From: Mycolicibacterium gilvum
Lineage (GTDB): Bacteria; Actinomycetota; Actinomycetes; Mycobacteriales; Mycobacteriaceae
Assembly: GCF_900454025.1 (NCBI RefSeq)
Contig: NZ_UGQM01000001.1
Span: 2,108,001 to 2,172,000, forward strand
Reading direction: 5' to 3'
Length of the DNA: 64,000 nucleotides
Every line of letters begins with the position of its first letter. Position 1 is the stretch's first letter. The position numbers were made by a program, and so were the translations under genes. The notes beneath the pieces were generated by a model. The model was not told the origin of the DNA. It saw only the letters and a list, made by a program, of their open reading frames with translations, and made no database searches. This document shows, one piece after another, positions 1 through 64,000 of this stretch.

Positions 1-1
1 C

Positions 2-880
2 GCCAAGGACGTCATCCTGGCGGTGATCGCCAAGATCGGCACCGGCGGCGGTCAGGGGCACGTCATCGAATACCGCGGCAGCGCCATCGAATCGCTGTCG
101 ATGGAAGGCCGGATGACGATCTGCAACATGAGCATCGAGGCCGGCGCCCGCGCAGGCATGATCGCTCCCGACGAGACGACCTTCGAGTTCCTGAAGGGAC
201 GTCCGCACGCTCCGCAGGGTGCCGACTGGGACGCCGCGGTCGAGGCCTGGAAGCTGTTGCGCACCGACGAGGGCGCCCAGTTCGACACCGAGGTCTACAT
301 CGACGCCGCGTCGTTGAGTCCGTTCGTCACCTGGGGCACCAACCCGGGCCAGGGTGTGCCGCTGTCGGATTCCGTTCCGGACCCCGAGATGATCTTCGAC
401 GAGGGCGAGCGGTCGGCCGTCGAAAAAGCCTTGGCTTACATGGACCTTCGCCCGGGTACCCCGATGCGAGAGATCCCGGTCGACGCGGTCTTCGTCGGCT
501 CCTGCACCAACGGCAGGATCGAGGATCTGCGCGTGGTCGCCGACGTCCTGCGCGGCCGCACGGTGGCCGACGACGTGCGGATGCTCGTGGTGCCGGGGTC
601 CATGCGGGTGCGCGCGCAGGCCGAAGCCGAGGGTCTCGGCGAGATCTTCACTGCCGCAGGCGCCGAGTGGCGTCAGGCAGGCTGCTCGATGTGCCTGGGC
701 ATGAACCCGGACCAACTGGCTCCCGGTGAGCGGTGCGCGTCGACCTCGAACCGCAATTTCGAGGGCAGGCAAGGTAAGGGTGGCCGAACGCATTTGGTGT
801 CCCCGGCCGTCGCCGCGGCGACAGCGGTCCGCGGCACGCTCTCCTCGCCCGCCGACCTGACCGCCGAACCCACCCGCTGA
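2..880 (+). CDS. leuC: 3-isopropylmalate dehydratase large subunit, 3' part (LeuC)
   Basis: This is the C-terminal 292 residues of LeuC; the 5' end lies outside the window. With LeuD it isomerises 2-isopropylmalate to 3-isopropylmalate in leucine biosynthesis, using a 4Fe-4S cluster. The cluster ligands are visible as VGSCTNGR (Cys encoded near base 502) and GCSMCLGM (near 681-699). The stretch [16 protein letters not shown] is also typical of the aconitase family. It ends 20 bases before leuD, so the two subunits are cotranscribed. The reading frame is intact to the stop. Confidence 0.97.
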
Positions 881-900
881 GAACGACAGGAGATTTCGTG

Positions 901-1494
901 ATGGAAGCCTTCCGCACCCACACCGGGATCGGCGTGCCGCTGCGCCGCTCCAACGTCGACACCGACCAGATCATCCCGGCCGTCTACCTGAAACGGGTGA
1001 CCCGCACAGGATTCGAGGACGGTCTGTTCGCCGCATGGCGCAACGATCCGTCGTTCGTGCTCAATCAGCCACCGTTCGACCAGGGCTCGGTCTTGGTCAC
1101 CGGACCGGATTTCGGCACCGGATCCTCGCGCGAGCATGCGGTCTGGGCGCTGATGGACTTCGGATTCCGGGTGGTCATCTCGTCCCGTTTCGCCGATATC
1201 TTCCGGGGCAACGCCGGAAAAGCGGGACTGCTCGCCGCCGAAGTCACACAGGATGACGTGGAATTGTTGTGGAAGGTCATCGAGCAACATCCCGGGACGG
1301 AAATCACTGTGAATCTTCAAGATCGGTCCGTCACCGCCGGAACGGTCATGGTGCCGTTCACGATTGACGACTACACCGCGTGGCGGCTGCTGGAGGGACT
1401 CGACGATATAGGCCTTACGCTGCGCAAACTCGACGAAATCGAGGATTTCGAAACTCATCGGCCGTCGTGGAAACCACGCACTCTGCCCGCGTGA
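901..1494 (+). CDS. leuD: 3-isopropylmalate dehydratase small subunit (LeuD)
   Basis: LeuD, 197 aa, is the swivelling partner of LeuC. The N-terminal [16 protein letters not shown] and the [14 protein letters not shown] loop are diagnostic of the small subunit, and the length is normal. GTG at 898 and ATG at 901 are both possible starts. AGGAG at 888-892 is 8 bases from the ATG, so 901 is preferred. It follows leuC in one operon and is separated from hupB by about 200 bases. That gap contains a weak TTGGCT/AGCCAA inverted repeat (1538-1571) but no convincing terminator. Confidence 0.97.
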
Positions 1495-1684
1495 TCGGCG
1501 GCTGAAAACACCGAAATCCCGCACCGGTAACCCCCTTTTGGCTACACGGCGCAGGACGGTAAGGGAGCCAAGCGGATTGAAAAAAGTTCGCTGAGCTGGC
1601 CCGAAATTGCGCGTGGCTCTTGGAAATCAGTGGCCATTGGGTTTACCGTGTGCATTAGTCGGTCCAAGGAGGACCACTAATTTC

Positions 1685-1689
1685 GGAGG
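1685..1689 (+). promoter_or_regulatory. hupB ribosome-binding site
   Basis: GGAGG lies 6 bases upstream of the hupB ATG and fixes that start. Just upstream, GGTCC-aagga-GGACC (1661-1675) is a short perfect inverted repeat whose loop side holds a second AAGGAGG. That is a possible decoy or regulatory structure in the leader, but this is inference only. Confidence 0.7.
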
Positions 1690-1695
1690 TTTTGC

Positions 1696-2349
1696 ATGAA
1701 CAAAGCAGAGCTCATCGACGTACTCACGGAGAAGTTGGGCTCGGATCGTCGGCAAGCGACTGCGGCGGTGGAGAATGTCGTCGACACCATCGTCCGCGCG
1801 GTGCACAAAGGTGAGAGTGTCACCATCACCGGCTTCGGTGTTTTCGAGCAGCGTCGTCGCGCAGCCCGAGTGGCGCGTAATCCGCGCACTGGCGAGACGG
1901 TGAAGGTCAAGCCCACCTCCGTCCCGGCGTTCCGTCCCGGTGCTCAGTTCAAGGCCGTTGTGTCTGGCGCGCAGAAGCTTCCGGCCGAAGGCCCGGCGGT
2001 CAAGCGCGGCGTCGCAGCTGCGAGCACCGCCCGCAAGGCGGCCAAGAAGGCTCCGGCCAAGAAGGCCGCGCCCGCCAAGAAGACCGCAGCCAAGAAGGCA
2101 GCACCTGCCAAGAAGGCTGCGACCAAGGCTCCGGCGAAGAAGGCCGCACCCGCCAAGAAGGCGGCACCGGCCAAGAAGACCGCCGCCAAGAAGGCGGCAC
2201 CGGCCAAGAAGGCTCCGGCCGCCAAGAAGGCAGCACCTGCCAAGAAGGCTCCGGCCAAGAAGGCCGCGACCAAGGCAGCGCCCGCCAAGAAGGCTCCGGC
2301 CAAGAAGGCGCCCGCCAAGAAGGCTCCGGCCAAGCGCGGACGCAAGTAG
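1696..2349 (+). CDS. hupB: HU-like nucleoid protein HupB with lysine/alanine-rich tail
   Basis: 217 aa. Residues 1-90 are a standard HU fold: [14 protein letters not shown] at the start, then [22 protein letters not shown], which includes the DNA-binding beta-arm. From about residue 110 the protein becomes a histone H1-like tail built of PAKKA/AAKK units and ending KRGRK. This two-part layout is the mycobacterial HupB/MDP1/HLP type, a chromosome compaction and stress protein whose tail is known to be acetylated and methylated. It is monocistronic, with its own RBS at 1685 and a strong terminator after it. The repetitive tail DNA may vary in length between strains. Confidence 0.97.
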
Positions 2350-2356
2350 TCAAGCT

Positions 2357-2404
2357 CACACGAATACGCCGCGGACCCTCGGGGTTCCGCGGCGTATTTG
2401 TGTG
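2357..2404. terminator. Strong hairpin terminator between hupB and mutT1
   Basis: Two arms of 22 bases (2357-2378 and 2383-2404) pair at 20 positions around a 4-base loop. The core is ATACGCCGCGG / CCGCGGCGTAT. It sits 7 bases after the hupB stop in a convergent intergenic region, so it could also end mutT1 transcripts coming from the other side. Beyond the stem the + strand reads tgtggctg, which is not a U-tract. That is common for mycobacterial intrinsic terminators. Confidence 0.85.
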
Positions 2405-2462
2405 TGGCTGCGTCAACCGGCGCGAACGGGATCCCGCCGCCCGGTTGAATTCATCTGCGGTG

Positions 2463-3371
2463 TCACTTCTTCGGGGGCAACGCGCTGCTGAGATGGTCGG
2501 CCGCGACCAGACGGCCTTCGGCCAGCGACAACACCCACGTACTGCCCTTGCGGTTGCGGGACTTGTCGGCGCGGACACCGTCGCGCTCGCACCACCACGC
2601 GATGAGGTCGGGGATCACCTTGCCCTGACTGCAGATCACCGGCGTCCCGGCGGTCTCGGCGATGTCGAGGATCCGTGCCCGCGCCGCCTTGCGGTCCTCG
2701 GCGTAGGCCTCTTCGGTCAGCGTGGGTTCCCCGGCGATGCTCACGCCCAATTCCTCGGCCAGCGGCTCGAGCGTCTGGCGGCACCGCACGCGGTCGGCCG
2801 CGAACAGCTCGGCGGCGCCGAAGGCCAGGAGTTGCCCGACGAGAGATTCGGCCTGGGCCCGTCCGTGCTTGTCGAGCGGGCGCTTTCGGTCGTCACCGCG
2901 GTACCGCTTCTTGTCACCGGCGGTGCCGTGCCGCACGATCAGGACCGTCTTGGTGTCGGCGGGGAGCTTCAGGAACCGGCGGACGACCTTGCGGTCGTGG
3001 GGATAGCCGAGTTCGGCGATCGCTCTGTCGGCAGGCAGCCACTTCATCTCGTCGACCTCGTCGTTGGGCACGAACTCCCCGCCGACGGCTCGCGCCGCCC
3101 AGTACCGCACCTTCTTGACAGCGCCGTCGACCGGATAGGTGACGGTCGGCAGCCGGCGTCCGAGGTGAGACCGAAAGCCGGTCTCCTCCTCGATCTCCCG
3201 GACCGCGGCGACGGTGTCGGTCTCACCCGGGTCGACCTTGCCCTTGGGTAGGGACCAGTCGTCGTAGCGCGGACGGTGGATGATCGCGATCTCCGGTGCG
3301 TCGGTGCCGTCCTGGGGGCGCCACAGCACCGCGCCCGCCGCCATGATCGAGGTCTTCGTCACTGCTTTCAC
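2463..3371 (-). CDS. mutT1: Nudix hydrolase with C-terminal histidine phosphatase domain, MutT1-type
   Basis: 302 aa with two domains. The Nudix domain has a complete box at about residues 44-66 (GKVDPGET followed by REIEEETGF). The C-terminal histidine-phosphatase-like domain starts with LIVRHGTAG (RHG at 147-149). This fusion is characteristic of mycobacterial MutT1, which removes 8-oxo-dGTP and related oxidised or diadenosine nucleotides. The start is GTG at 3371, which overlaps the ppk stop (GTGA); the frame stays open further upstream inside ppk. It is translationally coupled to ppk. Confidence 0.93.
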
Positions 3372-5557
3372 GGATGCCGGCGGCGTTCCATCAGCGAGAT
3401 CTGATGGTCCCTGACGCTGTGCCCTTCCTGGGGCAGCGCCGTCCAGTGACCGTCGCTGCCCAGTTCCCAGCACCGGGTGCGTGGATCGGCGGCCGAGTCG
3501 AAGATGTCGTTGAGCTGGGTGGTCAGGCGCGGATCCTTCACCTGTGCCATCACTTCCACGCGGCGGTCCAGATTGCGGTGCATCATGTCGGCGCTGCCGA
3601 TCCAGTATTCGTCGATCGCGCGGAAATGGATGATCCGGGAATGCTCCAGGAACCTGCCGAGGATCGAGCGGACCGTGATGTTGTCCGAGAAACCGGGTTC
3701 GCCCGGGCGGAGCGCGCAGATGCCGCGGACGACCACCTCGACCTGGACCCCCGCCTGGGATGCCCGGTAGAGCGCGTCGATGACCTGTTCGTCGACCAAA
3801 GCGTTGGCCTTCAACCTGATCCGGCCCTCGGCGCCGTCACGGGTGGCGGCGATCTCACGGTCGATGCGTTCGATGATCCCGCGGCGGACACCGTACGGCG
3901 CGACGAGGAGATTGCGGTAGGACTCCTTACGGGAGTATCCGGTCAGCGAGTTGAACAGGTCGGTGAGGTCGGCGCCGATGTCCGGTGCGGCGGTCAGCAG
4001 GCCGATGTCCTCGTACAGGCGCGCGGTCTTGGGGTTGTAGTTCCCGGTGCCGATGTGGCAGTAGCGGCGGATCGTCGATCCCTCACGACGCACCACCAGA
4101 CATGTCTTGCAATGTGTCTTCAACCCGATGAGGCCGTAAACCACGTGCACGCCGGCCTGTTCGAGTGCTCGTGCCCATTTGATGTTCGCCTGCTCGTCGA
4201 AGCGCGCCTTGATCTCGACGAGCGCCACCACCTGCTTGCCCGCCTGGGCGGCGTCGATGAGGGCGTTGACGATCGGCGAGTCGCCGGAGGTGCGGTAGAG
4301 CGTCTGCTTGATCGCCAGCACGTTGGGGTCGGCCGCGGCCTGTTCGATGAACCGCTGCACTGTCGTGGAGAACGAGTCGTACGGATGGTGGACGAGCACG
4401 TCGCCGTCGCGCAGGGCGGAGAAGATGCTCTTGGGCGTCTCGCGCTCGCCGAACGCCGACGGGGTGGCGGGAACGAACGGCGGATCCTTGAGGCCCGGCC
4501 GGTCGACGCTGTAGATCTGCCACAGCGACGAGAGATCAAGCAGCCCCGGTACTTCGACCACGTCACCGGGAGCGACGTCGAGCTCGCGCAGCAGAAGCTC
4601 GAGCATGCTCTCGGTCATGTCGTCGGAGACCTCCAGCCGCACGGGCGATCCGAAGCGCCGGCGGGCCAGTTCGCGCTCCAACGCCTGCAGCAGATCCTCG
4701 TCGCGGTCTTCCTCGACCTCGAAGTCGGCGTTGCGGGTGATGCGGAACGCGTGATGCTCGACAATCTCCAGACCGGGGAACAGGACGGTCAGGAACGCCG
4801 CGATCAACTCCTCCATCGGAAGGAATCGGACCACGCCGGGGGAGTCGCCGCGGGCGGGCAGCTCGACGAAACGGTCGACGTTGTCGGGCACCTTGATTCG
4901 GGCGAAATGCTGGCCGCCGTCGTCGGGGTGTTTGACGGTGATCGCGAGATTGAGGCTCAGCCCGCTCACGAACGGGAACGGGTGGGCCGGGTCGACCGCG
5001 AGTGGGGTCAGCACCGGGAAGACCTGCTCGTGAAAATAGGTCGAGAGTTTCGCGCGTTCGGCGTCGTCGAGTTGCGCCCAGGTGACGATCACGATGCCCT
5101 CGTCGGCGAGCGCGGGCCGGACCGAATCCAGGAACACGTGGGCGTGGCGGCTGGCGATCTGTTGGGTGCGCTCGCTGATCCGGCGCAACTGCTCACGGGG
5201 GGACAGCCCGTCGGCCGAGCGCACCGACAGTCCCATCTCGTCGCGGCGTTTGAGCCCGGCGACCCGCACCATGTAGAACTCGTCGAGGTTGGAGGCGAAG
5301 ATCGCAAGGAATTTCGCGCGTTCCAACAGCGGCAGCGACGGATCGGCGGCCAGCGCGAGGACGCGGGCGTTGAAGTCCAGCCAGCTCAACTCCCGGTTGA
5401 GGTAGCGGTCCTCGGGGAGGGGATTCTCGATCGCCGGGGCGGTCGTCGCCGGTGGCGCCTCCGGTGCCGAATCCGCGGCGCTCGTGATCGCCGGCGCCAC
5501 CGCCTCCGAGGACTCCGAGGACTCCGAGGGCTCGGTGCGGGTCTGGGCTTCGGTCAT
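3368..5557 (-). CDS. ppk: Polyphosphate kinase 1
   Basis: 729 aa. It reversibly makes inorganic polyphosphate from ATP, with roles in stress and phosphate storage. After an acidic/Ser-rich N-terminal 45 residues the PPK1 domains follow in order: [18 protein letters not shown] (N domain), IKQTLYRTS, and the catalytic LKTHCK and [21 protein letters not shown]. The latter holds the His that is phosphorylated during catalysis. EHSRIIHF near the C-terminus holds the second conserved His. The gene is complete and precedes mutT1 with a 4-base overlap. Confidence 0.97.
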
Positions 5558-5623
5558 GTACCTGATGATTCCCTATTCCCGGGTCCCCGTGCCACTACGG
5601 CCGGCCAACGGTGGGCGAAATCC

Positions 5624-6298
<675 letters not shown>

Positions 6299-6321
6299 TT
6301 ATTCCCGGCTACTCTGAAGCC

Positions 6322-7317
6322 GTGGTTGAGGCGGCGGTGATGGGTGCCGGGGCATGGGGCACGGCTCTGGCGAAGGTACTGGCCGACGCGGGTAACAGTG
6401 TGACGCTCTGGGCGCGTCGACCCGAGCTCGCCGATGCGATCAACCGCACGCACCGTAACGACAACTACCTCGATGCGACGCTGCCCGAGTCGATCCGCGC
6501 CACCAGCGACGCCGCCGACGCCCTCACCGGCGCCTGCACGGTGCTGTTTGCGGTGCCGTCCCAGACCCTACGGACCAACCTCGAAGCCTGGAAATCGCAC
6601 GTGGGCGCCGATGCCACCCTGGTGAACCTGGCCAAGGGCATCGAGCTCGACACCCTCCTGCGGATGAGCCAGGTCATCGCCCAGGTGACCGGCGCGGACC
6701 CGGGACGCATCGCGGTCGTCACCGGACCCAATCTCGCCAGTGAGATCGGGGCCGGGCAACCGGCGGCCACCGTCGTTGCGTGCACCGACTCCGGCCGGGC
6801 GGTGGCGTTGCAGCGGGCACTGGCCACCGGCTATTTCCGCCCTTATACCAACGCCGATGTCATCGGCGCCGAGATCGGCGGCGCCTGTAAGAACGTCATC
6901 GCCCTCGCCTGTGGAATGGCGGCCGGAGCCGGACTCGGCGAGAACACCGCGGCCGCCATCATCACCCGAGGTCTGGCCGAGATCATGCGCCTCGGAATCG
7001 CATTGGGCGCCAAGCCGGCCACCCTGGCCGGTCTCGCCGGGATCGGGGATCTCGTCGCGACGTGCACGTCGCCGCACTCCCGAAACCGGTCTTTCGGAGA
7101 ACGGCTGGGCAAGGGAGGCACGATGCAGGCCGCGCTCGACGCGACCGGCGGCCACGTGGCCGAGGGGGTGACGTCCTGCCGGTCGGTGCTCGCGCTGGCC
7201 GCGAGCTACGACGTCGAGATGCCCCTGACCGAGGCGGTCCACGGGGTGTGTCACAAAGGACTGTCCGTCGACGAGGCGATCGCCCTGCTCCTCGGCCGAA
7301 CGACCAAACCGGAGTAG
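6322..7317 (+). CDS. gpsA: NAD(P)H-dependent glycerol-3-phosphate dehydrogenase
   Basis: 331 aa, GTG start. It reduces dihydroxyacetone phosphate to sn-glycerol-3-phosphate for phospholipid synthesis. The Rossmann motif is [17 protein letters not shown]. The GpsA signatures [25 protein letters not shown] and [13 protein letters not shown] (with the conserved catalytic Lys) are all present. It leads a tight run, with only 3 bases before the next start, into the PLP enzyme and ddl. Confidence 0.97.
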
Positions 7318-7320
7318 CCG

Positions 7321-8430
7321 ATGGCCGGGACCCACGGCGACTCCACCCGGAGTGTCAAAGCTGTTGCCTCTCAGGATGTTCCGGGCACAGCAGTAGCGGC
7401 CCCACCGGTTTTCGCCTCTGCGTACCACCTCGCCGCCGACGAGGACGACACGCTGGACAGCTACGGGCGCCGATCCAACCCGACCTGGCGACAGCTCGAA
7501 TCGGCCCTCGCGCAACTCGAAGGCGCCGCCGCTGCTTTGTCTTTCGCCTCCGGGATGGCCGCGCTGACCGCGGTGCTGCGCGTGCTCGCACAACCGGGGC
7601 ACACGCTCGTCGTCCCCGCCGACGGCTACTACCAGGTCCGCGCGTACGCCCGGGAGTACCTCGCCCCCCGCGGGGTGACCGTCGTCGAAGCGCGCTGCGC
7701 CGACATGGTTGATGCGGCCGCGCGCGCCGACGTGGTGCTCGCCGAGACACCGTCCAACCCCGAACTCGACGTGGTCGACCTGCACCGGCTGGCACTCACG
7801 TGCCGGTCGCGCGGCACCGTCCTCGTCGTCGACAACACCACCGCCACCCCGTTCGGCCAGCAACCGCTGTCGCTGGGCGCCGATCTCGTGGTGGCCAGCG
7901 CCACCAAGGCTCTCGCCGGTCACAGCGACGTGCTGGCCGGCTATGTCGCGGGCAGCCATCCCGAGCTGATGGAGCGGGTGGAGCGTGATCGTCTGCACGC
8001 GGGAGCGATCCTCGGCGCGTTCGAGGCCTGGCTGGTGACGCGCAGCCTCGGCAGTGCCGGGCTCCGGTTCGACCGGCAGTGTCAGAACGCGGCCGCTGTC
8101 GCGCTGACGCTGCGGTCACACCCCGCGGTGCGGTCGGTGCGTTTCCCCGGACTGGCCGACGATCCGTCGCACGAGGTCGCCGCCAGGCAGATGCGCCGGT
8201 TCGGAGGCATCGTGTCCTTCGAGCTGGCCGACGCCGACGCCGTGCATGCCCTGGTGGACCGCAGCGCCCTACTGGTCGCGGCGACGAGCTTCGGCGGCAT
8301 CCACACCTCGGTGGATCGCCGCGCACGCTGGGGCGACTCCGTCGCCGCCGGCTTCGCGAGGATGTCGATGGGCATCGAGGACACCGACGACCTGGTCAGC
8401 GACCTGCAGCAGGCACTCGGACCGGCGTGA
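7321..8430 (+). CDS. Cys/Met metabolism PLP-dependent enzyme (cystathionine gamma-lyase/synthase-like)
   Basis: 369 aa, fold type I PLP enzyme of the Cys/Met family. FASGMAAL binds the phosphate of PLP, and SATKALAGHSD carries the Schiff-base Lys. DSYGRRSNPTW matches the substrate-site Y-x-R region, and the C-terminal SFGGIHTSVDRRARW is typical. Family members catalyse beta/gamma elimination or replacement on cystathionine or homoserine esters. The exact reaction cannot be read from sequence, and lyase activity is the most likely. It lies between gpsA and ddl with short spacing. Confidence 0.88.
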   Translation: MAGTHGDSTRSVKAVASQDVPGTAVAAPPVFASAYHLAADEDDTLDSYGRRSNPTWRQLESALAQLEGAAAALSFASGMAALTAVLRVLAQPGHTLVVPADGYYQVRAYAREYLAPRGVTVVEARCADMVDAAARADVVLAETPSNPELDVVDLHRLALTCRSRGTVLVVDNTTATPFGQQPLSLGADLVVASATKALAGHSDVLAGYVAGSHPELMERVERDRLHAGAILGAFEAWLVTRSLGSAGLRFDRQCQNAAAVALTLRSHPAVRSVRFPGLADDPSHEVAARQMRRFGGIVSFELADADAVHALVDRSALLVAATSFGGIHTSVDRRARWGDSVAAGFARMSMGIEDTDDLVSDLQQALGPA

Positions 8431-8459
8431 CAACGCTGAACCGGTAACGTCTGCAGGTT

Positions 8460-9563
8460 GTGAATGCCCGCATCCGCGTCGCCGTCGTGTACGGCGGACG
8501 TAGCTCCGAACACGCGATTTCGTGTGTTTCCGCAGGCAGCATCCTGCGCAACCTCGATCCGGACAGATTCGAGGTGACCGCGGTCGGCATCACGCCCGAA
8601 GGGTCCTGGGTGCTCACCGAAGGACGTCCCGAGACGCTGGCCATCACCGACGGCAAACTGCCCGGTGTCACCGGCGATTCCGGGACCGCGCTGACGCTCA
8701 CCGCGGACCCCGCGCGCCGCGGCCAGCTGGTGTCGCTGGGTGAGGCCGCGGGTGAGGTCCTGGCGTCCGCCGACGTGGTGTTCCCGGTGTTGCACGGACC
8801 GTACGGCGAGGACGGCACCATCCAGGGCCTCCTCGAGCTTGCCGGGGTGCCCTACGTCGGTGCGGGGGTGCTGGCCAGCGCGGCCGGCATGGACAAGGAG
8901 TTCACCAAGAAGCTGCTCGCCTCGGCAGGTCTGCCGGTCGGCGACCATGTGGTGCTGCGCGCCCGCGACTCGACACTGTCGCTGCAGGACCGGGAGCGGT
9001 TGGGGTTGCCCGTGTTCGTGAAGCCGTCGCGCGGCGGCTCCTCGATCGGCGTCAGCCGCGTCACCGCCTGGGACGAATTGCCCGCCGCCATCGAGCTGGC
9101 CCGACGCCACGACCCCAAGGTGATCATCGAAGCCGCCGTGCCCGGCCGCGAGCTGGAATGCGGTGTCCTGGAATTCCCGGACGGGCATCTGGAGGCGAGC
9201 ACCCTCGGCGAGATCCGCGTCGAGGGAGTGCGGGGACGCGAGGACGGCTTCTACGATTTCGAGACCAAGTACCTCGACGACGGCGCCGAACTCGACGTAC
9301 CCGCCAAGGTCGACGACGACGTCGCCGAGGCGATCCGCGCCCTGTCCCTGCGCGCGTTCACCGCGATCGACTGTCAGGGGCTCGCGCGCGTGGACTTCTT
9401 CCTCACCGACGACGGTCCCGTGATCAACGAGATCAACACCATGCCCGGCTTCACAACGATCTCCATGTATCCGCGGATGTGGGCAGCCAGCGGCGTGGAC
9501 TATCCGACGCTGCTCGCGACGATGGTCGAGACCGCCCTGGCCCGGGGGACCGGTCTGCGCTGA
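8460..9563 (+). CDS. ddlA: D-alanine--D-alanine ligase
   Basis: 367 aa, GTG start. It makes the D-Ala-D-Ala dipeptide for peptidoglycan and is a target of cycloserine. It is an ATP-grasp enzyme: [17 protein letters not shown] at the N-terminus, [27 protein letters not shown] in the ATP-binding region, and [16 protein letters not shown] with the Mg-binding Glu/Asn. The start has no strong Shine-Dalgarno. It converges on the DUF3515 gene with only 6 bases between stops. Confidence 0.97.
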
Positions 9564-9569
9564 CGGCCG

Positions 9570-10151
9570 CTATCCGAGGGGCGCCGGTTGCGGGGTCTGC
9601 GCCGGCAGGGTCTCGGCGATGATCGTCGACAGCGTCTGGATGGCGGTGGGCCCCGAATCACGCGGAAGGGTCAGGGCCACATACACCGGGCGATCAACGG
9701 CGAACCAGGTGCTGCGGTCACCGTCGCCCACCCTGTCATCTCCCGCCCCAGCTTCGCCCACCCGGAACCACGAGACCGCATCCACCACCTGCAGCGGCGC
9801 CCCGGTGACGAATTCGGCGGGCCGATCGAGGCCGCAGCGCAGGATCAGGGCCTCGCCGTCGGGCGCCTCGGGCTGCCAGGCCGCGGCGCCCTGGGGTGCG
9901 GGCTCCACCAGCTGGGCACGCCGGTAATCACCGAGTTGCTCCGGGAGAGCCTCGACCAGGGACCGGCACTGCGGACTGTCGGCCTGCGGTGCGGGTATCC
10001 CGCTGACGGCCACCGGCTTCTGCGCGGGCTCACGTTGCATCACCGCGACGACGATCAGCAGCGCGACGACCGCACCGACCGCCACTGCAGCAGCGGCGAT
10101 CAGCACGGCCCGCGGCGGTCCGTCGGCGGTCTCGCTGTCCACAACGCGCAA
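9570..10151 (-). CDS. DUF3515 membrane-anchored protein
   Basis: 193 aa. One N-terminal membrane segment (about residues 15-38, rich in A/V/I) is followed by an extracytoplasmic domain with Cys at CRSLVEALP and ILRCGLDRP, plus the conserved STWFAVDRPVYVALTLP. This matches the actinobacterial DUF3515 family (Rv2980 in M. tuberculosis), whose function is unknown. The start shown is a TTG at 10151. A GTG at 10142 would shorten it by 3 residues. It begins 2 bases after the stop of the AsnC-like gene and is probably cotranscribed with it. Confidence 0.85.
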   Translation of the reverse strand: MRVVDSETADGPPRAVLIAAAAVAVGAVVALLIVVAVMQREPAQKPVAVSGIPAPQADSPQCRSLVEALPEQLGDYRRAQLVEPAPQGAAAWQPEAPDGEALILRCGLDRPAEFVTGAPLQVVDAVSWFRVGEAGAGDDRVGDGDRSTWFAVDRPVYVALTLPRDSGPTAIQTLSTIIAETLPAQTPQPAPLG

Positions 10152-10153
10152 CT

Positions 10154-10396
10154 CTAGGGCGCGGCCCCGTCGGCGATCGGGCAGGTCAGTGTCCGGGTGA
10201 TCCCGGCCACCTGTTGCACTGCGGGCACCACGCCGGACTTCAGGTCATCGAGTGACGGCGCACCCACACGCACGACCACGTCGTAGGGGCCGGTGACATA
10301 CTCCGCCGAGAGCACCCCGGTCAGACCGGCGAGCTGTTTGGCGATCACCTCGGCGCGGCCGACCTCGGTCTGGACCAGAACGAAAGCCTCGACCAC
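10154..10396 (-). CDS. Stand-alone AsnC/Lrp ligand-binding (RAM) domain protein
   Basis: 80 aa. VEAFVLVQTEVGRAEVIAKQ through YDVVVRVGAPSLDDL and VQQVAGITRTLTCP is the alpha/beta sandwich of the Lrp/AsnC C-terminal domain. No DNA-binding helix-turn-helix precedes it. The GTG start at 10396 is supported by GGGAGGG about 7 bases upstream on the minus strand. Such stand-alone domains bind amino acids or assemble as decamers, and the role here is unknown. The 60 bases to the divergent thiL leave little promoter space. Confidence 0.85.
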   Translation of the reverse strand: MVEAFVLVQTEVGRAEVIAKQLAGLTGVLSAEYVTGPYDVVVRVGAPSLDDLKSGVVPAVQQVAGITRTLTCPIADGAAP

Positions 10397-10471
10397 GCCG
10401 AAATCCCTCCCACTGTCTGCATAGACTCCACGCCGCAGGGACCAAACGTACCGCAGGTGAAAGGAACTGAC

Positions 10472-11440
10472 ATGGCGGCCGAAGACGCCGACGCGACGCT
10501 GTCGGAGTTGGGGGAGTTCGCCGTCATCGACAGGCTGGTGGCCGACCGCCGGCAACCACCCGCGGTGTCGCTCGGGCCCGGCGACGACGCCGCAGTCGTG
10601 TTCGCCGCCGACGGCAGAACCGTCGTGTGCACCGACATGCTCGTCGAAGGGCGGCATTTCCGGCTGGACTGGTCCACACCGCACGACATCGGACGAAAAG
10701 CCATCGCGCAGAACGCCGCCGACATCGAGGCGATGGGCGCCCGGGCGACCGCCTTCGTGGCGGCGTTCGGGGCGCCGGGGGACACCCCGACGGCCGCGGC
10801 CGTCCAGGTGGCCGACGGGATGTGGCACGAGGCCGCGCTGCTGGGTGCGGGCATCGTCGGAGGTGACACCGTCGCGGCGCCGCAATGGGTGATCTCGGTC
10901 GCCGCGCTCGGTGATCTGGGCGGGCGTGAGCCGGTGCGCCGCGACGGCGCCCGACCCGGCGACACCGTCGCCGTCACAGGCGTTCTCGGACGTTCGGCGG
11001 CCGGGTATGAGCTCCTGCGCAACGGGATCGACGGCTTCGACGAGCTCCGTCGGCAGCACCGGGTGCCCTCGCCGCCCTACGGTCAGGGGGCCATCGCAGC
11101 CCAGGCCGGGGCCACGGCGATGACCGACGTCTCCGATGGGTTGCTGGCCGACCTCGCTCACATCGCGTCGGCCTCCGGCGTGAGCATCGACATCACGCTC
11201 GACACGCTGACCGCCGACGTGGCAGCCGTGGCCGACGCAGCGGGGGCGACCGGTGTGGATGCGAGGCAGTGGGTGCTCGGCGGCGGGGAGGACCATGCGC
11301 TCGTGGCCACGTTTCCCGGTGCAGTCCCGCCGAATTGGCGCGTCCTGGGCACGGTGGCCGCGACGGCCGCGGACGGAGCGCCTGCCGTGACCGTCGACGG
11401 GTCGCCCTGGATCGGTAACGCGGGCTGGCAGTCGTTCTGA
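10472..11440 (+). CDS. thiL: Thiamine-monophosphate kinase
   Basis: 322 aa. It phosphorylates thiamine monophosphate to the diphosphate cofactor. It is a PurM/ThiL fold: [38 protein letters not shown] and [13 protein letters not shown] bind Mg-ATP and substrate. The ATG at 10472 is preferred because AAGGA (10461-10465) is 6 bases upstream; a GTG 5 codons earlier is in frame. No TPP riboswitch is visible in the short leader. ung follows after 28 bases. Confidence 0.95.
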
Positions 11441-11468
11441 TCCGGGCGGCCCGCTAAGTTGGCGTCTC

Positions 11469-12146
11469 GTGAACGCACGCCCCTTGAGTGAACTGGTCGA
11501 CGACGGATGGGCCGCCGCGCTGGCGCCGGTCGAATCCCAGGTGGCGCAGATGGGGGAGTTCCTGCGCGCAGAACTGGCTGCCGGCCATCGCTATCTACCT
11601 GCCGGACCGAACATTCTGCGGGCATTCACGTTCCCACTGGAGAAGGTCCGGGTGCTCATCGTCGGACAGGACCCCTACCCGACGCCCGGCCACGCGGTGG
11701 GACTGAGTTTCTCGGTGGCACCCGACGTGCGCCCGTTGCCGCGCAGCCTGGACAACATCTTCAAGGAGTACCGCGCAGACCTCGGCCATCCGGCGCCGTC
11801 GAACGGGGACCTGACGCCGTGGTGCGAGCAGGGCGTCATGCTGCTCAACAGAGTCCTCACGGTGCGACCCGGAACACCGGCCTCGCATCGCGGGAAGGGA
11901 TGGGAAGCCGTCACCGAATGCGCGATCCGCGCACTCGTCGCGCGCAGACAGCCGATGGTGGCGGTGCTGTGGGGGCGGGATGCGTCGACGCTGAAACCGA
12001 TGCTGGAGGACACCGCGGTGATCGAGTCACCGCATCCGTCGCCGCTGTCGGCCTCGCGTGGATTCTTCGGCTCGAAACCGTTCAGCCGCGCCAACGAGTT
12101 GCTGGCGCAGCGGGGCGCCGAGCCTGTGGACTGGCGCCTGCCCTAG
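11469..12146 (+). CDS. ung: Uracil-DNA glycosylase
   Basis: 225 aa, GTG start, family 1 UDG. It removes uracil from DNA as the first step of base-excision repair. [18 protein letters not shown] contains the catalytic Asp, and [21 protein letters not shown] is the leucine-loop/minor-groove region with the catalytic His. The length is as expected for the family. It converges on rpmB, with an 84-base gap holding a hairpin and a 20-base duplicated sequence. Confidence 0.97.
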
Positions 12147-12157
12147 GAGACTGCGCC

Positions 12158-12238
12158 ATCGTCGTCCGACTAGCCGCACCGGTCGGACTCCTCAACGCGG
12201 CTCGTACCTCGCCGCTTGATCGTCGTCCGACTAGCCGC
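12158..12238. repeat. 20-base direct repeat duplicating the 3' end of rpmB
   Basis: ATCGTCGTCCGACTAGCCGC occurs at 12158-12177 and again at 12219-12238. The second copy contains the rpmB stop (TAG on minus) and its last codons; the first lies in the ung-rpmB gap. It looks like a small local duplication, 61 bases apart. Confidence 0.8.
12164..12188. terminator. Candidate bidirectional hairpin between ung and rpmB
   Basis: GTCCGAC (12164-12170) and GTCGGAC (12182-12188) form a 7-base stem with an 11-base loop in the gap between convergent ung and rpmB. No U-tract is present. The role as a terminator is inferred from position. Confidence 0.4.
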
Positions 12239-12425
12239 GGGCGACCTTGCCGGCCTTCAGGCACGACGTGCACACATTCACACGCTGCTTGTTGCCGCCC
12301 GGGCTCGATACCGCGCGCACCGACTGGATGTTCGGATTCCAGCGACGGCTGGTCCGGCGATGGGAGTGCGACACCGACTTGCCGAAGCCGGGGCCCTTCC
12401 CGCAGATCTCGCACACGGCAGCCAT
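12231..12425 (-). CDS. rpmB: 50S ribosomal protein L28 (zinc-ribbon form)
   Basis: 64 aa. [32 protein letters not shown] L28 sequence with two Cys pairs, C-x-x-C at residues 5-8 and CTSC near 52-55. This is therefore the zinc-containing (C+) form. Mycobacteria often carry a second Cys-free paralogue used under zinc starvation, which is not in this window. The start ATG at 12425 has GAGGAG upstream on the minus strand. It is a single gene, divergent from the DhaL/FakA-like gene. Confidence 0.96.
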
Positions 12426-12653
12426 AGTGAGAACTCCTCGAATCAGTACTTAGGGGTCTAGGTCGGGGTCTGGGTCCGTTCGGCCACCACCGTGGCGCGG
12501 ACCGACCCGACAACCCGATCAGAATACCGGCCGTCCCATCGATCGCCAAAAACGCGGTGATCGCGGTGTCCACAGCCCCCACCCTGCGGTCTTCGATGCT
12601 GTCCGTGTCACTGGATAGGCTGACGCCGACGGCGGTGCGGATGTGGAGGTGGA

Positions 12654-14297
12654 ATGTCGGCTCGGCGGCTCGATGCCTCCACGTTACGGCGGTGGGCGCA
12701 CGATGCGGTCGCCGCGCTGATCAGCCACACCGACGAGATCAACCGGCTCAACGTCTTCCCGGTCGCGGACGCCGATACGGGCACGAACATGCTGTTCACG
12801 ATGCGTGCGGCGTGGGCTCAGGCCGACTCGGACGCGGCCGACGACGTCACCGCGATCACCGCGGCGCTGGCCGCCGGTGCGCTGCGCGGCGCGCGCGGCA
12901 ACTCGGGTGTCATCCTCTCGCAGATCCTGCGCGCCCTCGCCGAGGTGACGGCAGAAGCCGCCGAGGAGCGTGGGGGAGTGCTCAGCGAGGTCACCGGGGA
13001 GATGCTGGCTGCCGCGCTACGCCACGCCGTCGCCCTGGTCGTCGCCTCGATGGGCGAGGCTGTGCCCGGCACCATCGTCTCGGTCCTGCACGACGCCGCG
13101 GCCGCGGCCGAGGACGCCGTGTGCGGGCAGGCCGACCTCGCCGCCGTGGTGGTCGCGTGCACGCAGGCCGCCGCCGCCGCACTGGACCGCACCCCGACAC
13201 AACTCGACGTGCTGGCCGATGCCGGGGTCGTCGACGCCGGCGGCCGGGGATTGCTGGTGCTGCTCGATGCGCTCAGTGCGATCCTGACCGGTGAGCTGAC
13301 CCGGCGGCAGGTGTATCTGCCGGATCCGAAGCACGCGGCGGGGGCGGCCGCACCGCCGTCGCCGACACCCGGCTTCGAGGTGATGTATCTGCTCAGCGAC
13401 TGCGACGCCGAGAACGTCGAGCAGCTTCGCGCCCGCCTCGATGCGCTCGGCGACTCCGTCGCCATCGCCGCATCCGGGTTCGGAGAAGCCGGGGCGGGTC
13501 ACTATTCGGTCCACGTCCACGCCGACGACGCCGGCGCCGCCGTCGAGGCGGGCCTCGCCGTGGGCACGTTGAGCCGGATCCAGATCACCTCCCTTCACGG
13601 CGGTGCCGACCGCTCGTCGGCGGGCAGCTGGGGCCGGGAGCGCGCGGTGCTGGCCGTCGTCGACGGCGAGGGCGCCGAGGAGCTGTTCGTCGGTGAGGGC
13701 GCCGCTGTGCTGCGCACCGAACCGGGCGTGGAGATCAGCGCGCAGCAGCTGCTGCACGCACTCGTGAAGACCGGCGCCGCACAGGTCATGGTGCTGCCCA
13801 ACGGGTATGTCGCCGCCGAGGAGATCGTCGCCGGTTGCGCCGTCGCCGCCGACTGGGGGATCGACCTCGTGCCGATCCCGACGGGTTCGATGGTCCAGGG
13901 ACTGGCCGCACTGGCCGTGCACGATCCCGGCCACCGCCTCGTCGACGACGGATACACGATGGCCCGGGCCGGCGCAGCAGCGCGTTTCGGTTCCGTGCGG
14001 ATCGCGGCGGAGGACGCGCTGACCTGGGCCGGGGCATGCCGTCCCGGCGACGGACTCGGCATCACCGGCGACGAGGTCGTCGTCGTCGGCGACGACATCG
14101 TCTCTGCGGCAACAGGTCTGATCGATCTGCTACTGGCCGCGGGTGGAGAGCTCGTGACGGTCCTGACCGGCGACGGCGTCGAATCCGAGGTGGGCGCCGC
14201 GCTCGCCGAACACGTCCACCACAATCATCTCGGCGCCGAACTGGTCACCTTCCACACCGGCCACCGCGCTGACGCGCTGCTGATCGGGGTCGAGTGA
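12654..14297 (+). CDS. DhaL/FakA-like kinase (DAK2 domain protein)
   Basis: 547 aa. Residues 1-200 form a DhaL (DAK2) ATP-binding domain: INRLNVFPVADADTGTNML with the Asp Mg-ligands and GARGNSGVILSQIL. The middle and C-terminal part is the FakA/DegV-partner type region (SWGRERAVLAVVDGEGAEELF, VMVLPNGYVAAEE, GSMVQGLAALAVHD). The family member FakA phosphorylates fatty acids bound to FakB. No FakB/DegV gene is visible here. GGAGG at 12645-12649 supports the ATG. recG starts 1 base after its stop, an arrangement conserved widely and called DAK-recG. Confidence 0.88.
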   Translation: MSARRLDASTLRRWAHDAVAALISHTDEINRLNVFPVADADTGTNMLFTMRAAWAQADSDAADDVTAITAALAAGALRGARGNSGVILSQILRALAEVTAEAAEERGGVLSEVTGEMLAAALRHAVALVVASMGEAVPGTIVSVLHDAAAAAEDAVCGQADLAAVVVACTQAAAAALDRTPTQLDVLADAGVVDAGGRGLLVLLDALSAILTGELTRRQVYLPDPKHAAGAAAPPSPTPGFEVMYLLSDCDAENVEQLRARLDALGDSVAIAASGFGEAGAGHYSVHVHADDAGAAVEAGLAVGTLSRIQITSLHGGADRSSAGSWGRERAVLAVVDGEGAEELFVGEGAAVLRTEPGVEISAQQLLHALVKTGAAQVMVLPNGYVAAEEIVAGCAVAADWGIDLVPIPTGSMVQGLAALAVHDPGHRLVDDGYTMARAGAAARFGSVRIAAEDALTWAGACRPGDGLGITGDEVVVVGDDIVSAATGLIDLLLAAGGELVTVLTGDGVESEVGAALAEHVHHNHLGAELVTFHTGHRADALLIGVE

Positions 14298-14298
14298 C

Positions 14299-16560
14299 AT
14301 GGCCACCCTCGACGACAGACTCGATTTCGTGATCGGAGCCAAGGCGGCCCGTCCCCTCGAAGAGCACCTCGGGCTGCACACGGTCGGCGACCTCGTGCGG
14401 TACTTCCCCCGCAAGTACAGCGACGCGATGACCGTGCGCGGCGAAGGCGAGGATCTCGATCTCGAAGAGGGAGAGCACGTCACGTTCGTCGACGTGATCG
14501 CCAGAGCCGAACTGAAGAGGGTCAGGAACCAACCGTCGCGGGAGTTTCTCGTTGTGACCCTGCGGGACCGCCGGCCGAAGGTCACGGCGACCTTCTTCAA
14601 CCCGAAGTGGCTGAAGAAGACCCTCGTGGAAGGCACGAAGGTGATGCTCTCCGGCGAGGTCGGCTACTTCCGGGGCACCATGCAGCTGACACATCCGGCC
14701 TTCATGGTGCTGGATTCGGCCTCCGGCAAGACCGTCGGCACGAAGTCGCTGACGTCGATCGCGTCCACCAGTGGCGCCACCGGAGACGATCTGCTGGCCG
14801 AGTTCGAGAAGAACTACTTCCCGATCTACGCCGCGACGTCGAAGGTGCAGACCTGGGACATCTACGCATGCGTGCGCCAGGCGTTGGCCGTCCTCGACCC
14901 CGTCCCCGAGACTCTGCCGGACTGGTTTGTGCGCGAACACGATCTGATGAGCGAGGACGAGGCGCTGCGCGCGGTGCATCTCAGCGAGAACGCAGAAGAC
15001 CGCGCCCGCGCCATCGAGCGGCTGACCTTCGACGAGGCCGCAGGCCTGCAGTGGGGTCTGGTGGTACGCCGTAACAGCGAACTCGGCGCGTCGGGCCCAC
15101 CCGCCCCGCGCCGCGGCGGCGGACTGGTGGACGCGATGACCGCGCAGCTGCCTTTCGAGCTCACCGCCGGACAGCAGGAGGTCCTCGCCGTGATCTCCGA
15201 GGAACTGGGCGCCGCCCGGCCGATGAACCGCATGCTGCAGGGTGAGGTCGGGTCGGGCAAGACCGTCGTCTCGTTGTTGGCGATGTTGCAGATGATCGAT
15301 GCCGGCTACCAGTGCGCACTGCTGGCACCGACGGAAGTCCTTGCCGCCCAACATGCTTCGTCGATCAGGTCGATGCTCGGCGCACTGGCCGGCGCCGGTG
15401 AGCTCGGTGGCGCCGAACAGGCCACCCGGGTGTCGCTGCTGACCGGGTCGATGTCGGCGGCGCAGAAACGTGACGCCCGACGCGAGGTCGCCTCCGGAGT
15501 GGCCGGAATCGTGATCGGCACGCACGCCCTGCTGTCCGACTCCGTCGAATTCGACAACCTGGGCATGGTCGTGGTCGACGAACAGCACCGCTTCGGGGTG
15601 GAGCAGCGAGATCGCCTGCGCGCCAAGGCGCCGGCCGGCCTCACCCCGCACCTGCTGGTGATGACCGCGACGCCGATCCCGCGGACCGTGGCGCTGACCA
15701 TCTACGGCGACCTGGAGACCTCCACGCTGCGCGAGCTGCCGCGCGGCCGTCGGCCGATCACCACGAACACGATCTTCATCCGGGACAAGCCCGCCTGGCT
15801 CGACAGGGCGTGGACCCGCATCGCCGAGGAGGTCGCGGCGGGCCGTCAGGCCTACGTCGTCGCGTCGCGTATCGACGAGAACGACACCGCGGACGGTAAA
15901 GCAGACGGCAAGGCCAAGAAGGCGAAGAAGACCTCGGAGTCCGATCAACAGGGGCCTCCGCCGGTCACGGTGGTGGATCTGCTGGCCCGGTTGCAGCGGG
16001 GGCCGCTGTCCGGAGTGCGGTTGGGCCTCATGCACGGCCGGCTCTCCGGAGACGAGAAGGACGCGGTGATGGCTGCGTTCCGTGCCGGCGACATCGACGT
16101 GCTGGTCTGCACCACGGTGATCGAGGTGGGCGTCGATGTGCCCAACGCCACGGTCATGGTGGTGATGGACGCCGATCGTTTCGGCATCAGCCAGTTGCAT
16201 CAGCTCAGAGGCCGCATCGGGCGCGGAGAGCATCCCAGCCTGTGTCTTTTGGCGACCAACCTGCCGGAGTCCTCGAAAGCGGGCCAACGTCTCACAGCGG
16301 TGGCGGCCACCCAGGACGGTTTCGAGCTCGCCGAGCTCGACCTGCGGGAGCGCAGTGAGGGGGATGTACTCGGGCTGTTCCAATCCGGGCGTCCGGTCAC
16401 CCTGCGGTTCCTGTCGCTGGCCGACCACGTCGAGATCATCCTGTCCGCCAGGGAGCTGTGCGAGACGGTCTACGCGTCGGATCCGCTCGACCCCGGCATG
16501 GCGGCGCTGTCGGCACCGTTCACCGATTCCGACAAAGTCCAGTACCTGGACATGTCTTGA
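14299..16560 (+). CDS. recG: ATP-dependent DNA helicase RecG
   Basis: 753 aa. It remodels stalled forks and branched DNA. It has an N-terminal OB/wedge region (LGLHTVGDLVRYFPRKYSD), Walker A QGEVGSGKTVVSLLAM, motif II DEQHRFGVEQRDRL, motif III MTATPIPRTVALT, and the C-terminal VCTTVIEVGVDVPNA and QLRGRIGRGEHPSLCLL. A Lys-rich insertion near residue 535 (DGKADGKAKKAKKTSE) lies between the helicase lobes and is seen in actinobacterial RecG. It is coupled to the upstream kinase and overlapped by the downstream gene. Confidence 0.97.
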   Translation: MATLDDRLDFVIGAKAARPLEEHLGLHTVGDLVRYFPRKYSDAMTVRGEGEDLDLEEGEHVTFVDVIARAELKRVRNQPSREFLVVTLRDRRPKVTATFFNPKWLKKTLVEGTKVMLSGEVGYFRGTMQLTHPAFMVLDSASGKTVGTKSLTSIASTSGATGDDLLAEFEKNYFPIYAATSKVQTWDIYACVRQALAVLDPVPETLPDWFVREHDLMSEDEALRAVHLSENAEDRARAIERLTFDEAAGLQWGLVVRRNSELGASGPPAPRRGGGLVDAMTAQLPFELTAGQQEVLAVISEELGAARPMNRMLQGEVGSGKTVVSLLAMLQMIDAGYQCALLAPTEVLAAQHASSIRSMLGALAGAGELGGAEQATRVSLLTGSMSAAQKRDARREVASGVAGIVIGTHALLSDSVEFDNLGMVVVDEQHRFGVEQRDRLRAKAPAGLTPHLLVMTATPIPRTVALTIYGDLETSTLRELPRGRRPITTNTIFIRDKPAWLDRAWTRIAEEVAAGRQAYVVASRIDENDTADGKADGKAKKAKKTSESDQQGPPPVTVVDLLARLQRGPLSGVRLGLMHGRLSGDEKDAVMAAFRAGDIDVLVCTTVIEVGVDVPNATVMVVMDADRFGISQLHQLRGRIGRGEHPSLCLLATNLPESSKAGQRLTAVAATQDGFELAELDLRERSEGDVLGLFQSGRPVTLRFLSLADHVEIILSARELCETVYASDPLDPGMAALSAPFTDSDKVQYLDMS

Positions 16561-17267
16561 GCCGCAAGCAGACTCTGTGGCTGGCGGTGGCCGTCGTCCT
16601 GGCGGTGATCGTCGCGTACCAGACCGTCGAGAACTCCGCGCAGCGTTCGGCGCAGTTCGTCGCCGACGCCGACGTGCCGACCGTGGCGCCCGGCGAGGAC
16701 GTCCTCGCCGGCGTGGCGGTGGTGCCCCTGCGGCTCCGTGGTCACGACTACCGGCGCGACGCATTCGGTGACGCGTGGACCGATGACAACGACGCACCGG
16801 GCGGCCGCAACGGCTGCGACACCCGCAACGACATCCTCGATCGCGACCTGGTGGACAAGACCTACGTCGCGATCAGTCGGTGCCCGACGGCCGTGGCCAC
16901 CGGCATCCTGCACGACCCGTACACCAGTCTGATCGTTCCGTTCACCCGCGGAAACCAGACCGGGGCCGCCGTCCAGATCGAGCACATCGTGCCGTTGGCT
17001 TACGCGTGGGACCAGGGTGCCCGATTCTGGACCGACCAGATGCGGGTGCGCTTCGCGAATGACCCGGCCAATCTCGTTGCCGTGCAAGGCGAGGTGAACC
17101 AGGACAAGGGTGACAAGGAGCCGGCACTGTGGATGCCGCCCAACGCGGCGTTCCACTGCCAGTACGCGATGCAGTTCATCGCGGTCTTGCGCGGCTACCG
17201 CCTGCCCGTGGACGCGCCGTCTGTGCCTGCGTTGACGCGGGCCGCCGAGACCTGTCCGACACGCTGA
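16557..17267 (+). CDS. Membrane-anchored HNH-type nuclease-like protein
   Basis: 236 aa from a TTG overlapping the recG TGA (TTGA). The first 25 residues contain one membrane helix (TLWLAVAVVLAVIVAYQ), so the rest is outside the membrane. The C-terminal half has IEHIVPLAYAWDQGA, then NDPANLVAVQGEVNQDKGDKEP. This is the His-Asn pattern of the secreted HNH/DUF1524 group (Rv2972c type). Cys at CDTRNDIL, SRCPTAV and FHCQYA suggest disulfides. Nuclease activity is inferred from the family. The frame is open further upstream within recG, so the start is not certain. Confidence 0.82.
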   Translation: MSRKQTLWLAVAVVLAVIVAYQTVENSAQRSAQFVADADVPTVAPGEDVLAGVAVVPLRLRGHDYRRDAFGDAWTDDNDAPGGRNGCDTRNDILDRDLVDKTYVAISRCPTAVATGILHDPYTSLIVPFTRGNQTGAAVQIEHIVPLAYAWDQGARFWTDQMRVRFANDPANLVAVQGEVNQDKGDKEPALWMPPNAAFHCQYAMQFIAVLRGYRLPVDAPSVPALTRAAETCPTR

Positions 17268-17401
17268 GTCCCGTCAGCTAATTGACGTCTTCAGCAAATG
17301 TCGTGTCGGGCAATCGCGTCCGCATTCCTCGGTGTCTGTGCGACGATCGGTGCCGATGTGCCGGCCTTAGCAACTTCGATGCTCACGATGGGGTGGTGGA
17401 C

Positions 17402-17908
17402 ATGACGATGTCGATGGTTGTGGTGTGCCGGGCGGTGACGGTTTTTGCGTTCGCGGCACTGGCCGCCGCAGCGACACCGGGCGCGTGGGCCGAGCCCGGT
17501 GCACCCACCGGGCCGGGCGACCCGCGCTGCATCGAGATGCCCACCGCCGGCGTGTGTCAGGGCGGTCCGTACGCGATAGCGCCCGCGGCGCCCACGGGAC
17601 CCCTGGATCCCGCGTGCATGTCCAATCCTGCCGATGCGGCGTGCGCGGGTAGCCCGTACCTGCCGCCACCACCGCCGATCGTCCAACCGCCGGCCGCCGC
17701 CGCTCCACCGCCGATCGCCGCGCCTCCGATCGCCGCGCCTCCGATCGCCCCGCCGCCGATCGCACCACCGCCGATCGCCGCGCCTCCGATGGCGCCCATC
17801 GCGCCGCCTCCCATCATGGCGCCGCCGATCAGCGCGGCGCCGACGATCGCGACCCCGTCGATCTCACCCACGATGTCGGGCGGCGCCGGCATGCCCGGCA
17901 TCATGTGA
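17402..17908 (+). CDS. Secreted proline-rich protein
   Basis: 168 aa from ATG 17402. A signal peptide (MTMSMVVVCRAVTVFAFAALAAAATPGAWAE region) is followed by two similar blocks, GAPTGPGDPRCIEMPTAGVC and APTGPLDPACMSNPADAAC, each with a Cys pair. A tail of PPIA/APPIA repeats runs from about residue 88 to 145. No enzyme motif is visible. It resembles small secreted proline-rich proteins common in mycobacteria, of unknown function. The + strand frame stays open upstream to 17282, but only the 17402 start gives a signal peptide. Confidence 0.7.
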   Translation: MTMSMVVVCRAVTVFAFAALAAAATPGAWAEPGAPTGPGDPRCIEMPTAGVCQGGPYAIAPAAPTGPLDPACMSNPADAACAGSPYLPPPPPIVQPPAAAAPPPIAAPPIAAPPIAPPPIAPPPIAAPPMAPIAPPPIMAPPISAAPTIATPSISPTMSGGAGMPGIM

Positions 17909-17930
17909 ACGCGACGTGGAGGAGAGCCCG

Positions 17931-19139
17931 CTATTCGAGCAGGCTCTGCCCCAGGTAGCCGCCGTCGGCGGCCCCCGGCAGGATCGCGAACACCGCCGAG
18001 CCGATGGTGGTGATCCACGGGTTGAGTGCGTCGGACGCTGCCAACCGCTGCTGGACGGGAACGAATTGCTGCGCCGGATCCCGTTGGTAGGCGGCGAAGA
18101 TGAGGCCCGCGTCGGTGGTGGCGTCGGTCGGCGGATCGTCATAGTTGTAGGCCCGGCGCAGAAACCTCTCCCCGTCGTGGCGGTGCCGGGCCAGCGCGAC
18201 ATGCGAATTGGGCGGGATGACCGGGATACCGTTTTCCGCGGCGTCCAGATCGGGCTCGTCGAACTCGTGCGCACCGGTCAGGGGAGCGCCGGTATCGAGT
18301 CGACGGCCGACAGTCAGTTCCCTGCTGGTGCGGTCGAGTTCGTCCCAGCTGTCCAGCTCGGTGCGGATGCGCCTCAGCACGAGCACCGTGCCGCCGGCGA
18401 ACCAGGGCTGTCCGGCTCCGTCGTCCCAGACCAGGCGGTCCACGTCGGTGGCCGTCCGCAGGTTGACCGTACCGTCGACCTGGCCCATCAGATTGCGCAT
18501 GGTCGCGCCCGAGGTGTCCGAGCCCCGGGCACTGCGGAATCCCCGTTGCTGCCAGCGCTGGGTTGTCATGGTCCAGACGTTCTTGAGCAACACCCGCGCC
18601 GTGTGGGCGACGACCAGCGGATCGTCGGCACAGATCTGCAGCAGGAGATCGCCTCCGCACCAGCGTGATTCGAGACGGTCGGTGCTGAAGGCGGGCACCT
18701 CGGTCACCGAATCGGGCCGGCGGTGGGACAGTCCCGCCCGCTCGAACAGGCCCGCCCCGAGACCGACGGTGACCGTCAGCCGGGACGGCCGCGCGGCGAG
18801 TTCGGGCTCGGTGTCGGCCAGGGCCGGCCTGCCCTGGGTCAACCGTGCCGCGTCAGCGGTCCACAACCGCAGGACCGAGGCGAGCGTGTCGCGCGGTGCA
18901 CGATCCGGGGTCGCGACGAGATCCAACGCGACGAACAACGCGTGCGCCTGGGCGGGTGTGTCCACACCGCCTTGATGTGCCCCGTGGAACGGCTCAGTAT
19001 CGGATCCGAAACCGGTTGCTGCTGTCGCTGATTCAGCTCTGCCGCAGCGCGTCAACGTGGTGGTGGCCGCCAGCGCGGCGCCCCCGGTGAGGAGAAGGCG
19101 CCGCCGATTGAAGCCCCGCGGACGGGACGGCTCACCCAT
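17931..19139 (-). CDS. Tat-exported DyP-type heme peroxidase
   Basis: 402 aa from ATG 19139, which overlaps the upstream stop (ATGGGTGA). FNRRRLLLTGGAALAATTTL is a twin-arginine signal. The mature part matches DyP peroxidases: GDLLLQICADDPLVVAHT, NLMGQVDGTVN (GxxDG catalytic Asp motif), VLVLRRIRTELDSWD and LARHRHDGERFLRRAYNYDD. GLIFAAYQRDPAQQFVPVQQRL follows. Exported DyP enzymes use heme and H2O2. Relatives include EfeB and the Streptomyces DtpA, which works with copper chaperones. It is last in a run with the PCuAC and PepSY genes. Confidence 0.92.
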   Translation of the reverse strand: MGEPSRPRGFNRRRLLLTGGAALAATTTLTRCGRAESATAATGFGSDTEPFHGAHQGGVDTPAQAHALFVALDLVATPDRAPRDTLASVLRLWTADAARLTQGRPALADTEPELAARPSRLTVTVGLGAGLFERAGLSHRRPDSVTEVPAFSTDRLESRWCGGDLLLQICADDPLVVAHTARVLLKNVWTMTTQRWQQRGFRSARGSDTSGATMRNLMGQVDGTVNLRTATDVDRLVWDDGAGQPWFAGGTVLVLRRIRTELDSWDELDRTSRELTVGRRLDTGAPLTGAHEFDEPDLDAAENGIPVIPPNSHVALARHRHDGERFLRRAYNYDDPPTDATTDAGLIFAAYQRDPAQQFVPVQQRLAASDALNPWITTIGSAVFAILPGAADGGYLGQSLLE

Positions 19140-19638
19140 GATGGTGAGCACCGGGGGCGTATTCCTCGTCGCCTCCGGCGAAGTCGCGGACCTGCGCGGT
19201 GATCGGCAGCACCGACCCGTCGGCGAACGTCACGGTCAACGCAACATCGTCACCGGGTTGCAGAGGTTGCGTGAGGTCCATGAGCATCAGGTGATCACCG
19301 CCGGGCAGAAGGTCTTTCGTGCCGCCCGCAGCGACGCTGAAGCCGCCGTCCTTGGGTCGCATCATCGCGCCGCCCGAGTTGTGGGTGACTTCATGCAGTT
19401 CCACCCGGTTCGCCGCCGCCGATTCGCCGGAGATGATGACGGCGTCGCGGTCTCCGCCGTTGGTGAATGTGCCGAACACCGCCGTCATACCGGAGTCCGC
19501 AGCGCGGGCCCACGACTCGTCGAAGGTGACCGCCGACGCCATCGAGGCGTCCGGACCGGATCCCGAGGACGTGCATGCGGTCAGCGAGATCGCCGCCGCG
19601 AGGACGGTGAGTGCGAAGCGATTACGGTTACCGGACAT
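19132..19638 (-). CDS. PCuAC-family copper chaperone lipoprotein
   Basis: 168 aa from ATG 19638; a GGAGA lies about 8 bases upstream on the minus strand. The lipobox is SLTACTSS (Cys about 21). The domain carries the H-x-n-M...H-x-M copper site typical of PCuAC: VELHEVTHN, AMMRPKDGG and GGDHLMLMDL. The His-rich end is GAHHHG. Family members bind Cu(I)/Cu(II) outside the membrane and deliver it to cytochrome oxidase or other targets. It overlaps both the PepSY gene (11 bases) and the DyP gene (8 bases), so all three are translationally coupled. Confidence 0.9.
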   Translation of the reverse strand: MSGNRNRFALTVLAAAISLTACTSSGSGPDASMASAVTFDESWARAADSGMTAVFGTFTNGGDRDAVIISGESAAANRVELHEVTHNSGGAMMRPKDGGFSVAAGGTKDLLPGGDHLMLMDLTQPLQPGDDVALTVTFADGSVLPITAQVRDFAGGDEEYAPGAHHHG

Positions 19639-21100
19639 GGGAATTCTCCGTGTTCTCATTTAACGAGGCGTTCTTCTTCAACGAGACGTTCTTTTTCAAC
19701 GAGGCGTTCTTTTTGATCGAGCCGAGGATCAGATCGGTGAGGACGAACGCGGCCAGTGTCAGACCCAGCAGGGGCAGGAACCATCCGACGGTCACCGCAC
19801 CCGCGACGAGCGCCGTCACCGTCAGCGGGCGTAACCGCCGCAATCCGCCGCGTGCGGGCGGGCGGCCCACCGCCCACCGGGAACCGCGTGTCGGCCTGCG
19901 CTGCCACCACATTCGGTAGCCGCGAACGATCACGGCGAGTAATCCGACGGCGATACCCAGCAGCAGCAGTTGGTTGAGCAGGCCGAACAGGAACCACATG
20001 TGCCCGCGGATGCCCCAGTCGGCGAGTTTGGCGATCAGCGAGTAGTCGCGCCAGTAGTCCACGGTCCCGGTCACGGTCAGGTCGCCGGGGTTCACCGCGG
20101 CGGCATCGGTGGTCCACCGGTAGGGCTTGTCGATCTCGCTCACGGTGACGGCGGCGCCGTGCTCGGCGGGAAGGAGGATCTCGACGGGGAGGTCGACCCC
20201 GGCGGTCGTGGCCGCAGCGAGCACACCGTCGAAGTCGACCGATTGCGGGCCGGCGGTGTGGCCGGCGGCCGGTGCGTGGTCCCCGTGGTCCCCGTGCGTG
20301 GCCGTGTCCAGTTGTGGCCGTTGCCATTCGAAGGCGGCCCGCAGGTCGCTGACATGGGCGCCCGCGTAGGTCGACCAGGTGATGCCGGTCGCCGAGAGGA
20401 ACAGCAGCCCACCCAGCAGCCACACTCCGGTGGCCCCGTGCCAGTTCAGGTTTCGTGACCGGCCGCCGGCGGTGCGGTCCACGGTGAGAATGCGGGGCTT
20501 ACGCCCGCGGCGGCGGTCTCCGGCGGCTTTGACAAGCCACAGATACAGCCCGCCCGATGCCACCACCCACAGCCACGACGCCGCGAGCTCGCTGTAGAGC
20601 CGGCCCGGTTCACCCAGGTTGAGGTGACGGTGCAGGCCGTCGAGCCAGGTGCTCACCGGAAGGTAGCCCAGCCAGGTCACCTCGTCGCCGAGCACGCGGC
20701 CGGTGTACGGGTCGACGAACACCGCACGACCCAGGTCGGGTGCGAGCGCGGGGTCGGCGAAGTACACACGGACGGACTCGTTCTCGGCGGCGGGCGGACG
20801 CACGCCCGTCACCGTCAGCGCCGGGTACGACCTCCGGGCGGCGGCGACCTGATCGTCCAGCGGTAGTACACGGTCCCCGGGTTCGACGAACAGAAGATCG
20901 CGGTAGACGACCCGCTCGACCGTCGGTGCCATCGCGTACAAAGCGCCGGTGAGGGCCGCGATGACGAGGAACGGGCCGACGAGGACGCCGGCGTAGAAGT
21001 GCAGCCGTACCAGCAGTGCCCTCCACCGGTGCTTCGGGATCGCTTCGGGTGCTTGGTTTGTCAACGTTGTGGGGTCATGGGTGCCCTCGGGCAGGGTCAT
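19628..21100 (-). CDS. PepSY-associated transmembrane protein
   Basis: 490 aa from ATG 21100. It has four predicted membrane segments: HFYAGVLVGPFLVIAALTG, ASWLWVVASGGLYLWLV, WLLGGLLFLSATGITW and FGLLNQLLLLGIAVGLLAVIV. A further hydrophobic pair near the end is ALVAGAVTVGWFLPLLGL. PepSY-like extracytoplasmic domains sit between them, with a His-rich insertion (HGDHGDHAPAAGH). The family includes putative iron/heme or flavin-linked reductases. The last 25 residues are a three-fold KKNASL-type repeat. The frame continues upstream to 21430, but that part is not PepSY-like. Confidence 0.85.
   Translation of the reverse strand: MTLPEGTHDPTTLTNQAPEAIPKHRWRALLVRLHFYAGVLVGPFLVIAALTGALYAMAPTVERVVYRDLLFVEPGDRVLPLDDQVAAARRSYPALTVTGVRPPAAENESVRVYFADPALAPDLGRAVFVDPYTGRVLGDEVTWLGYLPVSTWLDGLHRHLNLGEPGRLYSELAASWLWVVASGGLYLWLVKAAGDRRRGRKPRILTVDRTAGGRSRNLNWHGATGVWLLGGLLFLSATGITWSTYAGAHVSDLRAAFEWQRPQLDTATHGDHGDHAPAAGHTAGPQSVDFDGVLAAATTAGVDLPVEILLPAEHGAAVTVSEIDKPYRWTTDAAAVNPGDLTVTGTVDYWRDYSLIAKLADWGIRGHMWFLFGLLNQLLLLGIAVGLLAVIVRGYRMWWQRRPTRGSRWAVGRPPARGGLRRLRPLTVTALVAGAVTVGWFLPLLGLTLAAFVLTDLILGSIKKNASLKKNVSLKKNASLNENTENSHVR
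19661..19714. repeat. Three 18-base tandem repeats in the PepSY gene 3' end
   Basis: Three copies of an 18-base unit (AACGAGRCGTTCTTYTTC on +) run in tandem. They encode KKNASL-KKNVSL-KKNASL near the C-terminus of the PepSY protein. Because the unit is a multiple of three, copy changes would keep the frame. Confidence 0.85.
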
Positions 21101-21236
21101 ATGAGGAAAGCCTTGTGATCGGACGAACGAGTCGTCGGCGACAGAAGATGCCGTCGGCGTCGGGATACGCGACGGTGCAAACGCGAATACCGCGGCGAGT
21201 CGCCACGGCTCGGTACAGGTGCGAAGAAGAAGGGTG

Positions 21237-21779
21237 TCAGGCAGTGACGGTGGCGTGCGGGGGAGCGCGCATGCCCAGCCCGGTCGCCAGAACAGGCCGG
21301 GGGACAACGATTCTGGTGGCGCGACGGCGAGCCCGCGGCATCGGCCGCGGGCTCTGGAGAATGAACAGGCGCAGCCAGTGCAGCACCGACGCGCAGACGG
21401 CGTAGAGATACTCCGCGGCCGAGATGGCACCGCCGAGCAGCACTGCGGCCGCGATGTGGGCCACGATCATCGACGGGCCGGGCGTCGGAACGAGGGCATC
21501 GTGGTGATGGCCGGTGAGGGCCAGCGCGATGTGTCCGAGGAACTGTGCGCCGCCGAGTGCGCTCGTCGTCGCCAACCAGCGCACGCGGCGGTCATCGCTG
21601 CGAACAGCGCCGGCGAGCGCGCCGACCGTCGCGCACACCAGCAGGGCGAGTACGAGCGAGCTGCCGAGAGGGAGGGCGCCGCCGCCGGCCGCGGCGTGTG
21701 CGCCGAGGGTCATGGCCGCCGAAGACGCCCCGACCAGGGCTCCACGGGCCCACCGGGCCCGCATCTTCGGCGTGTTCAT
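21237..21779 (-). CDS. Small multi-pass membrane protein of unknown function
   Basis: 180 aa. About four hydrophobic segments are visible: GALVGASSAAMTLGAHAAAG, SLVLALLVCATVGALAGAV, LGGAQFLGHIALALTGHHHD and MIVAHIAAAVLLGGAISAAEYLYAV. The C-terminal tail is basic and Pro/Arg-rich. Several membrane-located His residues (GHIALALTGHHHD and VAHIA) could bind metal. I do not recognise a named family. It starts 8 bases after the aldo/keto reductase stop and lies 136 bases before the PepSY gene on the same strand. Confidence 0.75.
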   Translation of the reverse strand: MNTPKMRARWARGALVGASSAAMTLGAHAAAGGGALPLGSSLVLALLVCATVGALAGAVRSDDRRVRWLATTSALGGAQFLGHIALALTGHHHDALVPTPGPSMIVAHIAAAVLLGGAISAAEYLYAVCASVLHWLRLFILQSPRPMPRARRRATRIVVPRPVLATGLGMRAPPHATVTA

Positions 21780-21787
21780 CCGGCCGC

Positions 21788-22627
21788 TCAGCTCCCGCTG
21801 TATGTCTCGGGATCCGGCCGGAACCGGGTGCCGTCGTCGAGGCCGTTGAGCGTGCTCATCTGCTCCTCGGACAGTTCGAAGCCGAACACGTCGATGTTCG
21901 ACCTGATCCTCTCAGGTGACGACGAGCGCGGGATGACGATGTTCCCGAGTTGCAGGCTCCACCGGATCAGCACCTGCGCGGGTGTCCTGCCGTGGGCCTC
22001 GGCGATTGCGTTCACCGCGGAGTGACTCAGCAGGTTTCCCACCCCGAGTGGTCCGTAGGCCTCGGTGGCGATGCCGTGTTCGGCGTTCACCGCGCGCAAC
22101 TCCGCCTGGTTCAGCAGCGGGTGCAGTTCGATCTGGTTCACGGCCGGGGTGAAGAACGAGAGGCTGATGATGTCGTCGAGGTGGTGGCCGTGGAAGTTGG
22201 CGACGCCGATCGACCGGGTCAGGCCGACCTCCTTGGACTTCATCAGCCCGCCCCAGCTGTCGACGTGTTTGCCCTGCTGGCTGACCGGCCAGTGGATGAG
22301 GTAAAGGTCCACGTAGTCCAGACCGAGCCGCTCGAGGCTTGCCCGGAGGGCGTCCTGCGAGGACTGGAAACCGGCGTCCTCGGTGGCGAGCTTGGTCGTG
22401 ACGAACAGCTCGTCACGCGGTACGCCGGAGGCCGCGATGGCGCGCCCGACGGCGGCCTCGTTGCCGTATGCGGCGGCGGTGTCGATCAGCCGGTACCCGG
22501 CCTCCAGCGCGGCCGTGACGGCCTGCTCGGTCTCTGCGTCCGACAACTCGCCCACACCGAGGCCGATGACCGGCATGGTGTTGTCGTCGTTGAGTGTGAC
22601 GGTGGGGATGGCTGCCGCCGACGTCAT
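21788..22627 (-). CDS. Aldo/keto reductase
   Basis: 279 aa AKR superfamily protein (Rv2971-like). The TIM-barrel signatures are [26 protein letters not shown] with the catalytic Asp/Tyr, VTTKLATED (Lys), YLIHWPVS (His) and [18 protein letters not shown] for NADPH binding. It probably reduces small aldehydes such as methylglyoxal; the substrate is inferred. It is divergent from the lipN-type gene, leaving about 150 bases that hold both promoters. Confidence 0.93.
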
Positions 22628-22775
22628 GTCACCTTCTTTTCTGAAGTGGAATGCTGGCGAAGACTATATTGCCGCCCTTAGATCTTTCTAATACCGGCCG
22701 AACCACACGGTACGGGTATGCCACGCCGTGGACCGGGCGAACTCGTCCCGGCCGGACACCGAACAGGAGCTGACG

Positions 22776-23900
22776 ATGACCGATGTCGCCGCGGGTCACA
22801 CCCCCGAAACCACGCCCCGGGTGCGGACCCGGCCCGCCGGCGGTGCCGTCGAGAAGCTCACCAACACCCTGGCCGGTGTGACGTTGCGCGCTCTGCCGCG
22901 CATTCCCGACCCGGTCAAGCGGCTGCTGCTGGGCCGGCGAACGATCACCCTCGACGGCAACACCCTGGACACCACGCTGCATCTGATGCTCGCCGGGCAA
23001 CGCCTCATGGGCATCGAAGGTCTCGTCGCCGACGACGACGTGACTGTCGCGAGAGCCCAGCTCGAGGTGCTCGCCGCCGCATTCAAGCAGCACATCCCGG
23101 TGGCCGCGGTGACCAACCTCACGGTGCCGGGGGCGCAGGGTCCCCTCGACGCGCGCCACTACCGGACCGACGAACCCGACGCCGCCCTGCTCGTCTTCTT
23201 CCACGGCGGCGGTCACGTCATCGGCAGCCTGGACTCCCACGACGACCTGTGCCGCGAGATCTGCCGGGCCGGACGGATCCACGTGCTCTCGGTCGACTAC
23301 CGGCTGGCTCCCGAGCACAAGGCGCCCGCCGGCGCGCAGGACGCCTACTCGGCGTACCTGTGGGCCCGTGAGCACGCCGCCGAACTCGGCGCCGACCCGG
23401 AACGTGTCGCGGTCGGAGGGGACAGCGCCGGGGGCAATCTGTCGGCGGTGCTGACGCAGCGTGCCCGCGACGAAGGGGCACCCCTGCCCGCGCTGCAGGT
23501 GCTGCTGTACCCGGCCACCGAGGTCGGCATCCAGACCCGGTCGCAGACGTTGTTCTCCGACGGGTTCTTCCTGACCAAACGGGACATGGACTGGTTCATG
23601 GACCACTTCCTCGACGGCGCCGATGTCGCCGACACCGATCCCCGGGTGTCGCCGCTGCGGACCGACGACATGTCCGGACTGCCGCCGGCGCTGGTGGTGA
23701 CCGCAGGGTTCGACCCGCTGCGTGACGAAGGGCGGCTCTACGCCGAGGCGCTGCGCGAGGCGGGCACACCCGTGGACTACCGCGAGTACGGCACCGTCGT
23801 CCACGGCTTCGCCAACTTCTTCCCGCTGGGCGGCGACAGCGCGACGGCGATGGCCGACGTCATCTCCGCGATCCGCGCCCATCTGACCCGCGCCGGCTAA
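22776..23900 (+). CDS. lipN: Alpha/beta-hydrolase esterase/lipase, HSL family (LipN-type)
   Basis: 374 aa from ATG 22776, chosen because AGGAG (22765-22769) is 6 bases upstream; a GTG at 22728 is in frame. It is a hormone-sensitive-lipase family member: oxyanion motif HGGG at residues 143-146, nucleophile GDSAGG (Ser about 217), Asp in GFDPLRDEG and His in VHGFANFF. Family members cleave short acyl esters and acylglycerols. It matches Rv2970c in position. The DsbA-like gene starts 32 bases later. Confidence 0.9.
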   Translation: MTDVAAGHTPETTPRVRTRPAGGAVEKLTNTLAGVTLRALPRIPDPVKRLLLGRRTITLDGNTLDTTLHLMLAGQRLMGIEGLVADDDVTVARAQLEVLAAAFKQHIPVAAVTNLTVPGAQGPLDARHYRTDEPDAALLVFFHGGGHVIGSLDSHDDLCREICRAGRIHVLSVDYRLAPEHKAPAGAQDAYSAYLWAREHAAELGADPERVAVGGDSAGGNLSAVLTQRARDEGAPLPALQVLLYPATEVGIQTRSQTLFSDGFFLTKRDMDWFMDHFLDGADVADTDPRVSPLRTDDMSGLPPALVVTAGFDPLRDEGRLYAEALREAGTPVDYREYGTVVHGFANFFPLGGDSATAMADVISAIRAHLTRAG

Positions 23901-23932
23901 GGCAGGACGGGCGCGCCGGTACTCTGTTTTCC

Positions 23933-24706
23933 GTGGCTTCCAAACCCAAGAAGAACGCGCGTTACGACCTCAAGGCCGCCGACCGCAAGCGCAACCTGCT
24001 GATCCAGATCGGCCTGACGGCCGTCGTCGTCATCTTCGCGGTCGCGTTGGTGCTCTACATCGTGGGTTCGGCGGACGACAAGCCGACCGCCGGCGAGTCG
24101 CGCGGCATACGGGTGGAGTCGACGAGCGTCATCAAGAAGGAAGGCACCGACGAGCCCAAGGCCGTCGTGAGCATGTACGAGGACTTCCTGTGCCCGCACT
24201 GCGGTGCGTTCGAGCAGCAGTTCGGTCCGACGATCAACAAGCTGGTCGACGCGGGCGCCATCGCCGCGGACTACTACATGGTCGGCATCCTCGATCGTCC
24301 GCAGAACCAGAACTACCCGGCACGCGCCGGTGGTGCCGCCTACTGCGTCGCCGACGAGTCCATCGACGCGTTCAAGCGTTTCCACGCCGCCCTCTACGCA
24401 CAGCAGCCCGGCGAGACCGGTTCCGCCTACCCGGACAACGCCCGACTCATCGAGATCGCGCGCCAGTCCGGTGCGACCGGCGGAGTGCCCGAGTGCATCA
24501 ACAAGGGGACCTACGTCGACATGGTCGGCGGACTCGCCCGGGCAACCGAGATCAAGTCGACGCCGACGGTCCGCATCAACGGTGAGGAATACCAGTACAG
24601 CACCCCTGACGCGCTGGTCGCCAAGATCAAGGAGATCGTCGGCGACGTGCCCGGTCTGGAAGCCGCGCCGCCGGCACCCGCCCCGCAACCCGCTCCCGCA
24701 TCATGA
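23933..24706 (+). CDS. Membrane-anchored DsbA-like thiol oxidoreductase
   Basis: 257 aa, GTG start. One N-terminal membrane helix (LLIQIGLTAVVVIFAVALVLYIV) is followed by a thioredoxin fold with active site YEDFLCPHCGAF (CPHC) and the cis-Pro loop IKSTPTVRING. An additional Cys pair is in AAYCVADE and VPECINKG. It introduces disulfides into exported proteins. The C-terminal tail is Pro/Ala-rich. Its last codons overlap the VKOR start (ATGA), as expected for an oxidase-partner pair. Confidence 0.92.
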   Translation: MASKPKKNARYDLKAADRKRNLLIQIGLTAVVVIFAVALVLYIVGSADDKPTAGESRGIRVESTSVIKKEGTDEPKAVVSMYEDFLCPHCGAFEQQFGPTINKLVDAGAIAADYYMVGILDRPQNQNYPARAGGAAYCVADESIDAFKRFHAALYAQQPGETGSAYPDNARLIEIARQSGATGGVPECINKGTYVDMVGGLARATEIKSTPTVRINGEEYQYSTPDALVAKIKEIVGDVPGLEAAPPAPAPQPAPAS

Positions 24707-25338
24707 CCGTCACCGCGACCGACTCGGTAGATCACGCCGACCCGTCCGCCGACGAGGCGACGGGGGTCGCGGTTGCACGCGGTAGCGCACTGTGGGTGCT
24801 CATCGCCGGTGTCGTCGGCCTGGCCGCGGCCCTGACCCTCACGGTCGAGAAGATCGAGCTGCTCATCGATCCGGACTACATCCCGTCCTGCAGCATCAAC
24901 CCGGTGCTGTCCTGCGGGTCGGTGATGATCACCCCGCAGGCGTCGCTGTTCGGCTTCCCGAACCCGCTGATCGGCATCGTGTCGTTCACGGTCGTCGTGG
25001 TCACCGGTGTTCTCGCCCTGGTCAAGGTCTCCCTGCCGCGCTGGTACTGGGCCGGTCTGGCCGTCGCGACACTGCTCGGCACGGTGTTCGTGCACTGGCT
25101 GATCTTCCAGAGCCTGTACCGCATCGGCGCTCTGTGCCCGTACTGCATGGTGGTGTGGGCCGTGACGATTCCGCTGCTGGTGGTGGCGACCTCCGTCGCC
25201 GTGCAGGCCCAGCGCAGCGGCAACGCCGCGGTCAGGTTGATCTACACCTGGCGGTGGTCGCTGGTCACGCTCTGGTTCACCGGCGTCCTGCTGCTGATCC
25301 TCGAGCGATTCTGGAACTACTGGTCGACCCTGATCTAG
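24703..25338 (+). CDS. Vitamin K epoxide reductase (VKOR) family protein
   Basis: 211 aa, with four to five membrane helices. It has the loop Cys pair PSCSINPVLSCGSV, the CxxC LCPYCMVVW in the membrane, and a Ser/Thr-lined quinone site. In mycobacteria VKOR replaces DsbB and reoxidises the DsbA-like protein using menaquinone. It overlaps the upstream gene by 4 bases, so the two form one functional unit. The IS element begins somewhere in the noncoding DNA that follows. Confidence 0.93.
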   Translation: MTVTATDSVDHADPSADEATGVAVARGSALWVLIAGVVGLAAALTLTVEKIELLIDPDYIPSCSINPVLSCGSVMITPQASLFGFPNPLIGIVSFTVVVVTGVLALVKVSLPRWYWAGLAVATLLGTVFVHWLIFQSLYRIGALCPYCMVVWAVTIPLLVVATSVAVQAQRSGNAAVRLIYTWRWSLVTLWFTGVLLLILERFWNYWSTLI

Positions 25339-25516
25339 CTGGCGGTAGGTCGAGTCAAGGGGCGTGGTGGGCGTAGTTGGTCGACACCCTTGGTTGGGGT
25401 GTTGAAGTTTCTACGGCCGATGGTGCTGCGGGTGGATTGACGGGTGCCTGGCGCCCACGCTGACGTATGCAACCTCGTTGGGTGGTTATCTGGCGTCGTT
25501 CGGGCTGCCGCGGAGG

Positions 25517-25654
25517 CGAAGGGCCGGGTGCCAAGCTAGATGCGGCGTAACCCGCGGGGGTCCGCCATAGCCGACACGGCATCTGATCCGGCCCTTCGTC
25601 CCGTCTGCCTAGCGTGGCACTACCGACTGGAGTTGTGAAGGGTTGTTGGTCGGT
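25517..25654 (-). ncRNA. Candidate bridge RNA (seekRNA) of the IS110-type element
   Basis: Read on the transposase strand, a 6-base stem-loop (arms 25649-25654 / 25622-25627) comes first. It is followed by a long rod with an 11-base perfect outer stem (CGAAGGGCCGG, 25588-25598 with 25517-25527). The rod then has an asymmetric internal loop and a 6-base inner stem AGATGC/GCATCT (25579-25584 / 25538-25543), with further short pairing at the tip. An alternative pairing joins 25528-25538 with 25610-25620 (10 of 11). Bridge RNAs of IS110 recombinases have this stem-loop plus internal-loop plan. Function is inferred and no expression evidence exists. Confidence 0.5.
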
Positions 25655-25687
25655 CCTTTCTCGGGGTGTGGTGTCGCTGCGGGTGGC

Positions 25688-26911
25688 TCAGGCCCAGCGG
25701 GTTGGCTCGTAGACAGCGTGGTCACGCACGAGCGCGTGAGCGATTCGGTTGGCGCGGTTGGCCAGTGCGCAGGCCACCACGCCGCCGTGTTTGCCGCGGT
25801 CTTTGAGTTCGTGGGCGTAGGTCTTGGCTGCCGGTTCACTGAGCCACAGGCCGATACCGAGGTCGATCAACGCGCGGCGCAACGCGACGCTGCCTTCACG
25901 GCTGATGCCGCCATCGCGGCGTTTGTGGGCAGATTCGTACTGCACCGGCGAGAGGCCCGATGCACGGTAGATTTGTCGCGGCCCTGGCCATCGTTGCGGG
26001 TCACCAAGGGCTGCAGCGTAATTGGATACCCGCACCACGCCCCAGCCCGGTACCGAAGTCAATGTCGCGTACGGGCTGCGCGGCAGCAGCGACCCCAACT
26101 CCGTCTCGGCGGCATCAATCTGGGCGTCCAGGTCGGCCAACAGGGCCATGTCGGCGGCCAGGATTCGGCGGGCGATCACCGCGTCGCGCGTCGGCAGTGC
26201 ATCGCGCGCCACAGCGACCAGACGCTCGGCGACCGGTCGACGCAGTTGCAGGTCGCGAGTGGCGGCGAAACGGATCAGCCGGCTGACTCCCAGGCCGGCC
26301 AAACGGGCAGGGTCGGTGAACTCGGCGGCGACCAAACGGCCGATCTTGGTTCCCAGCACGTCGGGCAGCGCCAAGGTCAGTCCGGGAAACGCTCGGTCCA
26401 GTTGCCCGAGCAGCTGATTCTTCGTTGCGGTCCGCGTCGCGGTCCGCCGGCTCCGATGCACCGCCCAGGCGCTCACCTCACCAATCACGACATCGCGATC
26501 GCTCACCGAGCGCCCGTACCCGGCCAACACCAGATCGGTGATCGCTTCCAGGTCGATCACGTCGGTCTTGATGCGGCGCCGCCCCTGCACACGACGCTGC
26601 TCGGCGACCTGGGCGGGATTGAGCTCCAACACTTCCCACCCGGGCGGCCAGCGATGGTCGAGCACCGGTCGGTGATAGTGACCGGCGGCCTCCACACCGA
26701 CTTTGACCTGCCCTGATAGCGGGATCGAGGCCGTCGCCTCAGCGGTGACTGCCGCAAGACCGGTGCGGTTCATCGCAAACTCCGATGGCCCGAACAACCG
26801 ATGGCGACTCGCATCGGTCACCGACAACAGGGCCGAGGTCTTGCCGACATCGACAGCAACGACAATCGTGGACGACGTGACTGGAGCAACATGCACAGAC
26901 ACAACAGACAC
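25688..26911 (-). CDS. IS110-family transposase (DEDD recombinase)
   Basis: 407 aa. The N-terminal RuvC-like domain has all four acidic residues: VAVDVGKT (D21), VGVEAAGHY (E74) and KTDVIDLEAI (D117, D120). The C-terminal Tnp_20-type domain has SVPGWGVVRVSNYAAALGD and YRASGLSPVQYES with GGISREGSVALRRAL, which includes the conserved serine region. It appears intact. The 26911 GTG lies directly against GGAGG, so a GTG at 26902 is a better-spaced start. Enzymes of this family are guided by an element-encoded RNA. Confidence 0.93.
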   Translation of the reverse strand: MSVVSVHVAPVTSSTIVVAVDVGKTSALLSVTDASRHRLFGPSEFAMNRTGLAAVTAEATASIPLSGQVKVGVEAAGHYHRPVLDHRWPPGWEVLELNPAQVAEQRRVQGRRRIKTDVIDLEAITDLVLAGYGRSVSDRDVVIGEVSAWAVHRSRRTATRTATKNQLLGQLDRAFPGLTLALPDVLGTKIGRLVAAEFTDPARLAGLGVSRLIRFAATRDLQLRRPVAERLVAVARDALPTRDAVIARRILAADMALLADLDAQIDAAETELGSLLPRSPYATLTSVPGWGVVRVSNYAAALGDPQRWPGPRQIYRASGLSPVQYESAHKRRDGGISREGSVALRRALIDLGIGLWLSEPAAKTYAHELKDRGKHGGVVACALANRANRIAHALVRDHAVYEPTRWA

Positions 26912-27091
26912 CTCCGGGGCGTGTCAGGAGGTCCACGTGCGTCAACACACGGACCGCCAAAGGAATCGGTTACAGATCCCTTCCTGACACCTCCGGAGGC
27001 ATTGAGAAGGACTAACCCGATCTATATCAGCCGCCCGACGTGCGGTGATCACAGCCCGTGGTCGGGCTCGGTGAGAAAGATCAGCAAGGTT

Positions 27092-27098
27092 AAGGTGA
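27092..27098 (+). promoter_or_regulatory. pyc ribosome-binding site
   Basis: AAGGTGA lies 3 bases before the GTG start of pyc. About 190 bases separate the transposase gene from pyc. The part after roughly 27000 is presumably the original pyc upstream region, but no clear -10/-35 pair was identified. Confidence 0.5.
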
Positions 27099-27101
27099 AC
27101 C

Positions 27102-30100
27102 GTGGCTGGTCAGATAACCAAGGTCCTCGTCGCCAACCGTGGTGAGATCGCGATCCGCGCCTTTCGCGCGGCCTACGAGATGGGGATCGCCACCGTCGCG
27201 GTGTACCCCTACGAAGACCGCAATTCCCTGCACAGACTCAAAGCCGACGAGTCGTATCAGATCGGTGACGTCGGCCATCCGGTGCGGGCGTACCTGTCGG
27301 TCGACGAGATCATGCGCGTGGCGCTGGAAGCCGGCTGCGATGCGGTGTATCCGGGCTACGGGTTCCTCTCGGAGAATCCCGAGCTGGCTGCCGCGTGCGC
27401 GTCGGCGGGCATCACCTTCGTCGGTCCCAGTGCCCATGTGCTGGAACTGACCGGCAACAAGGCGCGCGCGATCGCGGCGGCACGCTCGGCCGGGCTTCCC
27501 GTCCTGGCGTCCTCAGAACCGTCCGCCTCGGTCGAGGAGCTCGTCGAGGCGGCGCGCACCATGGAGTTCCCGCTGTTCGTCAAGGCGGTCTCCGGTGGCG
27601 GCGGACGCGGCATGCGCCGGGTCGCCGAGCCCGAGGGGCTGGCCGAGGCGGTGGAGGCCGCCAGCCGCGAGGCGGAGTCCGCATTCGGGGATCCGTCGGT
27701 GTACCTGGAGCAGGCGGTGCTCAACCCGCGCCACATCGAGGTGCAGATCCTCGCCGATTCCCGCGGCAACGTGATGCACCTGTTCGAGCGTGACTGCAGC
27801 GTGCAACGCCGTCACCAGAAGGTCATCGAGCTCGCGCCGGCCCCGAATCTGCCCGAGGAGCTGCGGCAGCAGATCTGCGCCGACGCGGTCGCCTATGCCC
27901 GGGAGATCGGCTACACCTGCGCGGGCACCGTGGAGTTCCTGCTCGACGAACGCGGTCATCACGTCTTCATCGAGTGCAATCCGCGAATCCAGGTCGAGCA
28001 CACCGTCACCGAGGAGATCACCGACGTCGATCTGGTGGCCAGCCAGATCCGTATCGCGTCGGGTCAGACCCTCGCCGATCTGGGGCTGAGCCAGGAGGAT
28101 CTCGTCATCCGGGGTGCGGCGATGCAGTGCCGGATCACCACCGAGGATCCCGCCAACGGTTTCCGGCCCGACACCGGCCGGATCACCGCCTACCGCTCGC
28201 CCGGCGGCGCCGGAATCCGCCTCGACGGGGGCGCGGTGCTCGGCGGCGAGATCGGCGCCCACTTCGATTCGATGCTGGTCAAGCTCACCTGCCGGGGCCG
28301 CGACTTCGCCACCGCCGCCGCGCGGGCACACCGTGCGCTGGCCGAGTTCCGCGTCCGCGGAGTCTCGACGAACATCCCGTTCCTGCAGGCCGTCATCGAC
28401 GACCCGGACTTCCGGGCGGGCAGGGTCACCACGTCGTTCATCGACGAACGGCCGGGGCTGCTCACCTCGCACACGCCCGCCGACCGCGGAACGAAGATCC
28501 TCAACTACCTGGCCGATGTGACCGTGAACCAGCCGCACGGCCCGCGCCCGTCGACGGTGTATCCGCAGGACAAGCTGCCCCAGATCGACCTCAACACGAT
28601 GCCCCCGCGCGGCAGCAAGCACCTGCTCTCCGAGGTCGGTCCGGAGGGTTTCGCCCGCTGGATTCGGGAGTCCAAGGCGGTGGGTGTCACCGACACCACC
28701 TTCCGGGACGCGCACCAGTCGCTCCTGGCGACGCGCATCAGGACCTCGGGGATGCTGATGGTCGCGCCGTACGTCGCGCGGATGACCCCCCAGCTGCTGT
28801 CGATCGAATGTTGGGGTGGCGCAACGTATGACGTCGCTCTGCGGTTCCTCAAGGAGGACCCGTGGGAGCGGCTGGCGGCGCTGCGCGAAGCCGTGCCCAA
28901 CATCTGCCTGCAGATGCTGCTGCGCGGCCGCAACACCGTCGGGTACACGCCCTACCCGGAGTCGGTGACCCATGCCTTCGTTCAGGAGGCGACCGCCACG
29001 GGGATCGACATCTACCGCATCTTCGACGCGCTCAACAACGTCGACTCGATGCGTCCGGCGATCGACGCCGTGCGGGAAACAGGCACGGCCGTCGCCGAAG
29101 TCGCGATGTCCTACACCGGCGACCTGTCCGACCCGGCGGAGAACCTGTACACGCTGGACTACTACCTCAAGCTCGCCGAGCAGATCGTCGACGCGGGCGC
29201 GCACGTCCTCGGCATCAAGGACATGGCGGGGCTGTTGCGCCCGCAGGCCGCCGACACCCTCGTCGGGGCGTTGCGCAGTCGGTTCGACCTGCCGGTGCAC
29301 GTCCACACCCACGACACCCCCGGGGGTCAGCTCGCGACGTACCTGGCCGCGTGGCAGGCCGGCGCGAGTGCCGTCGACGGCGCGTCGTCGCCATTGGCCG
29401 GCACCACGAGCCAGCCCGCGCTGAGTTCGATCGTGGCCGCCACCGCTCACACCGAGTTCGACACCGGACTGTCCCTGGAAGCCGTGTGCGACCTCGAGCC
29501 GTACTGGGAGGCGCTGCGAAAGGTGTACGCGCCCTTCGATGTTGCCGCCGCGGGCCCGACCACGCCGACGGGACGGGTGTATCACCACGAGATCCCGGGC
29601 GGGCAGCTGTCGAATCTGCGCCAGCAGGCGATCGCGCTCGGGCTCGGCGACCGGTTCGAGCAGATCGAGGCCAGCTATGCCGCCGCCGATCGCATCCTCG
29701 GCCGGCTGGTCAAGGTCACCCCGTCGTCGAAGGTGGTCGGCGACCTGGCGCTGGCACTCGTGGGCGCGGGGGTGTCCGCCGACGAGTTCGCCGCCGACCC
29801 CGAACGTTTCGACATCCCGGATTCGGTGATCGGCTTCCTGCGCGGCGAGCTGGGAGACCCGCCGGGAGGCTGGCCGGAGCCGCTGCGCTCCAAGGCGCTC
29901 GCCGGGCGTGCCCCCGCCAAACCGGCGACCGAGTTGTCCGCCGAGGACACCGCGGCCCTCGCCGACGCCGGTGCCACGCGGCAGGCGACGCTCAACCGGT
30001 TGCTGTTCCCGGGGCCCACCAAGGAATTCGAGGCACACCGGGAGCAGTACGGTGACACCTCGAGCCTCTCGGCGAACCAGTTCTTCTACGGTTTGCGCCA

Positions 30101-30548
30101 CGGCGACGAGCACCGGGTCACCCTGGAGAAGGGCGTCCAACTGCTCATCGGCCTCGAAGCCATCTCGGATGCCGACGAACGCGGGATGCGCACCGTGATG
30201 TGCATCCTCAACGGGCAGCTGCGACCGGTCGTGGTTCGCGATCGCAGTGTCGCCAGCGAGGTTCCGGCCGCCGAGAAAGCCGACCGCAACAACCCCGACC
30301 ACGTCGCGGCGCCCTTCGCCGGCGTCGTCACCGTCAACGTGGCCGAGGGGGACCAGGTCGAGACCGGTCAGACGATCGCGACGATCGAGGCGATGAAGAT
30401 GGAGGCAGCGATCACGGCCCCGAAGGCGGGTGCCGTCGGTCGTGTCGCGGTCAGCGCGACGGCGCAGGTCGAAGGGGGAGACCTGCTGGTGGTGATCGGT
30501 TCCGCGGGCGCGAAGGTCAGCAGCGACGCGGCCGGGGAGTCGTCCTGA
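27102..30548 (+). CDS. pyc: Pyruvate carboxylase
   Basis: 1148 aa, GTG start. It is a single-chain biotin enzyme making oxaloacetate from pyruvate. The domains run in order. Biotin carboxylase spans residues 1 to about 450 ([44 protein letters not shown]). Carboxyltransferase runs from about 530 to 800 ([40 protein letters not shown]). A tetramerisation region and a C-terminal biotinyl domain follow, with EAMKMEA (biotinylated Lys 1099). It is the first gene downstream of the IS element, and the coding sequence is undisturbed. Confidence 0.97.
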
Positions 30549-31114
30549 CCCGGATCGTCGCAGGCGACTTCGGCGGACGCCGCATCGCCGTGCCGCAGCA
30601 GAAGTCCGGACGCGGCACGCGGCCGACGACAGACCGGGTGCGCGAGGCGATGTTCAACCTGCTGTCCGCCCGGATCGACTTCAGCGGTATCAGCGTGCTC
30701 GATCTGTATGCAGGGTCGGGAGCCCTTGGGCTGGAAGCGCTTTCGCGCGGCGCCCGATCGGTGCTGTTCGTGGAGTCCGACGCCCGCGCGGCATCGGTGA
30801 TCGAGCAGAACATCGCGGCGTTGGGTGCGCGCGGAGCGACAGTTCGTCGGGGAAGCGTGGCAGCCGTCCTGTCCGCGGGGGCGGCCACGCCCGTCGACCT
30901 GGTGCTGGCCGACCCGCCCTACGAGGTCGACGCAGCACAGGTCGCCGATATGGTCGACGCGTTGGACAACGCCGGCTGGGCGTCGCCGGGAACGGTTGCG
31001 GTGGTGGAGCGTCCGGCCTCGGCCTCCGAGATCGACTGGCCGGCCCGATGGTCGGCGTGGAAGGCGCGCCGCTACGGCGACACCCGCCTGGAGATGGCGT
31101 CGGTCACCGACTGA
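30545..31114 (+). CDS. rsmD: 16S rRNA (guanine-966-N2)-methyltransferase RsmD
   Basis: 189 aa if translation starts at the CTG at 30545 (CTGA overlap with the pyc stop). Conserved RsmD sequence starts there: [13 protein letters not shown], then [21 protein letters not shown]-binding [19 protein letters not shown] and catalytic LADPPYEV. No ATG, GTG or TTG is available in frame at the expected place. The next ones are internal and would remove conserved residues. GGGGAG (30534-30539) is suitably placed. The start codon is therefore unusual or a base is miscalled. Confidence 0.85.
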
Positions 31115-31258
31115 TCCGGAGGGTCGAAATCGTCTCCACGGCAGCCGAGTTCCCGATCGACGTGCCGTTCACCGCCGTCGCCGCCGCGCGGGCCGGCGCG
31201 CGGATCCGGCACCGGCGATCGCCGTGGACCGCGGCGGCCCCTGCTACGGTCACACCTC

Positions 31259-31741
31259 ATGAGTGGAGCGGTGTGCCCGGGGTCCTTCGATCCGGTGACC
31301 CTCGGTCACATCGACGTGTTCGAGCGCGCGGCGGCGCAGTTCGACGAGATCGTCGTCGCGGTGATGGTCAACCCCAACAAGTCGGGGATGTTCACGCTCG
31401 ACGAGCGGATCGCGCTGATCGAGGAGTCGACCACGCACCTGCCGAACCTGCGCGTCGAATCCGGGCAGGGTCTCATCGTCGACTTCGTCCGCGAGCGGGG
31501 TCTGACCGCGATCGTCAAGGGCCTGCGCACCGGCACCGATTTCGAGTACGAACTCCAGATGGCTCAGATGAACAAACACGTCGCCGGGATCGACACGTTC
31601 TTCGTGGCCACCGCGCCGAGCTATTCGTTCGTGTCGTCATCGCTGGCCAAAGAGGTGGCCATGCTCGGCGGCGACGTCACGGCGCTGTTGCCTGCGGCGG
31701 TGAACACCCGCCTGACCGCCAAGCTCGCCGAGCGCGGTTGA
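31259..31741 (+). CDS. coaD: Phosphopantetheine adenylyltransferase
   Basis: 160 aa. The fourth step of coenzyme A synthesis: it transfers AMP to phosphopantetheine. [20 protein letters not shown] holds the nucleotidyltransferase T/HxGH motif, [21 protein letters not shown] binds substrate, and [14 protein letters not shown] is the ISSSxVR-like end motif. The length matches the family. About 145 noncoding bases separate it from rsmD. In M. tuberculosis the PDIM locus lies just beyond this gene; here a hemerythrin gene follows. Confidence 0.97.
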
Positions 31742-31828
31742 GCGTCACGGGGCGGGGTACGTAGGAATCGCCGGTGCTCAGCCCTCAGCGCCGACACCAC
31801 ACAGCCCTGCGTGATGGAGGTACCCACT

Positions 31829-32395
31829 GTGCCCGAGACATTCGTCCAGTCCACCGATGACGTCGTCGCGTTCCTCAAGGATCAGCACAACCTGATCCGT
31901 GACATGTTCGACGACGTAATACATGCGTCCGACCCGAAGGCGCGAGAGAAGGCGTTCACCGAACTGCGGCAACTGCTGGCCGTGCACGAGACAGCCGAGG
32001 AGATGGTGGTGCACCCCCGGATCCGTCGGGAGGTCGACGAGGGCGACGACATCGCCGAGGCCCTCCTGGCCGAGGAGCACGCGTCGAAGGAGAAGCTCGT
32101 CGCCCTGGAGAACCTCGACATCGCCTCCGATGAGTTCCTCCGCGAGCTCACCGAGTTCCGGGACACCGTCCTGGCGCACGCCGAGCACGAAGAGATCGAG
32201 GAGTTCACGAAGCTCTCGCGCGAACTCGGCGCCGACGACCTCAAGCGCATGGCCGGCGCGGTGCAGGCCGCTGAGGCGATCGCCCCGACCCGGCCGCACC
32301 CGGGCGTCGAATCGGCCACGCTGAACTTCGCGGTCGGGCCGTTCGCGTCGATGCTCGACCGGGCCCGCGACGTCATCGGGGCCGCGCTGAAGTGA
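31829..32395 (+). CDS. Hemerythrin HHE cation-binding domain protein
   Basis: 188 aa from GTG 31829. GGAGG at 31816-31820 is 8 bases upstream; the frame is also open to ATG 31814. It is a four-helix HHE protein: DQHNLIRDMFDD, HETAEEMVVHPRI, EEHASKEKL and HAEHEEIEEF supply the His/Glu residues for a di-iron site. Mycobacterial relatives respond to oxidative and nitrosative stress. The C-terminal 40 residues (PTRPHPG and on) lie outside the domain. It stands between coaD and sepIVA, with over 100 bases on the downstream side. Confidence 0.9.
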   Translation: MPETFVQSTDDVVAFLKDQHNLIRDMFDDVIHASDPKAREKAFTELRQLLAVHETAEEMVVHPRIRREVDEGDDIAEALLAEEHASKEKLVALENLDIASDEFLRELTEFRDTVLAHAEHEEIEEFTKLSRELGADDLKRMAGAVQAAEAIAPTRPHPGVESATLNFAVGPFASMLDRARDVIGAALK

Positions 32396-32508
32396 CATCC
32401 GGGCCGGTGTTCGGGCGATTTCGGCGCGACACACCGGCCACGGAAGCCCAGTCACAGGCGTAACACCAGGCACACTGGTCACTAACAACTACGCCTGGAG
32501 GGTGTGCC

Positions 32509-33246
32509 GTGTACCGAGTGTTCGAAGCTCTCGACGAGTTGGGCGCGATCGTCGAAGAAGCCCGCGGTGTGCCCATGACCGCCGGTTGCGTGGTGCCGCG
32601 CGGTGACGTCCTGGAACTGATCGACGACATCAAGGACGCGATCCCGGGCGAACTCGACGACGCGCAGGACGTGCTCGACGCGCGTGACGCGATGCTGCGG
32701 GAGGCCAAGGACCACGCCGAGTCCACCGTGTCCACGGCCAACGCCGAGGCCGACTCGATGGTCAACCATGCCCGGACCGAAGCCGATCGTCTGCTGGCCG
32801 ACGCGAAGGCGCAGGCCGACCGGATGGTGGCCGAGGCCCGTCAGCACAGCGAACGCATGGTGGGTGAGGCGCGCGAGGAGGCCGCGCGCATCGCGGCGAC
32901 GGCCAAGCGCGAGTACGAGGCCAGCACCGGCCGGGCCAAGTCCGAGGCCGACCGGCTCCTCGAAAGCGGCAATCTCGCCTATGAGAAAGCCGTCCAGGAG
33001 GGCATCAAGGAGCAACAGCGCCTGGTGTCGCAGACCGAGGTCGTCGCGACCGCGACCGCGGAAGCCACCCGCATGATCGACTCGGCGCACGCCGAGGCCG
33101 ACCGCCTGCGCGGAGAATGCGACATCTACGTCGACAGCAAGCTGGCCGAGTTCGAGGACTTCCTCAACGGCACGCTGCGGTCGGTCGGACGGGGACGCCA
33201 CCAGCTGCGCACCTCGGCCGGTACCCACGACTACGCCGCCCGGTAG
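32509..33246 (+). CDS. sepIVA: DivIVA-like septation protein SepIVA
   Basis: 245 aa, GTG start with GGAGGG about 7 bases upstream. After a short N-terminal part (VYRVFEALDELGAIVEEA) the protein is almost entirely coiled coil, with repeating EADRLLADAKAQADRMVAEA-type heptads to about residue 215. This matches Rv2927c/SepIVA, an essential mycobacterial factor that localises with the septum and the intracellular membrane domain and is regulated by arginine methylation. Those roles are from the literature as I recall it; the sequence shows only the family. Confidence 0.9.
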   Translation: MYRVFEALDELGAIVEEARGVPMTAGCVVPRGDVLELIDDIKDAIPGELDDAQDVLDARDAMLREAKDHAESTVSTANAEADSMVNHARTEADRLLADAKAQADRMVAEARQHSERMVGEAREEAARIAATAKREYEASTGRAKSEADRLLESGNLAYEKAVQEGIKEQQRLVSQTEVVATATAEATRMIDSAHAEADRLRGECDIYVDSKLAEFEDFLNGTLRSVGRGRHQLRTSAGTHDYAAR

Positions 33247-33277
33247 GCCGCCGCGGAGCTGACCGTACGATACGGAC

Positions 33278-33868
33278 ATGGCGACGCACGCAAGCGCGGC
33301 GGCGCGCCGCTCGTCGCGGTCGCCGCTCGTGATCGACATCACCCGACTCGGCCGCCGTCCCGGTTCGATGATCACCGTCGAGACGACGGTGCCCAGCCCG
33401 ACCCGCATCGGCGTGGAGCTCATCGCCATCGAGGAGGGCGCTCCGCTGGAGCTCGACCTGCGACTGGAGTCGGTGTCGGAGGGTGTTCTGGTGACCGGCA
33501 CGATGTCGGCTCCGACGTCGGGCGAATGCGGGCGCTGTCTGAAGCCGATCACCGGTGAGGTCTCCATCGACCTCACCGAGTTGTTCGCCTATCCCGACAG
33601 CACCACCGACGAGACGACCGAATCCGACGAACTGCCCCGTGTGGGTCGCGAACGCGGTACCGACACGGTCGATCTGGAACAGTCGGTGATCGACGCGGTC
33701 GGGTTGGCGCTGCCGTTCTCCCCGGTCTGCGGACCCGACTGCCAGGGCCTGTGCCCCGACTGCGGCGTCGCGCTCGAGGACGCAGAACCCGGGCACCACC
33801 ACGAGAAGATCGATCCGCGCTGGGCCAAGCTGGCCGAGTTCGGCGAGAAGGACGGGGATGACGCGTGA
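33278..33868 (+). CDS. DUF177/YceD family protein
   Basis: 196 aa. The N-terminal part is basic ([21 protein letters not shown]). The core has a CxxC pair, [10 protein letters not shown], and a second cluster, [13 protein letters not shown], consistent with zinc binding and typical of YceD/DUF177. In most bacteria yceD precedes rpmF; in mycobacteria it precedes rnc, as here, with a 4-base overlap. A role in ribosomal RNA or 23S maturation has been proposed for the family. The biochemical function here is unknown. Confidence 0.9.
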
Positions 33869-34569
33869 CGGTCGACCGCGCACTTCTGTTGAAGGCGCTC
33901 GGTATCGATCTGCCCGCGGAACTGCTCACCATCGCGCTGACCCACCGCAGCTACTCCTATGAGAACGGTGGCGTGCCCACCAACGAACGGCTGGAATTCC
34001 TCGGTGACTCCGTGCTCGGGCTGACCATCACCGAAGAGCTCTACCACCGCCATCCAGATCGCTCCGAGGGTGATCTGGCCAAGCTGCGCGCGAGCATCGT
34101 CAACACCCAGGCGCTCGCCGACGTCGGCCGCAACCTCTCCGAGCACGGCCTGGGCGCCTACCTGCTGCTGGGCAAGGGCGAGGAGAACTCCGGCGGAGCC
34201 GACAAGTCCAGCATTCTCGCCGACGGTGTCGAATCCCTGCTCGGCGCGATCTACCTGGAGCACGGCGCGGTCGCGGCGCGCGAGGTGATCCTGCGTCTGT
34301 TCAGCGATCTGCTGGACACCGCGCCGACGCTGGGCGCGGGACTGGACTGGAAGAGCAGCCTTCAGGAACTGACCGCATCGCTGGCGCTCGGGGCGCCGAG
34401 CTACCACGTCACCTCGACCGGACCCGACCACGACAAGGAATTCACCGCGGTCGTGATCATCGCCGAGAGGGAGCACGGAACGGGCGTCGGCCGCACCAAG
34501 AAGGAGGCCGAACTCAAGGCCGCCTCGGCCGCCTGGAACGCACTCCAGCGCGCGCACCCGGATGCCTGA
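33865..34569 (+). CDS. rnc: Ribonuclease III
   Basis: 234 aa, GTG start overlapping the DUF177 stop. It cuts double-stranded RNA, including rRNA precursors. The signature [14 protein letters not shown] contains the catalytic Glu/Asp, and [15 protein letters not shown] holds the second acidic pair. The C-terminal dsRNA-binding domain ([18 protein letters not shown] through [14 protein letters not shown]) is complete. It overlaps mutM by 8 bases in a DUF177-rnc-mutM operon. Confidence 0.97.
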
Positions 34570-35410
34570 ACTCCCGGAGGTGGAGGTCGTCCGCCGGGGA
34601 TTGGCAGCACACGTCACCGGCAGGACGATCTCAGCGGTCCGCGTGCACCATCCGCGGGCCGTCCGCCGGCATGAGGCCGGTCCGGCCGATCTGACGGCGC
34701 GGCTGCTGGACTCCGTGATCACCGGCACCGGACGCCGGGGCAAATACCTGTGGCTGACGCTCGGCGACGGCTCCGCGGTCGTCGTGCATCTCGGGATGAG
34801 CGGCCAGATGCTGCTCGGGCCGGTGCGCAACGAGAATCACCTGCGCATCGCCGTGCTGCTCGACGACGGCACCGCGCTGAGCTTCGTCGACCAGCGCACG
34901 TTCGGCGGCTGGATGCTCGCAGACCTGGTGACCGTGGACGGCTCCGACGTCCCGGCCCCCGTCGCGCACATCGCCCGCGATCCGCTCGACCCGCTCTTCG
35001 ACCGCGCTGCGGTGGTGAACGTGTTGCGGCGCAAGCACTCCGAGATCAAGCGGCAGTTGCTGGACCAGACGGTGGTGTCGGGGATCGGCAACATCTACGC
35101 CGACGAATCGCTGTGGCGGGCCAAGATCAACGGCGCGCGCCTGGCGTCGGGGGTCTCCAAGGCCAAACTCGCCGAACTGCTGGATGCGGCGACCGACGTG
35201 ATGACCGATGCGCTCGCCCAGGGCGGTACCTCGTTCGACTCGTTGTATGTCAACGTCAACGGCGAATCGGGCTACTTCGACCGCTCGCTGGATGCCTACG
35301 GGCGCGAGGGCGAGCCGTGCCGGCGTTGCGGTGCGATCATGCGGCGTGACAAGTTCATGAACCGCTCGTCGTTCTACTGCCCGCGCTGCCAGCCGCGCCC
35401 CCGGGTCTGA
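34562..35410 (+). CDS. mutM: Formamidopyrimidine-DNA glycosylase (MutM/Fpg)
   Basis: 282 aa. It excises 8-oxoguanine and Fapy lesions with AP-lyase activity. After the initiator Met it starts [13 protein letters not shown], where Pro1/Glu2 form the active site. It has [10 protein letters not shown], the helix-two-turn-helix region [19 protein letters not shown], and a C-terminal zinc finger [25 protein letters not shown] with all four Cys. A strong inverted repeat follows at 35414-35476. Confidence 0.97.
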
Positions 35411-35413
35411 CGT

Positions 35414-35476
35414 CGCCGAACGTGCATTCCAGCAGGTCTCCACTCGATCTTCGTCTGCTGGAATGCAATTTCGGCG
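35414..35476. repeat. Long near-perfect palindrome between mutM and the OsmC gene
   Basis: The arms are CGCCGAA (35414-35420) plus TGCATTCCAGCAG (35423-35435), pairing with CTGCTGGAATGCA (35455-35467) plus TTCGGCG (35470-35476). That gives 20 base pairs, one 2x2 internal loop and a 19-base apical loop. There is no U-tract. It may act as a terminator for the rnc-mutM operon or be a copy of a dispersed palindromic repeat. Confidence 0.85.
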
Positions 35477-35495
35477 GAGGTTGTAGAAATAGGGC

Positions 35496-35912
35496 GTGAC
35501 CGAACTGTGGGTGGAGCGCACCGGGGTGCGTCGCTATACCGGGCGCAGCACGCGTGGCGCCGAGGTGCTGGTGGGCTCGGAAGACGTCGAGGGTGTCTTC
35601 ACGCCCGGTGAGCTGATGAAGATCGCACTGGCCGCGTGCAGCGGTCTGTCCAGCGACCAGCCGTTGCGTCGGCGCCTGGGCGACGACTACCGGGCGAAGA
35701 TCAGGGTGTCTGGTGCCGCCGACCGCGAGCAGGAGCGCTACCCGCTGCTCGAAGAGAAGCTCGAGGTGGACCTGTCCGGTTTGTCTGACGACGAGAAGGC
35801 GCGCCTGGTCACCGTGGTCGAGCGCGCGATCGACCAGGTGTGCACCGTCGGGCGCACGCTGAAGGCAGGTACCGAAGTGACCTTTGAGGTGGACGATGCC
35901 GGAGGCGAGTGA
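35496..35912 (+). CDS. OsmC/Ohr family protein
   Basis: 138 aa, GTG start. It is an OsmC-fold protein with [21 protein letters not shown] carrying one conserved Cys, and a second Cys in [13 protein letters not shown]. These correspond to the peroxidatic and resolving cysteines of organic hydroperoxide reductases. Rv2923c is the positional homologue. Peroxidase activity is inferred from family. It overlaps acyP by 17 bases and is separated from mutM by the palindrome. Confidence 0.9.
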
Positions 35913-36180
35913 CGTTCGGTTGACCGCCTGGGTGCACGGGCAGGTGCAGGGCGTCGGTTTTCGCTGGTGGACGCGGTCGCGGGCGCTCGAACTGGGGTTG
36001 ACGGGCTTCGCCGCCAACAAGCCCGACGGGCGGGTCCAGGTGGTCGCCCAGGGTCCGCGGGAGGCATGCGACCGCCTGCTCGGCGCGCTGCAGGGCGGGG
36101 ACACCCCGGGTCACGTCGACAAGGTCATCTACGACTGGTCCGAACCAGCCGACGCGATCGCGGGCTTCACCGAGCGCTGA
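35896..36180 (+). CDS. acyP: Acylphosphatase
   Basis: 94 aa from ATG 35896, with GAGGTGG a few bases upstream inside the OsmC gene. It is a classic acylphosphatase: [21 protein letters not shown] holds the phosphate-binding Arg, and [18 protein letters not shown] holds the catalytic Asn. It hydrolyses acyl phosphates such as acetyl or carbamoyl phosphate. It lies between the OsmC gene and smc, as in other mycobacteria. Confidence 0.95.
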
Positions 36181-36206
36181 CGCCTCCGGCGGTAGGGTAT
36201 CGCGAC

Positions 36207-39200
36207 ATGCATCTGAAGAGTCTGACGCTGAAGGGCTTCAAGTCCTTCGCCTCGCCGACGACTCTTCGCTTCGAACCGGGGATCACCTGTGTGGTCGGGC
36301 CCAACGGCTCGGGCAAGTCCAATGTCGTCGACGCGCTCACCTGGGTGATGGGCGAGCAGGGGGCCAAGACGCTGCGCGGCGGCAAGATGGAGGACGTCAT
36401 CTTCGCCGGCACCTCCTCGCGGGCCCCGCTGGGCCGCGCCGAGGTCACGCTGACGATCGACAACTCCGACAACGCGCTGCCCATCGAGTACTCCGAGGTG
36501 TCGATCACCCGGCGCATGTTCCGCGACGGGGCGGGGGAGTACGAAATCAACGGCAGCCGTTGCCGTTTGGCCGATGTCCAGGAGCTGCTGAGCGATTCCG
36601 GCATCGGCCGGGAGATGCACGTGATCGTCGGCCAGGGCAAGCTCTCGGAGATCCTCGAATCCCGTCCGGAGGACCGCCGTGCGTTCATCGAGGAGGCCGC
36701 CGGCGTCCTCAAGCACCGCAAGCGCAAGGAAAAGGCGGTCCGCAAGCTCGACTCGATGGCAGCCAACCTGGCGCGGCTGACCGACCTGACCACCGAGCTG
36801 CGCCGCCAGCTCAAGCCGCTGGGCCGCCAGGCCGAGATGGCCCGGCGCGCCCAGACCATCCAGGCCGACCTGCGCGATGCCCGGCTGCGGCTGGCCGCCG
36901 ACGACCTGGTGGCCCGCAAGGCCGAGTTCGACGACACCGATCAGGCCGAGACCACCCTGCGCCGCGAGCACGACGAGCTCACCGAGCGGCTGCAGGAGCG
37001 GGCGGCCGAGCTCGACGCCCACGAGACCGCGGTCGAGGACCTCAGCGAACGGGCCGACGCCGCCCAACAGCGCTGGTTCCGGCTCTCCGCCCTCGCCGAA
37101 CGGGTCAGCGCGACCGTCCGGATCGCCAGCGAGCGTGCCCAGCACCTCGACGGGGACCCGGATTTCTCGGCGGGACCCGATCCCGACGAGCTCGAAGCGC
37201 AGGCCGACGCCGTCGCCGAACAGGAACAGCAGCTGCTCGACGAGCTCGCCGAATCCCAGGAGCGTCTGGAGGCGGCCCGTGAGGAGCTCGCCGAACGCGA
37301 GCAGGCAGCCGCCGAGGCCGAGCGCGCCCACATGGCCGCGGCCCGCGCCGAGGCCGACCGGCGCGAGGGGCTCGCCCGGCTGTCCGGCCAGGTCGACACC
37401 ATGCGCACCCGCGTCGAATCCGTCGACGAGACCGTGGCCCGTCTCACCGCGAACATCGACGACGCCGCCGCCCGCGCCCAGCTGACGCAGGCCGAGTTCG
37501 AGACGGTGCAGGCCCGGGTCGGTGAGCTCGACGCCGGTGAGGTCGGCCTCGACGAACACCACGATCGCAGCGTGGCGGCACTGCGGCTGGCCGACGAACG
37601 CGTCGCCGAACTGCTCGCCGCCGAGCGGGCCGCGGAACGTCAGGTCGCTTCTTTGCAGGCACGGATCGATGCGCTGTCGGTCGGGCTCGACCGTCGCGAC
37701 GGAGCGGCATGGCTCCAGGAGAACCACAGCGGTGCCGGACTTTTCGGCTCCATCGCGAACCTGGTCAAGGTGCGGGCCGGCCACGAGGCGGCCATCGCGG
37801 CGGTGCTGGGCGCCGCCGCGGACGCGCTGGCCGCCGAGGACTTCGGTGCCGCGCGCGCAGCGGTGGCCGCGCTGAAGGAGTCGGACGGCGGCCGGGCCGC
37901 GCTGGTGCTGGGGGACTGGCCGGCTCAGGAGGCGGTGACGGGTCAGCTGCCCGCCGGCGCCGCATGGGCGGTCGACCTCGTCGAGCCCGCGGACCGGGTG
38001 CGCGGCGCCGTCACCGCGATGCTGTCCGGGGTCGCAGTGGTCGAAAACCTGACCGCGGCACTGGATCTCGTTGCCGCGCAACCCAGGTTGCGCGCTGTGA
38101 CCGCCGACGGCGACCTGGTGGGCGCCGGCTGGGTCAGCGGTGGGTCGGACCGCAAACCGAGCACCCTGGAGATCCAGTCAGAGGTCGACAGGGCCCGTTC
38201 GGAGTTGGTCGACGCGGAGCGGCGGACCGGGGAGTTGTCGGCGGCCCTGTCCGGAGCGCTGGCAGAACAGGCCGCGCGTCAGGATGCCGCGGAGCACGCC
38301 CTGGCCGCGCTGAACGAATCCGACGCGGCGATCTCGGCGATCTACGAGCAGCTCGGCCGGCTCGGGCAGGATGCGCGAGCGGCCGACGACGAATGGCAGC
38401 GCCTCATCAGGCAGCGCGACGAGATGGAGGCCGGACGCAACCGCACCGTCTCGGAGCTGGCCGAGCTCGAGCTGCGGCTGCAGAACGCGCAGCAGGAGCC
38501 GATGTTCGACGCCGAGGTCGTCGACCGGACGGAGTTCACCGCCGCCGCCGAGGCGGCCCGATCCGCGGAGGTGGAGGCGCGGCTGTCCGTGCGGACCGCC
38601 GAGGAACGCGCCAATGCCGTTCGGGGCCGGGCGGATTCGCTGCGCCGCGCCGCGGTGGCCGAGCGCGAGGCGCGGGTGCGCGCGCAACGTGCCCGGGAGG
38701 CGCGCGTGCATGCCGCGGCCGTCGCAGCCGCGGTCGCCGAGTCGGGGCGGGCCGTCGCGCAGCGACTCGCCGACGCGGTGTCGGTCGCCTCGCGGATCAG
38801 GGACGAGGTCGCCGCGGAGCGTCAGGTGCGTGCCGGCGCGCTGACGAAGGCGCGCGAGGAGGTCAACGAACTCACCGCGCGGATCACCGCCCTGACCGAC
38901 GCGCTGCACCGTGACGAAGTCGCCAAAGCCCAAGCGGCACTTCGCATCGAGCAGCTCGAGCAACAGGTCCTGGAGCAGTTCGGCATGGCCGTGGCCGATC
39001 TCGTCGCCGAGTACGGGCCCGACGTCGCCCTGCCGCCCTCGGAGCTGGAGATGGCCGAGTACGAGCAGGCCAGGGAGCGCGGCGAGCAGGTCACCGCGCC
39101 CGCGCCGATGCCGTACGACCGGCCCACCCAGGAGCGGCGGGCCAAGCGTGCCGAGCGGGAACTCAAAGAGCTGGGACGGGTGAATCCTCTTGCGCTGGAA

Positions 39201-39791
39201 GAGTTCGCGGCGCTGGAGGAGCGCTACAACTTCCTGTCGACCCAACTCGAGGACGTCAAAGCCGCCCGCAAGGATCTGCTCGACGTGATCGCCGATGTCG
39301 ACACCCGCATCCTGCAGGTCTTCACCGAGGCCTACATGGATGTGGAGCGGGAGTTCACGCAGGTGTTCTCGACGCTGTTCCCCGGTGGTGAGGGACGGCT
39401 GCTGCTGACCAACCCGTCGGACATGCTGACCACCGGTATCGAGGTCGAGGCCCGTCCGCCCGGTAAGAAGATCAAGCGGCTCTCGCTGCTCTCGGGCGGG
39501 GAGAAGTCGCTGACGGCGGTGGCGATGCTGGTCGCGATCTTCCGTGCGCGGCCCTCACCGTTCTACGTGATGGACGAGGTCGAGGCGGCGCTCGACGACG
39601 TGAACCTGCGCCGGCTGATCAGCCTGTTCGAGCAGCTCCGTGAGCGATCGCAGTTGATCGTGATCACCCACCAGAAGCCGACGATGGAGGTCGCCGACGC
39701 GTTGTACGGCGTCACCATGCAGGGCGACGGCATCACGACGGTGATCTCGCAGCGGATGCGGGGTCAGGAACTGGTCACCAGCTCGTCCTGA
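36207..39791 (+). CDS. smc: Chromosome segregation ATPase SMC
   Basis: 1194 aa from ATG 36207. The frame is open upstream through acyP, but the family begins [18 protein letters not shown]. Walker A is [19 protein letters not shown]. Long coiled coils (about 170-500 and 660-1010) flank a hinge near residues 515-640 ([19 protein letters not shown]). The C-terminal head has [17 protein letters not shown] and Walker [14 protein letters not shown]. With ScpA/ScpB it organises and segregates the chromosome. The gene is complete and of normal length. Confidence 0.97.
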
Positions 39792-39797
39792 GACCGC

Positions 39798-40826
39798 TCA
39801 GGGCAGTTCGGTGACGCCGCGCTCGCGCAGTGCCGACAGGTTCGCCGCGCCACTGCCGTGCAGGCACACCAACAGCTCGTCGATGAATCGCTGCAGCCAG
39901 TCGACGACGGCGCCGACGGATTCGACGGCGGGTGCCAGCAGCGGTCGCGCGATGGCCACCACCTCGGCGCCCATCGCGAGCGCCTTCGCGGCGTCCATAC
40001 CGGTGCGGATCCCCCCGGACGCGACCAGCGGCACGTCGGGCAGAATTCCCCGCACCTCCGTAAGCGCCTGGGCCGTCGGGATGCCCCACTCGGCGAGGGC
40101 GGGGTAGCGCACCTCGCCGTAGCGGACGAACTGCTCGATCCGGGCCCAGGACGTGCCGCCCGCACCGGCCACGTCGACGGCGGCGACCGGACAGTCGACG
40201 AGCTGAGCAGCCGCCGACGCGCCGATCCCGTGGCCCACCTCCTTGAGCATCACGGGGTACCCGAGGGAGTCCACGACCTCGCGCAGCCGGCTCATGGAGC
40301 CCGAGAAGTCCGTGTCGCCGTTGTGCTGCATCGCCTCCTGCAGCGGGTTGGTGTGCACGGCGAGACCGTTGGCGCCGACGCGGTCCAGTGCCGCGGCCAG
40401 CGCGGGCACCATCGAGGGCTGCAGTTGCGCCAGCCCGATGTTGCCGATCACCAGAACGTCGGGGGCGACCCCGCGGACGTCGAAGCTCTCGGCGGCCACC
40501 GCGTCGTCGATCATCACCCGCTGCGACCCGAGCATCATGCCGACCCCGAGTTGCTGGGCGGCCTCGGCGAGGTTGCGGTTGATGATCCCCGAGAGCGCCG
40601 CGCCGCCGGTCATCGCGCCGATCAGCACCGGTGCGCGCAACCGGGAACCCATGAATTCCGTGCCGAGGTCCACGCTGTGCAGGTCGGTCTGGGTCAGCGC
40701 GTTATAAGGAAGCTGATAGCGCTCGAAACCGGTGGTCAGTGTCTGGTAGTCGACCGGGTCGGTCAGGCAGACGTCGATGTGGCGCCGCTTGCGGTGCTGC
40801 AGCGCTGATGCGGGGTCGGGCGTCAC
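39798..40826 (-). CDS. fni: Type 2 isopentenyl-diphosphate delta-isomerase (FMN-dependent)
   Basis: 342 aa IDI-2. It interconverts IPP and DMAPP using reduced FMN. The N-terminal [29 protein letters not shown] (FMN binding), [26 protein letters not shown] (substrate and Mg residues), [14 protein letters not shown] and [17 protein letters not shown] are all present. It lies on the minus strand between smc and ftsY, which are adjacent in M. tuberculosis. No carotenoid or mevalonate genes are near it. Its start is 28 bases from the divergent ftsY start. Confidence 0.94.
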
Positions 40827-40854
40827 CGGTCAGACCCCCTGCGACAATGTGACG

Positions 40855-42246
40855 GTGAGTGAGGGTCTCTGGATCGCGATCGCGGTCATCGCTGTTCTGC
40901 TGGTAGTCGCGCTCGTCGTCGGGTTGGTGCGGTATCGCCGCCGCCAGATCAAGCTGTCGGCTCCGGACACTGCCACTCCCGTCGATCGCTCGGGCGGCTA
41001 TACCGCCTCGTCAAGTATCACGTTCACCCAGTCGGCGCCGGTGAAGGAACCGCCGGCTCCACCGAAGGAGCCGCAACGCCCACGGCGTCTGGACACCACC
41101 GGTCTACCCGCCGTCGGCGATGATGCCACCATTCCGCGCGATGCGCCGAAACGCCCCATCGCCGATGTCCGCCTGCCCGAACCGCCGGTCGTGGAGCCCG
41201 CGCCCGCTCCCGCGCCGCCGGAGCCCGTCGCAGAACCCGAGCCCCTCCCAGAAATCCAGGTCCCCGAGCCCGTCGCAGAGCCGGAGCAGGTCACCGAGGC
41301 GCCCGCTCCCGACATCGACGCGATCGCCCCGACCGAAGGCCGCCTGGACCGCCTGCGCGGACGCCTCGCCAAGTCTCAGAACACGCTGGGCCGCAGCATG
41401 CTCGGCCTCATCGGCGGCGGCGACCTCGACGAGGACTCGTGGGAAGAGGTCGAGGACACCCTGCTGATCGCCGACCTCGGGCCCGTGGTCACCGAGTCGG
41501 TCGTCACCGCGCTGCGGGCCAAGATGGCCAGCAGCAAGGTGCGCACCGAGGCCGATGCCCGCGCGGTGCTGCGCGAGGTGCTGATCGCCGAGCTGCAGCC
41601 TGACCTCGACCGTGCGATCAGGGCGCTGCCGCATGCCGACAAGCCGTCGGTGCTACTGGTCGTCGGGGTCAACGGCACCGGTAAGACGACGACGGTCGGC
41701 AAGCTCGCCCGGGTCCTGGTCGCCGACGGGCGCCGGGTCGTCCTGGGCGCCGCGGACACGTTCCGCGCCGCCGCCGCCGACCAACTCCAGTCCTGGGCAT
41801 CGCGGGTCGGCGCGCAGGTGGTCCGAGGACCCGAGGGGGCCGACCCCGCGTCGGTCGCGTTCGACGCCGTCGACACCGGGATCGCCTCGGGTGCCGATGT
41901 GGTCGTGGTCGACACCGCGGGCCGGCTGCACACCAAGACCGGGCTGATGGACGAGCTGGGCAAGGTCAAGCGCGTGGTGAGCAAGCGGGCCGAGGTCGAC
42001 GAGGTGCTGCTGGTGCTCGACGCGACGATCGGGCAGAACAGCCTCCCGCAGGCGCGGGTGTTCGCCGAGGCCGTCGACATCACGGGCGTCGTCCTGACGA
42101 AGCTGGACGGCACGGCCAAGGGCGGCATCGTGTTCCGGGTGCAACAGGAACTCGGGGTGCCGGTCAAGCTCGTCGGCCTCGGGGAGGGGCCCGACGACCT
42201 CGCCCCGTTCGAGCCCGCCGCGTTCGTCGACGCCCTGCTCGGCTGA
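40855..42246 (+). CDS. ftsY: Signal recognition particle receptor FtsY
   Basis: 463 aa from GTG 40855. The actinobacterial form has an N-terminal membrane helix (LWIAIAVIAVLLVVALVVGLV) and then a long Pro/Glu-rich linker to about residue 160. The NG domain follows: GVNGTGKTTTVGKLARV (G1), AADTFRAAAADQL, VVDTAGRLHTKTGL and LTKLDGTAKGGIV. It docks the SRP-ribosome complex and hydrolyses GTP with Ffh, which is also encoded in this window (46.8 kb). A second GTG at 40849 is possible. Confidence 0.96.
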   Translation: MSEGLWIAIAVIAVLLVVALVVGLVRYRRRQIKLSAPDTATPVDRSGGYTASSSITFTQSAPVKEPPAPPKEPQRPRRLDTTGLPAVGDDATIPRDAPKRPIADVRLPEPPVVEPAPAPAPPEPVAEPEPLPEIQVPEPVAEPEQVTEAPAPDIDAIAPTEGRLDRLRGRLAKSQNTLGRSMLGLIGGGDLDEDSWEEVEDTLLIADLGPVVTESVVTALRAKMASSKVRTEADARAVLREVLIAELQPDLDRAIRALPHADKPSVLLVVGVNGTGKTTTVGKLARVLVADGRRVVLGAADTFRAAAADQLQSWASRVGAQVVRGPEGADPASVAFDAVDTGIASGADVVVVDTAGRLHTKTGLMDELGKVKRVVSKRAEVDEVLLVLDATIGQNSLPQARVFAEAVDITGVVLTKLDGTAKGGIVFRVQQELGVPVKLVGLGEGPDDLAPFEPAAFVDALLG

Positions 42247-42291
42247 CCTCGATGAGGCCGGCGGACAGCACATTTGTGCTGGTCGAGCCGG

Positions 42292-42341
42292 GTGAAACAT
42301 GAGCGTAACGACTTAGGCGTGTCCGTTCACCTGGGTGAAAC
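42292..42341 (+). promoter_or_regulatory. Two GlnR-like boxes upstream of amt
   Basis: GTGAAAC-atgagc-GTAAC (42292-42309) and GTTCAC-ctgggt-GAAAC (42325-42341) fit the mycobacterial GlnR pattern of AC-n6-GnAAC half-sites, the second almost exactly. They lie about 90-140 bases before the amt start. GlnR activates ammonium uptake genes under nitrogen limitation. Binding here is inferred from motif and position. Confidence 0.65.
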
Positions 42342-42430
42342 ACAACAGAATCACAGGTGAAACGCTTGCCAAAGAGTCTCTTCGGGAGGCCGATCATGAT
42401 CGGCCGTCATCCCAAGGAGGTTCACACAAA

Positions 42431-43783
42431 GTGCTTTTAGCCTTGCCAGACGAAGCGTTTCTGCCGTTTGGGCCCGAGGGCCTGAGCGCCGGAGATACGG
42501 CGTGGGTGCTCACGTCGGCGGCGCTGGTGTTGCTCATGACACCGGGCCTGGCGTTCTTCTACGGTGGTCTGTCCCGCCAGAAGTCCGTCCTCAACATGAT
42601 GATGATGTCGTTCGGCTCGATGGGCGTCGTCAGCGTCATCTACGTGCTGTGGGGATACTCGATGTCCTTCGCCTCAGCACACACCGGTGAGAGCGACTTC
42701 TTCGGGGTCTTCGACAATCCGTTCTCGCTCTTCGGCGTCAGCCAGCTGACCGAGGTCCGCGAGATCGGCGGTGTCGACACGTTCGTCTCCGGCGGCTTCG
42801 GCACGGTGCCCGCCATCGTCTGGGTGGCCTTCCAGCTCACCTTCGCCGTCATCACCGTCGCGCTGATCAGCGGTGCGGTGGCCGAGCGGATGAAGTTCGG
42901 CACCTGGCTGGTGTTCGGCGGCATCTGGGTCACGCTGGTGTACTTCCCTCTGGCGCACATGGTTTGGGGTGGCGGCCTGCTCTCGGGTGCCGAAGACGGC
43001 ATCGCCGCAAAGCTTTTCGGCGTCGACGAGGAAGGCGCGGCCAACGTCTCGCCGATCGACTTCGCCGGTGGCACCGTGGTCCACATCAACGCCGGCATGG
43101 CGGCACTGGTTCTGGCGATCCTGCTCGGCAAGCGGGCCGGTTTCGGACGGACCCCGTACCGCCCGCACAACATTCCGTTCGTGATGCTGGGCGCCGCGCT
43201 GCTGTGGTTCGGCTGGTTCGGCTTCAACGTGGGCTCCGAAGGTGCCGCCGACATGCTGGCCGGCTCGGTGTGGGTGAACACCACCGCCGCCACCGCGGCA
43301 GCGATGCTGGGCTGGCTGCTCGTCGAGCGCATCCGGGACGGTCACGCCACCAGCGTGGGTGCCGCATCGGGCATCGTCGCCGGCCTGGTCGCGATCACAC
43401 CGGCGTGTGGATCGCTGTCGGCGATCGGCTCGCTGATCCTCGGCGCCGTCGCCGGTGTCCTCTCGGCTCTCGCGATCGCGCTGAAGTACAAGTTCGGCTA
43501 TGACGATTCGCTCGACGTCGTCGGCGTGCACCTCGTCGCAGGGCTGTGGGGCACCATCGGCATCGGTTTCCTCGCTCTTGAGACCGGCCTGTTCTACGGC
43601 GGCGGCTTCGAGCAGCTCGTCGTGCAGATTGTGATCGCACTGGTTGCCGTAGTGTTCACCGCAGTCATGACCGCCATCATCGCGTTCATCGTCAAGCCTC
43701 TGGGCTGGCGGGTGTCCAAGGAGGATGAGGACACTGGTATCGATGAGACCGAACACGCCGAAACGGCTTACGAGCTCGCCTGA
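42431..43783 (+). CDS. amt: Ammonium transporter Amt
   Basis: 450 aa from GTG 42431, chosen because AAGGAGG (42414-42420) lies 10 bases upstream; the frame opens at 42335. It has eleven predicted membrane helices. The Amt features are FFYGGLSRQKSVLNMM, GAVAERMKFGTWLVFGGIW, YFPLAHMVWGGG with the first pore His, HINAGMAALVLAILLG and DVVGVHLVAGLWGTIGIG with the second pore His. It imports ammonium. It is first in amt-glnB-glnD, 36 bases before glnB, the usual actinobacterial arrangement. Confidence 0.97.
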   Translation: MLLALPDEAFLPFGPEGLSAGDTAWVLTSAALVLLMTPGLAFFYGGLSRQKSVLNMMMMSFGSMGVVSVIYVLWGYSMSFASAHTGESDFFGVFDNPFSLFGVSQLTEVREIGGVDTFVSGGFGTVPAIVWVAFQLTFAVITVALISGAVAERMKFGTWLVFGGIWVTLVYFPLAHMVWGGGLLSGAEDGIAAKLFGVDEEGAANVSPIDFAGGTVVHINAGMAALVLAILLGKRAGFGRTPYRPHNIPFVMLGAALLWFGWFGFNVGSEGAADMLAGSVWVNTTAATAAAMLGWLLVERIRDGHATSVGAASGIVAGLVAITPACGSLSAIGSLILGAVAGVLSALAIALKYKFGYDDSLDVVGVHLVAGLWGTIGIGFLALETGLFYGGGFEQLVVQIVIALVAVVFTAVMTAIIAFIVKPLGWRVSKEDEDTGIDETEHAETAYELA

Positions 43784-43816
43784 CCGGCGACAATTTCATC
43801 GGAAGGGATCATCTAA

Positions 43817-44158
<342 letters not shown>

Positions 44159-44239
44159 GCCGTATCGCGCAGTGAGAGGTCATCTCCCGGCGCTTGCGCC
44201 GCGTGAGTACTGGATCGTCAAGTGCCGGGAGGACAACTC

Positions 44240-46714
44240 ATGAAGGATTCGACATCGAAGCCCGCCGCCGGCGCCTCCCGTTGGGAGCGTCCGGCGGCGG
44301 TTTCGTCCCGTCCCGCAACAGATCTCGTCGCAGCCGCGGAGCAGCTGCTCGCAGGTGGCGCCCGGCCGCTCGACTCGGCCGCGTTACGCGACGCGCTCCT
44401 GGACCTGCACGACTTCTGGCTCACCACGAAGGCGACCGAGATCGGTATCACCGCCACCAGTGGCTTCGCGATCGTCGCGACCGGTGGTCTGGGCCGGGGT
44501 GAGCTGCTGCCGTACTCGGACCTGGATCTGATGCTGCTGCACGACAACATGCCGGCCGAGATCGTCGGCGAGGTTGCCGAGTTGCTCTGGTATCCGTTGT
44601 GGGACGCCAATATTCGACTCGACCACAGCGTCCGTACGGTGCCGGAGGCGCTTCGGGTGGCCGGTGAGGACATCTCTGCCGGGCTGGCCATGCTCGAGGC
44701 CCGCCACATCGCCGGGGACGCGGATCTGTCGTCGTTGCTCATCGGGGGCGCGCGACGGCAGTGGCGTACCGGAATAGCGCCCCGCTTCGAGGAACTCGTC
44801 GAGCACGCCCGGGCGCGCTGGCAGCGCAGTGGAGAGATCGCCCATCGTGCCGAACCGGATCTGAAGTGCGGCCGCGGCGGGCTGCGTGACGTGCAGCTGC
44901 TCAACGCGCTGGCGATCGCCCAACTCGCCGACGTCTATCCCAGCCGCTCACTGGCCTCGCCGACCGAAACCCTGGGCGAAGCCAACCTGGCCCTGCTCAA
45001 CGTCCGCACCGAGCTGCACCGGGTGGCCGGCCGGGGACGCGAGCTGCTGCTGGCCCAGCACGCCGACGAGATCGGCGCCTCGCTGCGCATCGGCGACCGG
45101 TTCGACCTCGCGCGCACCCTGTCCGACGCAGCGCGCACCGTGAGTTACTACGTCGACGCCGGAATCCGCACTGCGGCAAACTCATTGCCACGGCGCGGGC
45201 TGGCCTCGCTGCGCCGGCCGGTGCGGCGCCCGCTCGACGAAGGGGTCATCGAATTCGCCGGCGAGGTGATCCTGGCGCGCGATGCCCGCCCCGAACGCGA
45301 CCCCGGCCTGATCCTGCGCGTGGCCGCGGCGTCGGCGACCACAGGCCTGCCGATCGCAGGATCGACCCTGAGTCGGCTGGTGGAGGCCGCGCCGGAACTG
45401 CGCACGCCGTGGCCGAGGCAGGCGCTCAAGGACCTCCTGGTGATGCTCGCCGCGGGGCCGTCGGCGGTCGGCACCATCGAGGCGCTCGACCGCACCGGAC
45501 TGTGGGGCCGGCTGTTCCCGGAATGGGGTGCCGTGCGCGACCTCCCGCCGCGCGACGTTGTCCACATCTGGACCGTCGACCGACATCTGGTCGAAACCGT
45601 CTCTCGAGCAAGTGCTTTCACCACCAGAGTGTCGCGTCCCGACCTGCTGCTGCTCGGTGCGCTGGTGCACGACATCGGCAAGGGGCGCGGCGGCGACCAC
45701 AGCGTCATCGGCGCAGAACTGGCCCATCAGATCGGCAGCAGGCTCGGCCTGTGGCCGTCGGACATCAAGATCCTCGCTCAGGTCGTCCGGCATCATCTGC
45801 TGCTGCCCCACACCGCGACGCGGCGCGACCTGCAGGACGCGGCGACCATCTCCGCCGTGGTCGACGCACTCGACGGCGACCCGGCGGTGCTGGAACTCCT
45901 GCACGTGCTGGCCGAGGCCGACTCACTGGCCACCGGGCCGGGGGTGTGGGGCGACTGGAAGGCCTCGCTGCTCGGCGAGCTGGTCCGCCGCTGCCGCATG
46001 GTGATGGCCGGCGAGCCGCTTCCGCATCCCGATCCCGTTGATCCGCGGTTCATCTCGCTGGCCGGGCAGGTCGGCGTGCACGTCGAGCTGACGCCCACCG
46101 ACACCCCGCACATCTATCAGGTGACGATGATCGCGCCGGACAGCCGAGGCGTGCTGTCGAAGGCCGCCGGGGTGATGGCCCTGAATTCCCTTCGGGTGCA
46201 CTCGGCGTCGGTCAACGGTCACGAGGGTTCGGCGATCAACAGTTTCGTCGTCTCGCCGCGCTTCGGGACACCCCCTGCGGCGGAACTGCTGCGCCAGCAG
46301 TTGATCCTGGCCATCGACGGCGAGCTCGACGTGATGGGAGCCCTGGAGAAGAAGGAAGCCGAGAGCGTCGCCACCGGCAGGGCGGGAGAGGTCAGGGCAG
46401 CCGTCCCGATCAACGCTCCGACCGCGCCGCCGAAGGTGTTGTGGCATGAGCCCTCAGGCTCCGGACACGTCGTCGCGGAGATCCGGGCCACCGACCGGAC
46501 GGGGCTGCTCGCGGTGCTCACCCGCGTCTTCGAGCGCGCCGGGGTGGACATCGCGTGGGCGAAGGTGACGACGATGGGCTCCTCGGTGATCGATGTGTTC
46601 GGGATCGTGCTGCCGGCCGGCGAGGACGCTGTCCGTGAGTCGCTGGAGAAGGAACTGTTGGCGGTGCTGCCCGCCCCGCCGCAGCCCAAACCGGTCCGCG
46701 AGGAGGCCAGCTGA
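44240..46714 (+). CDS. glnD: P-II uridylyl/adenylyltransferase GlnD
   Basis: 824 aa from ATG 44240 (GGGAGGA 6 bases upstream; a GTG at 44222 is in frame). Domains in order: nucleotidyltransferase with [20 protein letters not shown] and its Asp pair; a PII-transferase helical region ([15 protein letters not shown]); an HD hydrolase, [13 protein letters not shown]; and two C-terminal ACT domains ([19 protein letters not shown] and [19 protein letters not shown]) that sense glutamine. In actinobacteria it adenylylates and de-adenylylates P-II. It ends the operon. Confidence 0.96.
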
Positions 46715-46771
46715 GCCGGACTGCCCAGCGTTGCCGGAACCCCGACGACCGCCCGCGATAGGCTTGGCCAC

Positions 46772-48379
46772 GTGTTTGAATCTCTGTCCGACCGGTTGAC
46801 CGGTGCCCTCTCGGGCCTGCGGGGCAAAGGTCGGCTGACCGATGCCGACATCGATGCCACCGCGCGCGAGATCCGACTGGCCCTGCTCGAGGCCGATGTC
46901 TCGCTGCCGGTCGTGCGGGCCTTCATCTCCCGCATCAAGGACCGCGCCAAGGGCGTCGAGGTGTCGGCCGCGCTGAACCCCGCGCAGCAGGTCGTCAAGA
47001 TCGTCAACGAGGAACTCGTCGCGATCCTCGGCGGCGAGACCCGCCAGCTGGCGTTCGCCCGTAACCCACCGACGGTCATCATGCTGGCCGGTCTGCAGGG
47101 TTCCGGTAAGACGACGCTGGCCGGCAAGCTCGCGAAGTGGCTCAAAGCGCAGGGGCACACGCCGTTGCTCGTCGCGTGTGACCTGCAGCGTCCCGGTGCG
47201 GTGAACCAGCTGCAGATCGTCGGCGAGCGCGCCGGCGTGCACGTCTTCGCCCCACACCCGGGGGTGTCCCCGGCGGGCGAGACGATCGAGCAGATGACCG
47301 CGCACGCGAGGAGCGAAACAGCTGGGGCGGGTGACCCGGTCTCGGTCGCGGCGGCGGGCCTCGCCGAAGCCAGATCCAAGCTCTACGACGTGGTGATCGT
47401 CGACACCGCGGGCCGCCTCGGCATCGACCAGGAACTGATGGCCCAGGCCGCCGCGATCCGCGACGCCGTGAACCCCGACGAGATCCTGTTCGTCCTCGAC
47501 GCGATGATCGGTCAGGACGCCGTGACCACCGCCGATGCGTTCCGCGAGGGCGTCGGCTTCACGGGCGTTGTGCTGACGAAGCTCGACGGTGACGCCCGCG
47601 GCGGTGCCGCGCTGTCGGTGCGCGAGGTCACCGGCCAGCCGATCCTGTTCGCGTCGGCGGGGGAGAAGCTGGAGGACTTCGACGTCTTCCACCCCGACCG
47701 GATGGCCAGCCGGATCCTTGGCATGGGCGACGTGCTCACCCTCATCGAGCAGGCGGAGCAGGTCTTCGACGCCGAGCAGGCGGAGGCGACCGCGGCCAAG
47801 ATCGGCAGTGGAGAACTCACCCTCGAGGACTTCCTCGAACAGATGCTCGCGATCCGCAAGATGGGTCCGATCGGCAACCTGCTCGGGATGCTGCCCGGCG
47901 CCGGGCAGATGAAGGACGCGCTGGCCGCCGTCGACGACAGCCAGCTCGACCGCGTGCAGGCGATCATCCGGGGCATGACACCGCAGGAGCGCGCGGATCC
48001 GAAGATCATCAACGCGTCGCGCCGGTTGCGGATCGCGAACGGGTCCGGGGTCACCGTCGCCGAGGTGAACCAGCTCGTCGACCGCTTCTTCGAGGCCCGC
48101 AAGATGATGTCGCAGATGGCCGGCCAGATGGGTATGCCGTTCGGCCGCAAGAACACTCGCAAGGCGGCCAAGGGTAAGAACAAGCAGGCGGGCAAGAAGA
48201 AGGGCGGCCGCGGCCCCACTCCGCCGAAGAACCGCAATCCGCTCGGCGCGGGCATGCCCGGGATGGCGGGGCTGCCGCCCGGGTTCCCGGATCTGTCGAA
48301 CATGCCCAAGGGGCTCGACGAATTGCCGCCGGGGCTGGCCGACATCGACCTGTCGAAGCTGAAGTTCCCGAAGAACTGA
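46772..48379 (+). CDS. ffh: Signal recognition particle protein Ffh
   Basis: 535 aa, GTG start. N domain, then G domain LAGLQGSGKTTLAGKLAKWL, CDLQRPGAVNQL, IVDTAGRLGIDQEL and LTKLDGDARGGAAL. The Met-rich M domain (ARKMMSQMAGQMGMPFGRKN) binds SRP RNA and signal peptides. The last 75 residues form an actinobacterial tail that is Lys-rich, then Gly/Pro/Met-rich. It works with FtsY at 40.9 kb. The amidohydrolase gene starts 2 bases after its stop. Confidence 0.97.
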   Translation: MFESLSDRLTGALSGLRGKGRLTDADIDATAREIRLALLEADVSLPVVRAFISRIKDRAKGVEVSAALNPAQQVVKIVNEELVAILGGETRQLAFARNPPTVIMLAGLQGSGKTTLAGKLAKWLKAQGHTPLLVACDLQRPGAVNQLQIVGERAGVHVFAPHPGVSPAGETIEQMTAHARSETAGAGDPVSVAAAGLAEARSKLYDVVIVDTAGRLGIDQELMAQAAAIRDAVNPDEILFVLDAMIGQDAVTTADAFREGVGFTGVVLTKLDGDARGGAALSVREVTGQPILFASAGEKLEDFDVFHPDRMASRILGMGDVLTLIEQAEQVFDAEQAEATAAKIGSGELTLEDFLEQMLAIRKMGPIGNLLGMLPGAGQMKDALAAVDDSQLDRVQAIIRGMTPQERADPKIINASRRLRIANGSGVTVAEVNQLVDRFFEARKMMSQMAGQMGMPFGRKNTRKAAKGKNKQAGKKKGGRGPTPPKNRNPLGAGMPGMAGLPPGFPDLSNMPKGLDELPPGLADIDLSKLKFPKN

Positions 48380-48381
48380 CG

Positions 48382-49470
48382 GTGGACGGCACGCCGCTGC
48401 ACGTGCGCGGTCGCAGCCTGCCCGACGGCGAACCCGTCGAGTGGTGGATCGTCGGAGGCAGGCTCAGCGCCGACCCGGTGGCCGGTGCGGAGACCGTGTT
48501 CGGCGCCGACGGGGACGGCGGCTGGGTGCTGCCCGGGCTGGTCGACGCGCACTGCCACGTCGGTCTGGGACCCGGTGGTCCGACCGGTCTCGACGAGGCC
48601 ATCGGTCAGGCTGAGACCGAACGCGAGGTGGGCGCGCTGCTGCTGCGCGACGCCGGCTCGCCCGTCGACACCCGCAGCCTCGACGATCGTGCGGACCTGC
48701 CCCGGATCATCCGGGCCGGTCGGCACCTGGCCAAGCCGAAGCGCTACATCCCGGGTCTGCCCATCGACATCGAAGACGAATCGCAGCTGCCCGAGTACGT
48801 CGTGCAGCAAGCCCGCTTCGGCGACGGCTGGGTGAAGCTGGTCGGGGACTGGATCGACCGCGGCATCGGCGACCTGGCGCCGCTGTGGTCCGACGAGGTG
48901 CTGGAGGCGGCCATCGCCGCCGCGCACGCCAACGGGGCTCGCGTCACGGCGCACGTGTTCGGCGAGGACGCGCTGCCCGGTCTGATCAAGGCCGGCATCG
49001 ACTGCATCGAACACGGCACCGGGCTGACCGAGGACTCGATAGGTCTGATGGTCGAGTACGGCACGGCGCTGGTGCCCACCCTGATCAACATCGAGAACTT
49101 TCCGGGCATCGCCGAGGCCGCGGGCAAGTACCCGACCTACGCCAGACACATGCGTGACCTCTATGCATCGTGCCGCGACCGGGTGGCGGCCGCGCGCGAC
49201 GCCGGCATTCCGATCTTCGCGGGAACCGACGCCGGCGGCATGATCGCCCATGGCCGCATCGCCGACGAGGTCGAGGCACTCAAGGGCATCGGTATGACGC
49301 CGACCGAGGCCCTCGGCGCGGCGTGCTGGGACGCTCGCGAATGGCTCCGGAGGCCGACTCTGCGGCACGGCGCGTCAGCGGATCTGGTGTGCTTCACCGA
49401 GGATCCCCTCACCGGTGCAGAGGTGCTCGCCAACCCGACCAGGGTGATCCTGCGCGGGGTCGTCTACTAG
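48382..49470 (+). CDS. Amidohydrolase family protein
   Basis: 362 aa, GTG start. It is a metal-dependent amidohydrolase of the imidazolonepropionase-like group: LPGLVDAHCHVGLG (HxH metal ligands), a Lys in WVKLVGDW, TAHVFGE, IEHGTGL and GTDAGGM (metal Asp). The C-terminal GASADLVCFTEDPL is the typical small beta domain. The substrate is unknown. It matches Rv2915c in position. In M. tuberculosis pknI follows; here the next gene is a convergent D,D-carboxypeptidase. Confidence 0.88.
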   Translation: MDGTPLHVRGRSLPDGEPVEWWIVGGRLSADPVAGAETVFGADGDGGWVLPGLVDAHCHVGLGPGGPTGLDEAIGQAETEREVGALLLRDAGSPVDTRSLDDRADLPRIIRAGRHLAKPKRYIPGLPIDIEDESQLPEYVVQQARFGDGWVKLVGDWIDRGIGDLAPLWSDEVLEAAIAAAHANGARVTAHVFGEDALPGLIKAGIDCIEHGTGLTEDSIGLMVEYGTALVPTLINIENFPGIAEAAGKYPTYARHMRDLYASCRDRVAAARDAGIPIFAGTDAGGMIAHGRIADEVEALKGIGMTPTEALGAACWDAREWLRRPTLRHGASADLVCFTEDPLTGAEVLANPTRVILRGVVY

Positions 49471-49506
49471 ACGGACAGACACAGGCGGCCTCAGTGGGCC
49501 CCACCC

Positions 49507-49573
49507 GTCACACCTCTTCGTGTTGTGCAGCGAAAGTCCGAGTGCAGGCCTGCGGAACGTCGACAGGTGTGAC
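49507..49573. terminator. Possible bidirectional terminator hairpin
   Basis: GTCACACCT (49507-49515) pairs with AGGTGTGAC (49565-49573) around a 49-base loop that itself contains the palindrome GCAGGCCTGC. It lies in the gap between the convergent amidohydrolase and D,D-carboxypeptidase genes. The loop is long, so the terminator role is tentative. Confidence 0.35.
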
Positions 49574-49594
49574 TCCGGAGGCTCGGCGGCGGGG

Positions 49595-50428
49595 TTACGG
49601 CTGGCTGAATCCGTAGTCCAGCAGCTGCATCGCCTGCCCGTAGAGATCGCCGGTGCCGTACATCTGCACCACGACAAGTCGGCGGTTTCCGCGTTGCGCG
49701 GCGCCGACGTAGGTCTTGCGGGCGAGGTTGGTGAACCCGGTCTTGCCACCCAGGTCACCCGGGTAGCGGCTCAACAGTTCGTTCTGGTTGTGCAGGGTCT
49801 TGCCGGGGAACGGCGCGGTCGGCGATCGCATGATCTGGGCGATCAGCGGATACTTCAGCGCCGCCCGCATGATGACCGCGAGATCGTGCGGCGTGGTGAC
49901 CGACTCCCATCCGGGTCCGTCGAGCCCGGACGTCGAGGATGCCTTGGTGGAGCGGGCACCGACGAGTGCGGCCTTGCGGTTCATCGCGGCCACAGCGACC
50001 CGCTGACCGCCCAGCATGTCGCCGAGCATGGTGGCCGCGTCGTTGCCCGACACCATCAGGATCGCCGAGACGAGCTGGGCGGTGGTGTACGCCTGACCGG
50101 GTGTGAGCCCGGCACACGAACATTCGATCTTCGTGTGGGATTCGTTGGCCCGCGCGAAACTGTCGGGCCGCAGGTGGTCGAGCACCGTCATCGCCAGCAG
50201 CACCTTGATGGTGCTGGCCGGAGCGTAGGTGCCGTACGGGTCCTTGCTCGCCAGCACCCTTCCGGTGTCCAGGTCGGCAACAAGCCACGCCTTGGCGGGT
50301 CCGTCCGGAATCGGCTGCGCCGCCGCGGGTTGGGCCGCGGGCTGGGCGACGCCCGGTGCGGCGACCGACACGGAGGCGGTCAGCAGCGCGCCGAGGGCGA
50401 ACGCCAGCCCCGTGAGTCGTCTTCGCAC
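49595..50428 (-). CDS. D-alanyl-D-alanine carboxypeptidase, S11 family (DacB2-like, copy 1)
   Basis: 277 aa. A signal peptide (RRLTGLAFALGALLTASVSVAAPGVAQ) precedes a penicillin-binding protein domain. It has SxxK in APASTIKVLLAM, SxN in MVSGNDAATML and KTG in DLGGKTGFTNLARKT. It trims the terminal D-Ala from peptidoglycan stem peptides. The Cys pair IECSCAG is shared with the neighbouring paralogue. A candidate for Rv2911 dacB2; which of the two copies is the orthologue cannot be decided here. Confidence 0.92.
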   Translation of the reverse strand: MRRRLTGLAFALGALLTASVSVAAPGVAQPAAQPAAAQPIPDGPAKAWLVADLDTGRVLASKDPYGTYAPASTIKVLLAMTVLDHLRPDSFARANESHTKIECSCAGLTPGQAYTTAQLVSAILMVSGNDAATMLGDMLGGQRVAVAAMNRKAALVGARSTKASSTSGLDGPGWESVTTPHDLAVIMRAALKYPLIAQIMRSPTAPFPGKTLHNQNELLSRYPGDLGGKTGFTNLARKTYVGAAQRGNRRLVVVQMYGTGDLYGQAMQLLDYGFSQP

Positions 50429-50521
50429 GAGGGGCGACGCTAGTCGCGGCAGGACTCGACACGGTCTCCTTCCGGTATCGAGTCAGCCCGACCAGGTTTG
50501 AGCGGGCGCACGCGCGGGGTT

Positions 50522-51415
50522 CTACAGCCGGCTGACGCCTGCGTTCGGGCCCAGCGCGAATCCCCAGTCCAGCAGTGCCGACGCCTGGTCCCAGTACGTC
50601 GGCCCGCCCTCTGTGACCAGCCCGTACATCATGGCGACCACCAGATGCCTGCCGTTGCGGGAGGCGCCGGCGACGAACGTCTTGCGGGCCAGATCGGTGT
50701 AGCCGGTCTTGCCGCCGAACGTGCCGGGGTAGCGGTGCAGCATCTCGTCCTGGTTCACCAGCACGACATCGCCGGACTTCGTCGGGAACACGGCCGTCGG
50801 CTGTGCGGTGATCTGGGCGAACACCGGGTAGGCCATCGCGGCGCGGAACAGCACCGCCAGATCGCGCGGGGTGGACCAGATGTCGATGCCGGGTCCGTCG
50901 ATTCCCGACGGTGAGCCGGCGCGGGTGCCGTGGGCGCCCAGACCCGCGGCCTTGGCATTCATCTTCGCCACCGCGGCGTGGCGTCCACCAAGCATGGTGG
51001 CCAGCGTGTTGGCGGCGTCGTTGCCCGACACCAGCAGCAGTCCTTCCAACAGCTGGCGCGTCGTGTAGGTCGTGCCGGGCGCGACGCCGGCGCAGTTGCA
51101 CTCGACCCGGGTGTCGGCCTCGTTCGCCACCACGGTGGCGTCCAGCGGCAGCTCGTCGAGCACGACCATCGCGAGCAGGATCTTGATGGTGCTCGCCGGG
51201 GCGAATCGCCCGTTCTCCTGCCGTGCGGCCAGGACGGCACCGGTGTCCATGTCGGCGAGGACCCAGGCCTGCGCGGGTCCGTCGGGAACGGGAACAGAGC
51301 CGGCGGGTTGCACGATCCCGGTCACCGGCACCGCCGACGCGGTCGGGGAGACGACCCCGGAACCCGCGAGGATCAGGCACAGCGCCGCCCCCAGGGACGC
51401 GAGAAGCCTTGTCAT
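50522..51415 (-). CDS. D-alanyl-D-alanine carboxypeptidase, S11 family (DacB2-like, copy 2)
   Basis: 297 aa from ATG 51415, the only start giving a clean signal peptide (MTRLLASLGAALCLILAGSG). The frame is open upstream to 51691 without family similarity. The active-site motifs are APASTIKILLAM, LVSGNDAANTL and TFGGKTGYTDLARKT, with VECNCAG as in copy 1. The two proteins are close paralogues in tandem, 93 bases apart on the same strand. They probably arose by gene duplication and overlap in cell-wall trimming. Confidence 0.92.
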   Translation of the reverse strand: MTRLLASLGAALCLILAGSGVVSPTASAVPVTGIVQPAGSVPVPDGPAQAWVLADMDTGAVLAARQENGRFAPASTIKILLAMVVLDELPLDATVVANEADTRVECNCAGVAPGTTYTTRQLLEGLLLVSGNDAANTLATMLGGRHAAVAKMNAKAAGLGAHGTRAGSPSGIDGPGIDIWSTPRDLAVLFRAAMAYPVFAQITAQPTAVFPTKSGDVVLVNQDEMLHRYPGTFGGKTGYTDLARKTFVAGASRNGRHLVVAMMYGLVTEGGPTYWDQASALLDWGFALGPNAGVSRL

Positions 51416-51472
51416 GACGGGGAAGTCTATCCAGCCCCGGCCCGCCCTTCCGGTCGTGTTCAATCGGATCCC

Positions 51473-51898
51473 ATGATGACCCTCGAGGAGATCTCGGACC
51501 GGCTTGAGATCCAGCAACTGCTCATCGATTACTCCACAGCGATCGACGCCAAGCGTTTCGACGATCTCGACTCGGTGTTCACCGCCGACGCCTACATCGA
51601 CTACCGGGTCAGCGGCGGCGTCGACGGCCGCTTCCCGGAGGTGAAGGCGTGGCTCGCCGAGGTGCTGCCGAACTTCCCCGCGTACTACCACATGCTCGGC
51701 AACGTCGACGTGCGCCTCGGCTCCGACGGGAACACCGCGACCTCCCGGGCGATCTGCTTCAACCCGATGGTGATGGGCGGCGATGCCGGCCAGATCTACT
51801 TCGTCGGGATCTGGTACGTCGACGAGTTCGTCCGCACCGAGGCGGGCTGGCGGATGAGCAGGCGCGTCGAGGAGAAGGCGTTCGACAAGCTGGTGTGA
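51473..51898 (+). CDS. SnoaL-like (NTF2 fold) protein
   Basis: 141 aa (an ATG at 51476 is an alternative). EISDRLEIQQLLIDYSTAIDAKRFDDLDSVFTADAYIDY is the hallmark start of the SnoaL_4 family, and FPAYYHMLGNVDVRL and WRMSRRVEEKAF complete the cone fold. Members act as small dehydratases, isomerases or steroid/aromatic binding proteins. No substrate can be assigned. It is divergent from D,D-carboxypeptidase copy 2 and convergent with the next SnoaL-like gene. Confidence 0.85.
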   Translation: MMTLEEISDRLEIQQLLIDYSTAIDAKRFDDLDSVFTADAYIDYRVSGGVDGRFPEVKAWLAEVLPNFPAYYHMLGNVDVRLGSDGNTATSRAICFNPMVMGGDAGQIYFVGIWYVDEFVRTEAGWRMSRRVEEKAFDKLV

Positions 51899-51907
51899 CG
51901 ACCCGGC

Positions 51908-52402
51908 TCAGTGCGCGACCCGGCGCGCCAGCGCGCCGATCGCCCTCTTCATGCGGGGGGACACGTACACCGAGACCGCCGTGTTGAAGATGTCCTCGCG
52001 CAGCCGGGTCAACGTGGACTCGGTGATCAGCCAGCGTCCGTCGAGCTTCTCGTAGGACTCGGTGTAGTGCCCGTAGCCGCGCAGGTTCAGGCCGGGCGCC
52101 AGGCGCACGACGTCTTCGAGCGCCCAGATTCCGTCCGCGGTGGTCGCCGACGTCAGGGTGATCTCCGGCGCGTGCACCTGGTGCACCGTGGCGTTGGTGC
52201 GCAGACTGCGCCGGGTGAACGCGACGAAGTCGTCGGCGCCGACGATGACCTTGCCGCCGGCCCGCGAGGTGTCGCTGCGGAAGTCGTCGCTGAACAGCGT
52301 CCGCCAGGACTCCCAGTCCTTGGTGTCGAGGTACCGGCAGTAACGTGCCTTCAGCGTCTTGATCGCCTCGATCTCCAGCACCGTCACCGCTGCGTCGGTC
52401 AT
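51908..52402 (-). CDS. SnoaL-like (NTF2 fold) protein, second copy
   Basis: 164 aa. EIEAIKTLKARYCRYLDTKDWESWRTLFSDDF, VHQVHAPEITL, GYGHYTESYEKLDGRWLI and ESTLTRL form a SnoaL_4 domain distinct from its neighbour. It probably corresponds to Rv2910c by position. The function is unknown. It converges on the other SnoaL-like gene (9 bases between stops) and is divergent from mgtE, with about 100 bases between. Confidence 0.82.
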   Translation of the reverse strand: MTDAAVTVLEIEAIKTLKARYCRYLDTKDWESWRTLFSDDFRSDTSRAGGKVIVGADDFVAFTRRSLRTNATVHQVHAPEITLTSATTADGIWALEDVVRLAPGLNLRGYGHYTESYEKLDGRWLITESTLTRLREDIFNTAVSVYVSPRMKRAIGALARRVAH

Positions 52403-52505
52403 CGGTGAAGCGTGTCATCTGCGCCCGTGACTGTAAAGCTGCCCGCGATGGTTTCCGTTCGGCGACACCGTCGTTCACCTCGATCGTGTAGAGCTATCGC
52501 TCGAC

Positions 52506-52632
52506 ATGGCCGATATCACCGCCCCGCCCTCGGAAACCCAGCTCAAGAGCCTCCTGCGGGCCCTCGACGACCTCGACCTGCCGGCACTGACCGCACTGCC
52601 TGCGGCCGCTGTCGGCGATCCAGGTCGTCGAC
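52506..52632 (+). pseudogene. 5' part of mgtE, out of frame with the rest
   Basis: The ATG at 52506 begins ADITAPPSETQLKSLLRALDDLDLPALTAL, which looks like the normal MgtE N-terminus. Around 52597-52602 this frame departs from the family. The downstream frame (read from 52591) continues LSAIQVVDVLERLDVHERA, as MgtE should. Removing one C from ctgcctgcgg near 52600 joins the two as ...LTALLRPLSAIQVV.... This is either a real frameshift or a base-calling error. Confidence 0.7.
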
Positions 52633-53865
52633 GTGCTGGAACGCCTGGATGTTCACGAGCGGGCCGTGCTCTACCGCATCCTTCCCAAGGACCGGGCGCT
52701 GGAGGTGTTCGAGATCCTCCCGCCCAGCCTGCAGGGCGACCTCGTCGGCGCGTTGCAGGACGACGCCGTGGCCGCGCTGTTCGCCGATATGGACCCTGAC
52801 GACCGCGTGGAACTCCTCGACGAACTGCCGGCGACGGTGGCCGGGCGTCTGATGCACGGCCTGCCGCCCGACGAACGCGAGCTGACCGCCGTGGTGCTCG
52901 GCTATCCGCAGCGGTCGATCGGCCGCCGGATGAGCCCGGAGTTCGTGTCGGTTCGCCCCACGATGACGACGGCCGAGGCGCTCACCCGGGTCTCGGCCGG
53001 CTTGGACGACGCCGAGACCGTCTACATGCTGCCGGTCGTCGACGACGAACGCGTCCTCATCGGAGTGGTCAGCCTGCGGCGGTTGCTCGCCGCCGTGCCG
53101 GGAACGACGATCGTCGAGGTGATGCGTCCGCCGCACTGGGCGCGCGCGACCGAGGACGCGGAGACGGCTGCGCGCCGGTGCGCCGATCTGAGGGTGCTGG
53201 CGTTGCCGATCGTCGACAACGAGACGCGGCTGGTCGGCATCCTCACCGTCGACGATGCACTGCAGATCCTCGAGACCGCGGAATCCGAGGACCAGGCGCG
53301 CATCGCCGGCACCGAGCCGCTGCGCAGGCCGTATCTCACCGCTCCGGTGGTCAGCCTGGTCCGGTCCCGCGTCGTCTGGTTGCTGGTGCTCGCGATCGGC
53401 GCGACGCTGACGGTGCAGGTGCTCGAGGTGTTCGAGGCCACCCTGTCGGAGGTGGTGACCCTGGCGTTGTTCGTCCCGCTGCTGATCGGCACCGGCGGTA
53501 ACACCGGAAATCAGGCGGCGACCACGGTCACCCGCGCCCTGGCGCTCGGCGACGTGGGACCTCGCGATCTGGGCAGGGTGCTGCTCCGCGAGCTGCGGGT
53601 CGGGCTGTCGCTGGGGCTGCTGCTGGGCGGCCTGGCGTTCGCTGTGACGAGCCTGGTGTACGACCGTTCCATCGGTACGGTGATCGGGTTGACCCTGGTG
53701 AGCCTGTGCACGATGGCGGCGACGGTCGGCGGTGCGATGCCGTTGATCGCCCGGGCGATCCGGGTCGATCCGGCGGTGTTCTCGAACCCGTTCATCTCGA
53801 CCTTCGTCGATGCCACCGGGTTGCTGATCTACTTCACCATCGCCAGAGCGGTCCTCGGCATCTGA
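52633..53865 (+). CDS. mgtE: Magnesium transporter MgtE (main frame, N-terminus frameshifted)
   Basis: 410 aa from GTG 52633; about 43 N-terminal residues are in another frame upstream. The N domain (LPKDRALEVFEILPPSLQGDLVGAL) comes first, then two CBS domains (ETVYMLPVVDDERVLIGVV and VLALPIVDNETRLVGILTVDD) and five membrane helices. The pore signature LIGTGGNTGNQAAT and the C-terminal FVDATGLLIYF are intact. It is a Mg2+ channel gated by cytosolic Mg2+. With a single-base repair it would be a full-length 453-residue protein. Whether the strain makes functional protein is uncertain. Confidence 0.85.
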   Translation: MLERLDVHERAVLYRILPKDRALEVFEILPPSLQGDLVGALQDDAVAALFADMDPDDRVELLDELPATVAGRLMHGLPPDERELTAVVLGYPQRSIGRRMSPEFVSVRPTMTTAEALTRVSAGLDDAETVYMLPVVDDERVLIGVVSLRRLLAAVPGTTIVEVMRPPHWARATEDAETAARRCADLRVLALPIVDNETRLVGILTVDDALQILETAESEDQARIAGTEPLRRPYLTAPVVSLVRSRVVWLLVLAIGATLTVQVLEVFEATLSEVVTLALFVPLLIGTGGNTGNQAATTVTRALALGDVGPRDLGRVLLRELRVGLSLGLLLGGLAFAVTSLVYDRSIGTVIGLTLVSLCTMAATVGGAMPLIARAIRVDPAVFSNPFISTFVDATGLLIYFTIARAVLGI

Positions 53866-53870
53866 TCGGC

Positions 53871-53916
53871 GATTTCCGCCCGACGACGGGGTTCTGGCAC
53901 AATGAGCGGCTGTCTG
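53871..53916 (+). promoter_or_regulatory. rpsP promoter/leader block shared with rplS
   Basis: GATTTC (53871-53876), then exactly 21 bases later CACAAT within TCTGGCACAAT (53893-53903), followed by GAGC-n3-TGTCTG. The rplS upstream region has the same elements at the same spacing. This suggests a common promoter (CACAAT as -10-like) or a shared regulator of the two ribosomal protein genes. The interpretation is inferred. Confidence 0.55.
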
Positions 53917-54028
53917 CCGTAGGACTCCGGCCCTGCGGCGGTCACACACGTAAGGCAAAACCGGACCGGGCAGCCCGCCCGCGTCGCTCGAATTGCCAAC
54001 GTGGCAATCACAGGAGAACTCGCAACAC

Positions 54029-54517
54029 ATGGCTGTCAAGATCAAGCTCGCCCGCTTCGGCAAGATCCGCAATCCCCAGTACCGCATCTCCGTCGCCGAT
54101 GCGCGCAACCGCCGCGACGGCCGCGCCATCGAGGTCATCGGCCGGTACCACCCGAAGGAAGACCCCAGCATCATCGAGATCGACTCCGAGCGTGCGCAGT
54201 ACTGGCTCGGCGTCGGCGCGCAGCCCACGGAGCCGGTGCTGCAGCTGCTGAAGATCACCGGCGACTGGCAGAAGTTCAAGGGTCTGCCCGGCGCCGAGGG
54301 CACGCTGAAGCACAAGGAACCCAAGCCCAGCAAGCTGGACCTGTTCAACGCCGCGCTCGCCGAGGCCGAAGGTGGTCCGTCGACCGAGGCCACCACGCCC
54401 AAGAAGAAGAAGGCGCCCGCCAAGAAGGACGAGCAGCCCACCGAGAAGGCCGCCGAGCCGGCCGCTGAGGCCCCGGCCGAGGCCGCTGCCGAGTCCGAAG
54501 CGCCCGCCGCCGAATGA
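54029..54517 (+). CDS. rpsP: 30S ribosomal protein S16
   Basis: 162 aa. The S16 core is [20 protein letters not shown], then [20 protein letters not shown] and [24 protein letters not shown], ending near residue 105. The remaining 55 residues are a mycobacterial tail rich in Ala, Glu and Lys. AGGAG at 54012-54016 is the ribosome site. It starts the conserved rpsP-khpA-rimM-trmD operon. Confidence 0.97.
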
Positions 54518-54756
54518 GCTCGGTCGTCGTCGACGCCGTGGAGCACCTGGTCCGCGGAATCGTCGACAATCCTGACGACGTCCGCGTCGACATGGTGACC
54601 AACCGCCGCGGCCGCACCGTCGAGGTTCACGTCCATCCCGAGGATCTCGGCAAGGTCATCGGGCGGGGCGGTCGCACGGCGACCGCGCTGCGCACGTTGG
54701 TCGCGGGTATCGGCGGACGCGGTATCCGCGTCGACGTGGTGGACACCGACCAGTAG
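54514..54756 (+). CDS. khpA: KH-domain RNA-binding protein KhpA
   Basis: 80 aa. It overlaps rpsP by 4 bases (ATGA). It is a single KH domain with the GxxG loop [15 protein letters not shown]. KhpA/YlqC proteins bind RNA broadly, often with KhpB, and influence cell size and small-RNA action in other bacteria. The position between rpsP and rimM is conserved (Rv2908c). Confidence 0.93.
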
Positions 54757-54775
54757 CGACGAAGGACCGCCCCTG

Positions 54776-55297
54776 ATGGATCTCGTGGTCGGGCGAGTCG
54801 CGAAAGCACACGGCGTCACCGGTGAACTGACCGTCGAGGTCCGCACCGACGATCCGCAGGGCCGCTTCGTACGCGGAGCCGTCCTGCGCGGCCGGCCCCC
54901 CAGGGGCGGCGCCGAGCGCGAATACGTCATCGAATCGGTGCGCACACACGGCGATCGGTTGCTGGTGCGCTTCGACGGTGTCGCCGACCGTGACGCCGCC
55001 GACGCTCTGCGGGGGACCGTCTTCCTCGTCGACTCGGCCGACCTGCCACCGATCGAGGACCCGGACGAGTTCTACGACCATCAGCTCGAGGGTTTGACGG
55101 TCATCACCGTGTCCGGCGGCGAGGTCGGAAAAGTGGCCGAGGTGTTGCACACGGCGGCAGGCGAATTGCTCGCCGTGCGCACGGCGGACGACACCGAGGT
55201 GCTGGTGCCGTTCGTGTCGGCGATCGTTCTGTCGGTGTCGCTCGACGATCAGCTGATCACGATCGACCCGCCCGACGGCCTGCTCGAACTGGACTGA
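54776..55297 (+). CDS. rimM: Ribosome maturation factor RimM
   Basis: 173 aa. It assists assembly of the 30S head near S19. The N-terminal barrel reads [29 protein letters not shown], and the C-terminal PRC-barrel includes [16 protein letters not shown] and [15 protein letters not shown]. Length and order match the family. trmD starts 2 bases after its stop. Confidence 0.96.
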
Positions 55298-55299
55298 TC

Positions 55300-55998
55300 G
55301 TGCGGATTGACGTTGTCACGATCTTTCCCGCGTTCCTCGACGCGCTCCGACAGGCGTTGCCGGGCAAGGCGATCGAGGCCGGCATCATCGACCTCGCCGT
55401 GCACGATCTGCGCGACTGGACCCATGACGTGCACCGGTCGGTCGACGATTCGCCGTACGGCGGCGGGCCGGGGATGGTGATGAAGGCACCGGTGTGGGGC
55501 GCTGCCCTCGACGAGATCTGTTCGCCGGAAACGCTTCTCGTGGTGCCGTCGCCGGCGGGTCGGCTGTTCACCCAGGCCACCGCGCAACGGTGGTCGACCG
55601 AGCGCCATCTGGTGTTCGCGTGCGGCCGGTACGAGGGCATCGACCAGCGGGTGGTGGAGGACGCCGCCACGCGGATGCGGGTGGAAGAGGTCTCCCTCGG
55701 CGACTATGTGCTGCCCGGCGGCGAATCCGCCGCGGTGGTGATGGTCGAAGCCGTGGTGCGGCTGCTGCCCGATGTGCTCGGCAATCCGGCGTCGCATCAG
55801 GATGATTCGCACTCGGAGTTCGTCGGAGGCCTGCTCGAGGGCCCGAGTTACACCCGACCGGCGAGTTGGCGTGGTCTCGACGTCCCCGACGTGCTGCTCT
55901 CCGGCGACCATGCCCGCATCGCGGCGTGGCGGCATCAGCAGGGGCTCGAGCGCACCCGCGAACGTCGACCGGATCTGCTCCCGCCCGACGCGAGCTGA
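55300..55998 (+). CDS. trmD: tRNA (guanine-37-N1)-methyltransferase TrmD
   Basis: 232 aa, GTG start. It methylates G37 of tRNAs to prevent frameshifting. It is a SPOUT knotted fold: [65 protein letters not shown] and [22 protein letters not shown] form the SAM-binding trefoil knot. It ends the rpsP operon and converges on lppW with 5 bases between stops. Confidence 0.97.
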
Positions 55999-56003
55999 GC
56001 CCG

Positions 56004-56942
56004 TCAGATCCTGCCGTCGGGGAACATCGTCTTCACCGCGTCGGTGATGGTGCGGCGGGCCGCGTCGTCACCACCGGCCTGCATCGAGCCGATCACCATG
56101 ACGTAGCGCCGATCCCGTCCGATCACACCGGTCGACAGGTGCATCCAGTCGGCGCCGATGCAGCACATCCAGCCCTGCTTCACCGCGACGGGTTCGGCGA
56201 ACAGTCCCTCCGGAATCCCGAAGCGCTGCGGGTACACCCCGCCGGGGACCATGCCGTCGGGTGCGGTGGGTGTCGAGGCGGCCAGGTTCGACACGATGAC
56301 GTCGGCCTGCGCACGCGGCAGGCCTCCGGCTCCCGACAGCAGCATGTCGTAATACCGCACCAGGTCGGTGGCCGTGCTGATGGTGTTGAACCAACGGCCG
56401 TCCGTCGGCCGCCTGGTCGAGGTGAGCCCGTAGCGCTTCACCACCCGGTCGATGATCGCGGCACCGCCGCCGCGATTCCAGAAGACTTCGGCGGCGCTGT
56501 CGTCGGAGGACCGCAACATCACCTCGAGCGACTTGCGGTCCTGCGGGGACAACCCGGTTCGGCGCTGCGCGACCTGCAGGAGAAGGTCGTCGGCGATGAA
56601 CACCTTCACGACCGAGGCGATCGCCATCGTCATGTCGTTGCCGTTGGTGACCAGCTCGCCGGTGTTGCGGTCGAGCACCGCAGCGGTGATGTCGGCGCCG
56701 GCCGCAGCGGCCTTCGACGTCGCCTGGCGCTCGAGGTCGGCCAGCCGGGTGAACGCCGCGGGGGGCTCGTCCGGCGGAGCTTCCGGCAGTGGGGCCAGCC
56801 TGCCCAGCGGCGCGACCACCGTCAGATGCGGACCGGCCGACACCGGCGGCGCGCCGTGGCCGGCCGGCGTGCAGCCGGCGAGAACCGTCGCGACCGCACT
56901 CGCCAGTGCTGTCGCGGTGATCAGCCTCCGCGGCCGTGGCAT
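56004..56942 (-). CDS. lppW: Lipoprotein with serine beta-lactamase/PBP-like fold (LppW-type)
   Basis: 312 aa from ATG 56942, with GGAGGA a few bases upstream; the frame extends to 57134 without a signal. Signal peptide II with lipobox TVLAGC. The domain has a SxxK-like ASVVKVFIADDLLLQ, a SDD motif in MLRSSDDSAAEVFW, and KQGWMCCIGADW where a KTG would be. These resemble penicillin-recognising enzymes with altered third motif, so hydrolase activity is uncertain. It matches Rv2905 lppW by position and is divergent from rplS. Confidence 0.88.
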   Translation of the reverse strand: MPRPRRLITATALASAVATVLAGCTPAGHGAPPVSAGPHLTVVAPLGRLAPLPEAPPDEPPAAFTRLADLERQATSKAAAAGADITAAVLDRNTGELVTNGNDMTMAIASVVKVFIADDLLLQVAQRRTGLSPQDRKSLEVMLRSSDDSAAEVFWNRGGGAAIIDRVVKRYGLTSTRRPTDGRWFNTISTATDLVRYYDMLLSGAGGLPRAQADVIVSNLAASTPTAPDGMVPGGVYPQRFGIPEGLFAEPVAVKQGWMCCIGADWMHLSTGVIGRDRRYVMVIGSMQAGGDDAARRTITDAVKTMFPDGRI

Positions 56943-57082
56943 CGCTGTTCCTCCGTGATGGGCCGGGCCGACGCTGTCCCGAAACGCGGGCAGCATCGAC
57001 GTGCCGCCTGGTGCATCCAGGGTAGTCGCTACACTCGCGACACGCTGCTCACCGACATCACGCGCACCATCGCAGCACCGCC

Positions 57083-57153
57083 GATTTCGGGGAAATGGAC
57101 TCCGTCTGGCACAATTGAGCAGTTGTCTGTGCACGGCCGGAAGAGCCTTCCGG
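57083..57153 (+). promoter_or_regulatory. rplS promoter/leader with hairpin
   Basis: This is part of the 314-base gap between lppW and rplS. GATTTC (57083-57088), 21 bases, CACAAT (57110-57115, within TCTGGCACAAT), TGAGC and TTGTCTG match the rpsP upstream block. The leader then holds a perfect 7-base hairpin CCGGAAG-agc-CTTCCGG (57137-57153). I see no gene in the rest of the gap. Promoter function is inferred from the repetition at rpsP. Confidence 0.55.
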
Positions 57154-57256
57154 TGTCAGGCGCACGACAAGCCTAAGACGCCCGAACCCACATCGGTCTC
57201 TGTCCGCGCCACCACGGTGTCGGCGTACGACCGCGAACAGCAAGGAAGTGTCACCG

Positions 57257-57598
57257 ATGAACACGCTGGATTTCGTCGACCAGTCGTCGTTGCGTGACGA
57301 TGTCCCGGCCTTCGGCCCCGGCGACACCGTCAATGTGCACGTGAAGGTCATCGAGGGTTCCAAGGAGCGCATCCAGGTCTTCAAGGGCGTCGTGATCCGT
57401 CGTCAGGGCGGCGGCATCCGGGAGACCTTCACCGTGCGCAAGGAGAGCTACGGCGTCGGCGTCGAGCGCACCTTCCCGGTTCACTCGCCCAACATCGACC
57501 ACATCGACATCGTCACCCGTGGTGACGTGCGTCGCGCGAAGCTGTACTACCTGCGCGACCTGCGTGGCAAGAAGGCCAAGATCAAAGAGAAGCGCTGA
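57257..57598 (+). CDS. rplS: 50S ribosomal protein L19
   Basis: 113 aa from ATG 57257, with AAGGAAG upstream; an in-frame GTG lies three codons earlier. L19 signatures: [59 protein letters not shown] and [21 protein letters not shown]. It sits at the 30S-50S interface. It has its own leader and is followed by lepB after about 50 bases. Confidence 0.97.
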
Positions 57599-57646
57599 CC
57601 CGAGTGGTCGCGCCGGAGCTGACGTCGCGCTGGCTAGTCTGATCCC

Positions 57647-58474
57647 GTGACGTCACCTTCTGAGCCTTCCGGGCCATCTGGGCCTACCCGGACCCCTGAG
57701 GATTCCGTGCCGGAGGACGATTCTCCCGACGGAGAGAAGACCGGTAAGAAGCGCGGCGCGCTGCGAGAAGCCGCGATCCTCATCAGCATCGCGCTCGTCC
57801 TCTATTACGTCACGCTGACGTTCATCGCGCGTCCGTATCTGATCCCGTCGGAGTCGATGGAGCCCACGCTGCACGGCTGCAACGGCTGTGTCGGCGACCG
57901 GATCATGGTGGACAAGATGTCCTATCGCTTCGGGTCGCCCGAACCCGGCGACGTCGTGGTGTTCAAGGGCCCGCCGAACTGGAGTATCGGCTACAAGTCC
58001 ATCCGCTCGGACAACGCGGCCGTGCGCTGGATCCAGGACACCCTGTCGGTCGTCGGCTTCGTCCCGCCCGACCAGAACGACCTGGTGAAGCGGATCATCG
58101 CGACCGGCGGTCAGACCGTCCAGTGCCGCGTCGACACCGGGCTGACCGTCGACGGCAAGCCGCTCAACGAGCCGTACCTGAACGCCGAGACGATGATGGC
58201 CGATCCCGCGGTGTATCCGTGTCTGGGCAACGAGTTCGGCCCTGTCACCGTGCCGGAGGGCCGGCTGTGGGTGATGGGGGACAACAGGACCCACTCGGCG
58301 GATTCGCGCACCCACTGCACCAACGAGCCCGCGGACGTGCAGAAGGGTCTGCTGTGCACCGGCGATCCGACGGCCGGGACGATTCCGGTGGAGAATGTGA
58401 TCGGTAAGGCCCAGTTCATTGCGTGGCCGCCCGGACGCTGGGGCGGCGTGAACTCGGTGAACCCGCAGTCGTAG
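57647..58474 (+). CDS. lepB: Signal peptidase I
   Basis: 275 aa, GTG start. A polar Pro/Ser/Asp-rich N-terminus is followed by one membrane helix (AILISIALVLYYVTLTFIA). The catalytic Ser is in PSESMEPTLHGC and the catalytic Lys in NDLVKRIIATGGQ. The C-terminal signature is VMGDNRTHSADSR. It removes signal peptides from exported proteins, including several encoded in this window. Extra cysteines (CNGCVGD, VYPCLG, THCTNE, LLCTGD) suggest disulfides, as seen in mycobacterial LepB. Confidence 0.96.
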   Translation: MTSPSEPSGPSGPTRTPEDSVPEDDSPDGEKTGKKRGALREAAILISIALVLYYVTLTFIARPYLIPSESMEPTLHGCNGCVGDRIMVDKMSYRFGSPEPGDVVVFKGPPNWSIGYKSIRSDNAAVRWIQDTLSVVGFVPPDQNDLVKRIIATGGQTVQCRVDTGLTVDGKPLNEPYLNAETMMADPAVYPCLGNEFGPVTVPEGRLWVMGDNRTHSADSRTHCTNEPADVQKGLLCTGDPTAGTIPVENVIGKAQFIAWPPGRWGGVNSVNPQS

Positions 58475-58513
58475 CGGGTGGCTTCACAGGTTGGGTGGAA
58501 GGGGCACTGACAC

Positions 58514-59275
58514 TTGCCGGCTGTTTGGCCTCCCAGAACGGTCATCCGCAAATCGTCGGGTCTGCGCACGCTCGAATCGGCGCTGTACCGTGCAGGCCTG
58601 GGCCCGGTCGCGGGGGTCGACGAGGTCGGCCGCGGCGCGTGCGCGGGACCGCTCGTCGTGGCGGCGTGCATCCTCGGCCCGAACCGGCTGGAGAGCCTGT
58701 CCGCGCTCGACGATTCCAAGAAGCTCAACGAGAGCGAGCGCGAACGCCTGTTCCCGCTGATCCGACGCTATGCGGTGGCGTTTCACGTGGTGTTCATCCC
58801 GTCGGTCGAGGTGGACCGCCGCGGAGTGCACGTCGCCAACATCGAGGGGATGCGGCGCGCGGTGGCGGGTCTCGCGGTGCGCCCCGGATACGTGTTGTCG
58901 GACGGCTTCCGGGTGCCGGGTCTGCCGATGCCGTCACTGCCGGTGGTCGGGGGGGACGCGGCGGCCGCCTGCATCGCCGCGGCGAGCGTGTTGGCGAAGG
59001 TGAGCAGAGACCGGCTGATGGTGGCCATGGACCAGGAGCATCCGGGATACGGCTTCGCCGACCACAAGGGGTACAGCACCCGGGCGCACAGCGCCGCACT
59101 GAACGACCTCGGCCCGTCGACCCAGCATCGTTTCTCCTTCATCAATGTGCGACGGTTGGTGGTGGACGGGGAACCCGGTCAGGGTGGCGAACTCGAATGC
59201 GGGAAACTGGCAGTGGACGTACCGGTGGACATGCCGGTGGACCGTGTACTACGTGAAGGACAGCTGAGCCGATGA
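58514..59275 (+). CDS. rnhB: Ribonuclease HII
   Basis: 253 aa from a TTG at 58514; [20 protein letters not shown] right after it matches the mycobacterial N-terminus. The catalytic acidic residues are in [18 protein letters not shown] (Asp-Glu) and VLSDGF (Asp), with [12 protein letters not shown] following. It cuts RNA-DNA junctions to remove misincorporated ribonucleotides. The C-terminal 40 residues are acidic with repeated [10 protein letters not shown]. It overlaps the DUF2469 gene by 4 bases. Confidence 0.95.
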
Positions 59276-59577
59276 GTGCCGAAGATCTCGAGAAGTATGA
59301 AACCGAGATGGAGCTCTCGCTCTACCGCGAGTACAAGGACATCGTCGGGCAGTTCAGTTACGTGGTGGAGACGGAGCGGCGTTTCTATCTGGCCAACAGC
59401 GTGGAGATGATCCCGCGCAACGCCGACGGCGAGGTCTACTTCGAACTGCGTCTCGGTGACGCCTGGGTGTGGGACATGTACCGGCCGGCGCGGTTCGTCA
59501 AGCAGGTCCGGGTGATCACGTTCAAGGACGTCAACATCGAAGAGGTCGAGAAGCCCGAGTTGCGCCTGCCGGAGTGA
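59272..59577 (+). CDS. DUF2469 family protein
   Basis: 101 aa, overlapping rnhB (ATGA). [39 protein letters not shown] and [27 protein letters not shown] are highly conserved across actinobacteria (Rv2901c). The function is unknown, and the constant coupling to rnhB hints at nucleic-acid metabolism. It converges on the mce accessory gene with 3 bases between stops. Confidence 0.93.
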
Positions 59578-59580
59578 CGG

Positions 59581-60081
59581 TCAGGGTTTCCTGGTCAGTT
59601 CGAACGGCATCCGGATGTTGAGGGAGCGGTTGACGCCGCACGCGCCGCTGGGCCCGATCGTCTGATCCCAGCCGGTCAGGCGGTCATGGCGGTCCGCGGC
59701 GTCGAGCCTGGCGGCCCAGAAGGTGAAGCTCTGTTCTCCGCGCGCGGTGCTGCCGTCCGGGCAGCGCTGCCAATTCTCGATGGTGTGCACCGCTTTCCAG
59801 CGTTGACTCTGATACACCAGGTTCGCCGTCCAGCCCTGGTCGCTGACCACCGTTCCGGTGCAGTCCTGGAACGTGGTGCACGACGAGGTGATCGTCCAGG
59901 TCGCCACGACATCCTGCTGATAGACCATGATCTCGTTGGTCTTCGCCCACAACCCGTCGGAACGCGCGGTGAAGACGCCGTTGAGCGCGACGTCGGACTC
60001 GGCGTGAGCCGGCGCGACATCGCCCACTCCGCCGGCGAGCACGAGCGCGCAGGCTGCGAGCGTCACGGCGCGGCGGGCCAT
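59581..60081 (-). CDS. Secreted protein at the end of the mce operon
   Basis: 166 aa from ATG 60081, which overlaps the mceF-like gene end by 19 bases. The signal peptide is RRAVTLAACALVLAGGVGDVAPAHAE. The mature part has two likely disulfides (SSCTTFQDCTG and RCPDGST with GACGVNRS) and conserved GVFTARSDGLWAKTNEIM and TWTIT stretches. Similar small secreted proteins occur widely in mycobacteria and some trail mce operons. No function is known. Its overlap says it is co-expressed with the Mce proteins. Confidence 0.8.
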   Translation of the reverse strand: MARRAVTLAACALVLAGGVGDVAPAHAESDVALNGVFTARSDGLWAKTNEIMVYQQDVVATWTITSSCTTFQDCTGTVVSDQGWTANLVYQSQRWKAVHTIENWQRCPDGSTARGEQSFTFWAARLDAADRHDRLTGWDQTIGPSGACGVNRSLNIRMPFELTRKP

Positions 60082-61517
60082 ATCAGGTCCTTCCAGGTTC
60101 GGGCGGGAGCGACGAGATCGGTCTGCTGCACCGCCGTCCCGTCGTCGGTGGCGATCCGGCCGGTCTGCGGGTCGTAGGTGGCGACCGCCAGCGGTGGTGG
60201 CGGGGATCCGGGCGGCGGTGTCCCGCCGGGTGGGGCGAAGAGGCGTTCGTCCCGGGTGACGCGATCGTCCGGGGGTACGCCCTGCGCGACCAGACTGGGG
60301 TCGAACGGGTACGGACCCAGCGCGTGCGGGCGGGCGGCGAGCGGCTGAAAGGCCCTGTCGCTCCTGCACAACTCCACGGTCGGGGCTCGCTTGCCCGGCA
60401 CGTCCATACACGGCAGATTGCGTACGCCGCGCACAGCGATGGCGGAGTCCTGCGGCAGTTTGCAGTAGAGGCCGTCGGGCGTGTCGATGGTCGTGGTGTC
60501 CGCCGGAGAGCGCCACGCTGACGGCGGAAGGAACCCCACGGTGCAGGCGGGCGGGTCGTCGACGGAGATCCGGAAGTCGCCGACGGGGATCCCGGTCGCG
60601 TTGTTCGACCCGACGGCGGACTGGTAGAACGCCGAGGCCGGAGGCAACAGGACCAACAGTTGTTCGAGTCCCGCCCGGTAGGTGAGGCCGACCTGACCCA
60701 GCGACGTCAGGTTCGCCAGAAGTACGGGCAGGGTGGGCCTGACCTGTTCGATGAGTTGGGTAACCTGTTGTGCTGCAGGGGTTCCGGTGGTGAGGATTCG
60801 GCGGATCTCCGTATCACGGTCGACCAGTTGCGCGCTGATCGCCGCGAGGTCGGCCGCCCAGGTGTCCAGCGCGTCGGCGCTGGCGGCCTGGCCGTCGAGC
60901 ACCGGGGCGGTGTCCTCGATCAGCGACGACGTGCGGCCGGCCACCCTGTCCATGTCGGCGCTGATCCGCGTCATCGACTCGGCCAGCGTCTGCAACTCGT
61001 AGCCACTGCCGTCGAACGCCGTGAAGGATTCGTCGAGTAGTTGTGCGAGCTTGTCTTTCGGGATATCGGTGATCAGGTCGCTGAGATTCTGCATCATCGG
61101 GGCGACCCGCTGGGGCACGGTCACCGCCGAGGACGGGATCACCGCCCCGCTCTCCAGGTACGGGCCCGAGCGGCTGCGCGGTTGCAGGTCGACGTACTGC
61201 TCGCCGACTGCCGATACGCTGCGCACCTCGGCCCGCAGGTCCGTCGGGACCCGGGGCGTGCCCGACAGGGACAGCGTGGCCTCGGCGCCGTCGCGGTCGA
61301 CGTCGAGCGCGGTGACCTTGCCGATCTGCACACCCCGGTAGGTGACGTTCGCGAACCGGTACAGGCCGCCGGCCTCGGGTAGTTGCAGCGTGACCTCGAT
61401 CCGGCCGATGCCGAGAAGCGTCGGTACCCGGATGTACTGCAGGACCATCACAGCGATGCCGACCACCGATGCTATGGCGAAGAGCGTCAACTGGATTCGT
61501 ACCAGACGGGTCAGCAT
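60063..61517 (-). CDS. MCE-family protein, MceF type
   Basis: 484 aa from ATG 61517 (GGAGG 6 bases upstream; a GTG just before overlaps the previous stop). One N-terminal membrane helix is followed by the MCE domain (VTLQLPEAGGLYRFANVTYRGVQIGKVTAL) and a long helical region (residues about 120-300). The tail is Pro-rich from about 430 (GGTPPPGSPPPPLAV), typical of MceF. With the other subunits it forms a needle-like lipid importer driven by an ABC ATPase. Confidence 0.9.
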   Translation of the reverse strand: MLTRLVRIQLTLFAIASVVGIAVMVLQYIRVPTLLGIGRIEVTLQLPEAGGLYRFANVTYRGVQIGKVTALDVDRDGAEATLSLSGTPRVPTDLRAEVRSVSAVGEQYVDLQPRSRSGPYLESGAVIPSSAVTVPQRVAPMMQNLSDLITDIPKDKLAQLLDESFTAFDGSGYELQTLAESMTRISADMDRVAGRTSSLIEDTAPVLDGQAASADALDTWAADLAAISAQLVDRDTEIRRILTTGTPAAQQVTQLIEQVRPTLPVLLANLTSLGQVGLTYRAGLEQLLVLLPPASAFYQSAVGSNNATGIPVGDFRISVDDPPACTVGFLPPSAWRSPADTTTIDTPDGLYCKLPQDSAIAVRGVRNLPCMDVPGKRAPTVELCRSDRAFQPLAARPHALGPYPFDPSLVAQGVPPDDRVTRDERLFAPPGGTPPPGSPPPPLAVATYDPQTGRIATDDGTAVQQTDLVAPARTWKDLIWPAAP

Positions 61518-62677
61518 CACCGACCTCCGGTGGGCAGTCGGTCGGGGCCCATCACCCCGGGTGGCGGCGCGACCGCCTCGCCCAGGGGGTTCTTCGAGTA
61601 GAACGTCTCATAGCCGGGATCGCCGGGAGCGGGCACCAGTGGTGCGTTCTCGTCGCCGAACGAGGTACCGGCCAGCAGTCCCCGTTTGAAGCGTCCCAGC
61701 GTCAGATCGACGGTCACGAACAGGTTCATGTAGTCGCCACGTACACCGCGGTCGATGATGTTCTGGTTCAACGGGAATGTCAGTGCGTAACCCAGCCCTG
61801 TGCTGATGTCGGGCCCGAGGTCGGCGACGGCGCGCAGCGCCGGTTCCAGGTTGGCCAGGTTGGTGACGAGATCGGTGTGGACGGCGTCGATCACCGTTCC
61901 GGCGGTGTCGCTGAACCGGCGCAGCGCGTCGAGCGCTTCGGTGAATCGGGGCCGTTGACGCACGAGAGTGTCCAGGGCGGGCGGTATCTCACGCAGCGCT
62001 CGGCTGACGACATCACGTTGCTGGGCCAATGTCGCCGAGAACCGGTCCAGTTCGGTGATCGTCGCGATGATGTCGTCGGTCTGGGTGTCGAGAATGCCGA
62101 CGAAGCGATCCAGCCGGCCCAGCAACTCGCGGATGTCGCTCTGGTGACCCGCGAACACGTCGTTGAAAGAGTGGACGACGTCGCCGATCTGGCCCAGTCC
62201 GCCCCCGTTGACCACCGTCGACAACGCCGCCAGCGTCTGCTCGGTCGACGGATGGGTCGACGACGCGTCCAGCCCGATCGACGATCCCGGCGCCAAGACG
62301 CCGACCGCGGGTTCTCCGAGCGGCGCGGCGAGTTCGAGGTGCATCGACCCGAGCAGGCTGGTCTGGCCGACGGTCGCGATCGCGTTGGCCGGGATCTCGA
62401 CGCCCGCTTTCACCCGGATGCCGACTTCGGCGTGGCGGTCGACGATCCCGATGCGGGAAACACTGCCGATCACGACGTCGTCGATCATCACCGGCGAATT
62501 GGTCTCCAGCGTACCGACGTTCGCGAGTGCCACGGTGTAGGCCGTCGCGCCGTCCCCGCGTCCGACCGTGCCGGGCAGCGGAAGCGAGCTCACCCCGTCG
62601 AAACTGCACGCGGTCGTGGTCATCAGGGCCGCCGCGGCGATCGCGACGGCGCGTCGGGCTGCGCGGACGGGTCTCAC
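61517..62677 (-). CDS. MCE-family lipoprotein, MceE (LprN) type
   Basis: 386 aa, GTG start overlapping the mceD stop. Signal peptide with lipobox LMTTTACS marks it as the lipoprotein subunit of the Mce complex. The MCE domain is YTVALANVGTLETNSPVMIDDVVIGSVSRIGI, followed by the helical domain and a C-terminal stretch with DYMNLFVTVDLTLGRFKRGLL, typical of this subunit. Gene order D-E-F with 4-base overlaps is the classic mce layout. Confidence 0.92.
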   Translation of the reverse strand: MRPVRAARRAVAIAAAALMTTTACSFDGVSSLPLPGTVGRGDGATAYTVALANVGTLETNSPVMIDDVVIGSVSRIGIVDRHAEVGIRVKAGVEIPANAIATVGQTSLLGSMHLELAAPLGEPAVGVLAPGSSIGLDASSTHPSTEQTLAALSTVVNGGGLGQIGDVVHSFNDVFAGHQSDIRELLGRLDRFVGILDTQTDDIIATITELDRFSATLAQQRDVVSRALREIPPALDTLVRQRPRFTEALDALRRFSDTAGTVIDAVHTDLVTNLANLEPALRAVADLGPDISTGLGYALTFPLNQNIIDRGVRGDYMNLFVTVDLTLGRFKRGLLAGTSFGDENAPLVPAPGDPGYETFYSKNPLGEAVAPPPGVMGPDRLPTGGR

Positions 62678-63948
62678 GGCGTGGGCCTTTCGGCCGGCAG
62701 AAGCATCTGAGGCAGCGTGGGCTGCTGTGCCTGATAGGCGGAATCGCCGGGAGCGATCGCGGTGGGTCCCGAGCGTGTGCCCGGGCCCCCCGGTCGGAGA
62801 TCGGGTTCACTGTAGATCAGCTTGCTGTCCGACGGGACCGGCGTCAGCAGCGGATTGACCGGGAAGGGCAGGTAGTTGAAGTTCACGGTGTCCAGGCCGG
62901 GCCCGAGATACTGGGCGCACAGCTTGGAGCTCTCCGGTGCGGTGACGTTCGCCAGCGCACCGAGCATCCCGCAGAAGAACGCGGTCGGATCCGCCATGTT
63001 GTTGAGCACGAACACTCCGCTGGCCCCGCCGGTGCGCGGATCCATCATGTTGTAGGCGTTTGCCATCGCCGACGGCGCCACGTGCAGGACCTGTTCGAGA
63101 TCGGCACGGTGATCGACGAGGTTCTGGGTGACCCCGGCCAGCCGCGCCACCTGCTCGCCGGTTCGGTCACGGGTGCCCGCGACGAAGCGCTGCACCTCGC
63201 CGACCGCCTCGGCGAGGTTGATCAGCGCGGCGTCCAGATCGCCGCGGCTGCCGTCGAGCACGCTGCTCAGCGTGGCGAGCCGCTCCTCGAACCGCACGAT
63301 CTGTTCGTTGCTGTCACGCAGCACCGCGACGAATGTCTGCAGATGGGAGAGCATCTCGGTGATGTCACCGCTGCCGTCGGCGATGACCCTGCTGATCCCC
63401 GCGAGCTGGGTGATCGCGGTGCGCAGCTTCTGCCCGTTGCCGGCCATCGCATCGGCGGCACTGTCGACGAATCGGCCGACCGAACCGGTGGTCAGCTCCG
63501 CGGTGGGGCCGAGATCGGCGGCGAGTCGGTCGATCTGCTCCTTGACCTCGTCCCATTCGACCGGGACCGCGGTGCGTTCCCTCGGGATCACCGCTCCTGA
63601 TTCGGCGACGGGTCCGGAACCGCCGCGCGGTGTCAGCGCGACGAAACGTGCCGAAACCAGGTTCTGCGCCACCACAACGGCTTTCACGTCCGCGGCGATG
63701 CGCACTCCATGGTCGACCTGCAACGTGAAGACGGTCTGGGTGCCGTCGGCCTCGATCGCGGTGATGGTGCCGACCCTGACCCCGGCGATACGGACGTCGT
63801 CGCCGGGGTAGATCGCGTTCGCGTTCGCGAAGATCGCGGTGAGGGTCGTCGGGGGGAACAGACGCGCAGCGGCGATGACGCCGGCCGATGCGACGAGCAG
63901 TGTGCCCAGGGCGGCGGCGGTCAGCCTGATCAGCGTCGGCCGCGTCAC
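62674..63948 (-). CDS. MCE-family protein, MceD type
   Basis: 424 aa, GTG start overlapping the upstream stop (GTGA). It has an N-terminal membrane helix, MCE domain TLTAIFANANAIYPGDDVRIAGVRVGTITAIEA, helical region to about residue 270, and the FFCGMLGALANVTAPESSKLCAQYLGPGLDTVNFNYLPFPVNP block diagnostic of MceD. The Pro/Gly-rich C-terminus is usual. Confidence 0.92.
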   Translation of the reverse strand: MTRPTLIRLTAAALGTLLVASAGVIAAARLFPPTTLTAIFANANAIYPGDDVRIAGVRVGTITAIEADGTQTVFTLQVDHGVRIAADVKAVVVAQNLVSARFVALTPRGGSGPVAESGAVIPRERTAVPVEWDEVKEQIDRLAADLGPTAELTTGSVGRFVDSAADAMAGNGQKLRTAITQLAGISRVIADGSGDITEMLSHLQTFVAVLRDSNEQIVRFEERLATLSSVLDGSRGDLDAALINLAEAVGEVQRFVAGTRDRTGEQVARLAGVTQNLVDHRADLEQVLHVAPSAMANAYNMMDPRTGGASGVFVLNNMADPTAFFCGMLGALANVTAPESSKLCAQYLGPGLDTVNFNYLPFPVNPLLTPVPSDSKLIYSEPDLRPGGPGTRSGPTAIAPGDSAYQAQQPTLPQMLLPAERPTP

Positions 63949-64000
63949 CGGGGTGGCCTCTCGGGGATTCCGTTGCGCGGGAACGGGAGCTCGGCACGCG
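63945..64000 (-). CDS. MceC-type protein, C-terminal end only
   Basis: Only the last 18 codons and the stop lie in the window, reading RAELPFPRNGIPERPPR before TGA. It is assigned as mceC from its place directly before mceD with a GTGA overlap, since mce operons run A-B-C-D-E-F. The rest, and any YrbE permease genes, lie beyond the window edge. Confidence 0.65.
   Translation of the reverse strand, partial: RAELPFPRNGIPERPPR

Follow-up and report, generated by a model that had tools for sequence, protein, structure and literature searches.

An IS110-family element between the VKOR and pyruvate carboxylase genes

The window, the whole stretch of 64,000 nucleotides of Mycolicibacterium gilvum DNA that was analysed, contains an insertion element on the minus strand between two plus-strand genes, VKOR (24703-25338) and pyruvate carboxylase (27102-30548). 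The open reading frame that ends at 25338 carries PF07884 (VKOR), and the landing site of the element is the stop codon of this gene. We placed the ends by comparing the ends of copies and by comparison with empty sites.

25337..27028, minus strand: IS110-family element, 1692 bp including one core dinucleotide
25337-25338 and 27029-27030, minus strand: core CT, both copies, flanking the element
25337..25338, plus strand: right-hand core, which is letters 2-3 of the VKOR stop codon TAG (25336-25338)
25688..26911, minus strand: IS110 recombinase (DEDD transposase), 407 aa, from Pfam, NF033542 and the IS621 match

In a profile search, the recombinase matched PF01548 (1.5e-24) and PF02371 (5.8e-13), and it scored 150.7 bits with NF033542 (cut-off, 140). 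It has a DEDD RuvC domain and a PF02371 domain with the catalytic Ser. IS621 and ISCro4 were its sole PDB sequence matches at E up to 1. The protein shares the motifs EA.G.Y, KTD..D and YES with the IS621 structure 8wt6 (E 3.3e-9). The alignment with IS621 covers the E, D, D and Ser regions; the first Asp lies outside it and was identified from the sequence. The noncoding DNA of this copy amounts to 349 nt downstream of the gene versus about 117 nt upstream. The 5' leader of the recombinase (26880-27030, minus strand) contains a long predicted hairpin, CCTCCGGAGGTGTCAGGA..TCCTGACACGCCCCGGAGG (z -3.56), with a GGAGG directly before the GTG start in its 3' arm. This hairpin may restrict translation of the recombinase.

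Copies and relatives of the element

The window genome holds five copies, including the one described here; the other four have 77 to 83% DNA identity. A DNA search with the element gave matches, often short or marginal ones, in 70 of 297 genomes of the genus. We also built a covariance model of the RNA behind the gene from 18 copies, and it matched 39 places in 22 of 396 genus genomes. A transposase search of named GTDB contigs gave five loci, four of them in Mycobacterium or Mycolicibacterium. Two of the five (L068 and L071) were counted and one (L070) repeats L010, while L069 (nested ends as in L013) and L072 (remote, 26%) were left out of the counts.

The RNA sits 3' of the recombinase in the copies with a readable gene. 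It has the same position in relatives with 71, 69, 63 and 42% recombinase identity (L202, L205, L203 and L206) and in one with 41% (L209), and the guides of these relatives match their own flanks in part. For L209 the RNA model score was only 17.4 bits, and the guides were read by eye. Two internally deleted copies, L024 (659 bp) and L029 (570 bp), have kept both ends and the bridge RNA and lost the full gene. They are possibly guide-only elements moved in trans; because each was seen once, deletion after insertion is equally possible.

Several copies have unusual surroundings. L013 and L069 each have two right ends 124 bp apart, and L013 also has two left ends 124 bp apart and a run of N, indicating a nested insertion or an assembly error. 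In L052, match coordinates place a foreign stretch of about 1.7 kb within the recombinase gene. A left end of the family lies inside an apparent other IS110-type transposase gene at L057 (by eye), so elements of this family might insert into each other. About 125 bases to the right of L002 recur at 100% identity at five places, including L002 itself (contig C1 of the window genome, near 536006, 980068, 1590336, 2221740 and 3770516). A second repeat family therefore adjoins the L002 insertion.

A probable bridge RNA behind the recombinase gene

Sequence comparison shows that the stems in the noncoding region behind the gene are real, and the region very probably encodes the bridge RNA of an IS110-family element.

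25442..25624, minus strand: bridge RNA, 183 nt, with bounds deduced from sequence conservation and from the closing stem GGUAGUGCC/GGCACCC, on the basis of alignments, covariation and model matches
25514..25602, minus strand: target-binding loop (stem, internal loop, inner hairpin), from covariation of helices 1-4 and guide-site covariation
25450..25509, minus strand: donor-binding loop (stem GGCAGCCCG/GUGGGCGCC, inner hairpin AACC..GGUU), helices 5-6

The original prediction of a candidate bridge RNA had named the pairings from which this structure starts. The 11-bp perfect stem of 25517-25527 (CGAAGGGCCGG) with 25588-25598 (CCGGCCCTTCG) is present, with its internal loop and inner stem, and this 25517-25598 structure appears to be the target-binding loop. 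The donor-binding loop would then lie 3' of it. A separate stem-loop at 25622-25654 (ACCGAC/GTCGGT) and a competing pairing of 25528-25538 with 25610-25620, in which 10 of 11 letters pair, were likewise found in their predicted places. When folded as the minus strand, 25339-25687 was more stable than every one of 100 shuffled versions (z -3.0). By energy, the trimmed 183-nt RNA is ordinary (z -1.49, with 16 of 200 shuffles equally stable); folding energy is therefore weak evidence, and the comparison of copies gives stronger evidence.

The prediction had also called for compensatory changes in homologous copies, and these were found. We aligned 27 homologues (the close relatives, further mycobacterial copies, and L202, L205, L203 and L206) on the covariance model. 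Standard pairs filled 97.9% of pair cells, and 24 of 47 pairs had changed on both sides, versus 4.9 +/- 1.5 in shuffles and 1 to 6 in slid controls. Because L206 is very divergent, we recounted after removing it and adding three of the four copies in genome G772 (29 sequences). Double changes were then seen in 20 of 47 pairs, versus 6.2 +/- 1.6 in shuffles and 1 to 5 in slid controls. This count and the previous one are biased in favour of the structure, since each alignment had been fitted to the model. Among the 18 close relatives by themselves, aligned with MAFFT, only 2 of 44 pairs had double changes, a number reached by 46 of 500 shuffles. The three most-changed pairs were a donor hairpin pair (GC/AU, 16 versus 11 in the 27 sequences and 18 versus 11 in the 29), a target-loop pair (UA/CG, 22 versus 6 in the 29) and the core-letter pair (CG/UA, 22 versus 7 in the 29), for which shared pairing with the core would give the same result.

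The other predicted pairings are less uniform. The 5' hairpin at 25622-25654 is only partly conserved: 15 of 36 copies have a pairing partner of 5 bp or more, where about 6 would be expected. The competing pairing, a possible regulatory switch, is mutually exclusive with the closing stem (P1) and is 96% paired in the 18 relatives, with one pair broken in 5 of the 18. No compensatory changes in P1 or the competing pairing were found among these 18 close relatives. In most copies, the 5' strand of the RNA, which resembles the right half of the target, is able to pair with the right target guide. Within the window, no Rfam family reached its gathering score.

The target-binding loop matches the landing sites

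Across elements, the letters of the target loop that precede G(C/T)U-AUGG and CUA(G/A)C vary. They fall within two candidate guides.

25569..25576, minus strand: left target guide (LTG) UGUCGGCU; site positions L-3, L-2 and L-1 against RNA nt 75, 76 and 77
25535..25542, minus strand: right target guide (RTG) CAUCUAGC, complement of GCTAGATG; site positions R1 and R2 against RNA nt 109 and 108

The variable, site-matching letters of the LTG are about four before GCU. In the RTG, the two letters preceding CUAGC match the site, and CUAGC is the fixed part. A column scan compared the variable RNA columns with 24 flank positions by identity or complement (6960 tests, 38 insertions). L-3 ranked first, R2 second, R1 third, L-1 fifth and L-2 ninth, all of them collinear in the loop. 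The fourth-ranked column is unrelated, a chance rank that is expected with 6960 tests. The prediction had left room for the 25622-25654 hairpin as the second guide loop. That hairpin is weakly conserved and absent from the site-matching columns, and the second guide loop is instead the donor loop at 25450-25509.

We then compared each guide with its own site in 46 insertions carrying 29 distinct guide pairs. Own guides matched 199 letters versus 105.9 +/- 9.6 when guides were permuted, and the maximum of 20,000 permutations was 140. The five left positions matched in 8, 21, 24, 37 and 37 of 42 insertions (null, 7.1, 12.1, 10.9, 20.2 and 15.6), and the three right positions matched in 31, 28 and 13 of 46 (null, 11.7, 14.4 and 13.9). 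The fifth LTG letter (8 versus 7.1) and the third RTG letter (13 versus 13.9) are thus at chance level, which leaves an effective target of about four letters, then G(C/T)TAG, then two letters. The own guide exceeded the mean of the other guides at 40 of 42 sites with both flanks. For the window copy, the RNA has UGUCGGCU and predicts GCTAGATG, and the actual site reads GGGCGGCT and GCTAGATC; five of eight variable letters match, and one other guide scores equally.

RNA matches without readable ends and left-end-only fragments (for example L018, L020, L021, L025, L030, L032, L033, L054-L056 and L059-L062) were excluded from the guide tests, and L031 (degenerate RNA, no ends) was removed before them. 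L013, with its run of N and nested ends, was excluded from the 46-insertion permutation and from the 36-insertion stop-codon test below. It was retained in the 38-insertion scan, the core comparison and the 28-insertion stop-codon test.

The four copies in G772 (L216, L221, L223 and L225) are nearly identical, and their left target guide reads ACGG in two and ACCG in two. This one-letter difference appears to be natural reprogramming.

The donor-binding loop carries letters of the element ends

The donor loop and the ends provide the following features.

25488..25498, minus strand: left donor guide candidate CGACGCCAGAU, with the right-end letters ..CGCCAG-CT except the first core letter
25458..25470, minus strand: right donor guide (RDG) GCAUACGUCAGCG; UCAGC pairs with the left end GCTGA, and reads UCAAC in TT-core elements
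27019..27030, minus strand: left end, core CT and then GATATAGATC; its GA would convert an upstream TAG to TGA
25353..25358, minus strand: right-end TTGACT, resembling a -35 box; in the circle, TATAGA of the left end is 18 nt away

In 38 copies, the RDG has UCAGC with a CT core and UCAAC with a TT core, and pairs with the left end G(C/T)TGA. In the 38 copies compared, the readable ends and the LTG, RTG and RDG all indicate the same core letter; the core motif of L091 was read by eye, as the automatic parse had split it. GCCAGAU occurs in 38 of 38 copies; it agrees with the right end in GCCAG and in the second letter of the core. At the first core letter, this left donor guide has A in 38 of 38 copies whatever the core, which is a mismatch. 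The four G772 copies have GCCAGCU, a complete match to their right end GGCCAG-CT, and this full match supports the assignment of the left donor guide. The predicted match of the loops to target and donor, at the insertion site and at the element ends, was found, with the core letter covarying with the ends. The guide-site matches and the covariation bear out the placement of an IS110-family bridge RNA 3' of its recombinase.

Comparison of copies gave the junctions ..G-(C/T)T-GATAT.. on the left and ..CCAG-(C/T)T-AG.. on the right. TTGAC is present in 45 of 46 right ends and missing in the deleted copy L024. When the ends are joined, 18 nt (17 in L206) separate it from the letters that follow GA in the left end. 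These letters read TAT in 39 of the 41 left ends that could be read, and TAC in L206 and L209. A circle-junction promoter is described for the IS110 family in passages of PMC11187229 and PMC11208160, and the present element may be transcribed from such a promoter. A subterminal imperfect repeat, TAGATCGAGT/TAGGTCGAGT, has 9 of 10 letters in CT-core copies and is absent from most TT-core copies, and the terminal extensions differ from 7/3 bp (all by eye).

Empty sites carry CTAG wherever they are cleanly readable. For L005, the relative L153 (85% identity) reads ..CCCGTCG-GCTAG-GCGAGCC.. without the element and aligns over nearly the whole joined site. For L004, L154 reads GACC-GCTAG-CCTC, with gaps beyond. 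CTAG is found at the VKOR stop in 5 of 13 loci related to the window site (L040, L041, L042, L043 and L044); two of the 13 are the same place, and the remaining loci differ at the stop or align poorly. Two comparisons for L003 and nine more for L005 were unclean, and two of these nine (L127 and L129) still show TAG. The empty-site comparison gave no target duplication beyond the shared core.

Insertions at stop codons

The constant guide letters spell G(C/T)TAG, and because this part is fixed the sites are often stop codons, a kind of target that the original prediction did not mention. We used a strict codon-position test, in which an open, coding-like frame ends exactly at the target TAG (TAG/TAA on the other strand). 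Of 28 mycobacterial insertions with long flanks, 13 were at a stop codon and none was inside a gene. Background GYTAG sites (864 kb, five genomes) were at a stop codon in 46 of 209 cases and inside a gene in 37 of 209 (Fisher p 0.007 and 0.006, respectively). Without L013 and with nine distant-genome insertions, 18 of 36 were at a stop codon and 1 of 36 inside a gene (p 0.0007 and 0.012), a comparison in which the background is five mycobacterial genomes scored by codon-position GC only and 9 of the 36 insertions come from other genomes. The lone inside insertion, L216, also passes the stop test. In the window's own genome, four of five copies pass and L002 fails.

Pfam backs a gene at 17 of 46 insertions: L001 (VKOR), L003, L004 (citrate synthase), L005 (DisA), L008, L009, L011, L014, L024, L029, L048, L086, L100 (tRNA methyl transferase), L202, L216, L221 (MoaE) and L223 (EF-Ts). 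For 42 insertions, Pfam was run on the ORFs of 60 codons or more, 43 in all; for three of the four G772 copies, it was run on the right-hand ORFs only.

On the left side, ..G(C/T)TAG becomes ..G(C/T)T+GA, with GA coming from the left end of the element, so that a stop codon TAG becomes TGA. On the right side, a gene on the opposite strand retains TAG, or TAA with a TT core. Neighbouring proteins therefore keep their length.

This pattern may be a by-product: CTAG and TTAG are rare inside high-GC genes, and gene-breaking insertions would be lost. We consider this account a serious possibility that falls a little short of an even chance. GYTAG lies inside genes at 37 of 209 background sites (five genomes) versus 57 to 72% for four different motifs of five letters, counted on one strand of the own genome, and the 46 of 209 background sites mentioned above are already stop codons. 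The enrichment is also weak when sites outside gene interiors serve as background, with a modest excess of 13 of 28 versus 46 of 172 (p 0.03). However, in all guides used the AG that follows the core is constant and the letters adjacent to it vary; the search patterns did include these letters, with mismatches allowed. The donor has GA there and does not require AG, and we take the fixed AG as a sign of selection for stop codons. The GA after the core, which preserves the stop, is likewise found in 40 of the 41 left ends that could be read, and the one left end without it, L114, does not sit at a stop codon according to the test. Part of the stop-codon pattern is nonetheless explained by harmless insertions surviving and by CTAG being rare in high-GC genes. 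The reading we put forward, which we hold to be evenly poised between true and false, is that an actinobacterial IS110 clade has hard-wired UAG recognition, drifting flank letters, and ends that preserve the stop codons of both neighbours.

The sole RNA seen without TAG complementarity is that of L031 (genome G150), with CCAGC instead of CUAGC in the right guide. It represents either decay or a guide that abandoned the stop codon. No earlier link of such elements with stop codons was found in the literature as represented by titles, the starts of abstracts, and passages of PMC2516522, PMC3196728 and PMC11187229, with thin coverage of subscription journals.

Placement within the IS110 family

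The original prediction had taken the downstream RNA as pointing to the IS1111 branch. The longer noncoding region and the RNA are indeed downstream of the gene, as in IS1111 elements, and not in the left end before the gene, where IS110-group elements have their bridge RNA. The CT-core copies also have the short imperfect subterminal repeat. An IS1111-branch seekRNA is nevertheless improbable. The LTG, which matches the bottom strand, precedes the RTG, which matches the top strand; IS1111 elements have the top-strand complement first. According to passages of PMC11187229, the order found here is that of the IS110 family member, the tested IS1111 members have the reverse, and IS110-type elements with a downstream noncoding region exist. 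The recombinase has 407 aa versus 330-350 for IS1111 transposases, and it matches IS621 and ISCro4. Read by eye, the subterminal repeat is not retained in most TT-core copies, and the extensions seem to differ from 7/3 bp. The order of the guides, the size of the recombinase and its relatives of solved structure all agree with the IS110 group, and we therefore read the element as IS110-type with a right-end bridge RNA, apparently a variant of a known element type.

Proposed mechanism and its meaning

The following model is drawn from sequence: from the RNA structure, the guide-site matches, the covariation of the core, the structure of the ends and the stop-codon sites. Excision would join the right and left ends into a circle, and a promoter would arise from TTGAC of the right end and TATNNN of the left end at 18 nt. 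This promoter would transcribe the recombinase and then the RNA behind the gene. The RNA would fold into the closing stem, the target-binding loop and the donor-binding loop, and would bind the recombinase. The LTG would pair on the bottom strand, to the left of the core, and the RTG would pair on the top strand, from the core towards the right. Between them, the two guides would specify about four variable letters, G(C/T)TAG and two variable letters. In the donor loop, UCA(G/A)C would pair with the left end, and GCCAG.. has the right-end letters. The recombinase would exchange strands at the CT/TT core as IS621 does.

That the structure serves the transposase mRNA purely as a 3' UTR, terminator or attenuator, and guides nothing, is highly improbable, because its place directly behind the gene and the better-than-shuffled folding of the 349-nt region are set against variable loop letters that track the insertion site of each copy beyond permutation, a core letter that covaries with the DNA ends, and the RNA retained in L024 and L029 without a full gene.

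Bridge RNAs are the basis of programmable recombinases. The present family offers natural guide-target pairs, with many guides on near-identical scaffolds and a one-letter change within one genome, and guide rules are therefore readable from evolution. If the bridge RNA reading with hard-wired stop-codon recognition is true, this RNA-guided element homes to the 3' ends of many genes at little cost to the host, and its targets would probably include essential genes such as the EF-Ts gene. It suggests a route to broad yet nearly harmless RNA-guided targeting, which is to aim at the stop codon and rebuild the stop. Recombinases that insert at gene ends and leave the protein unaltered could be useful for tagging or for operon-style insertion.

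Comparison with known systems

The target loop before the donor loop is the IS621 layout. IS621, as described in passages of PMC11208160, also resembles the present element in an LTG and RTG that flank a CT core, in a DEDD + Ser recombinase, and in a circle-junction promoter. The two differ in the place of the RNA, which here is in the right end behind the gene and in IS621 precedes the gene in the left end. Recombinase length is 407 aa here and 328 in IS621, and the present element has a fixed AG after the core in the target and a core that can be TT. ISEc11-like IS1111 seekRNA elements likewise have the RNA region downstream of tnp and show natural re-targeting through guides, in the relevant passages of PMC11187229. 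They differ in the order of the target matches, which is reversed here, and in their 7/3-bp terminal extensions, which the present element, read by eye, does not seem to have; its subterminal repeat is weak.

Two other elements bear on the choice of target, each as given in parts of its source. IS900 of M. avium subsp. paratuberculosis (PMC8141618) is a mycobacterial IS110-family element with the fixed target motif CATGNNNNNNTCTCCTT. In our reading this motif suggests a start codon and ribosome site, whereas the target of the present element is a stop codon. ISLxc2 of the IS481 family (PMC2516522) inserts at NCTAGN, with a stop codon likewise in the target. It differs in belonging to another IS family and in duplicating its target, which ends the transposase's own gene.
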